DNA from: Streptomyces sp. HUAS MG91
Lineage (GTDB): Bacteria > Actinomycetota > Actinomycetes > Streptomycetales > Streptomycetaceae
NCBI RefSeq assembly: GCF_040529335.1
Contig: NZ_CP159534.1
Span: forward strand, 3,906,001-3,970,000
Direction: 5' to 3'
Length of the DNA stretch: 64,000 nucleotides
In this document: in pieces, positions 1 to 64,000 of the stretch
How the letters are laid out: the number at the start of each line of letters is the position of its first letter
Position numbering within the stretch: the first letter of the stretch is position 1
The notes under the pieces: generated by a model
Told to the model about the DNA's origin: nothing
The model's database searches: none
What the model saw: only the letters and a program-made list of their open reading frames with translations
Made by a program: the position numbers and the translations under genes

Positions 1-1603
1 ACGCCTCACGGGCCTGCCGGTCGTCGAGGTCGCCGACGACGCCTCGCCCCGCGGCGAGCTGGTCTTCGCCCTCTGGGAGCCGCCGCTCACCGAGATGCAG
101 GGCGAGAAGGGCGCCCCGGTGCGCCGCACGGCGACCGCCGAGACGGCCGACCTGCTCACCGACCTCACCGTGCAGGGCATCCGCTCGGTCGCCTTCGTAC
201 GGTCCCGGCGCGGCGCCGAGCTGATCGCGGTGATCGCCCAGGAACGTCTGGCCGAGATCGATCGCTCGCTGCCGCGCCGGGTGGCCGCCTACCGCGGCGG
301 GTACCTCGCCGAGGAACGCCGCGCCCTCGAAGCCGCCCTGCACTCCGGAGAACTCCTCGGTCTCGCCGCCACCACCGCCCTCGAACTCGGCATCGACGTC
401 TCCGGCCTCGACGCCGTGGTGATCGCCGGCTATCCCGGCACCCGGGCCTCCCTGTGGCAGCAGGCGGGCCGTGCGGGCCGCTCGGGCCAGGGGGCACTCG
501 CGGTCCTGGTCGCCCGTGACGATCCCCTGGACACCTATCTGGTGCACCACCCGGAGGCCCTCTTCGAGCAGCCGGTGGAGTCGACGGTCCTCGACCCCGA
601 CAACCCCTACGTCCTGGCCCCGCACCTGTGCGCGGCCGCCTCCGAACTCCCCCTCACCGAACCGGACTTCGCTCTCTTCGGCCCGGCGTCCGCCGAGCTC
701 CTCCCGCAACTGGAGGCGGCGAAACTGCTGCGCCGCCGCTCCGGCACCAAGGCCTGGCACTGGACGCGCCGCGAGTCCGCCGCCGACCTGGCCGACATCC
801 GCGGCGAGGGCGGCGACCCGGTTCAGATCGTCGAGGCGAGCACCGGCCGGCTCCTCGGCACGGTCGACGCCGGCTCGGCCCACACCACCGTCCACGACGG
901 CGCGGTCCACCTCCACCAGGGCCGCACCTACGTCGTCAAGCAGCTGGACCTCGACGACAACGTCGCCCTGGTCGAACCGGCGAACCCCACGTACTCCACG
1001 ACGGCCCGCGACACCACGGCCATCTCCATCCTGGAGACGGACGTCGAGGTCCCGTGGGGCGACGGCTCGCTGTGCTACGGCTCGGTGGAAGTGACCAACC
1101 AGGTCGTCGGCTACCTCCGCCGCCGCCTCATCACGGGCGAGGTCCTCGGCGAGACCAAACTCGACCTCCCTCCTCGTACGCTGCGCACCCGCGCGGTGTG
1201 GTGGACGGTCACCGAGGACCAGCTGGACGCCGCCCGGGTGAACCCCGAGATCCTCGGCGGCGCCCTGCACGCCGCCGAACACGCCTCCATCGGCATGCTC
1301 CCCCTCTTCGCCACCTGCGACCGCTGGGACATCGGCGGCGTCTCGATCCCGCTGCACCCCGACACGCTGCTACCGACCGTCTTCGTCTACGACGGCCACC
1401 CCGGCGGGGCGGGCTTCGCCGAGCGCGCCTTCCACACGGCCAAGGAGTGGCTGACCGCCACCCGCGAGACCATCGCCTCCTGCGAGTGCGAGGCCGGCTG
1501 CCCGTCGTGCATCCAGTCCCCCAAGTGCGGCAACGGCAACGATCCGCTGCACAAGCGGGGGGCGGTCCGCCTCCTCACGACGCTGCTCGAACAGGCGCCT
1601 TGA
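1..1603 (+). CDS. DEAD/DEAH-box helicase with C-terminal DUF1998/MZB zinc domain (5' end missing)
   Basis: Open from the left edge, so only the C-terminal part of the ATP-dependent DNA helicase is here. The frame is open from base 2. The visible part holds the second RecA-like domain, including a TTALELGIDVSGLD stretch and the motif VI sequence QQAGRAGRSGQG. It is followed by the long DUF1998 region and a terminal cysteine cluster (CECEAGCPSC...KCGNGND) that forms the MrfA-type zinc-binding domain. Family members such as Bacillus MrfA act in repair of damaged DNA, and the mycobacterial counterpart is Rv3649. The gene is convergent with the Tad cluster, as in mycobacteria. Family call is firm; the substrate is inference. 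Confidence 0.9.
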   Translation, partial: RLTGLPVVEVADDASPRGELVFALWEPPLTEMQGEKGAPVRRTATAETADLLTDLTVQGIRSVAFVRSRRGAELIAVIAQERLAEIDRSLPRRVAAYRGGYLAEERRALEAALHSGELLGLAATTALELGIDVSGLDAVVIAGYPGTRASLWQQAGRAGRSGQGALAVLVARDDPLDTYLVHHPEALFEQPVESTVLDPDNPYVLAPHLCAAASELPLTEPDFALFGPASAELLPQLEAAKLLRRRSGTKAWHWTRRESAADLADIRGEGGDPVQIVEASTGRLLGTVDAGSAHTTVHDGAVHLHQGRTYVVKQLDLDDNVALVEPANPTYSTTARDTTAISILETDVEVPWGDGSLCYGSVEVTNQVVGYLRRRLITGEVLGETKLDLPPRTLRTRAVWWTVTEDQLDAARVNPEILGGALHAAEHASIGMLPLFATCDRWDIGGVSIPLHPDTLLPTVFVYDGHPGGAGFAERAFHTAKEWLTATRETIASCECEAGCPSCIQSPKCGNGNDPLHKRGAVRLLTTLLEQAP

Positions 1604-1688
1604 GGATCGGGCAGGCGGAGTAGAAGTCGGGCGGGGCAGTAGGCATCGGGCAGGCACTGCCGGAATCAGGCAGGCGCCACAGGCGGAA

Positions 1689-2228
1689 TCAGGCAGGCGC
1701 TGTCGGACGTCGCGGGCCCGGACCGGCTCGGTTCGGGCCCACCCCAGACCGGGCCCACCCCAGACCGGGCCCACCCCAGACCGGGCCCACCCCAGACCGG
1801 GCCCACCCCGGATCGGGCTGATCCGGACCGGTCTCGGCGCCGGTGTCAGGAGCCGCCGGTATCGCCCCGGCAGGCCCCGCCCGTGCCCGTACCTCGGCTT
1901 CCAGCACTCCGCTGCCCGCTCCCGCCGTCACCTCGGCCACCTCCCCGCGCACGGCGCACCGCACGACTCTCGCGCCCTGCGCCCGGGCCACCCGGTCGGC
2001 CACCGCGCAGGCCCGCGCGTCGCCCTTCGCCCACTGCTCGGCCGCCGCGAGCGCGGCCAAGTCGGCCGCCCCGCCCGCCCGGTGCCGGATCTGCACCGCC
2101 TGACCGAGAGCGAGGACGCCCACGAAGACGGCGCCCACCGCGGCCATCGCCATGACGGCCCAGACCGTCGCGGACCCCCGCTCGCCTCTCAGCCGCGCCC
2201 GCCGCCCCTTGCCGCCCGGTCCCGTCAC
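1689..2228 (-). CDS. TadE-like (Rv3654c family) secreted helicase/secretion-locus protein
   Basis: 179 residues. An N-terminal basic stretch is followed by one membrane segment at about residues 20-45 (GSATVWAVMAMAAVGAVFVG). The compact helical domain then has AGGAADLAALAAA, typical of the Rv3654c/TadE-like pseudopilin family found last in actinobacterial tad operons. It probably serves as a minor pilin or cell-surface component of the Flp pilus machine. It overlaps the upstream TadE gene by 4 bp. From about residue 135 the chain is low complexity, built of WARSGVGPVWGGPGLG repeats encoded by a 16-bp DNA tandem repeat; this tail is probably strain-specific and not folded. Confidence 0.8.
   Translation of the reverse strand: MTGPGGKGRRARLRGERGSATVWAVMAMAAVGAVFVGVLALGQAVQIRHRAGGAADLAALAAAEQWAKGDARACAVADRVARAQGARVVRCAVRGEVAEVTAGAGSGVLEAEVRARAGPAGAIPAAPDTGAETGPDQPDPGWARSGVGPVWGGPGLGWARSGVGPNRAGPGPRRPTAPA
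1735..1814. repeat. 16-bp tandem repeat (5 copies) inside a coding tail
   Basis: Unit gggcccaccccagacc is repeated head to tail at 1735, 1751, 1767 and 1783 perfectly, with a fifth copy at 1799 that diverges at its 3' end. The unit is not a multiple of three, so three copies (48 bp) encode a 16-residue period in the minus-strand protein that contains it. A shorter duplication, cggaatcaggcaggcgc at 1661-1677 and 1684-1700, sits at the end of the same gene. Confidence 0.95.
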
Positions 2229-2701
2229 GTCGCCTCCCGCCCTTCCTCCGGAGCGGCGGGCTCCGGGGCCATCTCCGAGGCCGGCTCCGGTGCCGTCTCA
2301 GGGACCGGCTCCGAGGCAGTCCCCGAAGGGATCGGCTCCGGGGCCGTCATCTCCTCGGCCGCCGCGACGGCCTCCGCGCTCAACTCGACGCCGAGCGGCC
2401 CCGGTCCGGCCGCTCGCGCCAGCACCGTCACCCGGACCAGCTCTCCCTCCCGTCTCACCTCGACCCGCGCGCCCCGCGGGGCGGCCTCCCGGGCGGCGGC
2501 CACGGCGGCGCTCTCCGGCTCCTGCCGGGCCACCGCCCTGGCCCCGGTCCGCGCGGCGTCCACGCACCGGATCTGCTCGGACGCCGCCACCACCGCCCAG
2601 ACCAGCGCCATCGTGAACGCCACGAGCACGGGCAGCACCACCGCCGCCTCCGCCGTCACGAACCCGCGATCCCGGTCCCGGCCCGTCTCAGAACGAGCCA
2701 T
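2225..2701 (-). CDS. TadE-family minor pilin
   Basis: 158 residues from the ATG at 2701. This start overlaps the end of the pilin gene by 14 bp and gives MARSETG; a longer reading from 2749 would add an unlikely Arg/Trp-rich leader. The GFVTAEAAVVLPVLVAF segment is the TadE signature: a pseudopilin-like cleavage region with a conserved Glu, then a transmembrane helix. The remainder is a periplasm-side domain ending in a Pro/Glu/Ala-rich tail. It is predicted to take part in Flp pilus assembly with the TadA-TadB-TadC machine encoded upstream. Confidence 0.85.
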   Translation of the reverse strand: MARSETGRDRDRGFVTAEAAVVLPVLVAFTMALVWAVVAASEQIRCVDAARTGARAVARQEPESAAVAAAREAAPRGARVEVRREGELVRVTVLARAAGPGPLGVELSAEAVAAAEEMTAPEPIPSGTASEPVPETAPEPASEMAPEPAAPEEGREAT

Positions 2702-2933
2702 GGAGCGCCTTCGCCACCAGCGACTGCAACGTCGACTGGACCACGTCACTCGTCACCACCTGGTACAGCACCCCGGCGAACCCGACGGCCGCGATCAGCC
2801 CCACCGCGTACTCCGACGTGACCATCCCCGCGTCCCCGCGCGCCGCCGAGCGCACGCCGCGCGCCCACGTCAGCAGAGCTCCCCGCAGCCGCCGGTACGT
2901 CCTAACCGTCCTCGTCCCACGCGTTCCGTTCAT
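2688..2933 (-). CDS. DUF4244 Flp-like pilin
   Basis: 81 residues. After a basic N-terminus, the segment DAGMVTSEYAVGLIAAVGFAG has the prepilin pattern: glycine, a hydrophobic start, Glu at about position +5, then a hydrophobic helix. It is followed by a short C-terminal helix. This is the DUF4244 family, the likely major pilin of the actinobacterial tad locus (Rv3656c in M. tuberculosis). It sits between tadC and tadE. A dedicated prepilin peptidase is not visible in the window, so it would have to act from elsewhere. Confidence 0.88.
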   Translation of the reverse strand: MNGTRGTRTVRTYRRLRGALLTWARGVRSAARGDAGMVTSEYAVGLIAAVGFAGVLYQVVTSDVVQSTLQSLVAKALHGSF

Positions 2934-3000
2934 CTCAACCCCCGTATCAATGTCTGCACTTCAGGGATCCGGCAGTCCCGGATCCCGCTTCCCTCACGCC

Positions 3001-3780
3001 TCAGCGGCCGCCCAACATCCCGCCGCCGAGACCGATCACCACGGGCAGCACCCCGATCACGAGAAAGGCCGGCAGAAAGCACAGCCCCACCGGAGCGGTG
3101 ACGGCCACCGCGGCTCGGCGCGCCACCGCCGTCGCTCTGCGCCCGCGCTCCGCTCTGCACTCGGCGGCGATCCGGGCGACCGGTGCCGCCGCCGGGGCCC
3201 CGGACTCGCCGGCCCGCTCCAGCAGCCGGACCAGCGCGTCGGCATCGGGAAGAACGGCCAACTCCCGCCATGCCACACCCGGTTCACCGCCGAGCCGCAT
3301 CTGCGCCGCACCCCGCGCGAGCCCTCTCCCGACGGGCCCGCCCAACGACTCCCCGACGACCCGCGCCGCCTCCACCGGGTCCGCCCCGGCCGCGATGCAG
3401 GCGGCCAGCAGATCGGCCGCCAGCGGCAGTTGGCGGCGCGCCTCGGCGCTGTCATCCACCCCGGACGAGACCGCCCGGCCCCGCCGCCACCGCCACACCG
3501 CGCCGCCCGCGACGGCCCCGACGAGCAGCCCCGCCGCGCCGCCGACCACCACGTACCCGGCACTCACGGCCCCGGCCACCGGAGCCCACCGGCGCACCAC
3601 GCCCGGCATCCGAAAGCCCCGCGGCGCCGCGTCCACCGCGACGATGTCCAGCACCAGCCGCACCCGCCGCCGAAGCTCCCGCTCCCGCCACCGTCTCTCG
3701 GCCGCCCGCGCGAGCCACACCATCGCCAGCGCGGCACACAGCACCGCCCCCAGCCTGTGGACAACTTCCATATCCCTCAC
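3001..3780 (-). CDS. tadC: Type II secretion F-domain membrane protein, TadC-like
   Basis: 259 residues. An N-terminal membrane helix is followed by a hydrophobic hairpin, then the T2SSF helical bundle (QLPLAADLLAACIAAGADPVEAA) and a C-terminal membrane hairpin ending GVLPVVIGLGGGMLGGR. It is an inner-membrane platform protein of the Flp/Tad pilus apparatus and pairs with the TadB-like protein encoded just upstream. The GTG at 3780 is taken as the start because GGAAGGGAG lies just before it; an in-frame ATG lies three codons later. It corresponds to Rv3657c of the mycobacterial cluster. Confidence 0.85.
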   Translation of the reverse strand: MRDMEVVHRLGAVLCAALAMVWLARAAERRWRERELRRRVRLVLDIVAVDAAPRGFRMPGVVRRWAPVAGAVSAGYVVVGGAAGLLVGAVAGGAVWRWRRGRAVSSGVDDSAEARRQLPLAADLLAACIAAGADPVEAARVVGESLGGPVGRGLARGAAQMRLGGEPGVAWRELAVLPDADALVRLLERAGESGAPAAAPVARIAAECRAERGRRATAVARRAAVAVTAPVGLCFLPAFLVIGVLPVVIGLGGGMLGGR

Positions 3781-3867
3781 CGCTCCCTTCCATCGAGCCC
3801 CGCCAGCTCATCCGGCCTGATCAATCCACCTGGCTCCGCCAGCCCGCACAGCCCCCTCCCACCCCCC

Positions 3868-4719
3868 TCACGCCTCAGCCCCCCGAACGATCCGCAACGC
3901 CCACCACAACCCCGCCCCCTCCAACACCCCGCCCACCACCAGGCACCCCGCACCGGCCCCGGTGTGCAGCAGCACCCGCAACGGCCGTGCCCCCAGTGCC
4001 GAGCCGAGCAGCAGCCCGAGCACCGGCAGCCCGGCGAGCATCACCGCCGTGGACCAGGGCCCCGCCAACTGGGCCCGCAGATCCGCCCGTTGATCCCGCT
4101 CCGCCCGCAACGCATCCGCCAGCCGCTCCAGTCCGGCCGCGAGTCCGGCGCCCCGGTCCACCGCCACGTGCCAGCACGCCGCCAGCCCGTGCAGCCCCTC
4201 GGCGCCCGGCTCCCCAGCCGCCACCCGCAGCGCGCCGGGCACGTCACCGCCGAACCGGGCAGCGGCCGCCACCGCGGCGCTCCCCGCCCCGGACAGCGCG
4301 CCCGACTCCCGGACGGCGACGGTCAGCGCCGCACCCGGCTGCCGCCCCGCCCGGACCTCCCCGGCCAGCACCTCGCACAGCCGGATCACCGCGTCTCCAC
4401 GCCGCTCCCGCCCCCGCAGCGCCGCTCTTCCCCGCCGCGCCCGAGCCACCGCGGGCACCGCGCAGACGCCCAGGACCAGCGGCAGCGGCGAGGCCCCCAC
4501 GGCCCCGACGAGCGCACCGATCACCGCGCACCCCCACTCGGGCCGACCGCGCAGCCACCTCACCCACCGCTCGCCCGTACTCCGCCAGGCCGGTGCCGCC
4601 CCGGCACCCGCCGCCTCGCCGAACACCGCCCGCACCCGCCGCGCTTCGGCGTCCCGCACGCTCACCACCCACACCACGACCGCCACCCCGATCAGCCCCA
4701 CCGCCACGACACCGGACAT
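3868..4719 (-). CDS. tadB: Type II secretion F-domain membrane protein, TadB-like
   Basis: 283 residues from the ATG at 4719, which is preceded by GAGGAG at 5-nt spacing; a GTG two codons upstream is less well placed. It starts with a hydrophobic helix (VVAVGLIGVAVVVWVV), then two membrane helices near residues 65-90. The T2SSF domain (LCEVLAGEVRAGRQPGAAL) follows, and it ends with a membrane hairpin. It forms the membrane platform with TadC, on which the ATPase encoded immediately upstream acts. Equivalent to Rv3658c. Confidence 0.85.
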   Translation of the reverse strand: MSGVVAVGLIGVAVVVWVVSVRDAEARRVRAVFGEAAGAGAAPAWRSTGERWVRWLRGRPEWGCAVIGALVGAVGASPLPLVLGVCAVPAVARARRGRAALRGRERRGDAVIRLCEVLAGEVRAGRQPGAALTVAVRESGALSGAGSAAVAAAARFGGDVPGALRVAAGEPGAEGLHGLAACWHVAVDRGAGLAAGLERLADALRAERDQRADLRAQLAGPWSTAVMLAGLPVLGLLLGSALGARPLRVLLHTGAGAGCLVVGGVLEGAGLWWALRIVRGAEA

Positions 4720-4782
4720 CCGCACTCCTCGCTCCCACCCGTCACGTCCCTCGCTCTCCTCCTCCTGGGCGCCGCCCGCCCC

Positions 4783-5946
4783 TCACTCCAGCCGTACCCC
4801 CAGCAGGCCGCCCAGCCGCTCCCAGCCCTCGCCCGGCGCGAAGCCGCGCTCGCGCCACTCCAGTGCGGGCACGGCCCGTACCCATCCCTGCGTGTCCCGC
4901 TCCAGCACCCGCACCTGGGCCACCCGGCGCCGACCACCCCGGTCCCGGACGAGATGCAGCACCACCGACACCGCGGCCGCCAGCTGGCTGTGCAGCGCGG
5001 CCCGGTCGAGCCCAGCCGCCGTCCCCAGCGCCTCGAGACGGACCGGCACGTCGCCCGCCGCGTTCGCGTGCAGGGTGCCGCAGCCGCCCTCGTGACCGGT
5101 GTTGAGCGCGGCCAGGAGCGAGACGACCTCGGCGCCGCGCACCTCGCCGACGACGAGCCGGTCCGGCCGCATCCGCAGCGCCTGCCTCACCAGGTCGTCC
5201 AGGCCGACGGCGCCGGCCCCCTCCTGGTTGGCGGGCCGTGCCTCCAGGCGCACCACGTGCGGGTGCTCGGGGCGCAGTTCGGCGGAGTCCTCGGCCAGGA
5301 CGATGCGCTCGTCCGGGCCGACCAGGCCGAGGAGCGCGCTGAGCAGCGTCGTCTTGCCGCTGCCCGTGCCGCCGCTGATCAGGAACGACAGGCGGGCGTC
5401 GAGCAGCGCCCGCAGCACCCGGTCGCCGCCCGGCGGCACCGTCCCCGCCGCCACCAGCTCCTTCAGGGTGAACGCCCGGGGGCGTACGACCCGCAGCGAC
5501 AGGCACGTGCACCCCACCGCGACCGGTGGCAGCACCGCGTGCAGCCGCGTCCCGTCGGGCAGCCGGGCGTCCACCCAGGGCCGGGCGTCGTCGAGGCGGC
5601 GCCCCACGACGGCGGCCAGCCGCTGGGCCAGTCGCCGCACGGCGGCGGCGCTCTCGAAGGCCACGTCGGCCCGCTCCAGGCCGCCGCCCCGGTCGACCCA
5701 GACGAGGTCGGGCGCCGAGACCAGCACATCCGTCACCGAGGGATCGGCGAGCAGCGGCTCCAGCGGCCCGGCGCCCACCAGCTCGGACCGCAGCCGGCCC
5801 GCGACGCCCAGCACTTCGGCGTCGCCGAGGATCCGGCCCTGGGCCCTGAGCGCCTCGGCCACGCGCGCGGGGGTCGCCTCCGCCCCGGTCTCCGCGAGCC
5901 ACTGCCTGACCCCGTCGAGCATCCGCGCCCCGACCACCGCGCTCAC
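4783..5946 (-). CDS. tadA: Tad pilus assembly ATPase (TadA/CpaF family)
   Basis: 387 residues from a GTG at 5946 that overlaps the stop of the upstream gene as GTGA. The longer open frame upstream is a shadow. Walker A is GGTGSGKT at 192-199, the Asp box and Walker B-like LVVGEVRG lie near 264-271, and the His box GTLHAN is at about 290-295, all diagnostic of GspE/CpaF hexameric secretion ATPases. It powers Flp pilin assembly at the cytoplasmic face. Equivalent to Rv3659c. Tight coupling to the Ssd-like gene suggests one operon running leftward to the TadE-like gene at 1689. Confidence 0.92.
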   Translation of the reverse strand: MSAVVGARMLDGVRQWLAETGAEATPARVAEALRAQGRILGDAEVLGVAGRLRSELVGAGPLEPLLADPSVTDVLVSAPDLVWVDRGGGLERADVAFESAAAVRRLAQRLAAVVGRRLDDARPWVDARLPDGTRLHAVLPPVAVGCTCLSLRVVRPRAFTLKELVAAGTVPPGGDRVLRALLDARLSFLISGGTGSGKTTLLSALLGLVGPDERIVLAEDSAELRPEHPHVVRLEARPANQEGAGAVGLDDLVRQALRMRPDRLVVGEVRGAEVVSLLAALNTGHEGGCGTLHANAAGDVPVRLEALGTAAGLDRAALHSQLAAAVSVVLHLVRDRGGRRRVAQVRVLERDTQGWVRAVPALEWRERGFAPGEGWERLGGLLGVRLE

Positions 5947-7115
5947 GGCGTCTCCCCCTGCTCCACGGCCACCGGCACCCGCTCCCAGAACGCCGTACAG
6001 AACCGCCGCAACGGCCCGCCGGACTCCGCCTGGGGTGTCCGCCCCGCCAGCACGCCCGTATCCAGCGGGAGCTCTCCGGCCAGGGGCAGTCCGAGCAGCC
6101 GGGCCACCTCGTCCGGGTCCAGCACGCCGGAGCGCCGCGCCCCGCGTGCGGGCGCCGTCACCACTCGCAGGTCCCGCACCACCATGCCCACGGCGTCGGC
6201 CACCCGTCGGGCGGCGGCGACGGCCCGCAGTTCCGGCGGCACCACGAGCAGCGCCAGATCGAGCTGGGCCAGCGCCTCCACCGAGCTCGCGTCGATCCGC
6301 CGGGGCAGGTCCACCACGACGGCCCCGCCTCTGCGCCGCCCCGCCGCGAGCACCACGCGCATCGCCTCGGGCGGCAGCACCGTCAGGTCGCCGCGATCCC
6401 AGCTGAGCACCCGCAGGCCGTTCAGGCACGGCAGCGACTCCTCCAGCGCGGTGGCGCCGACGCGGCCGCGGGAGTGGACGAACGCCGGCCAGCGCAGCCC
6501 GTCCGCCGCCTCGCCGCCGAGCAGTACGTCGAGGCCGCCGCCGATCGGGTCCGCGTCGACCAGCAGGGTGCGCCGCCCCGCAGCCGCTGACGCCGTCGCC
6601 AGTCCGCAGGCCAGCGTCGAGGCACCGGCCCCGCCCCGGCCGCCGAGGACGCCGACGGTCAGCGCGGGCCGGCCCACGCCCTCCGCGACATCGGCGATCC
6701 GGTCCATCAGCCACTGCTCGGCGTCCGGCAGCATCAGCACGTGCTCGGCGCCGATCTCCACGGCCCGCCGCCACACCCCGGGGTCGTCCTGGTCCCGGCC
6801 GACGAGCATCACCCCGTCCCGGCGGGCGGCGCCGCGCAGCCGCCCCGCCGCGTCGCCCCCGACCAGCACCAGGGGCGCCGCCTCCCACCTGCCTCTGCCC
6901 TCCGGTGCCCCGTGCCCGACCTCGGGCCGCACCCCCGCCGCCGCGCACAGCCGCAACAGGTCGTCGAGGAGCACCACGTCCTCCGTCACGATCAGCGGCA
7001 CCCGCCGCACGCCCCGCGGCTCCACCGCGCTGACCTCCACCACGATCCGATCCCCCTGTCTCCGCACCCTCGCCCGCCCCACGGGCGAGCCGGTCCGCCG
7101 CGAAGTCACCGGCAC
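5943..7115 (-). CDS. Ssd/CpaE-like MinD-family protein with degenerate P-loop
   Basis: About 390 residues, first gene of the tad operon. An N-terminal receiver-like region (about 40-145) precedes a MinD/ParA fold. The P-loop region reads GRGGAGAST at 159-167: the Walker A lysine position is Ala165, and the deviant-Walker signature lysine is also absent, so ATP hydrolysis is doubtful. DADPIGGGLD follows as in CpaE/MinD. The mycobacterial orthologue is Ssd (Rv3660c), linked to septum-site regulation; the CpaE group positions pilus machinery. There is no ATG start. GTGs at 7115 and 7109 are both possible, so the N-terminus is uncertain. Confidence 0.82.
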   Translation of the reverse strand: MPVTSRRTGSPVGRARVRRQGDRIVVEVSAVEPRGVRRVPLIVTEDVVLLDDLLRLCAAAGVRPEVGHGAPEGRGRWEAAPLVLVGGDAAGRLRGAARRDGVMLVGRDQDDPGVWRRAVEIGAEHVLMLPDAEQWLMDRIADVAEGVGRPALTVGVLGGRGGAGASTLACGLATASAAAGRRTLLVDADPIGGGLDVLLGGEAADGLRWPAFVHSRGRVGATALEESLPCLNGLRVLSWDRGDLTVLPPEAMRVVLAAGRRRGGAVVVDLPRRIDASSVEALAQLDLALLVVPPELRAVAAARRVADAVGMVVRDLRVVTAPARGARRSGVLDPDEVARLLGLPLAGELPLDTGVLAGRTPQAESGGPLRRFCTAFWERVPVAVEQGETP

Positions 7116-7317
7116 CGGAGCGCCGAATACCGGTCGCCGGCGCGGCTCGTCATAACGAACCGGCCTTGAACGGCGGCCCGGACTTCGCCTGCGGAATCAC
7201 CGTGCAGCGATCCTGGAAATCATGTGGATCTTGGTCAAAAACTGTGGACACGAGAAGGGTTGTGAATATCCCCCTCACCCATACCGGTGACATCCCGGAG
7301 CCGCCCCGGAACGGGCC

Positions 7318-7388
7318 CGGGAACCCCGTCGGGAAGGGCTTCGGGAACGGTCTCGGGAACCGCTCGGGAACCCCTTCAGGAACAGTCC
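7318..7388. repeat. 12-bp imperfect tandem array
   Basis: Six units of the form cgggaaNNNNNN: cgggaaccccgt (7318), cgggaagggctt (7330), cgggaacggtct (7342), an 11-bp unit cgggaaccgct (7354), cgggaacccctt (7365) and caggaacagtcc (7377). The array lies in the leader side of the ssd/tad operon and is not in any accepted gene. Confidence 0.85.
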
Positions 7389-7500
7389 GGGAGCCTCCCG
7401 GCCTCCCTGCGCAGCGCACTCTTTTCATCACACAAAGTGACTGCAGTGGCACGGATGGACGCCGCGGCCCAGAGCCGGGAATCATGGGGATCGGGCAAGA

Positions 7501-7606
7501 AAAAAGGACCCGAAAACGGGTCCGGACATGCGACGACCCCCGCCGGGGGGGAGAGCGGGGGTCGTCCCCACGGTCCGACTCGGGGGGGGAGGAGCCAGAC
7601 CGGGTT
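7501..7606 (-). ncRNA. 6C small RNA (B11-like)
   Basis: Read on the minus strand, three hairpins follow one another. The first has arms at 7593-7602 and 7573-7582 (10 pairs including two G-U) and a loop ending in eight Cs. The second has perfect 12-bp arms at 7556-7567 and 7533-7544 and a loop with seven Cs. The third is an intrinsic terminator, GGACCCG-TTTT-CGGGTCC (7524-7507), followed by six Us. Two consecutive C-rich loops are the defining mark of the 6C RNA class. In M. tuberculosis the 6C RNA B11 lies at this same place, between Rv3660c (ssd) and Rv3661 (HAD). The 5' end is estimated. Function there is growth and cell-division related; here it is inference. Confidence 0.88.
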
Positions 7607-7702
7607 AGCACGGTCGCGAACGATCCGTGACTTCCATGGTGTACCCGAGAGCCTTCTCAGGCAAACCCACGCGCCCCAGCTTACGCCGAATGGTGGGCGC
7701 CT

Positions 7703-8551
7703 ATGCTCGAGCTTGTGGAAAACCACTCCTTGCACCACTCCATGCCCCGCACAGCCGCGTTCTTCGACCTGGACAAGACCGTCATCGCCAAGTCGAGCAC
7801 GCTCACGTTCAGCAAATCGTTCTACCAAGGCGGACTGATCAACCGCAGGGCGGTGCTGCGCACGGCCTACGCGCAGTTCGTCTTCCTGGCCGGGGGCGCC
7901 GACCACGACCAGATGGAGCGGATGCGCCAGTACCTGTCGGCGCTGTGCCGCGGCTGGAACGTGCGGCAGGTGCGGGAGATCGTGGCCGAGACGCTGCACG
8001 ACCTGATCGACCCGATCATCTACGACGAGGCGGCGTCCCTCATCGAGGAGCACCACACCGCCGGCCGGGACGTGGTCATCGTCTCCACCTCGGGTGCCGA
8101 GGTCGTCGAGCCGATCGGTGAACTGCTGGGCGCGGACCGGGTGGTGGCCACGCGCATGGTCGTCGGCGACGACGGCTGCTTCACCGGCGAGGTGGAGTAC
8201 TACGCGTACGGGCCCACCAAAGCGGAGGCCGTCAAGGAACTCGCCGCCTCCGAGGGATACGACCTCGCGCGCTGCTACGCGTACAGCGACTCGGCGACCG
8301 ATGTGCCGATGCTGAGCTCCGTCGGACATCCGTACGCGGTCAATCCGGACCGGGCGCTGCGGCGCGAGGCACTCGCGCGTGAGTGGCCGATTCTCGACTT
8401 CCACAAGCCGGTCCGACTCAAGAAGCGGCTGCCACACCTCTCCAAGCCGTCCCGTCCGGCACTGGTCGCCGCGGCCGCGCTCGGCGCGGCCGCCGCCGCG
8501 GCGGGTCTGGTCTGGTACGCCAGTCGCCGCCGGGCGCTCCCGGGCAGGTAG
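7703..8551 (+). CDS. HAD-IB family hydrolase (SerB-like) with C-terminal membrane anchor
   Basis: 282 residues. FFDLDKT near residue 21 is the catalytic DxDxT motif of haloacid-dehalogenase phosphatases, VSTSGAE supplies the second-motif Ser, and YSDSATDVPML is the Mg-binding motif IV. A basic stretch and one hydrophobic helix (about 250-275) followed by RRR suggest tail anchoring to the membrane. Phosphoserine-phosphatase-like and CicA-like members of this group hydrolyse phosphomonoesters; the substrate here is unknown. Equivalent to Rv3661. An in-frame ATG at 7742 (MPRTAAFFDLDKT) is an alternative start; neither has a strong ribosome-binding site. Confidence 0.85.
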   Translation: MLELVENHSLHHSMPRTAAFFDLDKTVIAKSSTLTFSKSFYQGGLINRRAVLRTAYAQFVFLAGGADHDQMERMRQYLSALCRGWNVRQVREIVAETLHDLIDPIIYDEAASLIEEHHTAGRDVVIVSTSGAEVVEPIGELLGADRVVATRMVVGDDGCFTGEVEYYAYGPTKAEAVKELAASEGYDLARCYAYSDSATDVPMLSSVGHPYAVNPDRALRREALAREWPILDFHKPVRLKKRLPHLSKPSRPALVAAAALGAAAAAAGLVWYASRRRALPGR

Positions 8552-8844
8552 AGAAAGAAGCGCCCGATTCGCCCCCGTTTGAACCTAAAAGTAAAGAAGT
8601 GCAGCCAGGGGTTTCGCATCCCTCGGGTGAGGAGTACAAAGGAGTCAACGGCCCGCGAGACCAAGGACATCCGAGAGGATCACCTTCACACGCAGAAAAG
8701 GCCCCACGGACCGAGCATGAACACCGGGCACCCACGCGACGTCGACCCGTCGATTACGGGCCAGCCGCACCAGGCGACGGGCAAAGTACCCGACCTGATG
8801 GGCAACACATATCGAGGACGCTTGGTAACCAGGTGGCCATGCCA
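8552..8844. other. Non-coding stretch downstream of the HAD gene
   Basis: About 290 bases without an accepted gene. A plus-strand frame from ATG 8717 to 8893 exists, but its codon use is weak for this genome, there is no good ribosome-binding site, and it runs through the terminator hairpin at 8845. The sequence has a locally lower GC start (aacctaaaagtaaagaag at 8582) and several small inverted repeats. I do not recognise a known RNA family. Confidence 0.5.
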
Positions 8845-8872
8845 GCGGCGGTACGAGGACTCGTACCGCCGC
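8845..8872. terminator. Bidirectional hairpin terminator
   Basis: Perfect 13-bp arms GCGGCGGTACGAG / CTCGTACCGCCGC separated by 2 nt, lying between the convergent HAD gene and the Fic-like gene at 8906. No U-tract, as usual in Streptomyces. Confidence 0.8.
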
Positions 8873-8905
8873 AACCTTGTGCGGGGGGCCTGAAGAAGGG
8901 CCCGC

Positions 8906-9730
8906 TCAGGCCGCGCCGCGCTGGAGCGCCTCGCACACCGCGGTCGACTCCCGGACCCCCAGCTCGACCGCCTTGCCGCAGTGCGTGATCCACGCGGCCA
9001 TCCCGTCCGGCGTACCGGAGACGTAGCCTTCGAGCGCGGCCGCGTAGGCCGCGCGCCCCAGCTCCGCGTGGCCCACCTCGGCGGGGCAGATCGACTTGGG
9101 GTCGAGCCCGCTGCCCACCAGGACGATGCGTTCGGCGGCCCGCGCGACCAGGCCGTTGTGCGAGCCGAAGGGGCGCAGCGCCAGCAGTTCGCCGTGCACG
9201 ACGGCGGCGCTCACCAGGGCGGGCGCCGAGCTGCCCGTGATGATCAGCTGAGCGAGCCCCTCGAGGCGGCCCGCCACCTCGTCCGCGTCCGGCACCGGCA
9301 GCTCGATGAGCGGCTCGTCCACCGGCTCGCCGGGCGTGCGCGGCCGGCCCACCGTGTCGTCCTGGTCGGCGGCCGCGACCAGATGCAGGCGCGCGAGCAC
9401 CCGCAGCGGCGACTGCCGCCAGATGGACAGCAGTTGACCCGCCTCGGCGGTCAGCCGCAGGGCCGCGCCCACCACGGGCGCCTCCCGGTCGCCGTCGGCG
9501 CCACTGAAGTCGGTACGGCGGCGGACCTCTTCGAGGTTCCAGTCAGCGCCGGACAACGCCGCGCTGCCGCGCGCGCCGCGCAGCGCGGCCTCGGAGGTGA
9601 CCTCGGTGCTGCGGCGCCGCATGACCCGGTGCCCGTAGACCCGGTCCACGGCTTTGCGCACGGAGTCCACGGAGTCGGCCACGCCCGGCAGGGTCGCGAG
9701 CGCGGCGAGGGGGTCGGCTGTCGTACTCAT
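8906..9730 (-). CDS. Fic-like domain protein of unknown function (degenerate motif)
   Basis: 274 residues from the ATG at 9730 (MSTTADPLAAL). Mostly helical. The segment LRPFGSHNGLVARA, near residue 205, resembles the Fic motif HPFxxGNGRxxR, but the catalytic His is Arg and the GNGR loop is SHNG, so AMP transfer is unlikely. Streptomyces homologues are often labelled oxidoreductase without support. It is divergent from the CooC-like ATPase gene with about 100 bp between them, so the two could share regulation. Fold assignment is moderate; function unknown. Confidence 0.6.
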   Translation of the reverse strand: MSTTADPLAALATLPGVADSVDSVRKAVDRVYGHRVMRRRSTEVTSEAALRGARGSAALSGADWNLEEVRRRTDFSGADGDREAPVVGAALRLTAEAGQLLSIWRQSPLRVLARLHLVAAADQDDTVGRPRTPGEPVDEPLIELPVPDADEVAGRLEGLAQLIITGSSAPALVSAAVVHGELLALRPFGSHNGLVARAAERIVLVGSGLDPKSICPAEVGHAELGRAAYAAALEGYVSGTPDGMAAWITHCGKAVELGVRESTAVCEALQRGAA

Positions 9731-9831
9731 GAGTACGACCCTACGGTCCCGGGGCCCGCGCCCCACGAAGGAGTGGTCTTCTTCACGCGCGAGCACCACG
9801 AAGGGTGACGATCAAACTACCCTTGGTGAAC

Positions 9832-10812
9832 ATGAAGATCGCTTTCGTCGGGAAGGGCGGCAGCGGCAAGACCACGCTGTCCTCGCTCTTCATCCGCCAC
9901 CTCGCCAGCACCGGATCACCGGTGATCGCCGTCGACGCCGACATCAACCAGCACTTGGGCGCGGCCCTCGGCCTCGACGACGACGTCGCCGCCGACCTGC
10001 CCGCACTCGGCGCCCGGCTGCCGTTCATCAAGGACTACCTGCGCGGTTCGAACCCGCGCATCGCCTCCGCCGACACGATGATCAAGACGACGCCGCCCGG
10101 CGAGGGCTCGCGGCTGCTGCGGGTGCGCGAGAACAACCCGGTGTACGACGCCTGCGCCCGGGAGGTGGAACTCGACGGCGACACCGTGCGTTTGATGGTC
10201 ACCGGGCCGTTCACCGAAGCCGACCTCGGTGTCGCCTGCTACCACTCCAAGACCGGAGCGGTGGAGCTGTGCCTGAATCACCTGGTCGACGGCCGCGGCG
10301 AGTACGTGGTGGTCGACATGACCGCGGGCTCGGACTCCTTCGCCTCGGGCATGTTCACCCGCTTCGACATGACGTTCCTCGTCGCCGAGCCGACGCGCAA
10401 GGGAGTCTCCGTCTACCGCCAGTACAAGGAGTACGCACGGGACTTCGGCATCTCCCTGAAGGTCGTGGGGAACAAGGTGCAGGGCCAGGACGACCTCGAC
10501 TTCCTGCGCGCCGAGGTCGGGGACGACCTGCTCGTCACCGTCGGGCACTCGGACTGGGTGCGCGCCATGGAGAAGGGCCGCCCGCCGCGCTTCTCGCTCC
10601 TGGAGGAGCCCAACAGGGCGTCCCTGCGGGCGCTCCAGGACGCGGCCGACGCGACGTACGAGGCCCGCGACTGGGAGCGCTACACGCGCCAGATGATCCA
10701 CTTCCACGTGAAGAACGCCCAGAACTGGGGCAACGAGAAGACCGGGGCCGACCTGGCTTCGCAGGTCGACCCCGGCTTCACGCTTCAGGAGAGCGTCACG
10801 GCAACCGCCTGA
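9832..10812 (+). CDS. CooC/ParA-type P-loop ATPase
   Basis: 326 residues from the ATG at 9832 (MKIAFVGKGGSGKTT). GKGGSGKT at 7-14 is a deviant Walker A with the signature lysine. VDADINQHLGAAL is the ParA/MinD A' motif, and YVVVDMTAGSDSFASGMF is the Walker B/switch region. Closest architecture is CooC, the ATPase that matures nickel CO dehydrogenase, but no CODH or hydrogenase gene is visible, so the client is unknown. A GTG nine codons upstream is also open but overlaps the only GAAGGG-like sequence. Confidence 0.75.
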   Translation: MKIAFVGKGGSGKTTLSSLFIRHLASTGSPVIAVDADINQHLGAALGLDDDVAADLPALGARLPFIKDYLRGSNPRIASADTMIKTTPPGEGSRLLRVRENNPVYDACAREVELDGDTVRLMVTGPFTEADLGVACYHSKTGAVELCLNHLVDGRGEYVVVDMTAGSDSFASGMFTRFDMTFLVAEPTRKGVSVYRQYKEYARDFGISLKVVGNKVQGQDDLDFLRAEVGDDLLVTVGHSDWVRAMEKGRPPRFSLLEEPNRASLRALQDAADATYEARDWERYTRQMIHFHVKNAQNWGNEKTGADLASQVDPGFTLQESVTATA

Positions 10813-10818
10813 CCGCTC

Positions 10819-12117
10819 CTAGGACTTGGCGGCCGGTGCGCCCGGCACCCCCTTGGGGGCCGGGGCCGGACCGCCGCCGTTGAGGAAGGCCGGCCAGCCC
10901 TGCCCGGGCGCCTTGCCGACGGGCAGTTCGGCGAGCTTGCGCAGGGTGCCGGCGTCCTGCGCGTCGAGCCAGTCGGCGAGCTGGTGGAAGGAGACGCAGC
11001 GCACGTCCGGCTTGTTGCAGACCCTCTCGACGGTCTGCTCGACGGCGCGCATGTAGGTGCCGCCGTTCCAGGACTCGAAGTGGTTGCCGATGATCAGCGG
11101 CGCGCGGTTGCCCTTGTAGGCGCGGTTGAAGCCCGCCAGCAGGCTGTCGCGCATCTGGTTGCCCCAGTAGGCGTGCCTGGCGGGGTCGCCGTGCATGGTG
11201 CCGGACTGGTTCACGGCGAAGTTGTAGTCCATGGTCAGCTGCTCGTAGGAGTGGCCGAGGAACGGCACGAGCTGCATGGACAGGTCCCACAGACCGTCCT
11301 TCTTCGTCGGCCAGACCTGGTTGTTGACGCCGCTGGTGTCATAGCGGAAGCCCAGGTCGTGGGCGGCGCGCATGAAGTTCTTCTGCCCTTCCAGGCAGGG
11401 CGTGCGGGCGCCGATGAGCTCCTTGTCGTAGTCGAAGGGCAGCGGCGCCGCCTTCTTCAGGCCCGTGTTGGTCTTCCATGACTTCACGAACGACTTGGCC
11501 TGGGCGATCTCGCTCTTCCACTCGGCCACCGACCACTGGCCGACCCCGCCGTCCTTGCCGCAGAAGTGACCGTTGAAGTGGGTGCCGATCTCGTTGCCCT
11601 CGAGCCAGGCACCGCGCACCTGCTCCGCGGTGTCCTTGATCCCCTTGAGGTCGTTGAATCCGATGTCGGAGCGGCCCGGCGAGTGCTGCGGCGCGTGGTA
11701 CTCGCCCGCCTTGTCCTCGGGGAGCATGTACACGCCGCTGAGGAAGTACGTCATGGTCGCGTTGTTCTTCTTGGCGACCTTGCGGAAGTGCGAGAAGAGC
11801 TTCTGGCTGTCCTCGCCCGCGCCGTCCCAGGAGAAGACGACGAACTGGGGCGGCTTCTGTCCCGCCTCGAGGCGGTCGGCTCTCGGCAGATGCGGCTGGC
11901 GACCGGTGTACGCGGTCGAGCCGTCGCCGATGAGGCGGAGCACGCTGCCCGGGGCGCCCTTGTGGGGCGCGGCGGCCTCCTTGGGGCCCGGGGCGCCCTG
12001 GTGCTGCGGGGCGTCCGTGCCGCAGCCGGCGAGGGCCGCGGCGCAGGCCGCGGCGGCGGTGATACCCGCGGCGATCCGCAGGGACGGGCGGGGAGCGATC
12101 CTTCGGGTGGCGGCCAT
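10819..12117 (-). CDS. Secreted polysaccharide-deacetylase-like lipoprotein
   Basis: 432 residues from the ATG at 12117, preceded by GAAGAAGG. Basic n-region, hydrophobic helix and lipobox LAGC place Cys near residue 32, so it should be a membrane-anchored lipoprotein. The mature part has a NodB/polysaccharide-deacetylase-like fold: VVFSWDGAG near the start takes the place of the usual TFDDG, EIGTHFNGH matches the GxHTxxH metal motif, and PLIIGNHFESWN lies at the end. The Asp of TFDDG is altered, so catalytic competence needs testing. It probably acts on cell-wall or extracellular glycans. It is convergent with the CooC-like gene, whose stop is 6 bp away. Confidence 0.72.
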   Translation of the reverse strand: MAATRRIAPRPSLRIAAGITAAAACAAALAGCGTDAPQHQGAPGPKEAAAPHKGAPGSVLRLIGDGSTAYTGRQPHLPRADRLEAGQKPPQFVVFSWDGAGEDSQKLFSHFRKVAKKNNATMTYFLSGVYMLPEDKAGEYHAPQHSPGRSDIGFNDLKGIKDTAEQVRGAWLEGNEIGTHFNGHFCGKDGGVGQWSVAEWKSEIAQAKSFVKSWKTNTGLKKAAPLPFDYDKELIGARTPCLEGQKNFMRAAHDLGFRYDTSGVNNQVWPTKKDGLWDLSMQLVPFLGHSYEQLTMDYNFAVNQSGTMHGDPARHAYWGNQMRDSLLAGFNRAYKGNRAPLIIGNHFESWNGGTYMRAVEQTVERVCNKPDVRCVSFHQLADWLDAQDAGTLRKLAELPVGKAPGQGWPAFLNGGGPAPAPKGVPGAPAAKS

Positions 12118-12466
12118 CTTCCGCCCACCTTCTTCCTGGAGTCGGCTGAGAGGAGGTGAATGCGAGAAATGCCCGCTTCCGGCGGGCGGCGCCGTCACCG
12201 TCGCACGAAGGCCGTACACGATTTGTACGACAAGCCGACCAAAGTTTTAGTTCACTACGCAGAGTGAAACCTTGCCCCATTTGCCCTTTTGAGCCCACCC
12301 AGTCCTTTACTCTGCATTACTATTCATTTACCGAGCGTTGATATCGAACGTTGATTTTCATCCCGCCGCTGCACGCCGTGAACCACGGCCGCGACCGACC
12401 CCCACCCACCACCCGGGGGTCCCCCACATTCCGCGACCGCGCTGCACCCCGGAGGAGACGGGAACC
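12118..12466. other. AT-rich divergent promoter region
   Basis: 349 bases between the divergent deacetylase lipoprotein and SulP-CA genes. About 12235-12360 is strikingly AT-rich for this genome (AAAGTTTTAGTTCACTA, TTACTATTCATTTA). A direct repeat CGTTGAT occurs at 12336-12342 and 12349-12355. This looks like a regulatory region; no gene or RNA family is recognised. Confidence 0.6.
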
Positions 12467-14827
12467 ATGTCAGCCTGCGTACCCACCCGCGCCAGTGACT
12501 CCGAACGACCGGGCGAGCCGACAGACGCCGCCCACCCGGCCCACAGTCCACCGCCGGCGCCCCGCCGCCGCTTCCGTATCGCGGGCGCCGACCTCTCGGC
12601 GTCCATCGCGGTCTTCCTGATCGCCCTCCCGCTGTCCCTCGGCATCGCCCTGGCGACCGGCGCGCCCCTGGAGTCGGGGCTGGTCGCCGCCGCCGTCGGC
12701 GGCATCGTCGCCGGTGTCATGGGCGGCGCCCCGCTCCAGGTCAGCGGCCCCGCCGCGGGCCTGACCGTGGTCACCGCCGAGCTGATCCAGCGCTACGGCT
12801 GGCGGACCACCTGCGCCATCACCGTGATGGCCGGCGTCGCCCAGCTCGGGCTCGGCTGCCTGCGCGTGGCGCGCACGGCGCTCGCCGTCAGCCCCGCCGT
12901 GGTGCACGGCATGCTCGCCGGCATCGGCATCACCATCGCCGTCGCCCAGGTCCACATCGTCCTCGGCGGCACTCCCCAGAGCTCCGTACTCGCCAACCTG
13001 GGCGCCCTGCCCGCCCAGTTGGCGAACCTGCAGCCCGCCGCGCTCGCCATCAGCGTCCTCACCATCGCCATCCTGCTCGCCTGGCCGAGGATCCCGGGTG
13101 GCGTCGGGCGCGTCACCCGCAAGATCCCGGGCGCGCTCGTCGCCGTGACCGCCGCGAGCGTCACCGCCGCACTGCTCGGGCTGAGCCTGCCCGAGGTCGA
13201 CCTGCCGTCCTGGAGCAGCCACGCGCTGGCCGGACTGCCCGAGGGGCCGGTGCTCGGCATCGCCGCGGCCGTGCTGACCACGACCCTGGTGTGCAGCGTG
13301 CAGTCACTGCTCGGCGCCGTCGCCGTGGACAAGATGGCCGCCGCGCGGCCCGATCTGCCGCCGTCGATGCGCCGCTCGAACCTGGACCGGGAGCTGCTCT
13401 CCCAGGGCGCGTCGAACATCGTCTCCGGCTCGCTCGGCGGGCTGCCCGTCGCGGGCGTCGCGGTGCGCTCGACCGCGAACATCAACGCGGGCGCCGTGAG
13501 CGGGAACTCCGCGGTGCTGCACGGCGTTTGGGTAGTAGCGGCCACCCTCCTCCTGGTCCCCGTCCTGGAGCTGATCCCGCTCGCCTCGCTCGCCGCGCTG
13601 GTGATGATGGTCGGCATCCAGATGGTGTCCCTGCACCACATCCGCACGGTCACCCGCCACCGTGAGGTGCTCGTCTACGTCGTGACCACCCTCGGCGTCG
13701 TCGTCTTCGGCGTGCTCGAAGGCGTCGGCCTCGGTGTCGCGGTCGCCGTCGGCGTCGCGATGCAGCGCCTCGCGCGCACCCGGATCACGCACGAGGAGGA
13801 CGCCCGCGGCGTCCACCATGTGCGCGTACGCGGCCAGTTGACGTTCCTCGCCGTGCCACGGCTGAGCCGCACCCTTCATCAGGTGCCCCAAGGGGCGAAC
13901 TGCGTAGTGGAGTTGGACGGATCTTTCATGGACCATGCCGCGTACGAAGCCCTTCAGGGCTGGCAGAAGGCCCACACCACCCAGGGCGGACAGGTCGAGG
14001 TGGCCGGGCGCGGCGGATCGCGGATCGCCGAGCCGGCGAGCGCCTCGCACGCCTGCTGCCGCCCCTGGACCCCCTGGCGCAACCACCACTGCGACGACCG
14101 GCCGCACACGCACACCCCCGAGCGGACGGCGCCGGCCCGCGGCGGGCACCATCTGGCCAGCGGTATCAGCGCGTTCCAGCGGAACACGGCGCCGCTGGTC
14201 CGCGGCGAGCTGGCCCGGCTCGCGCGGGAGGGGCAGAAGCCCACGCAGCTCTTCCTGACCTGCGCCGACTCCCGGGTCGTCACCTCGATGATCACGTCGA
14301 GCGGCCCCGGCGACCTGTTCGTCGTGCGGAACGTGGGAAATCTGGTGCCGTTGCCGGGTGCCGAGAGCGGGGACGACTCGGTCGCCGCCGCCATCGAGTA
14401 CGCCGTCGACGTCCTGAAGGTGCAGTCGATCACCGTGTGCGGGCACTCGGGATGCGGCGCGATGCAGGCGTTGTTGAGCAGTCCGCCGTCCGCTCCCGGA
14501 GCGCTCACCCCGCTCAAGCGGTGGCTGCGGCACGGGATGCCGAGCCTGGAGCGGATGGGCGACAAGGAGTTGCCCTGGGCGCGGCTCGCGGGCCGGGCGC
14601 CGGCCGACACGGTCGAGCAGCTCTGTCTGACCAATGTCGTCCAGCAGTTGGAGCATCTGCGGGCGCACGAGTCGGTCGCGCGCGCCCTGGACGAGGGCGT
14701 GCTCGAACTGCACGGGATGTACTTCCACGTCGGCGAGGCCCAGGCCTACCTGCTGGAAGAGCGTGATCCCGTCTTCGGTCAGGTCGAGGCGGCCGCCTAC
14801 GAGGACACCGGAGCGGCCCGGGCCTGA
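12467..14827 (+). CDS. SulP anion transporter fused to beta-carbonic anhydrase
   Basis: 786 residues from ATG 12467, which has GGAGGAGACGG just upstream. Residues of about 40-430 form a SulP (SLC26) transporter with ten or more hydrophobic segments (GADLSASIAVFLIALPLSLG). A STAS-like domain lies at about 450-520. A complete beta-carbonic anhydrase follows from about 560, with zinc and catalytic residues C599, D601 and R603 (CADSRV) and H660/C663 (HSGCGAM). The fusion likely couples bicarbonate uptake with its interconversion with CO2, or recycles substrate at the membrane. Fused SulP-CA proteins are known in bacteria. It lies directly upstream of acs but is separated from it by a strong terminator. 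Confidence 0.93.
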   Translation: MSACVPTRASDSERPGEPTDAAHPAHSPPPAPRRRFRIAGADLSASIAVFLIALPLSLGIALATGAPLESGLVAAAVGGIVAGVMGGAPLQVSGPAAGLTVVTAELIQRYGWRTTCAITVMAGVAQLGLGCLRVARTALAVSPAVVHGMLAGIGITIAVAQVHIVLGGTPQSSVLANLGALPAQLANLQPAALAISVLTIAILLAWPRIPGGVGRVTRKIPGALVAVTAASVTAALLGLSLPEVDLPSWSSHALAGLPEGPVLGIAAAVLTTTLVCSVQSLLGAVAVDKMAAARPDLPPSMRRSNLDRELLSQGASNIVSGSLGGLPVAGVAVRSTANINAGAVSGNSAVLHGVWVVAATLLLVPVLELIPLASLAALVMMVGIQMVSLHHIRTVTRHREVLVYVVTTLGVVVFGVLEGVGLGVAVAVGVAMQRLARTRITHEEDARGVHHVRVRGQLTFLAVPRLSRTLHQVPQGANCVVELDGSFMDHAAYEALQGWQKAHTTQGGQVEVAGRGGSRIAEPASASHACCRPWTPWRNHHCDDRPHTHTPERTAPARGGHHLASGISAFQRNTAPLVRGELARLAREGQKPTQLFLTCADSRVVTSMITSSGPGDLFVVRNVGNLVPLPGAESGDDSVAAAIEYAVDVLKVQSITVCGHSGCGAMQALLSSPPSAPGALTPLKRWLRHGMPSLERMGDKELPWARLAGRAPADTVEQLCLTNVVQQLEHLRAHESVARALDEGVLELHGMYFHVGEAQAYLLEERDPVFGQVEAAAYEDTGAARA

Positions 14828-14862
14828 ACCGGCCCTTTCCCGGATCCGTGGGATAAGTGAGA

Positions 14863-14897
14863 GCGTGTGGCTCCCGGCACCGCCGGGAGCCACACGC
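14863..14897 (+). terminator. Strong hairpin terminator after the SulP-CA gene
   Basis: Perfect 16-bp stem (GCGTGTGGCTCCCGGC with its complement) and a 3-nt loop, 35 bp after the stop of the SulP-CA gene. No U-tract. Confidence 0.88.
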
Positions 14898-14912
14898 ATG
14901 AACTCCGGGCCT

Positions 14913-14928
14913 ATAGGTCTAAACCAAT
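14913..14928. promoter_or_regulatory. Possible GntR/DasR-type operator upstream of acs
   Basis: ATAGGTCTAAACCAAT matches 12 of 16 positions of the DasR responsive element ACTGGTCTAGACCACT, including the GGTCTA and ACC half-site cores. It lies about 85 bp before the acs start, in the expected promoter region. Pattern match only. Confidence 0.4.
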
Positions 14929-15013
14929 TTTCGGACACCCCTTGTCACCAGGGGGCGACGTCTGATGAGCTGTGGCCTGGGACACAACGGACACCTTGGG
15001 AAAGGCAGAAGCC

Positions 15014-16969
15014 GTGAGCAACGAGAGCCTGGCCAATCTTCTGAAGGAAGAGCGACGCTTCGCGCCGCCCGCTGACCTGGCGGCGAACGCCAACGTCACG
15101 GCCGAGGCGTATGAGCAGGCCAAGGCTGACCGGCTGGGCTTCTGGGCCGAGCAGGCCCGCCGCCTCACCTGGGCCACCGAGCCGACCGAGACCCTGGACT
15201 GGTCGAACCCGCCGTTCGCCAAGTGGTTCAAGGACGGCAAGCTCAACGTCGCGTACAACTGCGTCGACCGCCACGTCGAGGCGGGCAACGGCGACCGGGT
15301 CGCGATCCACTTCGAGGGCGAGCCCGGCGACAGCCGCGCGATCACCTACGCCGAGCTGAAGGACGAGGTCAGCCGCGCGGCGAACGCGCTGACCGAGCTG
15401 GGCGTGCAGAAGGGCGACCGGGTCGCCGTCTACCTGCCGATGATCCCCGAGGCCGTCATCTCGATGCTCGCCTGCGCGCGCATCGGTGCCGCGCACTCCG
15501 TCGTCTTCGGCGGCTTCTCCGCCGACGCGATCGCCAAGCGCATCGAGGACGCCGACGCCAAGGTCGTCATCACCTCCGACGGCGGCTACCGCCGCGGCAA
15601 GCCCTCCGCCCTCAAGCCGGCCGTCGACGAGGCGCTCACCCGCGTATCCGTCGACAAGGTCCTCGTCGTGCAGCGCACGAAGCAGGACGTCGCCTGGACC
15701 GAGGGCCGCGACGTGTGGTGGCACGACGTCGCCGGAAGGCAGTCGGCGGAGCACACCCCGCAGGCGTTCGACGCCGAGCAGCCGCTCTTCATCCTCTACA
15801 CGTCGGGCACGACGGGTAAGCCGAAGGGCATCCTGCACACCTCGGGCGGCTACCTGACGCAGGCCAGCTACACCCACCACGCGGTCTTCGACCTCAAGCC
15901 GGAGACGGACGTGTACTGGTGCACGGCCGACATCGGCTGGGTCACCGGCCACTCGTACATCACCTACGGCCCGCTCTCCAACGGCGCGACGCAGGTCATC
16001 TACGAGGGCACCCCGGACACCCCGCACCAGGGCCGGTTCTGGGAGATCGTGCAGAAGTACGGCGTCACGATCCTCTACACGGCGCCCACCGCGATCCGCA
16101 CGTTCATGAAGTGGGGCGACGACATCCCCGCGAAGTTCGACCTCAGCAGCCTGCGCGTGCTGGGTTCCGTGGGCGAGCCGATCAACCCCGAGGCCTGGGT
16201 CTGGTACCGCAAGAACATCGGCGGCGACAAGGCCCCGATCGTGGACACCTGGTGGCAGACCGAGACCGGCGCCATGATGATCTCGCCGCTGCCCGGCGTC
16301 ACCGAGACCAAGCCCGGCTCCGCCCAGCGCCCGCTGCCCGGCATCTCCGCGACCGTCGTCGACGACGAGGCCAACGAGGTACCCAACGGCGGCGGTGGCT
16401 ACCTGGTCCTCACCGAGCCGTGGCCGTCGATGCTGCGCACCATCTGGGGCGACGACCAGCGGTTCATCGACACCTACTGGTCGCGCTTCGAGGGCAAGTA
16501 CTTCGCCGGTGACGGCGCCAAGAAGGACGAGGACGGCGACATCTGGCTCCTCGGCCGCGTCGACGACGTCATGCTCGTCTCCGGGCACAACATCTCCACC
16601 ACCGAGGTCGAGTCCGCGCTCGTCTCGCACCCGGCCGTCGCCGAGGCCGCCGTGGTCGGCGCCGCCGACGAGACCACCGGTCAGGCGATCGTCGCCTTCG
16701 TGATCCTGCGCGGCAGCGCCAACGCGGAGGACGAGTCCCTCGTCGCCGACCTGCGCAACCACGTCGGCGCCACGCTCGGCCCGATCGCCAAGCCCAAGCG
16801 GGTCCTGCCCGTCGCCGAACTGCCCAAGACCCGCTCCGGCAAGATCATGCGCCGCCTCCTGCGCGACGTCGCGGAGAACCGCGCGGTCGGTGACGTCACC
16901 ACGCTCGCCGACTCCTCCGTGATGGACCTGATCCAGAACAAGCTGCCGGCGGCGCCCAGCGAGGACTGA
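15014..16969 (+). CDS. acs: Acetyl-CoA synthetase
   Basis: 651 residues from GTG 15014, with GAAAGG upstream; this gives the usual family length. It activates acetate to acetyl-CoA through acetyl-AMP in the cytosol. Adenylate-forming motifs are clear: [11 protein letters not shown] (A3), WWQTETG (A5 region), [11 protein letters not shown] and [10 protein letters not shown] (A7/A8 hinge). The C-terminal [12 protein letters not shown] (A10) carries the acetylatable catalytic lysine that Pat/sirtuin systems control in other bacteria. It ends in a hairpin terminator. Equivalent to Rv3667 in the mycobacterial order. Confidence 0.97.
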
Positions 16970-16989
16970 TCACCCGCGAATACGGACGA

Positions 16990-17021
16990 ACGGGCACCCG
17001 GTGAACGCGCCGGGTGCCCGT
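16990..17021 (+). terminator. Terminator after acs
   Basis: Perfect 12-bp stem ACGGGCACCCGG / CCGGGTGCCCGT around an 8-nt loop, followed by TTT, 20 bp past the acs stop. Confidence 0.88.
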
Positions 17022-17170
17022 TTCGTACGTATGGTGATGATCACCAGGTACGTCTCGCGTACACCCGGTAGGGTGAAGTCCGCGTCAAGAACGCGCCATG
17101 AAGTTCACAGGGTGTGCCGGGAAGTCTGGTCGGCGATGTCATCAGCCGTACCCGACCGGAGGTCCCCCTC

Positions 17171-18580
17171 GTGGCAGCGCCCCAGAAGCAGAGCAAGCCC
17201 GGCCGCACCGCACTCGGCCGGATCTCCCTGCCCGAGCGGAACTTCATCGCCGAGGCCCTGCGCACCGAGACCGTCGGCGGCGTCCTGCTGCTCGCCGCCG
17301 CCGTCGCCGCCCTGATCTGGGCGAACGTACCGGCGCTCAGCCACAGCTACGAGACCGTCAGCGACGCCCACTTCGGCCTCTCCGCGCTCGGCCTCGACCT
17401 CTCCGTCGAGCACTGGGCGGCCGACGGGCTCCTCGCGGTCTTCTTCTTCGTCGCCGGCATCGAACTCAAGCGCGAGCTGGTCGCGGGCGATCTGCGCGAC
17501 CCGAAAGCGGCCGCGCTGCCGGTCGTCGCCGCCCTCTGCGGCATGGCGATGCCCGCGATCGTCTACACCGTCGTCGCCTCGGCCGGCGGCGGCTCCCTGG
17601 CTGGCTGGGCCGTGCCCACCGCCACCGACATCGCCTTCGCGCTCGCCGTGCTCGCCGTCATCGGGACCTCGCTGCCGAGCGCCCTGCGCGCCTTCCTGCT
17701 GACCCTCGCCGTCGTCGACGACCTCTTCGCGATCCTGATCATCGCGGTCTTCTTCACGAGCGACCTCGATTTCGCGGCGCTCGCGGGTGCCTTCGTCGGC
17801 CTCGCGGTCTTCTGGCTGCTGCTGCGCAAGCGGGTGCGCGGCTGGTACGTGTACGTGCCGCTCGCCCTGGTCATCTGGGGCCTGATGTACAACAGCGGCA
17901 TCCACGCCACCATCGCCGGTGTCGCCATGGGCCTGATGCTGCGCTGCCACCGCGAGGAGGGCGAGACCCACTCCCCCGGCGAGCACATCGAACACCTCGT
18001 CCGCCCTCTCTCTGCGGGGCTCGCGGTGCCGCTGTTCGCGCTGTTCAGCGCCGGGGTCGCGGTGTCGGGCGGCGCGCTGGGCGACGTCTTCACCCGGCCG
18101 GAGACGCTCGGTGTGGTGCTCGGTCTCGTCGTCGGCAAGGCCGTCGGCATCTTCGGCGGTACGTGGCTGACGGCCCGGTTCACCAGGGCCTCCCTGCCCG
18201 ACGAGCTGGTCTGGGCGGACGTGTTCGCCGTCGCCTCGCTCGCCGGGATCGGCTTCACCGTCTCGCTGCTCATCGGCGAACTCGCCTTCACCGACGATCC
18301 GCTGCTGACCGACGAGGTCAAGGCGGCCGTCCTCGTGGGCTCGCTGATCGCGGCCGTGCTCAGCAGCGTGCTCCTGAAGATGCGGAACGCCAAGTACCGC
18401 GCCCTGTGGGAGACCGAGGAGCGTGACGAGGACCAGGACGGCATCCCCGACGTCTACGAGCAGGACAACCCGGAGTACCACCTCCGGATGGCCGAGATCT
18501 ACGAGAAGAAGGCCGCGGAGCACCGCAGGCGTGCCGAAGTGGCGGCCGGGGCAGGCGACGAGGACGAGCGTCCGGCATGA
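17171..18580 (+). CDS. nhaA: Na+/H+ antiporter NhaA
   Basis: 469 residues from GTG 17171, which follows GGAGG at 8-nt spacing; the longer frame from 17114 adds an unlikely leader. About 11-12 hydrophobic helices. TATDIAFAL contains D153, and VVDDLFAIL contains D183/D184, equivalent to Asp133 and the Asp163/164 pair that bind Na+ in E. coli NhaA. It exports sodium for protons across the cytoplasmic membrane. The C-terminal extension of about 60 residues is acidic, with RDEDQDGIPDVYEQD resembling a Ca-binding loop, then a charged helix; this tail is longer than in E. coli. The next gene is 54 bp downstream. Confidence 0.95.
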   Translation: MAAPQKQSKPGRTALGRISLPERNFIAEALRTETVGGVLLLAAAVAALIWANVPALSHSYETVSDAHFGLSALGLDLSVEHWAADGLLAVFFFVAGIELKRELVAGDLRDPKAAALPVVAALCGMAMPAIVYTVVASAGGGSLAGWAVPTATDIAFALAVLAVIGTSLPSALRAFLLTLAVVDDLFAILIIAVFFTSDLDFAALAGAFVGLAVFWLLLRKRVRGWYVYVPLALVIWGLMYNSGIHATIAGVAMGLMLRCHREEGETHSPGEHIEHLVRPLSAGLAVPLFALFSAGVAVSGGALGDVFTRPETLGVVLGLVVGKAVGIFGGTWLTARFTRASLPDELVWADVFAVASLAGIGFTVSLLIGELAFTDDPLLTDEVKAAVLVGSLIAAVLSSVLLKMRNAKYRALWETEERDEDQDGIPDVYEQDNPEYHLRMAEIYEKKAAEHRRRAEVAAGAGDEDERPA

Positions 18581-18634
18581 TCTGACAACGAGTCCGCACA
18601 TACGGAGCACCGACAGAACAACAGGGAGTACGCG

Positions 18635-19141
18635 ATGAGCGCACCCGACGGCAGCCCGGTCGGCGCCGAACGCAGCATCGGCCAGCTGTTCGCCTCGGCG
18701 ACGACCGAGATGTCCGCACTGGTGCACGACGAGATCGCCCTGGCGAAGGCACAGCTCAAGCAGGACGTGAAGCGCGGAGCGACCAGCGGTGGCATGTTCA
18801 CCGTGGCCGTGGCCGTGCTGGTCTTCTCCCTGCCCATGCTGAGCTTCGCCCTGGCCTACGCCATCAACGCCTGGACCGGCGGCTTCAACGGCCGGGGCGG
18901 CTGGAACCTCGCCTGGTGCTTCCTGCTGTCCTTCAGCGCCAGTGTGGCCCTCGCGATCCTGCTCAGCCTGATCGGCGTCGTCTTCGCCAAGAAGGCCAAG
19001 AAGGGCAAGGGTCCGCAGAAGGTCGCCGCCTCGTTCAAGGAGACGGCCGGCGTCCTGCAGCACGCCAAGCCGCACCCGCGCGAGGTGCCGGCCGACCGTG
19101 TCCCCGAGGCCATCGAGGCTGTGGCACGCTCGTCTTCATGA
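18635..19141 (+). CDS. Actinobacterial holin-X (phage holin family) membrane protein
   Basis: 168 residues. An amphipathic N-terminal helix (SIGQLFASATTEMSALVHDE) precedes two membrane helices at about 50-75 and 90-120, then a Lys-rich cytoplasmic tail. This fits the putative Actinobacterial Holin-X family (DUF1469-like), which despite the name is a chromosomal membrane protein of unknown role. Its stop overlaps the ATG of the following hydrolase (ATGA), so the two are translationally coupled, matching Rv3669-Rv3670 (ephE) in M. tuberculosis. Confidence 0.85.
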   Translation: MSAPDGSPVGAERSIGQLFASATTEMSALVHDEIALAKAQLKQDVKRGATSGGMFTVAVAVLVFSLPMLSFALAYAINAWTGGFNGRGGWNLAWCFLLSFSASVALAILLSLIGVVFAKKAKKGKGPQKVAASFKETAGVLQHAKPHPREVPADRVPEAIEAVARSSS

Positions 19142-20094
19142 CGGACCCCGCCACTCCTTCGGCCGCACCGCCGCCCGCTTCTGTCGTACGCCTGGACGTC
19201 CCCGGCGGGAGAGAGGTGCTCCACCGGGACGTCGCCGCCAACGGCGCGCGGTTCCACATCGCCGAAATGGGTGACGGACCGCTGGTTCTGCTGCTGCACG
19301 GTTTCCCCCAGTTCTGGTGGACGTGGCGACACCAGCTCGGCGCGCTGGCCGACGCGGGATTCCGGGCCGTCGCCATGGACCTGCGCGGCGTCGGCGGCAG
19401 CGACCGGACGCCGCGCGGCTACGATCCGGCGAACCTGGCGCTCGACATCACCGGCGTGGTGCGGTCGCTGGGCGAGCCGGACGCCGCGCTGGTCGGGCAC
19501 GACCTCGGCGGCTATCTCGCCTGGACGGCGGCCGTGATGCGGCCCAAGCTGGTGCGCCGGCTCGCGGTGTCCTCGATGCCGCACCCGCGCCGCTGGCGCT
19601 CGGCGATGCTCGCCGACTACCGCCAGTCCCGCTCGGGCAGTTACGTCTGGGGCTTCCAGCGCCCGTGGCTGCCGGAGCGTCAGCTCGTCGCCGACGACGG
19701 GGCGCTGGTCGGCAAGCTCGTACGGGACTGGTCGGGGCCGCACCAGCCCGACGACGAGACCGTGCTGACCTATCAGCGGGCGATGCTCATCCCGTCGACC
19801 GCGCACTGCTCGATCGAGCCGTACCGGTGGATGGTGCGCTCCCTCGCCCGGCCCGACGGCATCCAGTTCAACCGGCGCATGAAGCGGCCGGTGCGGGTGC
19901 CCACGCTGCATCTGCACGGCTCGCTCGACCCGGTGATGCGCACCCGGAGCGCGGCCGGGTCCGGGGAGTACGTCGAAGCACCGTACCGCTGGCGCCTGTT
20001 CGACGGCCTCGGGCACTTCCCGCACGAGGAGGACCCCGAGGCGTTCTCCAAGGAACTCGTGAACTGGCTGAAGGATCCCGAGCCCGACCGGTAG
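19138..20094 (+). CDS. Alpha/beta hydrolase, epoxide-hydrolase-like (EphE group)
   Basis: 318 residues from ATG 19138, coupled to the upstream gene. HGFPQFWWTW is the oxyanion HGxP motif, GHDLGG carries the nucleophilic Asp typical of epoxide hydrolases and haloalkane dehalogenases, and GLGHFPHEED supplies the catalytic His. A cap domain with Tyr/Trp-rich segments lies between. It probably hydrolyses lipophilic epoxides or related esters in the cytosol; the substrate is unknown. The mycobacterial positional equivalent is Rv3670 (ephE). Confidence 0.85.
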   Translation: MTDPATPSAAPPPASVVRLDVPGGREVLHRDVAANGARFHIAEMGDGPLVLLLHGFPQFWWTWRHQLGALADAGFRAVAMDLRGVGGSDRTPRGYDPANLALDITGVVRSLGEPDAALVGHDLGGYLAWTAAVMRPKLVRRLAVSSMPHPRRWRSAMLADYRQSRSGSYVWGFQRPWLPERQLVADDGALVGKLVRDWSGPHQPDDETVLTYQRAMLIPSTAHCSIEPYRWMVRSLARPDGIQFNRRMKRPVRVPTLHLHGSLDPVMRTRSAAGSGEYVEAPYRWRLFDGLGHFPHEEDPEAFSKELVNWLKDPEPDR

Positions 20095-20288
20095 GCCCCG
20101 GGCCCGGCCGACAGGACCCTCCGAGCCCGGCCGACAGGCCGCTGAGTGACCGCTCGGGAGCGCTCAGTGAGTGCCCGATATACGGGCAGGAACACTTGTC
20201 CTACGAACAGCCAAATGCCTGCCGCATACGCCAATTTGGGGACCGTGGGGGAGGTTACCGACCTTGGGGCACGGGCACACGTCGAGGT

Positions 20289-20474
20289 ATGGGCTGGACG
20301 CACGATTACAGTGACGCAGCACGCAACCGCCGCCCAGCGATGACGCTGGGCACACCCCAGAGGGGAGCGCCGCAGGACGATCCGGCGCACGATCCCCGGC
20401 TGGGCATTCCGCGTATCCTGCGGCGTCGGGCCCGCTGGATGTCGGCGCGGTTGCGGCACACCAGCCGCAGCTGA
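20289..20474 (+). CDS. Small basic protein of unknown function
   Basis: 61 residues, MGWTHDYSDAARNRR...SARLRHTSRS, strongly basic at its C-terminus, with no membrane segment. Codon use is acceptable for the genome, and AT content rises upstream (20210-20290) as in a promoter. The ATG is preceded closely by GAGG. I do not recognise the family. It lies between the ephE-like gene and convergent MarP. A short hairpin TGCCCG-atata-CGGGCA lies upstream at 20172-20188. Confidence 0.5.
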   Translation: MGWTHDYSDAARNRRPAMTLGTPQRGAPQDDPAHDPRLGIPRILRRRARWMSARLRHTSRS

Positions 20475-20490
20475 ACACCCCTCATCCGCC

Positions 20491-20531
20491 GGGAAGTCCG
20501 GGGAATCCGGGAAGTCCGGGGAATCCGGGGC
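20491..20531. repeat. Short 9/10-bp tandem repeat between convergent genes
   Basis: Alternating units gggaagtcc and ggggaatcc, about four in a row, fill the gap between the small gene ending 20474 and MarP ending 20533. Similar 9-mers occur at 25654. Confidence 0.75.
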
Positions 20532-20532
20532 G

Positions 20533-21732
20533 TCAGAGCGCGCAGGCGTCCGTGTCCACCTGCTGGGACGCCGTGCGGCCCCGGGTGATGTCGGTGGCGA
20601 TCTCGTCGGCGGTCAGGGCGTAACCCGTCTCGTCGTTGTCGAGGGACTTCGCGAAGACCACGCCGTAGACCTTGCCGTCGGGGGTCAGCAGCGGGCCGCC
20701 CGAGTTGCCCTGACGCACCGTCGCGTACAGCGAGTACACGTCGCGCTCGACCGTGCCCCGGTGATAGATGTCCGGGCCGCTGGCGTCGATCCGGCCGCGC
20801 ACGCGCGCGGGACGCACGTCGTACGAGCCGTTCTCCGGGAAGCCCGCGACGATCGCGCCGCCGCCGCGCTCGGCGTCGGTCCGCGCGAAGTTCAGCGCGG
20901 GCGCCCTCAGTGACGGCACGTCCAGGACCGCGATGTCGCGCTTCCAGTCGTAGAGAACGACCTTCGCGTCGTACTTCACGCCCTCGCCGCCTATCTGGAC
21001 GGTGGGCTCGTCGACGCCGCCCACCACATGCGCGTTCGTCATCACGCGGCGGGAGCCGAAGACGAAGCCGGTGCCCTCCACGACCTTGCCGCAACTGGGC
21101 GCCTGGCCGACGACCTTGACGATGGAACGCTGGGCGCGCGCGGCGACCGGGCTGTTCGCCAGGGCCGGGTCGGGCGGGCGGACCTCGGTGATCGGCTCGC
21201 TCGCGAACGGGCTGAAGACCTGGGGGAATCCGTTCTGCGCGAGGGCGGAGGAGAAGTTGGCGAACCAGGTGTCCGCCTGGGTCGGCAGCGCGCGGGAGAC
21301 ACCGAGCAGCACCTTGGAGCCGCGGACCTCCTTGCCGAGCGTCGGCAGCGTCGTCCCGGCGAGTGCGGAACCTATCAGCCACGCCACCAGCAGCATCGCC
21401 GCCACATTGACCAGGACGCCGCCCGTCGCGTCCAGCGCCCGCGCCGGTGACCAGGTGATGTATCTGCGCAGCTTGTTGCCCAGGTGGGTGGTGAAGGCCT
21501 GGCCGACCGAGGCGCAGACGATGACGACGACCACGGCGACGACCGCGGCGGTGGTCGACACGGCCGCGTCGTCGGTGATCGCGCCCCACAGCAGGGGCAG
21601 CGCGTAGACCGCGACGAGGCCGCCGCCCAGGAAGCCGATCACCGACAGGATGCCGACGACGAAGCCCTGGCGGTAGCCGACGACCGCGAACCACACGGCT
21701 GCGGCGAGCAGCAGGATGTCCAGCACGTTCAC
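20533..21732 (-). CDS. MarP-family membrane serine protease
   Basis: 399 residues. Four hydrophobic helices span residues 1-120 (CvpA-like part), then a chymotrypsin-fold protease faces outside. The triad is H235 (TNAHVV), D266 (RDIAVL) and S344 (GNSGGPL). C214 and C397 match in position the disulfide C214-C395 of mycobacterial MarP (Rv3671c; H235, D264, S343). MarP is needed for acid and oxidative-stress resistance in M. tuberculosis and processes a cell-wall hydrolase; in Streptomyces the client is unknown. The start is GTG 21732. It sits downstream of the Nudix gene in the conserved order. Confidence 0.93.
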   Translation of the reverse strand: MNVLDILLLAAAVWFAVVGYRQGFVVGILSVIGFLGGGLVAVYALPLLWGAITDDAAVSTTAAVVAVVVVIVCASVGQAFTTHLGNKLRRYITWSPARALDATGGVLVNVAAMLLVAWLIGSALAGTTLPTLGKEVRGSKVLLGVSRALPTQADTWFANFSSALAQNGFPQVFSPFASEPITEVRPPDPALANSPVAARAQRSIVKVVGQAPSCGKVVEGTGFVFGSRRVMTNAHVVGGVDEPTVQIGGEGVKYDAKVVLYDWKRDIAVLDVPSLRAPALNFARTDAERGGGAIVAGFPENGSYDVRPARVRGRIDASGPDIYHRGTVERDVYSLYATVRQGNSGGPLLTPDGKVYGVVFAKSLDNDETGYALTADEIATDITRGRTASQQVDTDACAL

Positions 21733-21823
21733 CGTCTACAGCCCCGCCCTCGTCACGCCCCGCCTCGTCACGCCTCGCCTCACGTCGCAGTCACCGGCAT
21801 CGCACCGTACGGCGACCACCCTG

Positions 21824-22576
21824 TCATGAGCGCCAGTCGAGTGACACCGTGTTCTCCCGGTCCCACGGCCGCTCCCAGCCCGCGAAGTGCAGCAGTCTGT
21901 CGATCACGCCCGCCGTGAACCCCCACACCAGCGCCGACTCCACGAGGAAGGCCGGGCCGCGGTGGCCGCTCGGGTGGACCGTCGTCGCCCGGTTGGCCGG
22001 GTCGGTGAGGTCGGCCACCGGGACCGTGAAGACCCGGGCCGTCTCCGCCGGATCGACCGCCGCGACGGGGGTGGGTGTCCGCCACCATCCCAGTACGGGC
22101 GTGACGACGAATCCGCTCACCGGGATGTAGAGCTTGGGCAGCACGCCGAAGAGCTGCACGCCGTGCGGGTCGAGGCCGGTCTCCTCCCAGGCCTCGCGCA
22201 GCGCGGCGCGCAACGGGCCCTGGGTGCGCGGGTCGCCGTCCTCCGGGTCGAGGGCTCCGCCCGGGAAGGAGGGCTGGCCCGCATGCGATCTGAGCGAGCC
22301 CGAGCGCTCCATGAGCAGCAGCTCGGGGCCGCGGTCGCCCTCGCCGAACAGGATCAGCACCGCGGACTGCCGGCCCGCGCCGTCCTCGGGCGGCAGGAAC
22401 CGGCTGAGCTGCTCGCCGCGGAGCGTGGCGGCGGCGTCGGCGACGGGGTCCAGCCAGGCGGGCAGGCCGTCCGTGCGCACGGTGACGTCCGGTCCCGCGC
22501 CGTCGGCTCCCGCGCCCCCCTGGCCCGCCGTGCCGCCCGTCCCGCTGATTCCGCTGATCTCGCTCACGTGCCTCAT
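21824..22576 (-). CDS. Nudix CoA-pyrophosphatase (NUDT7/YeaB-like)
   Basis: 250 residues from ATG 22576 (MRHVSEIS). A low-complexity Gly/Ala N-terminus is followed by the CoA-pyrophosphatase-type segment LMERSGSLRSHAGQPSFPGG, then the Nudix box with GGALDPEDGD and REAWEETGL. These enzymes hydrolyse CoA or acyl-CoA to 3',5'-ADP and phosphopantetheine. LRSHAGQ and SFPGG are the CoA-group signature. Equivalent to Rv3672c. Confidence 0.88.
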   Translation of the reverse strand: MRHVSEISGISGTGGTAGQGGAGADGAGPDVTVRTDGLPAWLDPVADAAATLRGEQLSRFLPPEDGAGRQSAVLILFGEGDRGPELLLMERSGSLRSHAGQPSFPGGALDPEDGDPRTQGPLRAALREAWEETGLDPHGVQLFGVLPKLYIPVSGFVVTPVLGWWRTPTPVAAVDPAETARVFTVPVADLTDPANRATTVHPSGHRGPAFLVESALVWGFTAGVIDRLLHFAGWERPWDRENTVSLDWRS

Positions 22577-22647
22577 CGTCACCCCCGTACCTGTCGTGAT
22601 GGACCCAACGCCCGACCGCCCCCTCTTCGTTCCGCCTTCGCCGTCCG

Positions 22648-23610
22648 TCACCCGGACGTGGCACCGCCCAGCGGCGGGGCCGCGATGCCGCCCGCGTCCA
22701 GGTAGCCCTGCGGCGGCTTGAGGCGCTGGCCCGGGAAGCCGCCCTTCTCGTACTTGAGCAGCTTCTTCGCCTTCTCCGGGTCCGTCTCGCCCTCGCCGTA
22801 CGCCGGGCAGAGCGGGGCGATCGGGCAGGCGCCGCAGGCCGGTTTGCGGGCGTGGCAGATACGGCGGCCGTGGAAGATCACGTTGTGGCTGAGCTGGGTC
22901 CACTCGCTCTTCGGGAACAGCTCGCCGACCGCCTTCTCGACCTTGTCCGGGTCGGTCTCCTCGGTCCACTTCCAGCGGCGCACGAGCCGGCCGAAGTGGG
23001 TGTCGACGGTGATGCCGGGCCTCCCGAACGCGTTGCCCAGCACCACGAACGCCGTCTTGCGGCCCACTCCGGGCAGCTTGACCAGGTCTTCGAGGCGGCC
23101 CGGGACCTCACCGCCGAACTCCTCCGACAGGGCCTTGGCGAGGCCCATGATCGACCGGGTCTTCGCCCGGAAGAACCCGGTCGGCCGGATCAGCTCCTCG
23201 ACCTCCTCCGGCACGGCCGCCGCGAGGTCCTCCGGGGTCGGGTACTTCGCGAACAGGCCCGGGGTCGTCTGATTGACCCTCAGGTCGGTCGTCTGGGCGG
23301 ACATCACCGTGGCGACCAGCAGCTGGAAGGGGTCCTCGAAGTCCAGCTCGGGGTGGGCGTAGGGGTACGTCTCCGCGAGCTCGCGGTTGATCCTGCGGGC
23401 GCGGCGGACCAGCGCGGTACGGGACTCGGGCTTGGCGACGGCCTTCTTGGCCGCCGCTTTCTTGGGCGCCGCGTTCTTGGGCGCGGCCTTCTTAGGCGCG
23501 ACCTTCTTGGCCGCCGCCTTCTCGGGCGCGGCCTTCCTGGGCGCAGCCTTGCCGGAGGCCGTCTTCTCCGGCGCCGTCTGCTCCGGCGCCGCTCTCTTCT
23601 TCGCGGGCAT
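22648..23610 (-). CDS. nth: Endonuclease III with lysine/alanine-rich N-terminal extension
   Basis: 320 residues. The core begins near residue 62: the HhH motif LPGVGRKTA holds the catalytic Lys, ITVDTHFGR holds the catalytic Asp, and [17 protein letters not shown] ends the C-x6-C-x2-C-x5-C iron-sulfur site. It removes oxidised pyrimidines and cleaves at abasic sites. Residues 1-60 are a run of KKAAPKK-type repeats, like histone-H1-like tails, which may raise DNA affinity; E. coli Nth (211 residues) lacks it. Its TAG-ATG context shows a small upstream open frame, not accepted as a gene. Equivalent to Rv3674c. Confidence 0.95.
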
Positions 23611-23979
23611 CTACTGGGCGGCCTTCCCCTGTGCGGAACCGGGCTCTGCGGCAACCGGAACGGCGCAGACCACGGCCTCCGTACGGGCATGTTCGCCCAC
23701 AGCGGAATCAGGGGCGGGCGATCCCGCTCCGGCCCCCGCCGCCTGCGCTCTCACCGGCTTTTTGGACACCCGGCCAGCCTAAAGCCCGGCACCGACATCC
23801 GCCCCGGAGCCACTGGATCGGCCCCCGTTTGGCCCCCTCCCCCTCGGGTTGTGACGCAGGTGCGGCAGACTTGTAGCTGAGTGACTGATCACACTGTTTG
23901 GACCGTCCGGCAAAATGGGCAGTCGGGAAAGGCTTTCCCGACCGTTTCCCACACTGCAGGCGACATAGGAGAGAAACTC
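23611..23979. other. Intergenic promoter region between divergent nth and crp
   Basis: 369 bases without an accepted protein. On the crp side there are two palindromes: GTGACTGATCAC at 23881-23892, and a 21-bp element at 23922-23942 with arms GTCGGGAAAG / CTTTCCCGAC around a single base, in the probable crp leader. They could be operators. The GTGA..TCAC spacing (4 nt) is shorter than a standard Crp site, so autoregulation is only a possibility. The ribosome-binding site AGGAGAG precedes the crp GTG. Confidence 0.55.
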
Positions 23980-24654
23980 GTGGACGACGTTCTGCGGCGC
24001 GCCCCGCTCTTCGCGGCGCTCGATGACGAGCAGGCCGCGGAGCTCCGCGCCTCCATGAGTGAGGTGACCCTCGCACGCGGCGACGCCCTGTTCCACGAGG
24101 GCGACCCCGGCGACCGCCTGTACGTGGTCACCGAGGGCAAGGTGAAGCTCCACCGCACGTCCCCCGACGGCCGCGAGAACATGCTGGCCGTGCTCGGCCC
24201 CGGCGAGCTGATCGGCGAGCTGTCGCTGTTCGACCCGGGCCCGCGCACCGCGACCGCCAGCGCGCTGACCGAGGTGAAGCTGCTCGGCCTCGGCCACGGC
24301 GACCTCCAGCCCTGGCTCAACGCACGCCCGGAGGTGGCCGCCGCCCTGCTGCGCGCCGTCGCCCGCCGCCTGCGCAAGACGAACGACCAGATGTCCGACC
24401 TGGTCTTCTCCGACGTGCCGGGCCGCGTGGCCCGCGCGCTCCTGGACCTGTCGCGCCGCTTCGGCGTGCAGTCCGAGGAGGGCATCCACGTCGTGCACGA
24501 CCTCACGCAGGAAGAGCTGGCCCAGCTGGTCGGCGCCTCCCGCGAGACGGTGAACAAGGCCCTCGCGGACTTCGCGGGCCGCGGCTGGCTGCGCCTGGAG
24601 GCGCGCGCCGTGATCCTGCTGGACGTGGAGCGCCTCGCGAAGCGTTCGCGCTGA
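23980..24654 (+). CDS. crp: cAMP receptor protein Crp
   Basis: 224 residues from GTG 23980, preceded by AGGAGAG; a longer frame from 23881 is not used. An N-terminal cyclic-nucleotide-binding beta barrel (GELIGELSLFDPGPRTATA phosphate-binding cassette) is followed by a dimer helix and winged helix with TQEELAQLVGASRETVNKAL. Length and sequence match Streptomyces coelicolor Crp, a global regulator of germination, secondary metabolism and development; the positional equivalent in M. tuberculosis is Rv3676. It is followed by a strong terminator. Confidence 0.96.
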   Translation: MDDVLRRAPLFAALDDEQAAELRASMSEVTLARGDALFHEGDPGDRLYVVTEGKVKLHRTSPDGRENMLAVLGPGELIGELSLFDPGPRTATASALTEVKLLGLGHGDLQPWLNARPEVAAALLRAVARRLRKTNDQMSDLVFSDVPGRVARALLDLSRRFGVQSEEGIHVVHDLTQEELAQLVGASRETVNKALADFAGRGWLRLEARAVILLDVERLAKRSR

Positions 24655-24666
24655 CCCCGGCTCCGC

Positions 24667-24705
24667 ACGACGGGTCCCGCCACACCTCGTGGCGGGACCC
24701 GTCGT
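24667..24705 (+). terminator. Terminator after crp
   Basis: Perfect 17-bp stem ACGACGGGTCCCGCCAC / GTGGCGGGACCCGTCGT with a 5-nt loop, 12 bp past the crp stop. Confidence 0.9.
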
Positions 24706-24837
24706 CGTAGAACCGCCTGGAACCGACGAAGAACCGACGAAGAACCGGCGTGGACCGGCGGGCAACAGGCGGAGACCCACGGCGTCGAACCGCGGAAATA
24801 CCGTGCTCCGGGCGCCTCTTCCCTGCACAGTTGCCCC

Positions 24838-25641
24838 ATGGCCGATCCGCACCGTGGGCTCGACGCCCAGGGATACATCGCGCGCGAAGGCTCCCTGGGC
24901 CGTGTCCAGGAGCCCTTCCGCCCCGTCGTGGCCGCCGCCCGTGACCGGCTGCTCGACGTCTTCGGCGCGCGTCTGACGAGCGCGTACCTGTACGGGTCCG
25001 TGCCCCGCGGCACCGCGCGGCCGGGCCGCTCCGACCTCGACCTGCTGCTCGTGCTGCGCGCCGGGCCCACCGAGGCCGACCGCGCCGACGCGGGGACCCT
25101 CGACGCCGCGCTGGACAAGGAGTTCCCGCAGGTCGACGGCGTGAGCACGCTCGTGTACGGCCGGGAGCGGCTGCTGAGCGCGGCCGAGACGTACGACATG
25201 GGGTGGTTCGTGGCGTGTCTGTGCACGCCCCTGCTCGGGGAGGACCTGGCCGAGTACCTGCCGCGCTACCGGCCCACCTCACGGCTGGCCCGCGAGACCA
25301 ACGGGGACCTGGCCGCCCGCCTGCCCCGCTGGCGCGAGCGGATCGCGCGGGCCACCACGGCGGACGAGCGACGGACGCTCGACCGGATCATCGCCCGCGG
25401 CCTGGTCCGCACCGCCTTCACCCTCGTCATGCCCCGCTGGAACGGCTGGACCGGCGAGCTGGACGAGATGGCCGAGGTGTTCGCCGAGTACTACCCGGAG
25501 TGGGGGCCGCGGATCAGGGCCGCGGCGGCGGCCGGTTACGCGCCCACCGGGGACGCCGGCGCCCTGCGCGGGTACACCGAGGAGCTCGGGCCGTGGCTCG
25601 CGGACGAGTACGCGCGCGTGCACGGCACCAAACAAGCCTGA
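24838..25641 (+). CDS. Nucleotidyltransferase-domain protein (aminoglycoside adenylyltransferase-like)
   Basis: 267 residues. LYGSVPRGTARPGRSDLDLLLV is the GS-x(10)-DxD polymerase-beta nucleotidyltransferase motif (near residues 51-70) with both metal-binding Asps. A helical C-terminal domain follows, as in ANT(3'')/kanamycin-type nucleotidyltransferases. Actual antibiotic modification is not shown; many Streptomyces paralogues have unknown substrates. It lies alone between crp and the ECF41 sigma gene, not part of the conserved mycobacterial order. Confidence 0.75.
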   Translation: MADPHRGLDAQGYIAREGSLGRVQEPFRPVVAAARDRLLDVFGARLTSAYLYGSVPRGTARPGRSDLDLLLVLRAGPTEADRADAGTLDAALDKEFPQVDGVSTLVYGRERLLSAAETYDMGWFVACLCTPLLGEDLAEYLPRYRPTSRLARETNGDLAARLPRWRERIARATTADERRTLDRIIARGLVRTAFTLVMPRWNGWTGELDEMAEVFAEYYPEWGPRIRAAAAAGYAPTGDAGALRGYTEELGPWLADEYARVHGTKQA

Positions 25642-25653
25642 GGGGCGTCAGAG

Positions 25654-25689
25654 GTAACAGGGGAAACAGGGGTATCAGGGGAATCAGGG
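25654..25689. repeat. Four 9-bp tandem units before the sigma-factor gene
   Basis: gtaacaggg, gaaacaggg, gtatcaggg and gaatcaggg in direct succession, immediately upstream of the ribosome-binding site GGGGAGG of the sigma gene at 25703. The array could affect its expression, but no known element is recognised. Confidence 0.8.
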
Positions 25690-25702
25690 GAGGAAGCACA
25701 CC

Positions 25703-26593
25703 ATGACCACACAGGCCGAGCTGGCCGCCCGCTTCGAGGCCGAGCGCGGGCGGCTGCGCTCCGTGGCGTACCGGATGCTCGGGTCGCTGGCCGAGGCGGA
25801 GGACGCGGTCCAGGAGGGGTGGCTTCGGCTGCAGCGGGCCGACGCCGGCGAGGTGCGCAATCTCGGCGGCTGGCTGACGACCGTCGTCGGACGGATCTGC
25901 CTCGACATGCTGCGGGCCAGGACCACGCGCCGCGAGGAGCCGCTGGAGGACGGGGGCGCCGAGACGTTCCGGCTGCCGGACCCCGTGGTCAGGCCCGCCG
26001 ATCCGGTCCACGAGGCCGAGCTGGCCGACACCGTGGGGCTCGCGCTGCTGGTGGTGCTCGACACGCTGGCGCCCGCCGAGCGGCTGGCGTTCGTGCTGCA
26101 CGACATGTTCGCCGTGCCGTTCGAGGACCTCGCGCCGATCGTGGAGCGCACGCCCGCGGCGACCCGGCAGCTGGCCAGCCGGGCGCGCCGCCGCGTCCAG
26201 GGCGCCACCGCGCCGGCCGACACCGATCTGGCCCGCCAGCGCGAGGTCGTCGGCGCCTGGCTGTCCGCGACCCGCGCCGGTGACTTCGAGGCGCTGCTCG
26301 AACTCCTCGACCCGGACGTGCTGCTGCGGGTCGACCAGGGTCCGGGCACGGCCGCGCTGCTGGTGCGCGGCGCCCTGGATGTGGCCGGTCAGGCGGCGCT
26401 CTACGGGCGGATGGCCCCGGACACCTTCCCGGCGTTCGTCGGCGACGGCATGGGCATGGTGACGGCGCCCGGCGGCAAGGTCGCCACCGTGGGCTGGTTC
26501 ACCTTCCGCGCGGGCAGGGTCGTGGGCGTCGACATCATCACCGACCCCGGGCGGATCGCCGCGCTCGGCATCGACTGGTCCGCCGACCGGTGA
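25703..26593 (+). CDS. ECF41/SigJ-like sigma factor with SnoaL-like C-terminus
   Basis: 296 residues. Region 2 (AYRMLGSLAEAEDAVQEGWLRL, at 20-45) and region 4 (VLHDMFAVPFEDLAPIVERTPAATRQL, near 135-160) are clear. A SnoaL_2-like extension of about 120 residues follows (about 175-290). In this group (ECF41, SigJ) the extension, not a separate anti-sigma protein, controls activity; a typical partner is a carboxymuconolactone decarboxylase or oxidoreductase, not seen next door. ATG 25703 is preceded by GGAGG. Confidence 0.9.
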   Translation: MTTQAELAARFEAERGRLRSVAYRMLGSLAEAEDAVQEGWLRLQRADAGEVRNLGGWLTTVVGRICLDMLRARTTRREEPLEDGGAETFRLPDPVVRPADPVHEAELADTVGLALLVVLDTLAPAERLAFVLHDMFAVPFEDLAPIVERTPAATRQLASRARRRVQGATAPADTDLARQREVVGAWLSATRAGDFEALLELLDPDVLLRVDQGPGTAALLVRGALDVAGQAALYGRMAPDTFPAFVGDGMGMVTAPGGKVATVGWFTFRAGRVVGVDIITDPGRIAALGIDWSADR

Positions 26594-26597
26594 ATCC

Positions 26598-27428
26598 CTA
26601 GATGAGCCCGTGTTCGCGCAGGTAGTCGAGCTGGGCCAGGACGGACAGCTCGGCCGCCGGCCACAGGGAGCGGTCCACGTCCGCGTACACGTGGGCGACG
26701 ACTTCGGCGGCCGTCGCGTGCCCGTCCTCGACGGCCGTCTCCACCTGGGCGAGCCGGTGGGCGCGGTGCGCGAGGTAGAACTCGACGGCGCCCTGGGCGT
26801 CCTCCAGGACCGGGCCGTGGCCGGGCAGCACCGTGTGCACCCCGTCGTCGACCGCGAGCGAGCGCAGGCTGCGCAGGGTGTCGAGGTAGTCGCCGAGGCG
26901 GCCGTCCGGGTGCGCGACCACGGTCGTGCCCCGGCCGAGGATGGTGTCGCCGGTCAACACGGCCCGGTCGGCCGGGAGATGGAAGCTCAGCGAGTCGGCG
27001 GTGTGGCCGGGGGTGGGGACGACGCGCAGTTCCAGGCCGCCGGTCGTGATGACGTCACCGGCCGCCAGGCCCTCGTCGCCCAGGCGCAGCGCCGGGTCGA
27101 GGGCGCGCACCTTGGTGCCGGTCAGCTCGGCGAACCGGCCCGCGCCCTCGGCGTGGTCGGGGTGGCCGTGCGTGAGGAGGGTGAGCGCGATCCGGCGGCC
27201 CGCCTTCTCGGCGACGGCGATCACGTTCTTCAGGTGGCCGTCGTCGAGCGGGCCCGGGTCGATCACGACGGCGAGGTCGCTGTCCGGCTCGGCGAGGATC
27301 CAGGTGTTGGTGCCGTCGAGGGTCATCGCGGACGCGTTCGGCGCGAGCACGTTGACGGCGCGGGCGGTGGCGGGGCCGGACAGCACCCCGCCGCGCGGCT
27401 GTCCGGGCAGGGCGGCGGCTTCGGTCAT
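26598..27428 (-). CDS. MBL-fold metallo-hydrolase (LACTB2/Rv3677c group)
   Basis: 276 residues. LLTHGHPDHAEG is the HxHxDH metal motif, with later ligands in PTPGHTAD, LTGDT and LPGHGP, giving a dinuclear-zinc site. The C-terminal winged-helix-like segment (about 225-276) fits the LACTB2 group, some of which are RNA endonucleases. It follows the Nudix gene with a 3-bp gap, so they are co-transcribed. Equivalent to Rv3677c, divergent from crp in M. tuberculosis. Confidence 0.88.
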   Translation of the reverse strand: MTEAAALPGQPRGGVLSGPATARAVNVLAPNASAMTLDGTNTWILAEPDSDLAVVIDPGPLDDGHLKNVIAVAEKAGRRIALTLLTHGHPDHAEGAGRFAELTGTKVRALDPALRLGDEGLAAGDVITTGGLELRVVPTPGHTADSLSFHLPADRAVLTGDTILGRGTTVVAHPDGRLGDYLDTLRSLRSLAVDDGVHTVLPGHGPVLEDAQGAVEFYLAHRAHRLAQVETAVEDGHATAAEVVAHVYADVDRSLWPAAELSVLAQLDYLREHGLI

Positions 27429-27431
27429 CGG

Positions 27432-28307
27432 TCAGTTGCTCCCGCCGGTCGGAATGTGCTTGGTGAACTCGTCGTGCCCGGGCCAGGACAGCACCACCTC
27501 GCCCGCTTCCAGCCGGGCCTGTGCCAGTACGGGCGTCAGGTCGCGCCCCGCGGCTCCGGCCAGGGCGTCGTGGGCGGTCCGGTAGGCGGTGAGGGTGCGC
27601 AGGGTCGCGATGGTGGGCGGCATCATCGTCAACTCGCCCTGGTCGTACGCGGCCGCGGCCCGCTCCGGGCGGATCCAGACCGTGCGGTCGGCCTCGGAGG
27701 AGTCGTCGCTGGTGCGCTGGCCCGCCGGGAGCGCGGCCGCGAAGAACCAGGTGTCGTAGCGGCGCGGCTCGAACTCGGGGGTGATCCAGCGGGCCCACGC
27801 GCCGAGCAGGTCGGAGCGCAGTACGAGGCCGCGCCGGTCCAGGAACTCGGCGAAGGAGAGGTCGCGGGCGATCAGTGCCTGCCGGTCGGCCTGCCACCGG
27901 TCGCCGGTGGTGTCGTCGACGACGCTGTCCGGGGCCGGGCCGGCGAGCAGCACGCCCGCCTCCTCGAAGGTCTCGCGCACCGCGGCGCAGACGATCGCCT
28001 GGGCGTCCTTCTCCGGCACGCCGAGCCGCTCGGCCCAGGTCTGCCGGGAGGGGCCCGCCCAGCGCACCTGGCGGTCGTCGTCGCGCGGGTCGACGCCGCC
28101 GCCGGGATAGGCGTAGGCGCCGGCCGCGAAGGCCATCGACGTACGTCTGCGGAGCATGTGGACCTCGAGGGCGCCGGGGGTGTCCGGGGCGTCTCTGAGG
28201 AGCATCACGGTGGCGGCGCGGCGCGGGGTCGCGGCCGTCAGGGTGCCGGCGGCGAGGGCGCGGATGCGGTCCGGCCACTCCGGGGGGTACCACTGGCCGT
28301 TGGACAT
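27432..28307 (-). CDS. Nudix hydrolase, NUDT19-like
   Basis: 291 residues. RRAATVMLLRD begins the domain, and FAAGAYAYPGGGVDPRDDD opens a Nudix box interrupted by an insertion before VRETFEEAGVLL (REtxxEExG). Such insertion-containing boxes occur in the NUDT19/RP2 group of CoA-diphosphatases. It is immediately upstream of the MBL-fold gene, in the same operon. A second Nudix/CoA-type enzyme lies 5 kb away at 21824. Confidence 0.83.
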   Translation of the reverse strand: MSNGQWYPPEWPDRIRALAAGTLTAATPRRAATVMLLRDAPDTPGALEVHMLRRRTSMAFAAGAYAYPGGGVDPRDDDRQVRWAGPSRQTWAERLGVPEKDAQAIVCAAVRETFEEAGVLLAGPAPDSVVDDTTGDRWQADRQALIARDLSFAEFLDRRGLVLRSDLLGAWARWITPEFEPRRYDTWFFAAALPAGQRTSDDSSEADRTVWIRPERAAAAYDQGELTMMPPTIATLRTLTAYRTAHDALAGAAGRDLTPVLAQARLEAGEVVLSWPGHDEFTKHIPTGGSN

Positions 28308-28379
28308 GGCCGGAGGTTATCCCGACTCGACGGGATGTTCGAGAGGCGGTTCGTCGGGTGCGGGCCGGTGGCCGCTTCT

Positions 28380-28439
28380 CGCGCAGTTCCCCGCGCCCCT
28401 GAGATGCCTGCGGCATCCAGGGGCGCGGGGAACTGCGCG
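28380..28439. repeat. Dispersed Streptomyces palindrome, copy 1
   Basis: Perfect 21-bp inverted arms CGCGCAGTTCCCCGCGCCCCT (28380-28400) and their complement (28419-28439), enclosing a smaller hairpin GATGCC-tgc-GGCATC at 28403-28417. The whole can fold into one long stem. A related, longer copy lies at 62561-62650. It sits between the RidA and Nudix genes and may also act as a terminator of the RidA operon. Confidence 0.95.
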
Positions 28440-28459
28440 GCCGGGCACGACAGAAGGGG

Positions 28460-28933
28460 CTAGGCCTCCGGGGTCAGCTCCACCTGGATCTCCACCTCGA
28501 CCGGCGAGTCCAGCGGCAGCACAGCGACACCGACGGCACTGCGCGCGTGCACACCCTTGTCGCCGAGAACCTCACCGAGCAGCTCACTGGCACCGTTGAC
28601 GACCCCGGGCTGCCCGGTGAAGTCGGCGGCGGAGGCGACGAAGCCGACGACCTTCACGACGCGCGCGATCCGGTCCAGGTCACCGGCGACGGACTTCACG
28701 GCCGCCAGCGCGTTCAGCGCGCAGACGCGGGCCAGCTCCTTGGCCTCCTCGGCAGTGACCTCGGCGCCGACCTTGCCGGTCAGCGTCAGCTTGCCGTCGA
28801 CCATCGGGAGCTGCCCGGCCGTGTACACGTGGACACCGGACTGCACGGCCGGCTGGTACGCGGCGACCGGCGGCACGACGGGCGGCAGGGTCAGGCCCAG
28901 CTCGGCGAGCCGCGCCTCCACCGCGCCGCTCAC
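28460..28933 (-). CDS. RidA/YjgF-family enamine-imine deaminase
   Basis: 157 residues from GTG 28933, overlapping the DUF4177 stop as GTGA. The motif region HVYTAGQLPMVDGKL, GKVGAEVTAEEAKELARVCALNALAAV and the C-terminal VEIQVEL fit the RidA-like trimer family. Classical RidA has an Arg in its active-site IRV/PAR motif; here the corresponding region reads GVHARSAVGVAVLP, so activity on 2-aminoacrylate is likely but should be tested. Equivalent to Rv3678c. Confidence 0.85.
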   Translation of the reverse strand: MSGAVEARLAELGLTLPPVVPPVAAYQPAVQSGVHVYTAGQLPMVDGKLTLTGKVGAEVTAEEAKELARVCALNALAAVKSVAGDLDRIARVVKVVGFVASAADFTGQPGVVNGASELLGEVLGDKGVHARSAVGVAVLPLDSPVEVEIQVELTPEA

Positions 28934-29094
28934 GCGCTCTTCTCCCGCTTCAGGTACGCCACCAGCTGCTCGGGGTTGTTCGGTCCGGGCACGACCTGGA
29001 CCAGCTCCCAGCCGTCCTCGCCCCAGGTGTCCAGGATCTGCTTCGTCGCGTGCACCAGCAGCGGCACAGTCGCGTACTCCCACTTCTTAGCCAT
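28930..29094 (-). CDS. DUF4177 small protein
   Basis: 54 residues, MAKKWEYATVPLLVHATKQI..., with the GEDGWELVQVVP signature of DUF4177. Cytosolic, function unknown. It is translationally coupled to the RidA gene (4-bp overlap) and divergent from the Get3-like ATPase genes. The same small gene (Rv3678A) occupies this place in mycobacteria. Confidence 0.85.
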   Translation of the reverse strand: MAKKWEYATVPLLVHATKQILDTWGEDGWELVQVVPGPNNPEQLVAYLKREKSA

Positions 29095-29179
29095 GAGGCC
29101 GACTGTAGCCGCCGAACCGAGGTGCGTCGTTCCGGAGGCTGCTGCGTGATCCGCCCCCGTTCTGGTTACGCTCGAATAC

Positions 29180-30139
29180 GTGAGCAGGCTCCAGGTCGTC
29201 AGCGGCAAGGGCGGTACCGGAAAGACCACGGTCGCCGCCGCACTCGCGCTCGCCCTCGCGACGAAGGGCAAGCGCACTCTCCTCGTGGAGGTGGAGGGCA
29301 GGCAGGGCATCGCACAGCTCTTTGAGACGGAGGCGCTCCCCTACGAGGAGCGGAAGATCGCCGTCGCGCCCGGCGGCGGGGAGGTGTACGCGCTCGCCAT
29401 CGATCCGGAACTGGCGCTGCTCGACTACCTCCAGATGTTCTACAAGCTGGGCGGCGCCGGCCGCGCCCTGAAGAAGCTGGGCGCGATCGACTTCGCCACG
29501 ACCATCGCGCCGGGCCTCAGGGACGTACTCCTGACCGGCAAGGCGTGCGAGGCGGTCCGCAGGAAGGACAAGCAGGGGCGGTACGCGTACGACTACGTCG
29601 TCATGGACGCGCCGCCCACCGGCCGCATCACCCGCTTCCTGAACGTGAACGACGAGGTCGCGGGGCTGGCCAGGATGGGCCCGATACACAATCAGGCGCA
29701 GGCGGTCATGCGGGTCATCAAGTCCCCGCAGACCGCGGTGCACCTGGTGACCCTCCTGGAGGAGATGCCGGTGCAGGAGACCCTCGACGGGGTCGCCGAA
29801 CTGCGCGCCGCGCAACTGCCCGTAGGACGGATCATGGTGAACATGGTGCGGCCCGCGCTTCTGGGGGAACCCGCCCTGGCGCTGACCCGTTCGCCGTCCG
29901 TCGCGCCGGAGGTCACCGGGGCCCTGACGGCGGCCGGGCTCAGCGGCGCGAAGCGGCTCGTGGGGCCGCTGCTCGCGCAGGCGGAGGAGTACGCGGAGCG
30001 GTACGTCCTGGAGCGCGCCCAGCGCGAGCTGCTCACCGGGGCGGAGCTGCCGCTGCACGAACTTCCGCTGCTCACCGAGGGGTTGGACCTCGCGGGCCTG
30101 TACACGCTCGCCGAGGAACTGCGACGGCAAGGGATCTGA
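29180..30139 (+). CDS. Get3/ArsA-like ATPase, subunit A
   Basis: 319 residues from GTG 29180. TACGCT at 29167-29172 lies 7 nt upstream, so the mRNA may be leaderless. GKGGTGKT (9-16) is a deviant Walker A with signature lysine K10, and YVVMDAPPTGRITRFL is the Walker B/switch I region. There are no arsenite-binding cysteines, so an ArsA arsenic-pump role is unlikely; ATP-driven heterodimer with the next gene product is more plausible. Equivalent to Rv3679. Confidence 0.9.
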   Translation: MSRLQVVSGKGGTGKTTVAAALALALATKGKRTLLVEVEGRQGIAQLFETEALPYEERKIAVAPGGGEVYALAIDPELALLDYLQMFYKLGGAGRALKKLGAIDFATTIAPGLRDVLLTGKACEAVRRKDKQGRYAYDYVVMDAPPTGRITRFLNVNDEVAGLARMGPIHNQAQAVMRVIKSPQTAVHLVTLLEEMPVQETLDGVAELRAAQLPVGRIMVNMVRPALLGEPALALTRSPSVAPEVTGALTAAGLSGAKRLVGPLLAQAEEYAERYVLERAQRELLTGAELPLHELPLLTEGLDLAGLYTLAEELRRQGI

Positions 30140-30151
30140 GGGACCGTTTCG

Positions 30152-31447
30152 ATGACGCTGAACCCGGCAGGTGCGCTCGACATCGACCCGCTGCTCGACG
30201 ACCCGGCCACCCGCATCGTGGTCTGCTGCGGCTCCGGCGGGGTCGGCAAGACCACCACCGCCGCGGCGCTCGGCCTGCGCGCCGCCGAGCGCGGCCGCAA
30301 GGTGGTCGTGCTGACCATCGACCCGGCCCGGCGGCTCGCCCAGTCGATGGGCATCGACTCCCTGGACAACGTGCCGCGCCGGGTGAAGGGCATCGAGACG
30401 GGCGGTGACGCGGCGGGCGGCGAGCTGCACGCCATGATGCTCGACATGAAGCGCACCTTCGACGAGATCGTCGAGGCGCACGCGGACGGCGAGCGGGCCG
30501 AGGCGATCCTGAACAACCCCTTCTACCAGTCGCTCTCGGCGGGCTTCGCGGGCACGCAGGAGTACATGGCGATGGAGAAGCTGGGCCAGCTCAGGGCCCG
30601 GGACACCTGGGACCTGATCATCGTCGACACCCCGCCGTCGCGCTCGGCGCTCGACTTCCTGGACGCGCCGAAGCGGCTCGGCTCGTTCCTCGACGGCAAG
30701 CTGATCCGCGTCCTGATGGCCCCCGCGAAGGTCGGCGGGCGCGCCGGGATGAAGTTCCTGAACGTCGGGATGTCGATGATGACCGGCGCCCTCGGCAAGC
30801 TCCTCGGCGGGCAGCTGCTGCGGGACGTACAGACGTTCGTGGCCGCGATGGACACCATGTTCGGCGGATTCCGTACCCGCGCGGACGCCACCTACAAGCT
30901 CCTCCAGGCGCCCGGCACGGCCTTCCTCGTCGTCGCCGCGCCCGAGCGGGACGCGCTGCGCGAGGCCGCGTACTTCGTGGAACGCCTGGCCGCGGAGCGG
31001 ATGCCGCTCGCCGGTCTGGTGCTCAACCGGGTGCACGGCAGCGGCGCCGCCCGGCTGTCCGCCGAGCGGGCGCTCGCCGCCGCGGAAAATCTTGACGAGC
31101 GCCGCATTGTGGATCAGCCGCCCGGGAAGGAAGAGGGTCGTACTCCTCCCGAGTCCACTCCCGAATCAGCTACCGCGCCGGATCCCGTGTCAGGCTCCCC
31201 CGCCGCAGCGGAGACTCCCGCAGACCCCAGCACCGAGCAATTGACCGCGGGACTCCTGCGGTTGCACGCCGAGCGGATGCGGCTCGTCGCGCGTGAACAG
31301 CGCACGCGTGACCGCTTCACCGCGCTCCACCCCGAGGTCGCCGTGGCCGAGATCGCGGCGCTGCCCGGCGATGTGCACGACCTGGCAGGCCTCAGGGACA
31401 TCGGAGACCGGCTCGCGGCCGGTGGCACTCCGGCCGGAGCTGAATGA
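30152..31447 (+). CDS. Get3/ArsA-like ATPase, subunit B
   Basis: 431 residues, 12 bp after subunit A. The P-loop GSGGVGKT (27-34) keeps the catalytic Lys33, but the deviant-Walker signature lysine is Ser28. LTIDPARRLAQSMG (switch) and LIIVDTPPSRSALDFL follow. A Pro/Ser/Thr/Glu-rich low-complexity linker (about 325-370) precedes a C-terminal helix. The M. tuberculosis pair Rv3679/Rv3680 forms a Get3-like complex implicated in stress tolerance; here the same asymmetry suggests an obligate heterodimer. Adjacent wblA is convergent. Confidence 0.9.
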   Translation: MTLNPAGALDIDPLLDDPATRIVVCCGSGGVGKTTTAAALGLRAAERGRKVVVLTIDPARRLAQSMGIDSLDNVPRRVKGIETGGDAAGGELHAMMLDMKRTFDEIVEAHADGERAEAILNNPFYQSLSAGFAGTQEYMAMEKLGQLRARDTWDLIIVDTPPSRSALDFLDAPKRLGSFLDGKLIRVLMAPAKVGGRAGMKFLNVGMSMMTGALGKLLGGQLLRDVQTFVAAMDTMFGGFRTRADATYKLLQAPGTAFLVVAAPERDALREAAYFVERLAAERMPLAGLVLNRVHGSGAARLSAERALAAAENLDERRIVDQPPGKEEGRTPPESTPESATAPDPVSGSPAAAETPADPSTEQLTAGLLRLHAERMRLVAREQRTRDRFTALHPEVAVAEIAALPGDVHDLAGLRDIGDRLAAGGTPAGAE

Positions 31448-31528
31448 GCCGTACGCGCCCGCACGTCGGCCGTGCGGTCGCGGCCCGGAGCCGGTCAGGG
31501 CTCCGGTGCACGAGGGTGCGGCGCCGTC

Positions 31529-31873
31529 CTACCCGACGGCGGCGAACCTCTCGTACGTCTCGTCGTTGTCGAGTTCCGCGGGCAGCAGGCCCGCACTGCG
31601 CTCGTACTCCGTCCGCGCCGTCTCAAGCAGCCGGCGCCATGAGGTGACGGTCGGACGCCTGCGCAGCAGTGCGCGGCGCTCCCGCTCCGTCATGCCACCC
31701 CACACGCCGAACTCGACGCGATTGTCGAGCGCGTCCGCCAGGCACTCGGTCCGCACGGGACATCCCGTGCACACCGCCTTCGCCCGGTTCTGCGCTGCTC
31801 CTTGAACGAACAGTTCATCCGGATCGGTAGTGCGGCAGGCCGCCTGCGCACTCCAGTCGACTACCCAGCCCAT
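31529..31873 (-). CDS. wblA: WhiB-family iron-sulfur regulator WblA
   Basis: 114 residues from ATG 31873 (MGWVVDWSAQ). Four cysteines C13, C35, C38 and C44 hold a [4Fe-4S] cluster, and GVWGG (56-60) is the WhiB turn, followed by a basic DNA-contact region (TERERRALLRRRP). Sequence and place (next to the Get3-like pair and a PonA-type gene) identify WblA (SCO3579), the orthologue of mycobacterial WhiB4 (Rv3681c). WblA is a pleiotropic repressor of antibiotic genes and is required for aerial development. Confidence 0.96.
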   Translation of the reverse strand: MGWVVDWSAQAACRTTDPDELFVQGAAQNRAKAVCTGCPVRTECLADALDNRVEFGVWGGMTERERRALLRRRPTVTSWRRLLETARTEYERSAGLLPAELDNDETYERFAAVG

Positions 31874-32333
31874 ACCGGCGCCGTCCTCTCCCGAATCGAG
31901 GCTCCCCCACGGCGGCAGCGGCATATTCACCGCCGCCAGTTGAGGACGTTACGGAAGGTGGGCACAGCGCAACACCCCCTTCGGGCCCAATCTTGAATGG
32001 CCCGAACGGACTATGCGTAAGCGGCAGATCACCCGACGGAGTGACCGGGAGACATGCGTAACAACCCCGGCAAATAGGGACAGTTCACTTGCGCCACAAC
32101 GGGCGCCGGATGACACACGAGGCGGTATCGGACACCTTCCGGGCCTCGCGCGGAGGGTCGCGGGAGGCTCTGGAATGACTACAAGAGGCACGTCAGAGGT
32201 ATTGAGGAAATGCCGGGAACGTTTCGGGGCCGTCCCACGTCTTGATACGAGACCGCACTGCTGTGACAGTTGAGTGCAGCTTAGGCCAAGGCATATACGC
32301 CTGTCCGGAGAATCAGAACGTAGGCTGCCCTGC
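31874..32333. other. Long divergent regulatory region wblA / penicillin-binding protein
   Basis: 460 bases without a gene. On the wblA side, CATAGT and neighbouring AT-rich bases around 32010 could be a -10. TCAC-N8-GTGA at 32029-32044 is a possible operator. On the other side, TAGGCT (32321-32326) ends 7 nt before the ATG of the penicillin-binding protein, which suggests a leaderless message. Long leaders with several regulators are typical for wblA genes; specific sites cannot be assigned here. Confidence 0.55.
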
Positions 32334-34595
32334 ATGGGAAAGAAGCGCTCGGCCGGTGACGGCGGCGGTATGTCGCCGGCTCAACAGGCCGCCAAGTTCC
32401 TCGGTGTCAGCGTGCTCGCGGGAGCCGTGCTCGCCGGAATCGCGCTGCCCGCCGCGGGCGCGCTCGGCCTGGCCGCCAAGGGCTCGGTCGAGGAATTCGA
32501 CGACACGCCGGCGGCGCTGAAGCAGCCGCCGCTCAGCCAGCGCAGCACGATCCTGGACGCCCAGGGCGGAAAGATCGCGACGGTCTACGACCGCGACCGC
32601 ACCGTGGTGAAGCTCGACGAGATCTCCCCGTACATGCAGAAGGCGATCGTCGCGATCGAGGACTCGCGCTTCTTCGAGCACGGGGCGATCGACGCGAAGG
32701 GCATCCTGCGCGCCATCAACGCGAACGCGCGGGGCGGCGGCGTCGCCCAGGGCGCGTCCACGCTCACCCAGCAGTACGTGAAGAACGTCTTCATGGAGGA
32801 GGCGGGCGACGACCCGACGAAGCTGGCGCAGGCCACCCAGCAGACGATCGGGCGCAAGGTCCGCGAGCTGAAGTACGCGATCCAGATCGAGAAGGACCTC
32901 GGCAAGAAGAAGATCCTCTCCAACTACCTGAACATCACGTACTTCGGTCAGCAGGCGTACGGCGTCGAGGCCGCCTCGCAGCGCTACTTCTCCAAGTCGG
33001 CCAAGGACCTGACGGTCCAGGAGGCCGCGCTCCTCGCCGGCATCGTGCAGTCCCCGAGCCGCTACGACCCGGTCAACGACGAGGCCGAGGCGAAGAAGCG
33101 GCGCAACATCGTGCTGCAGCGCATGGCCGACGTGCACGACATCTCGCAGGCCGAGGCCGACAAGGCCAAGGCGACGGGCCTCGGCCTGAAGGTCAGCAAG
33201 CCGCAGAACGGCTGCATCACCGCGGTCAAGGGCGCGGCCTTCTTCTGCGACTACGTCGAGCAGGTCGTGAAGAACGACCCGGCCTTCGGCAAGACGAAGG
33301 AGGCGCGCGCCAAGCTCTGGAGCCGCGGCGGCCTCACCGTCCGGACGACGCTGGACCCGCAGGCCCAGGACTCGGTCCAGGCCTCCATCAAGAGCAACGT
33401 GTACCAGACGGACTCGGTCGCCACGGCGGTCACACTCGTCGAGCCGGGCAGCGGCAAGATCCTCGGCATGGGCCAGTCGAAGCCGTACGGCTACGGCAAG
33501 AACGAGACGTCGATCAACTACTCGGTGAACTCGGCGTACCACGGCTCCAACTACGGCTTCCCGACCGGTTCGACGTTCAAGCCGTTCGTGGCGGCGGCCG
33601 CGCTGGAGAACGGCACGCCGATCACGCAGCAGTACGGGGCGCCGTACCAGATGCCGTACCCGGACACCGTGCAGACGTGCAGCGGCAAGCCGTGGAAGAA
33701 CGACGGCGGCTACAAGCTGGAGAACGAGAACGAGTCGGAGAACGGCCCCTACCGCCTCAAGGAGGCGATGGAGAAGTCCATCAACACGTACTTCGTGGAG
33801 ATGCTGGCCGACACCGGCATGTGCCCGGTCGTGAAGATGACGAACAAGCTGGGCGTGGTCCAGGGCAACGGCACGAAGGTGCCCGAGGTGCCCTCGTCGA
33901 TGACCCTCGGCTCGACGGGTCTGTCGCCACTGACGATGGCCTCCGCGTACGCCGCGTTCGCCAACGAGGGCACGTACTGCACCCCGATCGCCATCGAGTC
34001 GATCACGGACGCCAACGGCAAGTCGCTGGCCGTCCCGAAGACGAAGTGCTCGCGCGCCATGTCGACGCAGACCGCGGACAAGATCAATACGCTGCTCAGC
34101 GGTGTGACCGACTCCGGTACGGGCCAGCAGGCCGGCCTCTCCGACCGGGACAACGCCGGTAAGACGGGTACGACGGACGCCCGGAAGAACGCCTGGTTCG
34201 TCGGCTACACGCCGAACCTGGCGGGCGCCGTCTGGGTCGGCAGCGCCTCGCAGGGCGTCGAAATGACGAACATCACCATCGGCGGCCGGTACCACGCCAA
34301 GGTGTACGGCGCCGACACGCCCGGCCCGATCTGGCGGGCGGCGATGACCGGCGCCCTGTCCGGCAAGGAAGCGCCCGGCTTCACCATGGTCGACATCCCC
34401 GACCTGGACAAGGACAAGGGCAAGGGCCGGGACAAGGGCGGTGACCAGGGCGGCGATCAGGGCCAGGGCGACGGCAAGCCCGGCGGCACCAGCCCCGATC
34501 CGGGCAACGGCTTCCCCGACGGGCTGTTCCAGGGCCAGGGGAACGGCGGGAACGACAACGGCGGGAACGGGAACGGCGGCGGCTGGGGCCGGTAG
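32334..34595 (+). CDS. Bifunctional class A penicillin-binding protein (PonA2-like)
   Basis: 753 residues from ATG 32334. After a short cytoplasmic part and one membrane helix (about 20-45), the glycosyltransferase domain has EDSRFFEH (E109), GASTLTQQYVKN and the RKVRELKYAIQIE segment. The transpeptidase domain carries STFK (S413-K416), SIN (S482-N484) and KTGT (K610). The C-terminus from about 690 is a Gly/Asp/Asn low-complexity tail in place of the PASTA domain of mycobacterial PonA2. It polymerises and crosslinks peptidoglycan outside the membrane. Equivalent to Rv3682 and conserved next to wblA. Confidence 0.95.
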   Translation: MGKKRSAGDGGGMSPAQQAAKFLGVSVLAGAVLAGIALPAAGALGLAAKGSVEEFDDTPAALKQPPLSQRSTILDAQGGKIATVYDRDRTVVKLDEISPYMQKAIVAIEDSRFFEHGAIDAKGILRAINANARGGGVAQGASTLTQQYVKNVFMEEAGDDPTKLAQATQQTIGRKVRELKYAIQIEKDLGKKKILSNYLNITYFGQQAYGVEAASQRYFSKSAKDLTVQEAALLAGIVQSPSRYDPVNDEAEAKKRRNIVLQRMADVHDISQAEADKAKATGLGLKVSKPQNGCITAVKGAAFFCDYVEQVVKNDPAFGKTKEARAKLWSRGGLTVRTTLDPQAQDSVQASIKSNVYQTDSVATAVTLVEPGSGKILGMGQSKPYGYGKNETSINYSVNSAYHGSNYGFPTGSTFKPFVAAAALENGTPITQQYGAPYQMPYPDTVQTCSGKPWKNDGGYKLENENESENGPYRLKEAMEKSINTYFVEMLADTGMCPVVKMTNKLGVVQGNGTKVPEVPSSMTLGSTGLSPLTMASAYAAFANEGTYCTPIAIESITDANGKSLAVPKTKCSRAMSTQTADKINTLLSGVTDSGTGQQAGLSDRDNAGKTGTTDARKNAWFVGYTPNLAGAVWVGSASQGVEMTNITIGGRYHAKVYGADTPGPIWRAAMTGALSGKEAPGFTMVDIPDLDKDKGKGRDKGGDQGGDQGQGDGKPGGTSPDPGNGFPDGLFQGQGNGGNDNGGNGNGGGWGR

Positions 34596-34616
34596 TCGGA
34601 CCCGGGACCACAGCTG

Positions 34617-34646
34617 AAAGGGGCGCCCCCGTGGGGGCGCCCCTTT
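34617..34646. terminator. Bidirectional intrinsic terminator
   Basis: Perfect 14-bp stem AAAGGGGCGCCCCC / GGGGGCGCCCCTTT with a 2-nt gap and a T run on the plus side, 22 bp past the penicillin-binding protein and before the convergent GatB/YqeY gene. Confidence 0.92.
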
Positions 34647-34668
34647 TCGTTCTCCGTGCGGCCCGGGC

Positions 34669-35133
34669 TCAGCCGACGAGCAGCTTCTTGACCGCCGCGG
34701 CGACCCGGCCGCCCTCGGCGCGGTCCCCGACCTTCGGCTTCACGATCTTCATGACCTGGCCCATGGCGCGGGGGCCCTCGGCGCCGGCCGCCTTCGCCTC
34801 CTCGACCGCCTGCGCGACGATCTGCTCCAGCTCGGCGTCGGACAGCTGCTGCGGCAGGTACTGGGCGAGCACCTCGCCCTCCGCCACCTCACGGGCGGCG
34901 GACTCGGCACGCCCGCCCTTCTCGAAGGCCTCGGCGGCCTCGCGGCGCTTCTTCGCCTCCTTGACGATCACCGCCTGCACCTCGTCATCGGCGAGCTCGC
35001 GCTTCTCCTTGCCGGCGACCTCCTGGGTCGTGATGGCGGCGAGGGTCATCCGGAGCGTCGAGGAGCGCAGCTCGTCTCGCCCCTTGATCGCGGCGTTGAG
35101 GTCGTCCTGCAGCTTCGACTTGAGCGTGGTCAT
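34669..35133 (-). CDS. GatB/YqeY-domain protein
   Basis: 154 residues from ATG 35133. All-helical YqeY fold: MTTLKSKLQDDLNAAIKGRD at the start, then the AEGEVLAQYLPQQLSDAEL and MGQVMKIVKPKVGDRAEGGRV segments found in the C-terminal tRNA-binding domain of the GatB amidotransferase. As a free-standing protein its role is unknown, possibly RNA binding. It lies between convergent penicillin-binding protein and divergent phosphoesterase genes. Confidence 0.88.
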   Translation of the reverse strand: MTTLKSKLQDDLNAAIKGRDELRSSTLRMTLAAITTQEVAGKEKRELADDEVQAVIVKEAKKRREAAEAFEKGGRAESAAREVAEGEVLAQYLPQQLSDAELEQIVAQAVEEAKAAGAEGPRAMGQVMKIVKPKVGDRAEGGRVAAAVKKLLVG

Positions 35134-35209
35134 GACTTGATTGTCGCAGGTGTACGGGGCGTCACGCCCGCCGATTTCCGGGCCCCCGGCCGTCTGACAC
35201 GATGGGCGC

Positions 35210-36157
35210 ATGCGCGCGCGATACGGGATTCCCCTGAAGGTCTCTGCTGGCATCGTGGCGGCGGGCGCCGCCACCGTCGCCTACTCCGCGGGTTTCGAGG
35301 CCCGCTCGTTCCGCCTGCGACGCGTCACGGTCCCGGTCCTGCCCTCCGGTATGCAGCCGCTGCGCGTCCTCCAGGTCTCCGACATCCACATGGTCGGCGG
35401 GCAGCGCAAGAAGCAGCGCTGGCTGCGTTCGCTGGCCGGTCTGCGCCCCGACTTCGTCATCAACACGGGCGACAACCTCTCCGACCCGGAGGGTGTGCCC
35501 GAGGTGCTCGACGCGCTCGGGCCGCTGATGGAGTTCCCGGGCGCGTACGTGTTCGGCTCCAACGACTACTACGGGCCCCGGCCCCGCAACCCCGCCCGGT
35601 ACCTCCTGGAGAAGGTGCAGGGCCGGCACGGTCTGAACGGCAACCCGCCGGTCGTCGGCGCCATCCACAACCCGTGGGAGGACCTGCGCGACGGCTTCGA
35701 CGAGGCCGGCTGGCTGAACCTCACCAACACGCGCGGCACGCTCAAGGTGTCGGGCGTCGAGATCGGCTTCACCGGCCTGGACGACCCGCACATCAAGCGC
35801 GACCGGTACGCGGAGGTGGCGGGCGGCCCCGCGGCCGGCCCGGACTTCTCGATGGCCGTGGTGCACGCCCCGTACCTGCGGGTCCTGGACGCCTTCGCCG
35901 CGGACGCCTACCCGCTGATCCTGGCCGGGCACACACACGGCGGCCAGGTCTGCGTCCCCTTCTACGGCGCCCTGGTCACCAACTGCGACCTGGACACCGA
36001 CCGCGTCAAGGGCCTGTCCCGGCACACGGCGGAGGGCAACACGTCCTACCTGCACGTCTCGGCGGGCTGCGGCGCGAACCGCTACACCCCGTTCCGCTTC
36101 GCCTGCCCGCCGGAGGCGACGCTGCTGACGCTGGCGCCGAAGACGTCGACCCGCTGA
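35210..36157 (+). CDS. Membrane-anchored metallophosphoesterase
   Basis: 315 residues. An N-terminal signal-anchor helix (VSAGIVAAGAATVAYSAG) precedes a calcineurin-like fold with metal ligands in VSDIHM, NTGDNL, GSNDYY and AGHTHGGQ. This is the YaeI/LpxH-like group that acts on lipid or envelope phosphoesters. Equivalent to Rv3683, the end of the conserved block. The Pr6Pr membrane protein gene begins 29 bp later. Confidence 0.88.
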   Translation: MRARYGIPLKVSAGIVAAGAATVAYSAGFEARSFRLRRVTVPVLPSGMQPLRVLQVSDIHMVGGQRKKQRWLRSLAGLRPDFVINTGDNLSDPEGVPEVLDALGPLMEFPGAYVFGSNDYYGPRPRNPARYLLEKVQGRHGLNGNPPVVGAIHNPWEDLRDGFDEAGWLNLTNTRGTLKVSGVEIGFTGLDDPHIKRDRYAEVAGGPAAGPDFSMAVVHAPYLRVLDAFAADAYPLILAGHTHGGQVCVPFYGALVTNCDLDTDRVKGLSRHTAEGNTSYLHVSAGCGANRYTPFRFACPPEATLLTLAPKTSTR

Positions 36158-36186
36158 CCGTCCCACCCGGACGTACGGTGGATCGC

Positions 36187-36930
36187 ATGATCACGCCGAA
36201 CTCCGCCGCCTCCGTCCCGGCGGAGGCGGTCGTCCCGGTCCGCCGCCGCCCCGTCGCGGCGGCGTTCCGCTGTCTGACCGCCCTCGCGGCCCTGACCGGC
36301 ATCGTCATCGACCTGACGATCAGCGACAGCGCCCTGCGCGTCCTGAGCTACTTCACGATCCAGTCGAACATCCTGGTCGCGGTCGTCCTCGCCGTCTCGG
36401 CATGGCGCGCCTGGTCGTCCCGCCCGCCGCTCCCGCCCCTGGTGACGGGTGGCACCCTGCTCTTCATCTGCATCACGGGCCTCGTCTACCACTTCGTCCT
36501 GGCCAACTCCTCGTCCGGCTTCTCCATGACGGACGACGCGGAGCACGTCATGACGGGCTGGCGCACGGTCTCGAACCAGCTCCTGCACACCGTGACCCCC
36601 GTCGCCGTGTTCCTGGACTGGCTCGCGCTCACCCGCCCCGGCCTGCTCCGCCCGCGCCACGCGGCCCTGTGGCTGCTCTACCCGCTCGCCTACTTCGGCT
36701 TCGCCCTGATCCGCGGCGCGGTCATGACTCCGGGCACGCCGGCCCGCTACCCGTACCCGTTCCTGGACGTCGACGCCCACGGCTACCCCGGCGTCCTCAC
36801 CAACGCCGTCCTCTTCGGCGCGGCCTTCTATCTGCTGGCCCTCGCCCTGGTCGCCCTGGACCGCGTCAGGCCCGAGATCCGCACCCCCCAAAACCGGATT
36901 TCGTCTCCGGGCCCCGGTGGGCTAAAGTAA
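36187..36930 (+). CDS. Pr6Pr-family integral membrane protein
   Basis: 247 residues from ATG 36187. Six hydrophobic helices; LSYFTIQSNILVAVV and HTVTPVAVFLDWL are characteristic of the Pr6Pr (FAR-17a/AIG1-like) family. Function in bacteria is unknown. It is close behind the phosphoesterase gene and may be co-transcribed. The C-terminal residues run into the tRNA promoter region. Confidence 0.82.
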   Translation: MITPNSAASVPAEAVVPVRRRPVAAAFRCLTALAALTGIVIDLTISDSALRVLSYFTIQSNILVAVVLAVSAWRAWSSRPPLPPLVTGGTLLFICITGLVYHFVLANSSSGFSMTDDAEHVMTGWRTVSNQLLHTVTPVAVFLDWLALTRPGLLRPRHAALWLLYPLAYFGFALIRGAVMTPGTPARYPYPFLDVDAHGYPGVLTNAVLFGAAFYLLALALVALDRVRPEIRTPQNRISSPGPGGLK

Positions 36931-36978
36931 ACGACGTCGCCAGGACCTGCAGCACTGCGGGAACCGGAACAACGACAT

Positions 36979-37052
36979 CGGGGTGTGGCGCAGCTTGGCA
37001 GCGCGCTTCGTTCGGGACGAAGAGGTCGTGGGTTCAAATCCCGCCACCCCGA
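36979..37052 (+). tRNA. tRNA-Pro (anticodon CGG)
   Basis: 74-nt cloverleaf: acceptor CGGGGTG/CACCCCG with discriminator A at 37052, D arm GCGC..GCGC, anticodon stem CTTCG with loop TTCGGGA giving CGG, and T arm GTGGG-TTCAAAT-CCCGC. CCA is not encoded. It lies at the border between the conserved block and the accessory stretch to its right. Confidence 0.96.
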
Positions 37053-37067
37053 CAGCTGAAACACCAG

Positions 37068-37106
37068 GTCAGGGGCCTGATCCGCTTAGCGGGTCGGGTC
37101 CCTGAC
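37068..37106 (+). terminator. tRNA terminator hairpin
   Basis: 19-base arms (37068-37086 and 37088-37106) pair throughout with three G-U wobbles; an effective loop of CTTAG forms. It starts 15 bp after the tRNA-Pro. Confidence 0.85.
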
Positions 37107-37335
37107 TCGTTTCTGGCCTCCCCCTGGGAGTCACTGGGGGAGCCAAGTTCAAGATCCGGCTCCCCAGGGCCGCACAGTCCCTCAGCGGGGAACGGTCAGG
37201 CAGTCGTGGTCGGGGCTGTCGCAGGAGTACGGTCGGTGGTACCGAGAGCATTTCTTGACCGGCTTCCTTGTCGGTATCTCTCTCGGTCGATAGCACCGGT
37301 CCCGGCACGCCAGGGTCTGGGGACAGGTCGCCGCC

Positions 37336-37878
37336 ATGACGGTGCTCACCGCACGCCCCCTGTCGGCCACACCGATCGCCAAACCCTCCGGGTCCCCGCT
37401 GTTGCGCCTGTCCCTCAAGCCTCCGGGCCCACGCTCCGGGCTGCTCGACGGCGCCTGGTGGCCACGCTCCCGGGACCTCGCCCGTGAACTTCCCGCTCTG
37501 GCCGACCTGTTGGACCCGCTGTGGGGCCGCATCACGCGCGTCGCCGTCAACCCGACGCACTGGCCCGTCGTACCACGCAAGGTCTCCGTCAACGGCCATG
37601 TCGTCAAGGTGGGTTGGTTCCGTCAAGAGCAGGACCCGAACCAACTCCTCCTGCTCTCCTACCACGTCGGGCGCTGGGACCTGCTGATCATCCCTCCGGA
37701 GACCGGTGCGGCAGCCGCCGCCCGGCTCATGGCCGCCGCCTGCGATCCCCGGACCGTCCGTACGGGCAGCGCTCTCCTCGCCGACGAGCTGGACCTGCCG
37801 TCCCGCGCCCCGGCAGAGGCGTGGGAGGCGGAGGGCGGCGCCACGGCCGCACCCGTCGGCACGACCGGCGGGAGGTGA
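37336..37878 (+). CDS. DUF5994 family protein
   Basis: 180 residues. LDGAWWPRSRDLARELPAL, PRKVSVNGHVVKVGWF and LLIIPPETGAAAAARLMAAA are the recognisable DUF5994 segments. Cytosolic protein of unknown function, common in several copies in Streptomyces and often near stress genes. The stretch 37107-37335 before it holds no gene I can support. Confidence 0.82.
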   Translation: MTVLTARPLSATPIAKPSGSPLLRLSLKPPGPRSGLLDGAWWPRSRDLARELPALADLLDPLWGRITRVAVNPTHWPVVPRKVSVNGHVVKVGWFRQEQDPNQLLLLSYHVGRWDLLIIPPETGAAAAARLMAAACDPRTVRTGSALLADELDLPSRAPAEAWEAEGGATAAPVGTTGGR

Positions 37879-38027
37879 CGGGGCATGGACTCTGGCCCCA
37901 CCATCACCGTCGTCCTCGCGTTGATCGCCCTGCGAGCATTCTCGATCCACCGTCTCAAACCTGCCGGGCTCTCGGCCTGCATCGCTGGTCTCCGCCCCGG
38001 CCGGTCGCCCGGAACCGGAGGCGCGCC

Positions 38028-38162
38028 ATGTCCCTGCCCCATCTGCATCTGAACGTCCTGACCGGCTGCGTCTTCCCGCTGAACGGCACACCGGCGAGCC
38101 GCACCGGACGCACGCCCACCGCGCGGCGGCCCGCGCGTCTGTCGTCGGCAGGTGCGCGATGA
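38028..38162 (+). CDS. Possible 44-residue small protein coupled to the GNAT gene
   Basis: ATG 38028 follows GGAGG at good spacing, and its TGA overlaps the ATG of the acetyltransferase at 38159 (ATGA). The peptide (MSLPHLHLNVLTG..., Arg-rich end) matches no family known to me. Coupling and ribosome-binding site argue for translation, if only as a leader of the GNAT gene. Another weak frame (37885-38058) overlaps its start. Confidence 0.4.
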   Translation: MSLPHLHLNVLTGCVFPLNGTPASRTGRTPTARRPARLSSAGAR

Positions 38163-38800
38163 CGGCCGCCGACTCCGGACCGGACCGCGAGCGCTCCGCC
38201 CTGGACGCCGTGCGCCTGCGCCACCTGAACCGCTGGCAGGCCGAGACGCTCCGGGAGGACCTGGCGGATCTGTACGTCGAGTCCTCGTACGCCGCGACCG
38301 GCGAGACGTACCGCCGTAGGGAGGACTTCCTGCACCGCCTCGCGGACTCCGTACGACGCCCGGGCTTCTCGATGCTGCTCGCCGAGAAGACCGCCCTGGC
38401 GGGCTGCGCCTTCGGCTTCCCCATCGCGCGCGACGGGGCCTGGTGGGTCGGCTTCGAGGGTGACCTCCCCAGGTCGGTCGAGCAGCTGACCTCCTCGGGG
38501 CACGCCTTCGCCATCACGGAGATCGTGGTCCACCCGCACGAGCACACAGCCGGTCTCGCCCGGCTGTTGCAGACGCGGCTGCTCGCCGATCATCACGCCT
38601 CGCTCGGCGCCACCTTGGTGGACCAGGCCGACCGCAGGGTGCACGCCGCCTTCCAGGCGTGGGGGTGGGAGGACATCGGACAGGTCCGCAGGCCCTCCGA
38701 TCCCGCGGTGCTGCGCGCCCTGGTGCTGCCCCTGGGAGTATCCGCGGAGGACCGTCCGGACGGCCTCGCGCACAACGCCCGTACACAGCGGCCCGAGTGA
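38159..38800 (+). CDS. GNAT-family N-acetyltransferase
   Basis: 213 residues. FAITEIVVHPHEHTAGLARLLQTRLLADH is the acetyl-CoA-binding region (V/I-x-x-x-x-Q/R-G/A type, here degenerate HEHTAGLA). LVDQADRRVHAAFQAWGWEDIG forms the last beta strands. Substrate unknown; Streptomyces paralogues of this type occur with DUF5994 genes. It is coupled to the small frame upstream. Confidence 0.75.
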   Translation: MTAADSGPDRERSALDAVRLRHLNRWQAETLREDLADLYVESSYAATGETYRRREDFLHRLADSVRRPGFSMLLAEKTALAGCAFGFPIARDGAWWVGFEGDLPRSVEQLTSSGHAFAITEIVVHPHEHTAGLARLLQTRLLADHHASLGATLVDQADRRVHAAFQAWGWEDIGQVRRPSDPAVLRALVLPLGVSAEDRPDGLAHNARTQRPE

Positions 38801-38958
38801 CCGGAACGAGACGGACAGGCCGCAGCGGCCCGGGTTGCCCCGGCTCCGCCGGATGAGCACGCCTACTCATGTGGGGCGAGGTTCCGCGGCGGACGCTTGC
38901 TGTATGGGACTCATCGATGTCGCCCTGGCCGTGGTTCTGCCCAGGCGAATTGCTTCGC

Positions 38959-39279
38959 TCAGGAGCCCAGGATTCGGGCCTTCTCGGTGGCGAATTCTTC
39001 GTCCGTCAGCAGGCCCTGGGCCTTCAGGTCGGCCAGGGCGGTGAGTTGTGAGACGCGGTCCGTCGCCGGTGCGGGGGCGGGGGCCGGTGGGGTCGAGGCC
39101 TGGGCCGCGCCCTGGTCCATCCATGCCTGCTGCTGGGCCTGGGCCTCGGCCTGTTGGCGCATGTCTCGTTCGGCCATGCCGCGGTTGACGCGGTTGGAGA
39201 CGGCCGAGGCCGTTCCGGAGATCACCGCGGTGCGGGCGATGGTGCCCAGAAGGCCGGGCCGTCCGAATCGCTGGGGCAT
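38959..39279 (-). CDS. SHOCT-domain protein
   Basis: 106 residues from ATG 39279, preceded by GGAGG at 6-nt spacing. N-terminal hydrophobic stretch TIARTAVISGTASAVSNRV, a Gln/Ala-rich and Pro/Ala-rich linker, and a C-terminal SHOCT module (LTALADLKAQGLLTDEEFATEKARIL). SHOCT is a short oligomerisation module. It lies 28 bp downstream of the DUF6325 gene, in the same direction. Confidence 0.88.
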   Translation of the reverse strand: MPQRFGRPGLLGTIARTAVISGTASAVSNRVNRGMAERDMRQQAEAQAQQQAWMDQGAAQASTPPAPAPAPATDRVSQLTALADLKAQGLLTDEEFATEKARILGS

Positions 39280-39307
39280 ACCGATCCTCCCTCTCGTCGC
39301 GGCGCCG

Positions 39308-39748
39308 TCACTCGGCGCCGAGCGCGGCAACGGCCTCGGCGACGGCGTCCCGGGGCACGCGCTCGAAGAGCAGCAGTTCGCCCTTCGATTCCCGTACCGC
39401 CGTCGCGAGCCGGGCCGCCCAGGTGTTCTCCCAGGCCACGACCAGCGCGGACGAGTTCGCCGGGAGGTTGTCCGCGACCGTGCGCAGATCCTCGTCGCTG
39501 AGCAGGTCGAACTGAGCGTCGGTGACGTGGTCGAACGCCTCGGCCACTTCCTCGTCGGCCAGCTCGACGACGTCGACGGAGCCGTCGCCGGTCTTGTGGA
39601 TGAAGCTCAGGTCCAGGATGCGCACGGTGCCGGCCCTCTGCAGCTCCCGCAGCGCGGGGGCCACGTCCCCGTTGAAGCGGTTGCCCTCGAAGGCGACCAC
39701 GGCGACATCGACCGGTCCGACAGCGTCGGCGTTCAGGCCACTGGGCAC
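39308..39748 (-). CDS. DUF6325-family protein
   Basis: 146 residues from GTG 39748. A two-part fold with VDVAVVAFEGNRFNGDVAPAL, GTVRILDLSFIHKTGDGSV and SALVVAWENTWAARLATAV is typical of the DUF6325/DUF1269-like group that pairs with SHOCT proteins in Streptomyces. Function unknown; the SHOCT gene follows directly. Longer readings upstream lack ribosome-binding sites. Confidence 0.75.
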   Translation of the reverse strand: MPSGLNADAVGPVDVAVVAFEGNRFNGDVAPALRELQRAGTVRILDLSFIHKTGDGSVDVVELADEEVAEAFDHVTDAQFDLLSDEDLRTVADNLPANSSALVVAWENTWAARLATAVRESKGELLLFERVPRDAVAEAVAALGAE

Positions 39749-39893
39749 GAGCGCACCGCCTTCCCTGGCGTACGTAACGGGGCAATTGCGAGCATAAAGC
39801 GATGAAAGGGTGGTGTGCGAGCCCACCCGATCCGCCCGGTCCTGCACACGCATTCTCCCGTTGCTCCGGGCGGGTGAACCGGTGGCCGTCGGC

Positions 39894-39923
39894 CAATCCG
39901 GGTCCGTCAGCGGTCCGGATAGC
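39894..39923 (+). promoter_or_regulatory. ECF-type promoter of the chaplin gene
   Basis: CCAATCC (39894-39900), 16 nt, CGGATAG (39917-39923). The same -35 and spacing occur before the two fasciclin genes and the molybdoenzyme gene, where the -10 is CGGATTC. It lies 71 bp before the chaplin ATG. Sequence pattern only; no sigma factor is known. Confidence 0.65.
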
Positions 39924-39994
39924 CCGTGAGGAACAGAGCGGTTCCTCGTCCCCGCCGGTCGTGCGGGGGCTGTGCGAGCAGTGAGGACGGTTTC

Positions 39995-40273
39995 ATGTCT
40001 CGTGTGCTGAAGAGTGCGGCGGTTCTGGTGGCGGTCGGCGGCGCGGTGCTGGCCGGCGCGGGTGCCGCGGCCGCGGACAGCGGGGCCCAGGGTGCCGCCT
40101 GGGGCTCGCCGGGCGTCGGCTCGGGCAACGTGGTCCAGGTTCCGGTGCACGTTCCGGTCAACGCGTGCGGCAACACCGTCAACGTCGTCGGCCTGCTCAA
40201 CCCGGCCTTCGGCAACAGCTGCGCCAACGGTTCGGACAGCTGGGGCGGCGGCCAGTGGGGTATGTGGAAGTAG
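39995..40273 (+). CDS. Short chaplin (secreted amyloid surface protein)
   Basis: 92 residues from ATG 39995. Signal peptide to about residue 27 (AAAADS). One chaplin domain at about 42-78 (GNVVQVPVHVPVNACGN...NPAFGNSCAN) with C58 and C76, and no sorting signal, so it is of the short secreted class. Chaplins coat aerial hyphae and lower surface tension. Unusual: after the domain a Trp/Gly tail (SDSWGGGQWGMWK) replaces the usual short end. It shares a promoter pattern with the fasciclin and molybdoenzyme genes. Confidence 0.92.
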   Translation: MSRVLKSAAVLVAVGGAVLAGAGAAAADSGAQGAAWGSPGVGSGNVVQVPVHVPVNACGNTVNVVGLLNPAFGNSCANGSDSWGGGQWGMWK

Positions 40274-40389
40274 CTTCCACCCAGCGGTGCGGCAGGCTCG
40301 CCGGGATCCGGTGGGCCCCGCACCCGTCCGATGCGCGCACGGCCACGGATTACCAGTGACAGGCTTACGGTCCTGGTGAGGCGAGTGCG

Positions 40390-40533
40390 ATGACGGACGA
40401 AGAGTTCCAGCGGCTGATGCGGCAGGCCCGCGCGGAGGCACGGCGTACCGGATTGCCCCGGCGGGACGTCAGTCCGCGTGATGTGTACGAGGCGCGGGCG
40501 CGGCACGCGGAGTTCGGGGCCTGCTCGCATTGA
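40390..40533 (+). CDS. Small hypothetical protein (47 residues)
   Basis: ATG 40390 is preceded by GGTGAGG at usable spacing and codon use fits the genome. The peptide MTDEEFQRLMRQARAEARRTG... is charged and helical, with no membrane segment. I do not recognise it. It lies between the chaplin gene and the convergent fasciclin lipoprotein gene. Confidence 0.5.
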   Translation: MTDEEFQRLMRQARAEARRTGLPRRDVSPRDVYEARARHAEFGACSH

Positions 40534-40665
40534 TGCCGGGCCCCGCGCCGGTTGGTGCGAGTGGGAGCGGTGGCGCCGCTTTTCCGGGTGCCACCGCTCC
40601 CGACCGCTGGACACGACCGGCCGGGAAGGCACCGCTGCCCGCCCGGCCCGTCTCCGCCTGTCGTG

Positions 40666-41313
40666 TCAGCTCTTGGGCATCAGGACCGAGTCGATGATGT
40701 AGACGTTGGCGTTGGCGGTCTTGACGTTGCCGCAGACCACGTTTGCGGTGCCGTTGACCTTGTAGGTCTCGCCGGAGCCGGTCGTCATCAGCTTCGACTT
40801 CTCCAGCGTGGGGAACGAGCCCTTCTCCAGGTCCTTGGGCGCCAGCTTCTGGCCCACCACGTGGTACGTGAGGATCTTGGTGAGCTGGGCCTTGTTGTTG
40901 AGGACCTTGTCCAGGTCGGCCTTCGGGATCTTCGCGAAGGCCTCGTTGGTGGGCGCGAAGACCGTGATGTTCTGGGCGTTGTTCAGGGTGTCGACCAGGC
41001 CGGCCTTCTTCACGGCCGTGACCAGCGTCGACAGCGCCGGGTTGTTCGACGCGGCGGTGGCGACCGGGTCCTTGGCCATGCCGTCGAACGAGCCGGCACC
41101 GTCCTTGGGCACCGAGGAACAGGCCGAGCCGAACGGCTTGTCGTCGGTGCTCGTGGCGCCGGACGGGCTGGCCATGTCCGACCCCTTCGACGCCGAGGAG
41201 GCGTTGTCGGAGGACTTGTCCTTGGAGTCGCTGCCGGAGCAGGCGGTCAGGGCCAGCGGCAGCATGGCGGCGGCAGCGACGGCGACGGCGGTACGGCGGA
41301 AGCGAGTCTGCAT
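40666..41313 (-). CDS. Fasciclin-domain lipoprotein
   Basis: 215 residues. Signal with lipobox LTAC (Cys near 25), then a Ser/Lys/Asp-rich linker, then one fasciclin (FAS1) domain of about 130 residues (ITVFAPTNEAFAKI, ILTYHVV, ANVYIIDSVLMP). Displayed on the outer face of the membrane, probably in adhesion or matrix contact. It is nearly identical over the domain to the secreted protein encoded divergently at 41624. This lipoprotein/secreted pair parallels mycobacterial MPT83/MPT70. Its promoter element lies at 41394-41365. Confidence 0.93.
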   Translation of the reverse strand: MQTRFRRTAVAVAAAAMLPLALTACSGSDSKDKSSDNASSASKGSDMASPSGATSTDDKPFGSACSSVPKDGAGSFDGMAKDPVATAASNNPALSTLVTAVKKAGLVDTLNNAQNITVFAPTNEAFAKIPKADLDKVLNNKAQLTKILTYHVVGQKLAPKDLEKGSFPTLEKSKLMTTGSGETYKVNGTANVVCGNVKTANANVYIIDSVLMPKS

Positions 41314-41364
41314 GAGAATCCCTCAACGATCGGAACGGTGAAGGCCCTTCGCCTCCATCGCCGG

Positions 41365-41394
41365 GAATCCGGTGCCCTCGCCGGTGCGGATTGG
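41365..41394 (-). promoter_or_regulatory. ECF-type promoter of the fasciclin lipoprotein gene
   Basis: On the minus strand, CCAATCC (41394-41388), 16 nt, CGGATTC (41371-41365), about 50 bp before the ATG at 41313. Identical boxes and spacing to the promoters at 41481 and 43940. Confidence 0.78.
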
Positions 41395-41480
41395 TCGGTT
41401 CCCCGGACCTCCCCGAAAGAGTGACGCGGGGGGTGGGTGGTCGGCCTCCGGAAGCGGGACACAAATAACCGCAATCCCGA

Positions 41481-41510
41481 CCAATCCATCCACCCCACGG
41501 CGACGGATTC
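41481..41510 (+). promoter_or_regulatory. ECF-type promoter of the secreted fasciclin gene
   Basis: CCAATCC (41481-41487), 16 nt, CGGATTC (41504-41510), about 110 bp before the ATG at 41624. The two fasciclin promoters are divergent, with 86 bp between their -35 boxes. Confidence 0.78.
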
Positions 41511-41623
41511 CTTCTGTGAGAGCGCGAAACGACGCGCCGACCCCCGGTAGCCCGCGCTCTCACCGGCCCCGGGCCGCTCGGGGGCCCGGCGGGTCCGCAG
41601 CCCGCCGCGAAGGAGTGTTGATC

Positions 41624-42205
41624 ATGACCTCTCACCGTGCAAGCACTCGGATCCTGGTCGGGGCGGCGGCGCTCGCGCTGCCGTTCTCGCTGGCGGCGCT
41701 GGCGCCGTCCGCGTCGGCCGACGACATGACGGGCCCGTTCGGACCGGCCTGCTCCTCGGTTCCCAAGGACGGCGCGGGTTCGTTCGACGGCATGGCCAAG
41801 GACCCGGTCGCGACCGCCGCCTCCCACAACCCCGACCTGTCGACGCTGGTCACGGCGGTGAAGAAGGCCGGCCTCGTGGACACGCTGAACAACGCGAAGG
41901 ACATCACCGTGTTCGCGCCGACGAACGAGGCCTTCGCGAAGATCCCGAAGGCGGACCTGGACAAGGTCCTCAACGACAAGGCCCAGCTCACCAAGATCCT
42001 CACGTATCACGTGGTGGGCGAGAAGGTCACTCAGGACAAACTGGCCGACGGCAGCTTCAAGACGCTGGAGGGCAGCAAGCTGACCACGTCGGGCTCCGGC
42101 GAGAAGTACAAGGTCAACGGCACCGCGAACATCGTCTGCGGTGACGTGCCGACCTCGAACGCCACCGTCCACATCATCGACACCGTCCTCATGCCCAAGA
42201 GCTGA
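41624..42205 (+). CDS. Secreted fasciclin-domain protein
   Basis: 193 residues from ATG 41624, preceded by AAGGAG. A Sec signal peptide ending ASA (about residue 32) has no lipobox, so the mature form is free. One FAS1 domain with ITVFAPTNEAFAKIPKAD and VHIIDTVLMPKS. From ACSSVPKDGAGSFDGMAKDP onward it closely matches the divergent lipoprotein, also at DNA level, pointing to a recent inverted duplication. It is followed by a bidirectional terminator facing the molybdoenzyme gene. Confidence 0.93.
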   Translation: MTSHRASTRILVGAAALALPFSLAALAPSASADDMTGPFGPACSSVPKDGAGSFDGMAKDPVATAASHNPDLSTLVTAVKKAGLVDTLNNAKDITVFAPTNEAFAKIPKADLDKVLNDKAQLTKILTYHVVGEKVTQDKLADGSFKTLEGSKLTTSGSGEKYKVNGTANIVCGDVPTSNATVHIIDTVLMPKS

Positions 42206-42247
42206 CCCCGCCTCCGCACAGAGCACCCCGAGACCCCGGAGAACCCC

Positions 42248-42279
42248 GAGGGGCGCGCCGCAACCGCGGCGCGCCCCTC
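42248..42279. terminator. Bidirectional hairpin terminator
   Basis: Perfect 14-bp stem GAGGGGCGCGCCGC / GCGGCGCGCCCCTC with loop AACC, between the convergent fasciclin and molybdoenzyme genes. Confidence 0.9.
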
Positions 42280-42297
42280 CCCACGCCCCGCCCGCGC

Positions 42298-43905
42298 TCA
42301 GTCGACCGTCACGACGACGGAGTGCCAGCCGGAGGCGCCGTCGGGGATGGTGTCGGTGCGCTTCTCGGTCTGGGTCTCGCCGGTGCGGTCGGTGGCCCGT
42401 ACGGTCAGCGTGTGGTTGCCCTTGGCGGCCTGCCAGGGATAGGACCACTGGCGCCAGGTGTCCCGGGTGTCCTCGGTGGCGAGCCGGGCCTCTTCCCACG
42501 GCCCGTCGTCGACCCGTACCTCGACCTTGTCGATGCCGCGGTGCTGCGCCCACGCCACCCCGGCGACCATGACCGTGCCGGACTTCGGGCGGCCGAAGGG
42601 CTTGGGGGTGTCGATGCGCGACTCGGTCTTGATCGGCGCCTCGCGCGCCCAGGACCGCTTGACCCAGTAGGAGTCGTAGGCGTCGAAGGTGGTCAGCTCG
42701 ATGTCCTGGATCCACTTGCAGGCCGATACGTAGCCGTAGAGACCGGGGACGACCATGCGCACGGGGAAGCCGTGCTCGAAGGGGAGCGGTTGGCCGTTCA
42801 TGCCGAGGGCGAGCATCGCGTCGCGGCCGTCCAGCACGTCCTCGACGGGGCTGCCGATGGTCATGCCGTCCACGGAACGGGCCACGAGCTGGTCGGCGGG
42901 ACCGCCCCGGGACGGCGGTTTCACTCCGCAGCGCTTCAGCAGGTCGGCCAGGCGGACGCCGATCCAGCGGGCGTTTCCGACGTACGGGCCGCCGACCTCG
43001 TTGGAGACGCAGGTCAGGGTGATGTCCCGTTCGATGAGCGGCATCTTGAGCAAGTCGGCGAAGGAGACGGTGAGTTCACGCTCGACGCCCTTGCCGTGGA
43101 TCCGCAGCCGCCAGGTGGTGGCGTCGACCTTCGGGACGACCAGGGCGGTGTCGACGCGGTAGAAGTCGCCGTTGGGCGTCATGAACGGGCTGATGTCCTT
43201 GATCCGCAGGGCGGCACCGCGCGGGACCGGGGCCGCGGCCGACGACGGCGCGGGAATCACCACGTTCCCGCGGGAGGCGACGGCGCCCTGTCCCTGTGAG
43301 CTGTTCAGCGCCCGGCCCGCGAGCCCGGCACCGGTGGAGGCCGCGGCCGCCGCCGTCGCGGCCAGGATGAACCCGCGCCGGTCCCAGCCGGTGTCCGGGC
43401 GGTCGGCCTCCGCGGCACCCGGCTCCTGCGGCCGATCCGTGTGCCCGAGCCGTCCGGTCAGCCAGTACAGCAGCCCGGCGCCGACGACGGCCCCGACCGC
43501 CGAGGGCAGGGCGTCGGCGGCGCTCGTCGAGTCCGGCCGGCCGGTGGCGGCCAGCGCCCCGACCACGCCGAACGCGAGCACGCCCAGCGAACCGGCCAGC
43601 CGCCACCGCGTGGCCAGCGCCCCCAGGACCAGCGCGAGCACGGTGAGTACGGCCAGGATGCCGAGTTGCAGGACGAGTTTGTCGTTGGTGCCGAAGTGCC
43701 GGATCGCCCAGTCCTTCACGGCCGGCGGAGTGCGGTCGATCGCCGCGCCGCCGACCGCGACGACCGGGCCGGACTCGGGGCGCACGGCTGCCGAGACCAG
43801 CTCCGCCACGGCGATCGCCGCGTATCCGGCGAGCAGGCCGCTCAGTGCGCCGAGCGACAGGCGTTTGATGCCGCGCAGCGGCTGGTGGGGTGCGTCGTGG
43901 TCCAT
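42298..43905 (-). CDS. Membrane-anchored sulfite-oxidase-like molybdopterin oxidoreductase
   Basis: 535 residues. Residues 1-160 hold four hydrophobic helices. A Tat-like segment DRRGFILAATAAAA at about 175 precedes the exported catalytic part. The SUOX-type molybdopterin domain (about 240-430) carries the Mo-ligating Cys in TLTCVSNEVGG; the C-terminal immunoglobulin-like dimer domain follows (VAGVAWAQHRGIDKVEV). It likely reduces or oxidises a sulfur or methionine-sulfoxide substrate outside the membrane; the electron partner is unknown. The ATG is about 5 nt after a -10 box, so the mRNA should be leaderless. Confidence 0.93.
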   Translation of the reverse strand: MDHDAPHQPLRGIKRLSLGALSGLLAGYAAIAVAELVSAAVRPESGPVVAVGGAAIDRTPPAVKDWAIRHFGTNDKLVLQLGILAVLTVLALVLGALATRWRLAGSLGVLAFGVVGALAATGRPDSTSAADALPSAVGAVVGAGLLYWLTGRLGHTDRPQEPGAAEADRPDTGWDRRGFILAATAAAAASTGAGLAGRALNSSQGQGAVASRGNVVIPAPSSAAAPVPRGAALRIKDISPFMTPNGDFYRVDTALVVPKVDATTWRLRIHGKGVERELTVSFADLLKMPLIERDITLTCVSNEVGGPYVGNARWIGVRLADLLKRCGVKPPSRGGPADQLVARSVDGMTIGSPVEDVLDGRDAMLALGMNGQPLPFEHGFPVRMVVPGLYGYVSACKWIQDIELTTFDAYDSYWVKRSWAREAPIKTESRIDTPKPFGRPKSGTVMVAGVAWAQHRGIDKVEVRVDDGPWEEARLATEDTRDTWRQWSYPWQAAKGNHTLTVRATDRTGETQTEKRTDTIPDGASGWHSVVVTVD

Positions 43906-43910
43906 GCCGT

Positions 43911-43940
43911 GAATCCGTCCTGCCGACCCGTTCGGATTGG
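43911..43940 (-). promoter_or_regulatory. ECF-type promoter of the molybdoenzyme gene
   Basis: Minus strand CCAATCC (43940-43934), 16 nt, CGGATTC (43917-43911). The ATG at 43905 starts only 5 nt beyond the -10 element, consistent with a leaderless transcript. Confidence 0.8.
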
Positions 43941-44115
43941 TCGTTCACGCCAACGAGGCATGGAACGCGCTGCTGAAGCAGTAGCAATCCGGTCCGTGGA
44001 TCAGCGGCGACGCCTCCGCCGGGGCGGCCCGATTCCGCTGATCGGACGCACGGCTGGTCCCACAGGAGGGGCGGCGGGGGCGGCGATCGACGCGTACGGA
44101 CTCCGTCCGTGCCGG

Positions 44116-44967
44116 TCAGCGCGGACGCGCGGCGGCGCCGTCCTCGCCCTCCGGACCCCGCATCGCGTCGGCCGCGGCCCGGGCCTGCTCGGCGCGGTGC
44201 TGATGTGCGGCGGCCTGCTGGACACCGTCCCGGCGTTCCTGCTTGCGGGCCAGGGCGTACTCGGCCTCCGCCAGCGCCTCGGCCACCATGGTGGCCTGCT
44301 TGCGAAGCCGGTCGGCCCGCGCTTGCAGGATCTGGAGCGATTCGGGCGCCCGTGCCGCCATCTGTGCGAGGACGGCACGGGTCTCCCGGTTGATCGCGTC
44401 CTGCTCCCGCAGATCCTGCCTCTCCGATCGGCGCAGTGCCGCCTCGCTGCGTTCCAGCCGTTCCTGGCTGGCGGCCAGCAGCTCCTGGGACCGGGCGATC
44501 TGTTCGTACGCCCGCTCCCGCAAGCTCGCGATCCCCTCTCCCCTTCGACGGCGCCGGGTGCCCTGCTGCCTCTCCCTTGCGGAACGCTGGTCCTGCCGGG
44601 CCTGCGCGACGGCTTCCCGCTCGTCGGCCGCGGCCTCACGCTTGTCAGCGGCCGCCTGCCTTCGGCCGACGACCGCCTCCCGCTCCACAGCGACGGCCTC
44701 CCGCTCGTCGACGACGGCCTCCCGCGCGTCGGTGGCGGCCTCGCGCTCCACGGTGACGGCCTCACGGGCGTCCGCGACCGCCTCCAGCCGGTCGGTGGCG
44801 ACCTCACGGGCATCCACGACGCGCTCCCGCTCGTCGGCGGTCCGGTCGCGTTCGTCGGCAGTGCGCCCGCGCACGTCCTCGGACTGTGCGCCGCCGCTCG
44901 AAGCGGACGATCCGTCCAAGGGGTCGGTGCCCATACCGGCAGTATGCCCGCCCGTGAGGTTCCCCAT
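44116..44967 (-). CDS. Heptad-repeat coiled-coil protein
   Basis: 283 residues, or 272 if the ATG at 44934 is used; neither start has a clear ribosome-binding site. From about residue 35 to 125 the chain is a run of 7-residue units of type A-D-E-R-E-A-V, then an Arg-rich break (GTRRRRRGEG), then a second long helix region to about 265. No signal peptide or membrane segment. Predicted long coiled coil with structural or scaffolding role; the regular heptads may have grown by DNA slippage. Family not recognised. Confidence 0.65.
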   Translation of the reverse strand: MGNLTGGHTAGMGTDPLDGSSASSGGAQSEDVRGRTADERDRTADERERVVDAREVATDRLEAVADAREAVTVEREAATDAREAVVDEREAVAVEREAVVGRRQAAADKREAAADEREAVAQARQDQRSARERQQGTRRRRRGEGIASLRERAYEQIARSQELLAASQERLERSEAALRRSERQDLREQDAINRETRAVLAQMAARAPESLQILQARADRLRKQATMVAEALAEAEYALARKQERRDGVQQAAAHQHRAEQARAAADAMRGPEGEDGAAARPR

Positions 44968-44974
44968 GGCGGGC

Positions 44975-45001
44975 GGTCCCGCCGGACAGTGCGGCGGGAC
45001 C
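44975..45001 (-). terminator. Terminator of the rpmB2-rpsN2 operon
   Basis: 10-bp perfect stem GGTCCCGCCG / CGGCGGGACC with a 7-nt loop, just past the rpsN2 stop and before the coiled-coil gene. Confidence 0.75.
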
Positions 45002-45015
45002 GACCAATTCCCCTG

Positions 45016-45321
45016 CTACCAGGACGACTTGGTGACCCCGGGCAGGAAACCCGCGTGCGCCTGCTCGCGCACCCGGACCCGGGACAGCCCGAACTTGCGC
45101 AGATGGCCGCGAGGACGGCCGTCCACGCTGTCGCGGTTGCGGACGCGGGTGGGGCTCGCGTCGCGGGGCTGGCGGCCCAGTTCGGCGAGGGCCGCGGTGC
45201 GTTCGGCGGGCGTCGAGGACGGACGGCGGACGGTCTCCTTCAACTCCGCCCGCCGGGCCGCGTACCGCGCGACGACGGCCTTGCGCCGCTCGTTCTTCGC
45301 GATCTTGCTCTGCTTGGCCAT
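45016..45321 (-). CDS. rpsN2: 30S ribosomal protein S14, zinc-independent paralogue
   Basis: 101 residues. [24 protein letters not shown] is the start of the long form of S14, and the CxxC pairs of the zinc-ribbon form are absent ([20 protein letters not shown]). Such C-minus copies are made under zinc starvation and replace the zinc-containing protein. One base overlap with rpmB2 (TGATG). Located beside a likely Zur operator. Confidence 0.94.
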
Positions 45322-45557
45322 CAGACCCTTCCTCCCCGGGCGCGGATGCGCGCGACGGCCGCTTCCACGCCGATGACGTCGACGGTCCTGATGCCGCGGG
45401 CGCTCAACGTCAGGCGTACGTAACGCCCTTCGCCGGGCAGCCAGTAGCGCTTGCGCTGAATGTTCGGGTCGAAGCGGCGCGAGGTGCGGCGGTGGGAGTG
45501 GGAGATGGAGTTGCCGAACCGCGGTCGGGCGCCGGTCAGTTGGCAGTGGGCGGACAT
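45321..45557 (-). CDS. rpmB2: 50S ribosomal protein L28, zinc-independent paralogue
   Basis: 78 residues. [32 protein letters not shown] is typical L28. Only Cys5 remains of the zinc-ligand set, so this is the C-minus form. First gene of the small zinc-stress ribosomal operon, divergent from the COG0523 gene with the shared control region between. Confidence 0.94.
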
Positions 45558-45590
45558 GAAGTGACCTGCCTCTCCTGGAACACGTACTTA

Positions 45591-45618
45591 TTGATAATGG
45601 AAACCATTCCCATATAGT
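45591..45618. promoter_or_regulatory. Promoter with overlapping Zur-like box
   Basis: On the plus strand TTGATA (45591-45596), 16 nt, TATAGT (45613-45618) is a near-consensus housekeeping promoter with the ATG of the COG0523 gene 7 nt beyond it (leaderless). Between the boxes AATGG-aaa-CCATT (45596-45608) and the wider TGGAAACCATTCCCA form a palindrome in line with Zur sites. A single zinc-dependent repressor bound here could silence both directions. Confidence 0.72.
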
Positions 45619-45624
45619 AGCCCC

Positions 45625-46773
45625 ATGATGCGCACCGAAGCACTGCCGGTCGTCCTCGTCGGTGGACTGCACGCCGACGCCCGCCGAACCGTCGTCAAGC
45701 GTCTGCTGACGGCGGTTCCCGGGAGCGTCGCGCTGCACCACGACCTCGCGACCGCCGGGGAGGGGACCGTGCGGCGGCGCGTCAGCGACGCCTCGGGGGT
45801 CCTGGCCACGGGCGACGCGCCCCTCGTCGCCGACTGCGCGTGCTGCGCCCTGCGCGAGGACCTCGTACCGGAGCTGGACCGGCTGGCCGGGGACGGCACG
45901 ACCCGGCTCGCCATCGTCGAGCTGTGGGACTCGGTCGAGCCGAAGGCCATGGCCGAGGTCGTCGTGGCGCACAGCGGTGACGAGCTGGTGCTCACCAACG
46001 TGATCACCGCGGTCTCCCCCGCCCTCGTACTGCCCTGCCTGGGCAACGGCGACGACCTGGCCGAGGCCGGACTGGCGGCCGCCGCGACGGACCGGCGCAC
46101 GGTCGCCGACACCTTCGCCCGGCAGGTGGAGTACGCGCCCGTGCTCGCCCTGGTCGACGACCCGGAGGCGGACGAGCAGGACCACGCGCTGCTCACCCAG
46201 CTCCACCCCACCGCCCGCCGGGTCGACGCGGCGTCGGGCGAACTCGCGGCGCTCGCCTTCGCCGGGTTCGACGTGGAGGCGGCCGCCTCGGCCCAGCATC
46301 CCGCCTGCGCGCGGCTGCCCCAGGAGGCGGACGAGGCGGGCGTGACGACGCTGGTCTGGCACCGGACGCGGCCGTTCCACCCCGAACGGCTCTACCGGGC
46401 GCTGGAGGACCTCTGCTGCGCCGCCGCGCGCAGCCGGGGACGGTTCTGGCTCGCGGACCGGCCCGACAGCCTGCTCGCCTGGGACTGCGCGGGCGGGGCG
46501 CTGTGCGTGGAGAGCGCGGGACCCTGGCTGGCCGCGCTGCCCGACGCGGGCTGGGAGGCGATGCCGCCGGTGCGGCGCGCGGCCGCCGCCCTCGACTGGC
46601 ATCCCGAGTACGGCGACCGCTGCCAGCACCTCGTCTTCACCTCGCCCGGCCTCGACCCCGACGGCATCGAGCGGCTCCTCGGCTCCTGCCTGCTCACCGA
46701 CGCCGAGTACGCGGCCGGGCCGGAGGAATGGCGCCGCCTCCCGGCGTCGTTCGCGCCGTTCCTGGACGCCTGA
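45625..46773 (+). CDS. COG0523/CobW-family protein with lost P-loop
   Basis: 382 residues. [12 protein letters not shown] is the C-x-C-C metal-binding motif of COG0523 zinc chaperones, and the C-terminal CobW_C domain is present ([30 protein letters not shown]). The Walker A region, which should read GxxGAGKT, is [13 protein letters not shown], lacking the Gly-Lys pair, so GTPase action is unlikely. Known relatives (ZigA, YciC) deliver zinc under starvation. It is divergent from the zinc-free ribosomal genes and probably Zur-controlled. Confidence 0.85.
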
Positions 46774-46783
46774 CGGGCGGCGC

Positions 46784-49534
46784 TCAGTCGGTCAGGCCGA
46801 GCCCCGCCAGCTGGGCCCTGCTGCTGACGTTCAGCTTCGGGAAGGCCCGGTAGAGGTGGTAGCTGACGGTCTTGGGGCTCAGGAAGAGCTGCGCGGCTAT
46901 CTCGCGGTTGGTCATGCCCGTGGCCGCCAGGCGGACGATCTGGAGTTCCTGGGGCGAGAGGCGGGCGAGGGTGTCCGTGGCGCGGTCCGGGAGGGGAGCC
47001 GTCGCGCCGGCCGCGCGCAGTTCGGCGCGGGCGCGGTCCGCCCAGGGGACCGCGCCCAGGCGTTCGAAGGTGTCCAGCGCGGCGGCCAGTTGGAGGCGGG
47101 CTTCCGTCTTGTGGCGTTCCCTGCGCAGGCGTTCTCCGAAGAGGAGGCGCGTTCTGGCCGCCTCCCAGGGGCGGCCGCTCTCGGCGTGGCGGCGGACGGC
47201 CCTGCTGAACAGGGCGTGGGCGGTGGCCCAGTCGGGCTCCACGAGGGCGCGGCAGCGGTGCAGTACCGCGTCGGCCCAGGCGAGACCGGAGGCGTCGGCC
47301 CACTCCGTGAACGCGGCGAGGGGCTCGTCGGCGGGCCGGGCGAGCCGGGCGGCGGCCTCGACCCGGTCCGGGGCGAAGTACACGCTCTGGATCTGGCGGC
47401 GGACCGGGCCCGCCTGTGCCGCGTCCAGGCGGTCCAGTGCCTCCGCGAAGCGGCCCTGCCCCAGGTCCGCGAGGGCCAGCGCCCACTCGGCCCAGGCCAG
47501 GCTGTTGGCGATGCCCGTGGCGTCGAAGTGGTCGTGGCAGCGGGCGGCGAGCTCGGCCGAGCCGGCCTGGTCGCCGCGGACGGCCAGAATCCAGGCGAGC
47601 ATCCCCTGGAGATAACCGGCCCGGTGGGGCTGGCCGGTGTCGGCGGCGGCCCGCAGACCCTCGACGGCCGTCGCCTCCGCGTCACGGAACCGGCCGAGGT
47701 ACAGCTCGGACGCGGCCAGCGTCAGATGGGCGAGCGGCAGCCAGCCGAGGTCGCCCCGGGCCCGGCAGTCGGCGGCGACGGCGGCGGAGATCTCCCGCCC
47801 CGCGTCGAAGTCGCCGACCAGCCCCGCGACGAAGGCGGCGTTGACGCGCAGGGCCGGGGCCCCGGAGCGGTTGCGGCGGCCGTCGGCCACCAGGGTGCGC
47901 AGCGCGGGCAGGGCGAGCGCGGGCCCGGCCTCCAGGAACACGGCCGCCCCGGTCACCGCGGCCACGGCCGGGCCGAGGCCGTCCTCGGGGCGCGGCCGCA
48001 GCGTCGCGAGGCGGTCGGCGGCGGCGCGCAGGCGGGCGGTGTCGCCGAGCTGCCAGGCGTTGCGCGCGGCGTCCACGAGCATCATGCCCGCCGCCACCCG
48101 CGCCTCGCCGGGGCTCTCGCCCGCGGTGCCCGCCATGGTGTCCGCGGCGCCGAGCAGCAGGTCGTGGGCGGTGCCGGGGTCCCCGTCCGCGAAGGCCGTA
48201 CGGGCGCGCAGGGCCTGGAGGCGGGCCCGGGTGCGCGGGTCGGCCGTGTCGCGTCCGGCGGCCTCGGCAAGGGACTTGGCGCGGGGTGTCAGTCCCGCGT
48301 CGGCCGCGGCCTGGGCCGCCGCGGCGAGCCGGCGCGCACGCAGGGCCGGGTCACCGGTCAGCGCGGCGGAGCGTTCCAGGGCGGCCGCGGTGCCCGCGTG
48401 GCCGTGGCGCGCCAGGGCCCGGTCGGCGGCCCGCTCCAGGGCGGCGGCCACCTCCTCGTCGGGGCCGGTCGCGGCGGCGGCCAGGTGCCAGGCCCGCCGG
48501 TCCGGCTGCTCCCGCAGCACGTCGGCGAGTGCGCGGTGGGCGGCCGGCCGGGCCTCGTAGGAGTCGGCGCGGAAGACGGCGCCGCGCATCAGCGGGTGGA
48601 CGAACCGCACCCGCCCGGCGTCGACCCGGACCAGACCGGCCCGCTCGGCCTCGCCCAACGCGCCCGGTCCGGCACCCAGTCGAGCGGCGGCGCGCAGGAT
48701 CGCGTCGAGGTCGCCGTCGTCCTCGGCGGCCGCGACCAGCAGGGCCGTACGGGCCCCGGCGGACAGCTCCGCGATCCGGGCGCCGTACGCCTGCTGGATG
48801 CGGTGCGGCAGCGCCAGCGGCTCGGGGCCGTGGGCGTCGCCGTCGGTGCGGGCCAGTTCCAGCAGGGCGAGGGGGTTGCCCGCGCTCTCCTCCATGATCC
48901 GGCGGCGCAGCGGCGGGCCGAGCCGCGGTGAGCGGTCCGCGAGGAGCCGGGCACTGCTGTCGGGGTCGAGGCCGGTCAGCCGCAGTTCGGGCAGGCCGGA
49001 CGGGTCGAAGCCGGTGCGGGCGCCGAGGACCAGGGCGATCCCCTCGGCCTGGAGACGGCGGGCGGCGAACAGCAGCGCGCGGGCGGAGGCGTGGTCGAGC
49101 CAGTGCGCGTCGTCGACCAGGCAGAGCAGGGGCGCGTCGGCGGCGAGTTCCGACAGCAGGGACAGCACGGCCAGGCCGACCATGAGCTGGTCGTCGCTGC
49201 TGCCGGGGCCGGTGCCGAACGCCGCCCTCAGGGCGGCCGCCTGCGGGGCGGGCAGGGAGTCGACGCGGTCGAGCACGGGGTGCAGCAGCAGGTGGAGCGA
49301 GGCGAACGGGATCTCGGCCTCGGTCTCGATGCCGGTGGTCGTGACGACGGCCGTGCCGTGGGTGCCGCGCGCCCGGTCCCTGGCGTACTCCAGGAGCGCG
49401 GTCTTGCCGATGCCGGGCTCGCCCCGGACGACGAGGACCCCGCTGCGGCCGGCGGCCGCGGCCTCGAGCAGCGCGTCGAGCGCCGCCTGTTCCACCGCGC
49501 GCCCGTGCAGCGTCGTACGTTCCTCAACTGCCAT
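46784..49534 (-). CDS. Large LuxR-family regulator with AAA/NACHT-like ATPase (LAL type)
   Basis: 916 residues from ATG 49534. [18 protein letters not shown] begins the ATPase; Walker A is GEPGIGKT near 38-45 and Walker B is [13 protein letters not shown] long TPR-like helical middle follows (about 400-830), and the C-terminal LuxR helix-turn-helix [35 protein letters not shown] ends it. LAL regulators sense ATP and a small ligand and often control antibiotic or sugar genes. The target may be the ABC exporter beginning 244 bp away in the opposite direction; that is inference. Confidence 0.92.
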
Positions 49535-49589
49535 GCGCCCGACCCCCGTTGCCCCCGGCCGGCCCCCGCCGCCCGGGGCGATCCTAGGG

Positions 49590-49662
49590 CCTGTCCGGCG
49601 GATCAGGTCGCGTTCGGGTGGCCCGCGCTGTTCCGCGCCCGCGACAAGATCCGCCGGACAGG
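49590..49662. repeat. Interrupted inverted repeat, Streptomyces-type
   Basis: Perfect 15-bp arms CCTGTCCGGCGGATC (49590-49604) and GATCCGCCGGACAGG (49648-49662), extendable to 19 with one mismatch, separated by 43 nt. It lies between the divergent LuxR and ABC-transporter genes. The CTGTCCGGCGGATC palindrome is familiar from other Streptomyces intergenic regions. Confidence 0.85.
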
Positions 49663-49777
49663 TCCTGGTCATCTGTCCGGTACCGGGCGGGCTGTCCGCG
49701 CTCGTAGCGTCCCGAGTGCGGCACCCCGGGAGGGAACAGCCCTCCCGGCGGGACGACCAGGACGGACGTGCATCACG

Positions 49778-50527
49778 GTGAGACCCCTCGACAGCCTGGA
49801 CACCTCGGTGGTGTTGGAGTCCGTGAGCCGGAGCTATCCGAACGGCGACGGCGCGGTCGCCGCGCTCGACGAGGTGACGGCCCGGTTCGGCCACGGCACC
49901 TTCACCGCGGTGATGGGCCCGTCGGGTTCGGGCAAGTCGACGCTGTTGCAGTGCGCCGCCGGACTCGAACGGCCCACCTCGGGGCGGGTCGTCGTGGCCG
50001 GGCAGGACCTGGCGCGGCTGAGCGACCGGAAGCTGACCGAGCTGCGGCGGGACCGGATCGGTTTCGTCTTCCAGGCGTTCAACCTGATGCCGTCGCTGAC
50101 GGCCGAGCAGAACGTCGCGCTGCCGCTGCGGCTGGCCGGGCGGCGGCCGGACCGCGCCGCGGTCCGGCGGGCGCTGGCCGCGGTGGGGCTCGCCGACCGG
50201 GCGGGACACCGGCCGGCCCAGCTCTCCGGCGGCCAGCAGCAGCGCGTCGCCGTCGCGCGGGCGCTGGTGACCCGGCCGGCCGTGCTGTTCGCGGACGAGC
50301 CGACCGGCGCGCTGGACGCGAGCACCGGCCGCGAGGTGCTGCGGCTGCTGCGGACCGTGGTCGACCGGCATGCGCAGACCCTGGTGATGGTCACCCATGA
50401 TCCGGCGGCGGCGGCCTGCGCCGACCGGGTCCTCTTCCTCGCCGACGGGCGGGTCCGCGACGAACTCACCGACCCGGACCCCGACTCCGTCGTCGCGCGG
50501 ATGCTGCTCCTGGAGGCGTCGTGCTGA
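49778..50527 (+). CDS. ABC transporter ATP-binding protein (MacB/LolD type)
   Basis: 249 residues from GTG 49778. Walker A GPSGSGKST, Q-loop VFQAFNLMPSLT, signature LSGGQQQRVA, Walker B VLFADEPTGALD and H-loop MVTHD are all present. It pairs with the FtsX-like permease that overlaps its end by 7 bp. LolD/MacB-type ATPases drive efflux of lipids, peptides or macrolides without moving substrate through a pore. Possibly regulated by the adjacent LAL protein. Confidence 0.93.
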   Translation: MRPLDSLDTSVVLESVSRSYPNGDGAVAALDEVTARFGHGTFTAVMGPSGSGKSTLLQCAAGLERPTSGRVVVAGQDLARLSDRKLTELRRDRIGFVFQAFNLMPSLTAEQNVALPLRLAGRRPDRAAVRRALAAVGLADRAGHRPAQLSGGQQQRVAVARALVTRPAVLFADEPTGALDASTGREVLRLLRTVVDRHAQTLVMVTHDPAAAACADRVLFLADGRVRDELTDPDPDSVVARMLLLEASC

Positions 50528-52968
50528 CCCTCGCCCTGAGCACGCTGCGCACCCGCTGGGTCTCCTTCCTCGGCAGCTTCGCCGCGCTCTTCCTCGGTAC
50601 GGCGCTGATCGCCACGACGGGGCAGGTCCTGGCGAGCACGACCGGCACCCCCGACCGGGCGCCGCAGCGGTACGCCGCCGCGCCGGTCGTCGTCGTCCCC
50701 GACGGCCGGATCACCGTGCACGGCAGGCAGGGGGCGACCCGGGCGCCGCTCGCCGAGCCGCGCGGGCTGGCCGCCGGACTCGCCGCCCGGTTCCCCGGCG
50801 CGGTCGTGGACCGGGTCTTCCCCGCACGGCTCTCCGGGGGGCCGCCCGCCGTCGGCCGGCCCTGGTCGGCCGCCCGCACCGCACCGCAGCGGATCACCGA
50901 GGGCCGCGCCCCGGCGGGGAGCCGCGAGATCGCGGTGAGTACGTCGGCCCGTGCGGCCGGCGCCGGTGCGGCGGTCGGCGACCGGGTCGGTGTCGTCACC
51001 GCCGACGGGATCACGCGGTACACCGTGGTGGGGGTGACCACGGCGGGGCCGCAGGGCACGGTGTTCTTCAGCGACGCGCGCGCCGCGACGCTCTCGCCCC
51101 GGATCGACGCGCTGGCCCTGTGGCAGCCGGCCGGCCGGGTGCGGGCCGCTCTCGGCGACCGGGCGGACGGCGCCCGGGTGCTCACCGGCCCGGACCGGGC
51201 CCTTCCCGATCCGACCCGCGCCGCGGACGACCGGGCCCGCAACGACGCCGCCACGATCGCCGGGATCGCCGGCGGGTTCGCCGCGTTCGTCGCCGCGTTC
51301 GTCGTGTCGTCCACCTTCGCGTTCGCCGTGTCGCAGCGCCGCCGCGAGTTCGCGCTGCTGCGGACCGTCGGGGCGACCCGGCGTCAGGTGCGGCGGATGG
51401 TCCACGCCGAGGCGTGGTGCCTGGCGGTGGTTGCCGCCGCGCTGGGCGCGCTCGCCGGTCCTGCGGCCACCCGGCCGGTCCTGGACCGGCTGATCGGGCT
51501 CGGGGCGGCGCCCGCGTGGACCGTGCCGAGCGACTCGGTCGTCCCCTCGCTGGTCGCGTTCCCCACCGGTGTGCTGGTCGCGCTGCTCGGGGCGGCGGCC
51601 GCGGCGCGCCGGGCCGGGCGGGTGACCGCGGCGGAGGCGCTGCGCGAGGCCGCCGTCGAGTCGCGGGCGATGACGCCGGCGCGCTGGGTGCTGGGGGCGG
51701 CGGCGCTCGGCACGGCGCTGACCGGCATGGCCGTCACCGCGGTCGGCGACCCCGCGTCGGCCGCCAACAACAAGACCGCCATGCCCAACGTCATGCTGCT
51801 CGTCGCCGCCGCCGGGCTGCTCGCCCCGGTCGCGGTCCGCCCGGTCACCCGGCTGTTCGCCGCGCCGCTGGAACGGCTGCGCGGCGCGACCGGCACCCTG
51901 GTCTCCGCCTCCGTACGCGCGTCGGCCCGGCAGACCGCGATGACGGCGGCGCCGGTGCTGGTCACGGTCGGGCTGGCGGCCGCGCTGCTCGGCGGCGCCG
52001 CGACGGGCGACAGCGCGAAGGCGGCGATGCGCACCGAACCCGTACGGGCGGACTATCTGGTGCTCCCCGACGCGGGCTCCGACCTGGACCGTCAACTCGT
52101 GCGCCGGCTGGAGGAGTTGCCCGGCGTGGAGGTCGCCACGGCGGCGCCGTCCAGCCTCTACACCCTGGAGGGCGACACCGTCCTCATCCGGCGTCCGGTC
52201 GAGGCCGTCGACCCGGAGCGGCTCCCCGCCGCCGTCCATGTCCCTTTGTCAGCGGGCTCGTTCGCCGATCTCGACGATCACAGTGTCGTCGCCTCGCCCA
52301 CCTGGGGCGTGGGGCTCGGCGACCGGCTGCGGGTGTGGCGGGCCGACGGCAGCAGGGCCACGCTCACGGTGGTCGGCCTGCTCTCCGTGGACTCCCCCGC
52401 CGACGCCTACACGACGCGCGCGCACGCCTTCTCGGCGCTGCCGACGGTCGCGTACGTGAAGCTGCGCGCCGGGACCTCTCCGTCCGCCGTCGAGGCCGCC
52501 CTGCGTACGGTCACGGCCGGTCACAACGCGCACGCCGTGACGCGGGCCGCATGGGCCTCCGGCCTCGGCACCGACGGCCGGCCGGCCGCCCGGGTCGGGC
52601 TGCTGGCGGTCCTCGCGATCATCCTCGCGTACACCACGATCGCGCTGGTCAACACGGTGCTGATGGCGACGGCCGACCGGGCGCCCGAGCGGCGGGCGCT
52701 CCGGCTGCTCGGCGCCCGGCGCGCCCAGATCCTGCGGTTCGTCGCGGCGGAGGCGCTGCTGGTCACGGGGATCGGCACCGTGCTGGCCGGCGCGACGGCG
52801 GCGGTCGCGCTGGCGGGCGTGTGGATCTCCCTGGTGCGGATCGCCGGCCCCCTCGGCATCAGCCTGCCGTGGGCGACGGTCACCGCGGTGGCCGCGGGCT
52901 GCGCGCTCCTCGCGGTCCTGGCCTCGGCCGGGGCGGCCCTGCTCGCCGACCGCCCCGCTCGCGGCTGA
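50521..52968 (+). CDS. FtsX-like ABC permease
   Basis: 815 residues from GTG 50521. Ten hydrophobic segments: one near the N-terminus, a large extracellular domain at about 40-240, three helices from about 245 with AVSQRRREFALLRTVGATRRQVRRMVHAE (the FtsX coupling region), a central segment, a second extracellular domain and three more at the C-terminus with ERRALRLLGARRAQILRF. The duplicated FtsX layout is that of actinobacterial macrolide/lipoprotein exporter permeases. Substrate unknown. Confidence 0.92.
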   Translation: MLTLALSTLRTRWVSFLGSFAALFLGTALIATTGQVLASTTGTPDRAPQRYAAAPVVVVPDGRITVHGRQGATRAPLAEPRGLAAGLAARFPGAVVDRVFPARLSGGPPAVGRPWSAARTAPQRITEGRAPAGSREIAVSTSARAAGAGAAVGDRVGVVTADGITRYTVVGVTTAGPQGTVFFSDARAATLSPRIDALALWQPAGRVRAALGDRADGARVLTGPDRALPDPTRAADDRARNDAATIAGIAGGFAAFVAAFVVSSTFAFAVSQRRREFALLRTVGATRRQVRRMVHAEAWCLAVVAAALGALAGPAATRPVLDRLIGLGAAPAWTVPSDSVVPSLVAFPTGVLVALLGAAAAARRAGRVTAAEALREAAVESRAMTPARWVLGAAALGTALTGMAVTAVGDPASAANNKTAMPNVMLLVAAAGLLAPVAVRPVTRLFAAPLERLRGATGTLVSASVRASARQTAMTAAPVLVTVGLAAALLGGAATGDSAKAAMRTEPVRADYLVLPDAGSDLDRQLVRRLEELPGVEVATAAPSSLYTLEGDTVLIRRPVEAVDPERLPAAVHVPLSAGSFADLDDHSVVASPTWGVGLGDRLRVWRADGSRATLTVVGLLSVDSPADAYTTRAHAFSALPTVAYVKLRAGTSPSAVEAALRTVTAGHNAHAVTRAAWASGLGTDGRPAARVGLLAVLAIILAYTTIALVNTVLMATADRAPERRALRLLGARRAQILRFVAAEALLVTGIGTVLAGATAAVALAGVWISLVRIAGPLGISLPWATVTAVAAGCALLAVLASAGAALLADRPARG

Positions 52969-52974
52969 TCTCTC

Positions 52975-54555
52975 CTACGAGACGTGCTGCCCCGGCGCCG
53001 AGGCCTCCGCCCAGTCGCCCTCCCAGGGCGCGGCCCGGACCAGTTCCGCGGAGCGGATGGTGCGGGTGCCGCGGGAGACGGTCAGGCGGACCTGGGCGCC
53101 GGTGGCGAGGTCGCGGGAGGCGGCGGGCAGGGCCCAGGCCGTGGTCAGGGCCGTCGTGCCCTCGTCCAGGGCCAGGAAACGCGCCGCCTTCGTGTTCTTG
53201 CGCCCCTCCACCCGCAGCACCTCACCGGTGATCGTGTCGGGCGCGCGCAGCTCCAGGCAGGCCAGGATCAGCAGGTGTCCGGCGAGCGCGGCGAAGAGCG
53301 CGATCGCCGCCCATTCGACGGCCAGCGGGCCCTGCTCGGCCGCCGCGTCGACGAACCAGCCGTCGCTGTCGCTCGCGAAGTTGCCGGGCATCATCGCCAG
53401 GAAGACGAGCAACAGCGTCCAGCGCCGGAACTTCCCGGCCGCGATCACGCCGAGCAGCGCGCTGCCCACCCAGCCGGCGCTCAGGATCAGGCCCGGGCGG
53501 CGCAGGGTGCCGTCGCTGTGGGCGTCGGCCGCGAGCGACCAGTCGGGCTGGCGCAGCACCGCGAAGGCGGCCAGGGCCCCGGCGACCAGGGCCGCGGCGG
53601 CCGCCAGCTGGAGCAGCCGCCCCTTCGAGGCGCCGAAGCCGGGCAGCAGCCGCGGGTAGCGGATCCGCACCGGGCGCCAGGTGCCGCCGTAGCTCGACCA
53701 GACGCGGCGGCGGTCACCGGCGTCGAAGCCGAGGAGGCGGCCGGCCAGGCTGGTGACGCCGAGCGCGGTCCCGTACGCGAGGTAGCGGTCCCAGACGGCG
53801 ACGGCGGCGGGAGGCAGCCGGGCGAAGTCCTCGTGCGCGGTCAGCCAGGAACGCAGTCCGGCCCAGTGTCCGGCGCGCTCCAGGCCGCGCGGGGTCGCGC
53901 GCTCACCCTGCGCCCTGGCGAGCAGCCAGAACATCGCGGACGCCGGGAGCACGCAGACGACGAACGCCGCGCGGACGCCGTGGTGGCCCATCAGCGCGGC
54001 CAGGCCGAACAGGACGCCGGGCACGCAGGCGAGCAGCGTCAGCCCGCCGGCCAGCCACCCCGCGAACCGGGCGCGGGACAGGCCGCGCAGCCGGGCCTCG
54101 GCGACGATGTCCTTGCGCAGTTCCGCGTTGAAGGCGGCGGCGCGCTTGGCGTCGCGGAAGGCGATCGCCCCGATCGGGGCGCCGCCCTCGGTGGTCCGGC
54201 TGATCACGCGCTCCAGGACGCGCCGCTCGTAGGGCGGCAGGTCCTGCGCGTCCCGGCCCACGTCGGTGACGTGCACGGTGCTCGCGGCCGGGTCGTCGGC
54301 GGGCTGGCGCACCTCGACGAAGCCGCGGGCGGCCAGGTCGAGGAGGGTGGCCCCGGCGGCGTACTCGACGCCGCGCCAGTTGTTGCCGAGGAGGGTGACC
54401 ACGGCCGGGGACTCCGGGTCGGGCCCGAACTCCTGGGTCGCGGGCGCCGGGGTGACCGCGCCGTTGCGGGTGGCGAGCAGTGCCAGGCCGAAGAGGACCA
54501 GCCAGAGCGCGATCAGGGCGGCGCCGCCCCAGTAGAGCTGTTCGGTGTGGCTCAT
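52975..54555 (-). CDS. DUF2207-like membrane protein
   Basis: 526 residues from ATG 54555. A first membrane helix (LYWGGAALIALWLVLFGLAL) and a soluble segment with TLLDLAARGFVEVRQPADD resemble DUF2207 C-terminal parts, then about six more helices spread through 170-440, and a beta-rich C-terminal region (TGEVLRVEGRKNTKAARFLALDEG). It is coupled to the LemA gene by a 4-bp overlap; LemA and DUF2207 proteins are regularly encoded together. Function unknown, probably envelope. Confidence 0.78.
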   Translation of the reverse strand: MSHTEQLYWGGAALIALWLVLFGLALLATRNGAVTPAPATQEFGPDPESPAVVTLLGNNWRGVEYAAGATLLDLAARGFVEVRQPADDPAASTVHVTDVGRDAQDLPPYERRVLERVISRTTEGGAPIGAIAFRDAKRAAAFNAELRKDIVAEARLRGLSRARFAGWLAGGLTLLACVPGVLFGLAALMGHHGVRAAFVVCVLPASAMFWLLARAQGERATPRGLERAGHWAGLRSWLTAHEDFARLPPAAVAVWDRYLAYGTALGVTSLAGRLLGFDAGDRRRVWSSYGGTWRPVRIRYPRLLPGFGASKGRLLQLAAAAALVAGALAAFAVLRQPDWSLAADAHSDGTLRRPGLILSAGWVGSALLGVIAAGKFRRWTLLLVFLAMMPGNFASDSDGWFVDAAAEQGPLAVEWAAIALFAALAGHLLILACLELRAPDTITGEVLRVEGRKNTKAARFLALDEGTTALTTAWALPAASRDLATGAQVRLTVSRGTRTIRSAELVRAAPWEGDWAEASAPGQHVS

Positions 54556-55118
54556 GCGAAGCGCACCTGGACGGCTTCCTGCGGTGCGCCCGCGGCCTCG
54601 AAGTACTCGCGTCGCCCGTGCCCGCCGCCGAAGCCGGACACGATGTTGCCCGGGAAGCTCTCCAGGGCGGTGTGGTAGCTCTGCACGGCGCTGTTGTAGA
54701 ACTGCCGCGCGTACGCGATCTTGTCCTCCGCGGACCTCAACTCGGCCTGCACGGCGGCGAAGTGCTGGTCCGCCTTCAGCTCGGGGTAGCTCTCGCCGAG
54801 CGCGAAGAGCTTGCCGAGCGTCGCGGTGAGCGCGTCCTCGGCGGCCGCCCGGTCGGTGACGCCGAGCCCGTCGTTCACGGCCGCGCCGCGCGCGGCGGTG
54901 ACCGCCTCGAAGGTGGCCCTCTCGTGGGCGGCGTACCCGCGCGCGCCCTCGACGACATTCGGTATCAGTTCGTGCCGCCGCTTCAGCTGCACATCGATCT
55001 GCGCCCATGACGCCTGTGTCTGGTTCCGCAGCCGGACGAGCCGGTTGTAGGTCCGTACGACCCACCACACGACCACCACGACCAGCACCACCACGACAGC
55101 ACCTGCGATGACACCCAT
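54552..55118 (-). CDS. LemA-family protein
   Basis: 188 residues from ATG 55118, preceded by GGGGGCG. An N-terminal membrane helix (VIAGAVVVVLVVVVVWWVV) then the LemA helical domain: YNRLVRLRNQTQASWAQIDVQLKRRHELIPNVVEGARGY and IAYARQFYNSAVQSYHTALESFPGNIV. Extracytoplasmic N-terminal anchor orientation is usual. Partner of the following DUF2207-like protein. Confidence 0.93.
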   Translation of the reverse strand: MGVIAGAVVVVLVVVVVWWVVRTYNRLVRLRNQTQASWAQIDVQLKRRHELIPNVVEGARGYAAHERATFEAVTAARGAAVNDGLGVTDRAAAEDALTATLGKLFALGESYPELKADQHFAAVQAELRSAEDKIAYARQFYNSAVQSYHTALESFPGNIVSGFGGGHGRREYFEAAGAPQEAVQVRFA

Positions 55119-55232
55119 CGGCGTCGCCCCCAAAGCCCCTGAAAGATCCGGCCCCCCTGGCCGATCGACGTGATCCTAATCCGAAAGCCCGAATGCCAGT
55201 TCCTTTTAACGGTCCGGCTCTACACTCCGCTG

Positions 55233-55586
55233 ATGACCTTGAACTGGGAACAGGTGATCGTGCACTCCGCGGACCCGGAGGCGCTCGGCCGGTGGTGGGC
55301 CGAGGCGCTCGGCTGGGTCGTGGTGTACGAGGGCGACGGCGAGTTCGAGATCCGGCCGGAGCCGGACCGGACGCCGGGGATCGACTTCGTGCGCGCCGAC
55401 GAGGTCACGCGCCACAAGGGACGGCTGCACCTCGACTTCCGGCCCGACGACCAGGCCGCCGAGGTGGCCCGGCTGGAGGCGCTCGGCGCGCGGCGCGTCG
55501 ACATCGGCCAGGGCGAGCAGCCCTGGGTGGTGCTGGCGGACCCCGAGGGCAACGAGTTCTGCGTGCTCGCCCAGCGCAAGCAGTAG
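55233..55586 (+). CDS. VOC/glyoxalase-like protein
   Basis: 117 residues from ATG 55233; TACACT ends 6 nt upstream, so a leaderless mRNA is likely. WEQVIVHSADPEALGRWWAEALGW begins the first module, and RLHLDFRPDDQAAEVARL with PWVVLADPEGNEFCVLA is the second half of the VOC fold, including the metal-position His and Glu. Function unknown. Confidence 0.85.
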   Translation: MTLNWEQVIVHSADPEALGRWWAEALGWVVVYEGDGEFEIRPEPDRTPGIDFVRADEVTRHKGRLHLDFRPDDQAAEVARLEALGARRVDIGQGEQPWVVLADPEGNEFCVLAQRKQ

Positions 55587-55655
55587 GCCCCCGGCCGGTG
55601 CGCGCGGACGTGATCCGGCGCACTGCGGGGCTCTCCGGCCGCATGTACCCTGGTG

Positions 55656-55780
55656 GGAGCAAGCGAAGGGGAGTAGCCCCGCGAACCGGTCGTCGACACA
55701 CTGGAACCCCCGGGTTCCCGGTGGCCGGGCCCGCGCCGACACGGCCGGGCGGGCGAGACCTTCGACCAGGCTGACGCGTA
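55656..55780 (+). promoter_or_regulatory. yybP-ykoY manganese riboswitch
   Basis: The conserved core AAGGGGAGTAGCC (55666-55678) and its partner GAGACCTTCG (55755-55764) form stem P1 (CGAAGG 55664-55669 with CCTTCG 55759-55764), with two hairpin arms between. These are the signature internal-loop sequences of the Mn2+-sensing yybP-ykoY class. It precedes a Mn-exporter-type gene by about 90 bp, as the class usually does. Confidence 0.9.
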
Positions 55781-55871
55781 TCCGAATCCGTTTACGCCGT
55801 CGCCGGGTCGAGTGGTCCCCGCAGCGGGTGGGTTCACGAGTCCGGCTGCGGCTCGTACAGAGAGACCCCCG

Positions 55872-56456
55872 ATGCATCTCGACCCCGTGGCGATCGTCAC
55901 CGCCTTCGGTCTGATCTTCCTGGCCGAACTCCCGGACAAGACCATGTTCGCCTCACTGGCCATGGGCACCCGGATGAAGCCGATCTACGTATGGTTCGGC
56001 ACCTCCGCGGCGTTCGCCGTGCACGTCGCCATCGCGGTCGGCGCCGGCTCGCTGCTCGGGCTGCTGCCCGGCTGGATCGTGAAACTGGTCTCCGGCCTGA
56101 TGTTCCTGTTCGGCGCCTTCATGCTGCTGCGCGGCGGGGACGACGAGGACGGGGAGGACGAGGCGGGCGCCAAGACCGTCACCGGGTTCTGGCCGGTGTT
56201 CGGCACCGCCTTCATGGCCGTGTTCATCGGTGAGTGGGGCGACCTGACCCAGATCACCACCGCCAACCTGGCCGCCACGAACGGCACCCTGTCGACCGCC
56301 ATCGGCTCGTTCATCGCGCTGATCTCGGTCTCCGGTCTCGCGCTGATCGCGGGCCGCTTCATCGCCAAGCGGGTGCCGCTGAAGACGGTGCAGCGCGTGG
56401 GCGGCATCTGCATGCTCGTGCTCGCCGTCTGGTCGTTCGTGGAGATCTTCGCCTGA
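55872..56456 (+). CDS. TMEM165/GDT1-family Mn2+ exporter
   Basis: 194 residues from ATG 55872. Two halves each carry the family motif: ELPDKT (E19-T24) and EWGDLT (E121-T126), the E-x-G-D-(K/R)-(T/S) type metal site. Six membrane helices, with an acidic loop DDEDGEDEAG in the middle. It exports manganese or calcium in exchange for protons. The Mn riboswitch upstream supports manganese and suggests induction by excess Mn. Confidence 0.94.
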   Translation: MHLDPVAIVTAFGLIFLAELPDKTMFASLAMGTRMKPIYVWFGTSAAFAVHVAIAVGAGSLLGLLPGWIVKLVSGLMFLFGAFMLLRGGDDEDGEDEAGAKTVTGFWPVFGTAFMAVFIGEWGDLTQITTANLAATNGTLSTAIGSFIALISVSGLALIAGRFIAKRVPLKTVQRVGGICMLVLAVWSFVEIFA

Positions 56457-56498
56457 TCTGTTCGCCCGGCCTCCGGCCGATCCTCGGCGGACCCTTGT

Positions 56499-56533
56499 GG
56501 ATACAGGAACGTATCGAATACGTTCCTGTATCC
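56499..56533. promoter_or_regulatory. 35-bp perfect palindromic operator for the TetR gene
   Basis: Arms GGATACAGGAACGTAT (56499-56514) and ATACGTTCCTGTATCC (56518-56533) around CGA. It lies 52 bp before the TetR start. The length and symmetry fit two stacked TetR dimers, autoregulating the operon below. Confidence 0.85.
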
Positions 56534-56584
56534 ATTTGTGGTTCACGATCCCTCAGCGGGTCGAGCGCTCCGAGCGAGGTGACC

Positions 56585-57193
56585 GTGCCCGGCACAGTGA
56601 CGAAGCGGCGTGCGCGCACGCGGCAGCGGCTGCTGGCGGCCGCGTTCGACGTCTTCGCCGAAGAGGGCTTCGGCCGCTCCACGGTCGAACAGGTCTGTGA
56701 GCGGGCCGGGTTCACGCGGGGCGCCTTCTACTCCAATTTCTCCTCCCTCGATGAGCTGTTCCTCGCCTTGTGGGAAGAGCGGTCGGCGCGGATGCTCGAC
56801 GATGTGCGGGCAGCGCTGGACGGTCTCGACCCGGCCGATCCCGAGGCGGCCGTGCGCGCGGCCGTCGAGGCGACCCCCGTGCACGACGCCTGGTACCGGA
56901 TCACCGCCGAGTTCACGGCGCACGCCCTGCGCAATCCCGGCCTGCGGCGCGTGATGGCCGCCCGGGAGGAGGCCATCAGAGAAGCCGTGCTGCCGGTGCT
57001 CGTGACCGCGCTGGAGCAGCTGGGGCGGCGGGTCACCGACCGGCGGGCCCTGGGGGACGCGCTGGTCGCCGTGCACGACGGAACCGCCGTACAGGTGCTG
57101 CTCCAGCCCGACGACGGCGCCGTACGGGACCGCAGGCACGCCCTGTTCATGAACGTACTGACCGCCTACAGCACCCCCTTGGAGAGCGCATGA
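56585..57193 (+). CDS. TetR-family transcriptional regulator
   Basis: 202 residues from GTG 56585, preceded by GAGG. Helix-turn-helix at about 10-55: TRQRLLAAAFDVFAEEGFGRSTVEQVCERAGFTRGAFYSNFSS. The ligand domain is helical. Its stop overlaps the ATG of the FAD dehydrogenase (ATGA), so it most likely controls its own operon through the 35-bp palindrome upstream. Confidence 0.93.
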   Translation: MPGTVTKRRARTRQRLLAAAFDVFAEEGFGRSTVEQVCERAGFTRGAFYSNFSSLDELFLALWEERSARMLDDVRAALDGLDPADPEAAVRAAVEATPVHDAWYRITAEFTAHALRNPGLRRVMAAREEAIREAVLPVLVTALEQLGRRVTDRRALGDALVAVHDGTAVQVLLQPDDGAVRDRRHALFMNVLTAYSTPLESA

Positions 57194-58854
57194 GTGACAC
57201 CAACGCCGATGTCATCGTCGTGGGAGCCGGGCTCGCCGGGCTCGTCGCCACGTACGAACTCACCCGGGCGGGCAAGCGCGTCGTGCTCGTCGACCAGGAG
57301 AACGCCGCCAATCTGGGCGGGCAGGCCTTCTGGTCGCTCGGCGGGCTGTTCCTCGTGGACAGCCCCGAGCAGCGACGCATGGGCATCAAGGACTCCTACG
57401 AGCTGGCCCTCGCCGACTGGATGGGCTCGGCCGGCTTCGACCGGGAGACCGAGGACCGGTGGCCGCGCAAGTGGGCCGAGGCGTACGTGCGGTTCGCGGC
57501 CGGGGAGAAGCGGGACTACCTGTACGGGCTCGGCCTCAAGGTCACCCCGAACGTCGGCTGGGCCGAGCGCGGCTCCGGCACCGCGACCGGGCACGGAAAC
57601 TCGGTGCCCCGCTTCCACCTCACCTGGGGCACGGGCCCCGAGGTCGTCCGCGTCTTCCGGGAGCCGGTCCTGGAGGCCGCCGAGCGCGGCCTCGTCACCT
57701 TCAAGTACCGCCATCAGGTGGACGAGTTGATCGTCGAGGACGGGGCGGCCGTCGGCGTACGCGGTTCCCTGCTCGCCCCCTCGGACGAGCCGCGCGGGGT
57801 CGCCTCCTCCCGCGAGACCGTCGGCGACTTCGAACTGCGCGCGAAGGCGGTCGTCGTCACCTCCGGCGGCATCGGCGGCAACCACGACCTGGTCCGCAAG
57901 AACTGGCCGGCCGACCGGGTCGGCCCGGCGCCCGAGTCGATGGTGACGGGCGTGCCCGCGTACGTCGACGGCCGCATGATCGGGATCACCGAGGACGCCG
58001 GCGCCTCCGTCGTCAACCGCGACCGCATGTGGCACTACACGGAGGGCCTGAAGAACTGGGACCCGATCTGGCCGGGCCACGGCATCCGGATCATCCCCGG
58101 CCCGTCGTCGCTGTGGCTGGACGCCACCGGCAAGCGGCTGCCCGCGCCGCTGTTCCCCGGGCACGACACGCTCGCCACGCTGAAGCACATCACCGCGAGC
58201 GGCCACGACCACACGTGGTTCATCCTGACCCGGGCCATCGTCGAGAAGGAGTTCGCGCTCTCCGGCAGCGAGCAGAACCCCGACATCACCGGCAAGGACA
58301 TGAAGCTGGTCCTCCAGCGGGTGAAGAAGGGGGCGCCGGGGCCCGTCCAGGCGTTCCTCGACAAGGGCGAGGACTTCGTCGTCCGCAGGAACCTGAAGGA
58401 CCTCGTCGCGGGCATGAACGAGCTGACGCCGAAGACCCCCGTCGAGTACGAGCAGGTCGAGCGGGAGATCGTCGCCCGCGACCGCGAGATCGAGAACGGG
58501 TACAGCAAGGACCTCCAGCTCATGGCCGTCCGCAACGCCCGCTCCTACCTGCCCGACCGCATCACGCGCGTCGCCAAGCCGCACCGGCTGCTCGACCCGG
58601 CGCAGGGCCCGCTGATCGCCGTACGCCTGCACGTGCTGACCCGCAAGACGCTGGGCGGCCTGGAGACGAACCTCGACTCGCAGGTCGTGCGCGGTGACGG
58701 CTCGGTCTTCGAGGGGCTGTACGCGGCCGGGGAGGTCGCCGGGTTCGGCGGCGGCGGTGTCCACGGCTACAACGCGCTCGAAGGGACCTTCCTCGGCGGC
58801 TGCATCTTCTCCGGGCGGGCCGCCGGGCGCGCGCTCGCCAGGAGCCTCGCGTGA
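57190..58854 (+). CDS. FAD-binding dehydrogenase (KstD/fumarate-reductase-like)
   Basis: 554 residues. ADVIVVGAGLAGLVATYEL is the N-terminal dinucleotide-binding motif and VLVDQE its acidic end; GNSVPRFHLTWGTGPEVVR and the C-terminal GLYAAGEVAGFGGGGVHGYNALEGTFLGGCIFSGR close the FAD site. The family covers flavocytochrome-c/3-ketosteroid dehydrogenase-like oxidoreductases. Substrate unknown, probably a steroid- or terpenoid-like ligand also sensed by the TetR protein. It overlaps the SDR gene by 4 bp. Confidence 0.92.
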   Translation: MSDTNADVIVVGAGLAGLVATYELTRAGKRVVLVDQENAANLGGQAFWSLGGLFLVDSPEQRRMGIKDSYELALADWMGSAGFDRETEDRWPRKWAEAYVRFAAGEKRDYLYGLGLKVTPNVGWAERGSGTATGHGNSVPRFHLTWGTGPEVVRVFREPVLEAAERGLVTFKYRHQVDELIVEDGAAVGVRGSLLAPSDEPRGVASSRETVGDFELRAKAVVVTSGGIGGNHDLVRKNWPADRVGPAPESMVTGVPAYVDGRMIGITEDAGASVVNRDRMWHYTEGLKNWDPIWPGHGIRIIPGPSSLWLDATGKRLPAPLFPGHDTLATLKHITASGHDHTWFILTRAIVEKEFALSGSEQNPDITGKDMKLVLQRVKKGAPGPVQAFLDKGEDFVVRRNLKDLVAGMNELTPKTPVEYEQVEREIVARDREIENGYSKDLQLMAVRNARSYLPDRITRVAKPHRLLDPAQGPLIAVRLHVLTRKTLGGLETNLDSQVVRGDGSVFEGLYAAGEVAGFGGGGVHGYNALEGTFLGGCIFSGRAAGRALARSLA

Positions 58855-59645
58855 CGGGGACCGCGCTCGTGACGGGCGCGTCGTCGGGGATCGGGGCGGC
58901 CGTCGCGGCGGCGCTGGTCGCACGCGGCTACCGGGTGTACGGCACGAGCCGCGACCCGGAGAAGGTCAACTCCCCTATACCCGGAGTGACTTATCTGGCG
59001 CTCGACCTCTCCGACGAGGCGAGCATCGAGGCGTGCGCGGCCGCCGCCGGCGCGGTGGACGTCCTCGTCAACAACGCCGGTGAGTCGCAGAGCGGCCCCT
59101 TCGAGGAGCTGCCGATGGACGCGGTGCGGCGGCTGTTCCAGCTGAACGTGTTCGGGGCCGTGCGGCTCAGTCAGCTCCTGCTGCCCGGGATGCGGGAGCG
59201 GGGGCGCGGGCGGGTGGTGATGGTCGGTTCGATGCTGGCCAGCTTCCCGCTCGCCTACCGGTCGTCGTACGTCGCGTCGAAGGCCGCCATCAAGGGGTTC
59301 GCGCTGGCCGCACGGCGGGAGTACGCGGGTTACGGGGTCGGCATCACGACCGTCGAGCCCGGGTCGATCGCCACCGGGATCAGTGAGCGGCGCACCCAGT
59401 ACGTGGCGCCGGACTCGCCGTTCCGCGCCGCCTACGACACCATGCTCGCCGCGCTCAACCGCAATGAGGCGAACGGGATCTCGGCCGAGAAGGTCGCCGC
59501 CAAGGTCGTCTCCGTGGTGGAGGCCGGTCGGCTTCGGCCGTTCTACGCCGTGGGCAGCAACGCGCCGGTGGTGTTCGCGCTGCGGCGAGTGCTTTCGCGC
59601 GGCGCGGCTGAACGGATGGTCGCCCGCAGGCACGGGTTGCGGTGA
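58851..59645 (+). CDS. Short-chain dehydrogenase/reductase
   Basis: 264 residues from the GTG at 58851 overlapping the previous stop (GTGA). TGASSGIG is the NAD(P) loop, NNAGE the next motif, GSMLAS supplies the Ser, and YVASK holds the catalytic Tyr/Lys. It likely reduces or oxidises the same substrate class as the upstream FAD enzyme. Last gene of the TetR operon. Confidence 0.93.
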   Translation: MTGTALVTGASSGIGAAVAAALVARGYRVYGTSRDPEKVNSPIPGVTYLALDLSDEASIEACAAAAGAVDVLVNNAGESQSGPFEELPMDAVRRLFQLNVFGAVRLSQLLLPGMRERGRGRVVMVGSMLASFPLAYRSSYVASKAAIKGFALAARREYAGYGVGITTVEPGSIATGISERRTQYVAPDSPFRAAYDTMLAALNRNEANGISAEKVAAKVVSVVEAGRLRPFYAVGSNAPVVFALRRVLSRGAAERMVARRHGLR

Positions 59646-59679
59646 CGTCGCCGTTCCCCCCGGGGCGCGCGTGACGTGC

Positions 59680-59910
59680 TCAGCCCGCGCCCGGGAGGCC
59701 GGCGGAGAAGGCGATGGCCAGAAGGGCCGCCGCGGCGCACACGGCGGCCTCGGCGCGGAGGACCAGGGTGCGGCGGGCACGCCGACCGCGGTGCAGCAGC
59801 TGGTTCAGAGCGCGCTCGGCACCGTGGTGCAGCGGACGCGAATCGGCGTAGCGCGGATCGTCGTCCGGCACCGGATTGGCGGCGCGGAGGAGGGCCAGGT
59901 CATCGGTCAC
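59680..59910 (-). CDS. Small membrane protein next to ECF sigma factor
   Basis: 76 residues: a charged N-terminal half ([24 protein letters not shown]), a basic stretch and one membrane helix at about 52-72. It overlaps the sigma-factor gene by 11 bp, so it is co-translated and could act as a short anti-sigma or membrane anchor; the anti-sigma zinc motif HxxxCxxC is absent. Unknown family. Confidence 0.7.
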
Positions 59911-60451
59911 GGGCTTGGTCTCCTGCGGTGACGGTCATGTTCATCCGGTCGATCTCGGCGCGCAGCCGGCGCCGGGCTCGGTGCAGCCGCATCGCGGCGG
60001 CGCTGCGGCTGCACTCCAGGGCGACGGCCAGCTCGTCGACGCCCAGCTCCTCCCAGGTGGTCAGGCGCAGGGCCTCCCGGTCGGCGGGGTTCAGCCGGGC
60101 CAGCGCCTCGTGGATCCAGGCGCCGGGTTCCTCGGCGTCGGGGCCCGCGACGATCTGCCGGTGGTGGGCCCGTTCGTGGTGGCCGATGCGGTCGAGGAGG
60201 CGGCGTCTGCGGCCCAGCCCGCGCACGGTGTTGGCGAGGCAGTTGCGGGCGACGGCGTACAGCCAGGGCAGCGGCGTCTCGGGCGGCAGCTCGGCCCGGC
60301 GCCGCCACGCTATGGAGAAGACGTCGGCGACGACCTCCTCGACCTCGTGGGCGGCCCCGGGGTCCAGACGGCGTGCGACGAACCGGCTGACCGCCCAGTA
60401 GTGGGCGCGGTAGGCCGCCGCGAAGGCGTCGTCCGTCGTGCTGCCGCTCAT
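59900..60451 (-). CDS. ECF RNA polymerase sigma factor
   Basis: 183 residues. Region 2: [34 protein letters not shown] and [12 protein letters not shown]; region 4: [44 protein letters not shown]. Typical SigE/RpoE size. Followed by a coupled small membrane protein. Regulon unknown. It is divergent from ctaD with 135 bp between, so control of ctaD is possible. Confidence 0.93.
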
Positions 60452-60586
60452 GCCTGTGCCCGTGGTTCGTCCGTGCTCATGAACCGTAGGTGTCCGGCTC
60501 CGCCCCGATGTTCACAGGTGCGGTGTGTGATCTTTCGGGCGGGGGTGCGCGGTGACGTGCGGGGCGGGTCCGGACACGTACCGGGC

Positions 60587-62218
60587 ATGAGAGGAACGAA
60601 GGGCTCCAAGAAGGGCTTCAAGGCGGTGCGGTGGCTGACCACCACCGATCACAAGACCATCGGCACGCTGTATCTCGTCACGTCGTTCGGGTTCTTCTGC
60701 CTGGCCGGGGTGCTCGCGCTGTTCATGCGGGCGGAACTGGCCCGTCCCGGGACGCAGATCCTGTCGAACGAGCAGTTCAACCAGGCGTTCACGATGCACG
60801 GCACGATCATGCTGCTGATGTTCGCGACGCCGCTGTTCGCCGGGTTCGCGAACTGGATCATGCCGTTGCAGATCGGGGCGCCCGATGTGGCGTTCCCGCG
60901 GCTGAACATGTTCGCGTACTGGCTGTACCTGCTGGGTTCGCTGATCGCGGTGGGCGGGTTCCTCACGCCTCAAGGGGCCGCGGACTTCGGGTGGTTCGCG
61001 TACGCGCCGCTGTCCGACGCGGTGCACTCGCCGGGCGTCGGCGCCGACATGTGGATCATGGGGCTCGCCTTCTCCGGCTTCGGCACGATCCTGGGCTCGG
61101 TCAACTTCATCACGACGATCGTGTGCATGCGCGCGCCCGGCATGACGATGTTCCGGCTGCCGATCTTCACCTGGAACGTGCTGCTGACGGGCGTCCTCGT
61201 CCTGCTCGCCTTCCCGGTCCTCGCGGCCGCGCTGTTCGCGCTGGAGGCCGACCGGAAGTTCGGGGCGCACGTCTTCGACGCGGCGAACGGGGGCGCGCTG
61301 CTCTGGCAGCACCTCTTCTGGTTCTTCGGGCACCCCGAGGTGTACATCATCGCGCTGCCGTTCTTCGGGATCATCTCCGAGGTGATCCCGGTCTTCAGCC
61401 GCAAGCCGATCTTCGGCTACCAGGGCCTGGTGGGCGCCACCATCGCGATCGCGGGGCTTTCGGTGACGGTGTGGGCGCACCACATGTACGTCACCGGTGG
61501 CGTGCTGCTGCCCTTCTTCTCGTTCATGACGTTCCTGATCGCCGTGCCGACGGGCGTGAAGTTCTTCAACTGGATCGGCACCATGTGGCAGGGCTCGCTG
61601 TCCTTCGAGACGCCGATGCTCTACTCGATCGGGTTCCTGATCACCTTCGCCTTCGGCGGCCTGACCGGGGTGATCCTGGCGGCGCCGCCGCTGGACTTCC
61701 ACGTCGGCGAGACGTACTTCGTCGTCGCCCACTTCCACTACGTCATCTTCGGCACGGTCGTCTTCGCGATGTTCGCCGGATTCCACTTCTGGTGGCCGAA
61801 GTTCACGGGGAAGATGCTCGACGAGCGGCTCGGGAAGGTGACGTTCTGGACGCTGTTCGTCGGCTTCCACGGCACGTTCCTCGTGCAGCACTGGCTGGGG
61901 ACGCGGGGCATGCTGCGGCGGGTGCCGGACTATCTGGCCGTGGAGGGGCTGACCGGGCTCAACACGGTCTCGACGATCTTCTCGTTCGTGCTGGGCATGT
62001 CGTTCCTGCCGTTCCTCTACAACGTGTGGCGGACCGCGCAGTACGGGGAGCCGGTCGGCGTCGACGATCCGTGGGGGTACGGGCGTTCGCTGGAGTGGGT
62101 GACGTCGTGTCCGCCGCCGCGGCACAACTTCGTGGCGCTGCCGAGGATCCGTTCGGAGTCGCCGGCGTTCGACGCTGCCGCCGAGGCCCGGGCCGAGCTG
62201 GTGCGGGGTGGCGTGTGA
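60587..62218 (+). CDS. ctaD: Cytochrome c oxidase subunit I (isolated second copy)
   Basis: 543 residues, about 12 membrane helices. Metal ligands: H71 and H384 (low-spin heme), H382 (heme a3), H249 (cross-linked to Y253 in GHPEVYII), H298 and H299 for CuB. The [17 protein letters not shown] segment holds the K-channel Thr/Lys. The usual partners ctaC, ctaE, ctaF and qcr genes are absent here, so this is an extra subunit that would have to join others encoded elsewhere. It overlaps the small protein at 62215 (GTGA). The ATG at 60587 lacks a good ribosome-binding site. Confidence 0.95.
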
Positions 62219-62538
62219 TCCGGGAGATCGAGGGGTTCTTGATGGTGGAGGCCGCGCGGGCCGAGGGGCGGGACGCCGCGCGGCGGTTCACCGAGCGGGT
62301 GCCGTGGCTGACGGAGACGCAGGCCGAGGATGTGGGGCGGGCCTATGTCGAGGGTTATCTGGAGCTGCGGCGGGAGTTGTGGCGGGACGCCGTGGGGCGG
62401 GCCGGGTCGTTGCGGGGCGAGTACGAGGAGCGGTATCGCTTGTTGAGGGGGCGTTTGCTGACCGCCGCGTGGTTCATCGGGGTCGGGGTCGCCGGGGTGA
62501 CCGGCATCGTGGTGAAGATCCTGGGGAGCACCGGCTAG
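62215..62538 (+). CDS. Small membrane protein coupled to ctaD
   Basis: 107 residues from GTG 62215 overlapping the ctaD stop. A mostly charged helical N-terminal part ([25 protein letters not shown]) and one membrane helix at about 82-103 ([20 protein letters not shown]). No known subunit IV or assembly factor signature. Coupling suggests a role with the alternative oxidase subunit. Confidence 0.75.
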
Positions 62539-62560
62539 GCGCGGCTCTCGTCGTGGCTGG

Positions 62561-62650
62561 TCGCGCAGTTCCCCGCGCCCCTGAGGCATGCGCTGCGCGC
62601 AGCCTCCCCTGGATGCCGTAGGCATCTCAGGGGCGCGGGGAACTGCGCGA
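62561..62650. repeat. Dispersed Streptomyces palindrome, copy 2
   Basis: Perfect 25-bp arms (62561-62585 and 62626-62650), with outer core CGCGCAGTTCCCCGCGCCCC as at 28380, and the same inner hairpin GATGCC-gta-GGCATC (62612-62626), but with about 25 extra nt (a GCATGCGCTGCGCGCAGC segment) between arm and hairpin. It lies in inverted orientation relative to copy 1, between a convergent pair of genes. Confidence 0.95.
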
Positions 62651-62676
62651 GAAGAGGCCACCGGGCCGCGGACGAA

Positions 62677-64000
62677 CTACGACTTCGAGCGGCGGTCCCC
62701 GTGCCCCGGCCACCAGGCGGCGTGGCCGATCAGCGCGGTCAGGGCCGGAGTGAACACCATCGCCATCACGAACGCCGCGATCACGATCCCGAACGACAAC
62801 GCGAACCCCATCTGGGAGAGCGTCGAGTTCCCGGCCAGCATCAGCGTGGCGAAGGTACCGGCCAGAATGACCCCCGCCGAGGCGATCGTCGGCCCGGAAT
62901 GGCGCACCGCGGTGCCGGCCGCGTCATGCGGACTCCGCCCGGCCCGGGCTTCTTCGCGCAGCCGCGACACCATCAGGATGTTGTAGTCGGTGCCGAGCGC
63001 GACCACGAACAAGTACATGATCACGGGGAGCATGAACATCAGCCCGGGCTGGCTGCCGATCTGCGTGAACAGGAAGGACGTGGCCCCGAGCGTGGCGCCG
63101 AACCCGAGCGCCACCGACGCCATCAGGTACCAGGGCGCGACCAGACTGCGCAGCAGCAGACCCAGGATGACCATGATGCAGAGCGCGGCGACGGGGAAGA
63201 CCACGGAGTAGTCCCGGTCGACGGCCTTGTTGATGTCGACGTAGACGGCGGTGATGCCGCCGACCAGGGCCTTGGTGCCGTCCGGCGCGTTCGCTTGGGC
63301 GGCGGGCCGCAGGTCGTTCCGGACGGTGGACATGGCGGCGTCGGAGGCCGGCGGATCGTCGAGGATCACGCTGTAGGCCGCGGCGGTGCCGTCGGTACTG
63401 CGCGTGGCCGCGCCGACGGTGCCGACCCCGTCGACCTCGGACAGCGACTTCCGGAAGGCGGCGGTCTGCGCCACCGTGAGCGGGGTGTCCGAGTCCGACG
63501 TCAGATAGACGCTGGTGGGGTCGGTGGTGCCCGCGGGGAAGCCCTTCTCCAGGTCCTTCAGCGCGACCATGGACTCCTTGGTCTTGGGCAGCGAGGAGGT
63601 GGAGAGGTCGAAGTTGGCCTTGTAGCCGAGGGCGCCGAGCGCGAGGACGGCCATGACGAGCGCGGAGACCAGCGCCCACACGGCGGGCCGCCGCCCGATC
63701 GCCCCGCCGAGCCGGGCGAACCCCGTACCGGCCGGCTCCCGCTGCCAGGACTTGGACGGCCAGAACACCCTCGTACCGAGCAGCGAGACGACCGCCGGGA
63801 CCAGCGTCAGGCCCGCGCACAGCGTCACGAACACGGCGATGGCGAGCGCCGGGCCCATCGACTTGAGCATGCCGAGGGTGGAGAGCGCGAGGGCCGCGAA
63901 CGCGACGATGACCGCTCCGGCCGCCGAGGTGATGGCCTCGCCGACCCGTTCCACGGCGTGCACCATGCCGGACTTCGGGTCCTCGCCCGCGCGCAGCGCC
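62677..64000 (-). CDS. MMPL-family RND transporter (N-terminal part outside window)
   Basis: The frame runs off the right edge; the visible 440 or so residues are the C-terminal part. Helices near the start (ALALSTLGMLKSMGPALAIAVF) end the first RND half, then a large periplasmic-type domain with TSVYLTSDSDTPLT follows, then the second bundle including VALGTDYNILMVSRLREE (GxDY motif) and GPTIASAGVILAGTFATLML. MmpL proteins export lipids or pigments driven by protons. C-terminus KS after a basic patch. Regulator not visible. Confidence 0.93.
   Translation of the reverse strand, partial: ALRAGEDPKSGMVHAVERVGEAITSAAGAVIVAFAALALSTLGMLKSMGPALAIAVFVTLCAGLTLVPAVVSLLGTRVFWPSKSWQREPAGTGFARLGGAIGRRPAVWALVSALVMAVLALGALGYKANFDLSTSSLPKTKESMVALKDLEKGFPAGTTDPTSVYLTSDSDTPLTVAQTAAFRKSLSEVDGVGTVGAATRSTDGTAAAYSVILDDPPASDAAMSTVRNDLRPAAQANAPDGTKALVGGITAVYVDINKAVDRDYSVVFPVAALCIMVILGLLLRSLVAPWYLMASVALGFGATLGATSFLFTQIGSQPGLMFMLPVIMYLFVVALGTDYNILMVSRLREEARAGRSPHDAAGTAVRHSGPTIASAGVILAGTFATLMLAGNSTLSQMGFALSFGIVIAAFVMAMVFTPALTALIGHAAWWPGHGDRRSKS

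Follow-up and report, generated by a model that had tools for sequence, protein, structure and literature searches.

A predicted SigK-RskA regulon in Streptomyces sp. HUAS MG91 that may join two fasciclins, a molybdoenzyme and a chaplin

A common two-box motif before four genes

The window, that is, the whole stretch of 64,000 nucleotides of Streptomyces sp. HUAS MG91 DNA that was analysed, contains four genes preceded by the same pair of short boxes. The first encodes a short chaplin of 92 aa (39995..40273, plus strand) with a ChpA-C domain (Pfam PF03777, 98 bits) and a signal peptide recognized by eye. Two divergent genes encode fasciclin (FAS1) proteins that are paralogues with 76% identity: a lipoprotein of 215 aa (40666..41313, minus strand; PF02469, 120 bits), which has the lipobox LTAC by eye and a layout that appears MPT83-like, and a secreted protein of 193 aa (41624..42205, plus strand; PF02469, 131 bits). 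The latter is predicted to be MPT70-like, as MPT70 (1nyo) is its top bacterial chain in the PDB at 125 bits, with four human TGFBI chains scoring higher. The fourth gene encodes a sulfite-oxidase-family molybdoenzyme of 535 aa (42298..43905, minus strand; PF00174, 149 bits) with an N-terminal membrane part assigned by eye, and its PDB matches are SorA (80 bits) and sulfite oxidases; its substrate may be sulfite, methionine sulfoxide or another compound.

Each gene has upstream of it a predicted SigK-type promoter of the form CCAATCC-N16-CGGAT. That of the chaplin gene lies at 39893..39920 on the plus strand (-35 box CCAATCC at 39893-39899, -10 box CGGAT at 39916-39920), those of the fasciclin lipoprotein and the secreted fasciclin at 41367..41394 (minus strand) and 41481..41508 (plus strand), and that of the molybdoenzyme at 43913..43940 (minus strand); such sites also precede other Streptomyces fasciclin genes. 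The distance from the -10 box to the start codon is 74 nt for the chaplin, 53 for the fasciclin lipoprotein, 115 for the secreted fasciclin and only 7 for the molybdoenzyme, whose mRNA is for this reason predicted to be leaderless; its start codon is near the -10 box in many other Streptomyces too.

A sequence-only reading of this DNA had reported these boxes, at this spacing, before the four genes, and the exact motif was indeed found four times in the window and in none of 100 dinucleotide shuffles. All four sites point toward their genes, and the second box extends to CGGATTC at three of them and to CGGATAG at the chaplin site, as had been described. Three of the earlier positions hold, but the chaplin site begins at 39893 and not at 39894, one base off. 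The strong information resides in the exact motif only: when R is allowed in two places together with one mismatch, the same four sites are found and 5 of 100 shuffles also reach four, which makes such matching weak, and with two mismatches it becomes uninformative (nine found, 4.6 expected; 7 of 100 shuffles reach nine).

The sigK locus and sites elsewhere

A search of the whole genome, which had been proposed as a check, recovered CCAATCC-N15..18-CGGAT six times in 8.6 Mb, four times inside the window. The form CCAATCC-N16-CGRAT likewise occurs six times, at the four window sites, at C1:811191 and at C1:819595. Identical boxes at N20 were absent from the HUAS MG91 genome, and the reversed pattern had no match in the 8.6 Mb. 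The reversed pattern is a weak control, because its TA-rich words are rare in high-GC genomes, and identical boxes at other spacings are the fairer one, on which the chance reading is judged here.

The site at C1:819595 lies upstream of sigK (C1:818979-819560, minus strand; L008:14977-15561) and that at C1:811191 upstream of a neighbouring operon with genes for an amine oxidase, DUF1365, two Cfa-type methyltransferases (labelled by eye), DUF1295 and a photolyase-related protein. The sigK-rskA pair, which has its own site, and the amine-oxidase operon are convergent, and a variant, CCGATCC-N16-CGGAT at C1:819631, faces a hydrolase gene divergent from sigK. With the relaxed pattern, the overlapping sites on both strands at C1:2155304 and the match at C1:4774817 were set aside as lying inside coding ORFs, and an N15 match at C1:2053129 has no clear gene. 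A further match at C1:1608803 stands 52 nt upstream of a gene for an FKBP-domain lipoprotein; it remains an unconfirmed candidate, since the only other orthologue among 26 genomes (E<=1e-60) has no such site.

SigK has the layout of an ECF sigma factor, with sigma-70 region 2 (PF04542, 51 bits) and region 4 (PF08281, 52 bits). Its best PDB match is Mycobacterium tuberculosis SigK (4nqw, 156 bits), the next being a Rhodobacter sphaeroides factor at 73 bits, and its cysteines C139 and C189 align with M. tuberculosis SigK at the spacing of the pair numbered C133/C183 in PMC7509140. Among 77 SigK candidates in the genome, 16 were scored, and just one of these matched at E<=1e-30. The adjoining rskA is the only RskA_C gene in the genome (RskA_C 111 bits; RskA_N 27.3 bits, cut-off 27), and the N-terminus of its product, HTLTGAYAVHAL, is by eye close to the AS19-1 consensus HTLAGAYALDAL given in PMC7406223. 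The group label varies between papers, M. tuberculosis SigK being assigned to ECF18 in PMC7509140 and M. tuberculosis RskA to AS19-1 in PMC7406223. The protein named SigK in Streptomyces coelicolor (SCO6520) was rejected as a counterpart, being described in PMC9205884 as a SigB-like factor and thus a different protein.

Across 121 Streptomyces genomes, 269 sites have the N16 spacing and 32 have N20. The motif is present in 84 of the 96 RskA-positive genomes (missing from 12) and in 7 of the 25 RskA-negative ones (Fisher p 1.4e-8), and the latter carry 0.32 per genome, near the 0.26 of the N20 boxes. Across 79 Streptomyces fasciclin loci, N16 accounts for 97 occurrences of the boxes, N17 for 17 and each other spacing in the range 6-35 for 0-3. 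When the nearest downstream of 13 query proteins was recorded for the 115 sites with spacers of N15-18 at these loci, it was the molybdoenzyme for 43, a fasciclin for 25, SigK for 15, the amine oxidase for 9, a chaplin for 4, the hydrolase for 3, RskA for 1 and none for 15. Strict sites are present at 45 of the 79 loci, 18 directly upstream of the fasciclin gene and 27 before an upstream molybdoenzyme gene (30 in a less refined count, which included three sites within the molybdoenzyme gene itself). A strict site is in neither place at 32 loci, and 2 lie at contig edges.

For 30 sites drawn from the genus, one from each of 30 genomes, a query protein lies downstream in only 13, four of which are weak RskA matches that probably belong to another anti-sigma family, and 4 of the 30 sites fall inside coding ORFs; in other Streptomyces the boxes are found before genes of further anti-sigma and SigK types as well. 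A site was found at 11 of 30 SigK loci, before sigK itself in 9. The upstream regions of 40 more sigK genes contained a relaxed pattern 4 times against 1 for the reversed control and a looser one 9 times against 17, and N16 was not clearly enriched in them (5, with up to 4 at other spacings). Counted at the level of genomes, the motif is present in 130 of 296 across the class. In a second, probably mycobacterial, family, similar sites in like orientation precede 7 of 18 fasciclin genes; spacing 16 is prominent among them, and four read CCMATCC-N16-CGAAT.

The probable regulator and its alternatives

The proposal that the boxes form an ECF-type promoter common to a small regulon is supported by their presence before sigK and the amine-oxidase operon, by co-occurrence with RskA, and by the same gene families behind the sites in other Streptomyces. 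The sequence-only reading had drawn a parallel with SigK while leaving the controlling factor unnamed. The parallel gains from the second-family fasciclin sites, and because the motif precedes sigK, which in turn adjoins the only RskA_C gene, the factor acting on the window promoters is very probably SigK held by RskA and can be named with good probability. We accordingly regard it as likely, with considerable confidence, that the four window boxes are ECF19-type SigK promoters and that SigK is kept inactive by the adjacent membrane anti-sigma factor RskA.

Streptomyces have many ECF sigma factors, and a different one could read these promoters, with the sigK locus merely among its targets. 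The size of the SigK candidate pool, of which only a part was scored, and the boxes before other anti-sigma and SigK types speak for such a reading; the single strong SigK match among the scored candidates, the single RskA_C gene, the site upstream of sigK itself, the near-background frequency of the motif in genomes lacking RskA, and the nearly identical boxes before some fasciclin genes of another family all speak against it, and we consider it improbable. There is even less reason to view the boxes as an operator to which a repressor or activator would bind. Their good conservation would suit an operator, but the half-sites differ in sequence and keep one order, with 16 or 17 nt between them, and the short distance to the molybdoenzyme start, similar in many relatives, is what a leaderless -10 element would give; this explanation is thus very unlikely. 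Least probable of all is a match by chance or inherited flanking similarity, without regulatory meaning: the paralogous fasciclin genes might carry copied promoters and relaxed matching gives little or no enrichment in the window, but the shuffles and the strong dependence on spacing at related loci reject chance, and the chaplin, molybdoenzyme, amine oxidase and sigK genes are unrelated.

The sites, gene pairs, conservation and co-occurrence are seen in the sequences; SigK binding, RskA release and the signal are inferred. Under envelope stress RskA would release SigK, which would then guide RNA polymerase to CCAATCC-N16-CGRAT and turn on sigK itself with rskA, the amine-oxidase operon with its DUF1365, Cfa-type, DUF1295 and photolyase-related genes, probably the alpha/beta hydrolase gene, and the two fasciclins, molybdoenzyme and chaplin of the window. 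The response may alter membrane lipids, repair or shield exported proteins and add surface proteins. The gene set suggests photo-oxidative stress of the envelope, and photo-oxidative or other oxidative damage is the most likely signal.

Relation to known systems

This soil bacterium thus probably has a system related to that of mycobacterial SigK, to which a protein of the surface coat and a metal-dependent redox enzyme would have been added. As in the M. tuberculosis SigK-RskA regulon (mpt83, dipZ, mpt70), an ECF sigma factor is paired with a neighbouring RskA, its targets, here predicted, comprise one lipoprotein and one secreted protein of the fasciclin type, and the sigma factor shares a cysteine pair with the same 50-residue spacing. 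The sigK-linked operon of mycobacteria is likewise of amine-oxidase/Cfa-type content. Unlike in M. tuberculosis, a membrane molybdoenzyme and a chaplin are among the predicted targets, the window fasciclin genes diverge and have no dipZ between them, and sigK-rskA is convergent to the operon with its own site. Moreover, RskA of HUAS MG91 retains HxxxCxxC, whereas M. tuberculosis RskA is described in PMC7406223 as independent of a zinc motif.

The singlet-oxygen regulon of R. sphaeroides RpoE-ChrR is comparable in that it, too, places the fasciclin RSP_1409 under an ECF sigma factor together with Cfa-type enzymes and a photolyase, as listed in PMC7074977, whose table rows considered here, in contrast to the Streptomyces set, contain no chaplin or molybdoenzyme. 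The bit scores given above nevertheless place SigK with its M. tuberculosis namesake and not with the R. sphaeroides factor. The stimuli behind mycobacterial SigK are called obscure in PMC9861118. If the present reading is correct, a harmless and genetically tractable Streptomyces with a clearly marked regulon would make it possible to test what the signal is, what the cysteine pair means and what the fasciclins do. MPT70 and MPT83, the SigK fasciclin targets, are known mainly as antigens. Among the papers listed by a literature search that covered few subscription journals, none was seen to describe such a regulon in Streptomyces, which is not proof of absence; the regulon, its molybdoenzyme and its chaplin member would appear to be new.

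In Streptomyces, BldN, an ECF sigma factor with RsbN, reportedly controls chaplins. An ECF sigma factor over a chaplin is predicted here as well, but it is a different one, and if this holds, a developmental coat protein has been placed under a stress sigma factor. We tentatively entertain a wider scenario, which is possible but rather doubtful, in which SigK/RskA answers photo-oxidative damage to the envelope in Streptomyces, one small lineage captured a chaplin so that coat is laid down upon light or oxidants besides the BldN developmental programme, and ECF19 paralogues elsewhere in the genus read nearly the same promoter for other exported proteins, such as DUF4331. A general role of the chaplin as a Streptomyces SigK target is rejected, as 28 of 30 chaplin loci from a longer list have no site before the chaplin, and in HUAS MG91 only one of 12 chaplin matches is preceded by a SigK-type site. 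Among the genomes examined, the chaplin is a predicted member of the regulon in this strain and in four others only, where close orthologues have a SigK-type site upstream, at N16 and once at N17.

A two-box motif and its candidate sigma factor

The sequence-only reading had placed a single two-box motif before a chaplin, two fasciclins and a molybdoenzyme, and this is borne out. The 64-kb window holds four exact copies of CCAATCC-N16-CGGAT, before the short chaplin (39893-39920, plus strand), the fasciclin lipoprotein (41394-41367, minus), the secreted fasciclin (41481-41508, plus) and the sulfite-oxidase-family molybdoenzyme (43940-43913, minus), while none arose in 100 dinucleotide shuffles. 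With R admitted at two positions and a single mismatch tolerated, the search returned the same four sites and no others, a number reached by 5 of 100 shuffles, and two mismatches gave nine matches against 4.6 expected. The start codon of the molybdoenzyme falls 7 nt past the -10 box, and a leaderless mRNA is therefore predicted. The two fasciclins are 76% identical to each other, and MPT70 is the highest-scoring bacterial PDB chain for the secreted one.

A search of the whole genome (8.6 Mb in two contigs, window included), as had been proposed, found six copies of CCAATCC-N15..18-CGGAT and likewise six of CCAATCC-N16-CGRAT, the latter being the four window sites, C1:811191 before an amine-oxidase operon and C1:819595 before sigK; the same boxes spaced N20 had no copy. 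With CCRATCC as first box, N16 spacing gave 11 matches; the one at 2155304 overlaps its neighbour at 2155307, which is on the other strand. From the 811191 site onwards the plus strand carries genes for an amine oxidase, for a DUF1365 protein and for two methyltransferases (labelled Cfa-type by eye), followed by one gene each for a DUF1295 and a photolyase-related (DPRP) protein. Running convergently to this series, on the minus strand, are sigK (C1:818979-819560), preceded by CCAATCC-N16-CGAAT, and rskA (C1:818248-818667), the sole RskA_C gene in the genome; an alpha/beta hydrolase gene divergent from sigK is faced by CCGATCC-N16-CGGAT. Elsewhere on the contig, a CCGATCC-N16-CGAAT site (G000:C1:1608803-1608830, locus L013) lies 52 nt upstream of an FKBP-domain lipoprotein gene and is missing from the only other orthologue found of that gene.

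The encoded SigK has 194 residues with sigma regions 2 and 4; of the 16 candidates scored in this genome, it was the one SigK match at E<=1e-30. Among proteins of known structure it is closest to M. tuberculosis SigK (156 bits; runner-up 73 bits). It has just two cysteines, 139 and 189, which align with the cysteines of that protein and, like C133 and C183 there (PMC7509140), stand 50 residues apart. The adjoining anti-sigma factor matches RskA_C, RskA_N and zf-HC2, and its N-terminus is near the AS19-1 consensus given in PMC7406223. Among the fetched loci, a peptide pattern picked out 43 RskA N-termini, and 42 of them carry HxxxCxxC, five of the 43 being copies of the RskA of this genome. The earlier suggestion of an ECF promoter and a small regulon parallel to that of mycobacterial SigK is supported, and is completed by a named probable regulator, SigK.

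Conservation among Streptomyces

CCAATCC-N16-CGRAT is present in 91 of 121 Streptomyces genomes (269 sites), the N20 spacing in 26 (32 sites) and the reversed pattern in six. RskA_C occurs in 96 of the 121, and the motif was found in 84 of these 96 versus 7 of the 25 RskA-negative genomes (Fisher p 1.4e-8, which overstates independence, as the genomes are related). Mean sites per genome were 2.7 with RskA and 0.32 without, the latter similar to the 0.26 of the N20 background. The comparison rests on the spacing controls, which are stronger than the reversed pattern, and on them the SigK explanation stays very probable.

In 79 Streptomyces fasciclin loci, drawn from the best 80 of 246 candidates, CCRATCC-Nk-CGRAT had 97 occurrences with k=16 and 17 with k=17, and the remaining values of k between 6 and 35 gave 0-3 each. 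The 115 sites with k=15-18 are not independent of one another, because the loci share ancestry and in some cases a genome. When 13 query proteins were compared with the sequence downstream of these sites, the nearest match was the molybdoenzyme for 43, the fasciclin lipoprotein type for 22, SigK for 15, amine oxidase for 9, chaplin for 4, the secreted fasciclin type and the hydrolase for 3 each, RskA for 1 and none for 15. Six of the 100 matched sites were too distant, intragenic or oddly placed (L049 at 7832, L087 at 6035, L078, L085, L096 and L103), leaving 94. By locus, 45 of the 79 have a site, directly upstream of the fasciclin in 18 and before an upstream molybdoenzyme in 27 (three sites inside the molybdoenzyme gene being left out); 32 have neither type and two lie at the end of a contig. 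Among the 32, several carry GCAATCC or CCCATCC, paired at 16-17 nt with CGAAT or CGGAT, an uncontrolled observation. Across 96 flank-complete CCAATCC-N16 sites the motif lengthens to about gaCCAATCCg, and C and G are preferred ahead of the -10 box.

Related sigma factors and loci outside the genus

A less selected and less tidy sample of one site from each of 30 genus genomes had SigK downstream of five, the molybdoenzyme of four and weak RskA matches (32-41% identity) of four; 17 had no query match. Four of these 17 fall within coding ORFs (L017, L023, L029, L038), and six (L020, L025, L030, L031, L036, L039) have on one side a second SigK-RskA pair, whose RskA has SLAAPYALDAL near its N-terminal start, and on the other a divergent gene, DUF4331 in both loci scanned (L020, L039). 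Locus L020 has the second pair at 3-1460 (minus) and the divergent gene at 1672-3020 (plus), with CCAATCC-N16-CGAAT between. The L028 and L046 sites precede a zf-HC2 anti-sigma-like gene (domain scan for L046 only, 1635-2291, plus), as the four weak RskA-match sites (L033, L034, L035, L044) probably also do. Related sigma factors in other Streptomyces thus seem to use these boxes as well, and may have one promoter code in common.

In family f4, fasciclin matches occur in 11 of 15 genomes (18 in total). We take f4 to be Mycobacteriaceae because in one genome, G198, two fasciclin genes ~2.2 kb apart on one strand resemble mpt83-mpt70 around dipZ, by spacing and strand alone. NNNATCC-N15..18-CGRAT occurs in 9 of the 18 loci and the reversed control in none; its 11 listings come down to 10 different places, as L226 and L237 have one in common. 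Seven of the 18 genes have a right-oriented upstream site (L229, L231, L232, L233, L234, L237, L239), four of them CCMATCC-N16-CGAAT, and the L243 site lies on the strand opposite to its gene. With YCVATCC as first box, nine listings fall at spacing 16, one at 17 and 0-2 at others. At fetched SigK loci, Streptomyces among them, the strict site was found in 11 of 30, before sigK in nine. Upstream of 40 SigK genes from outside Streptomyces, a relaxed pattern gave 4 matches versus 1 in the control, a looser one 9 versus 17, and spacing 16 (5) was barely above others (up to 4). By these counts, motif support is weaker at SigK loci than at f4 fasciclin loci.

Inducing signal, chaplin membership and a neighbouring cluster

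The demonstrated part of the SigK reading consists of boxes, gene order, protein families, conservation and co-occurrence. On these sequence features the system is a probable SigK/RskA regulon, a known kind; in the Streptomyces loci studied here the molybdoenzyme often belongs to it, while the chaplin is a local member. A literature search with little coverage of subscription journals found no published description of such a regulon in Streptomyces. By analogy with the mycobacterial system, RskA would hold SigK at the membrane and release it on a signal, which, judging by the gene set, may be oxidative or photo-oxidative damage at the envelope. The singlet-oxygen regulon of R. sphaeroides likewise includes fasciclin, Cfa-type enzymes and photolyase (PMC7074977), M. 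kansasii mpk83 and mpk70 rise ~6- and 3-fold in light (PMC9861118), and RskA is down under UV in a soil actinobacterium (PMC8965627); these data are hints to a photo-oxidative signal, drawn by analogy from other species.

This genome has 12 chaplin matches, only one of them preceded by a site, and in 2 of 30 fetched chaplin loci a site precedes the chaplin. Close orthologues (84-88% identical) with a site were found in S. longispororuber PBR1, where the spacer is 17, and in the Streptomyces sp. strains SID5785, VRA16 and PsTaAH-137, of which PsTaAH-137 has two copies. In four of these loci, a biased sample fetched via fasciclin, the chaplin lies <8 kb from the fasciclin. The recruitment of this chaplin by SigK thus looks like an addition peculiar to its lineage.

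At 45016-46773 of the window, a gene matching ribosomal protein L28 in Pfam and one judged S14-like by eye adjoin a CobW-type gene (CobW_C domain), an arrangement that resembles a paralogue cluster for zinc starvation.
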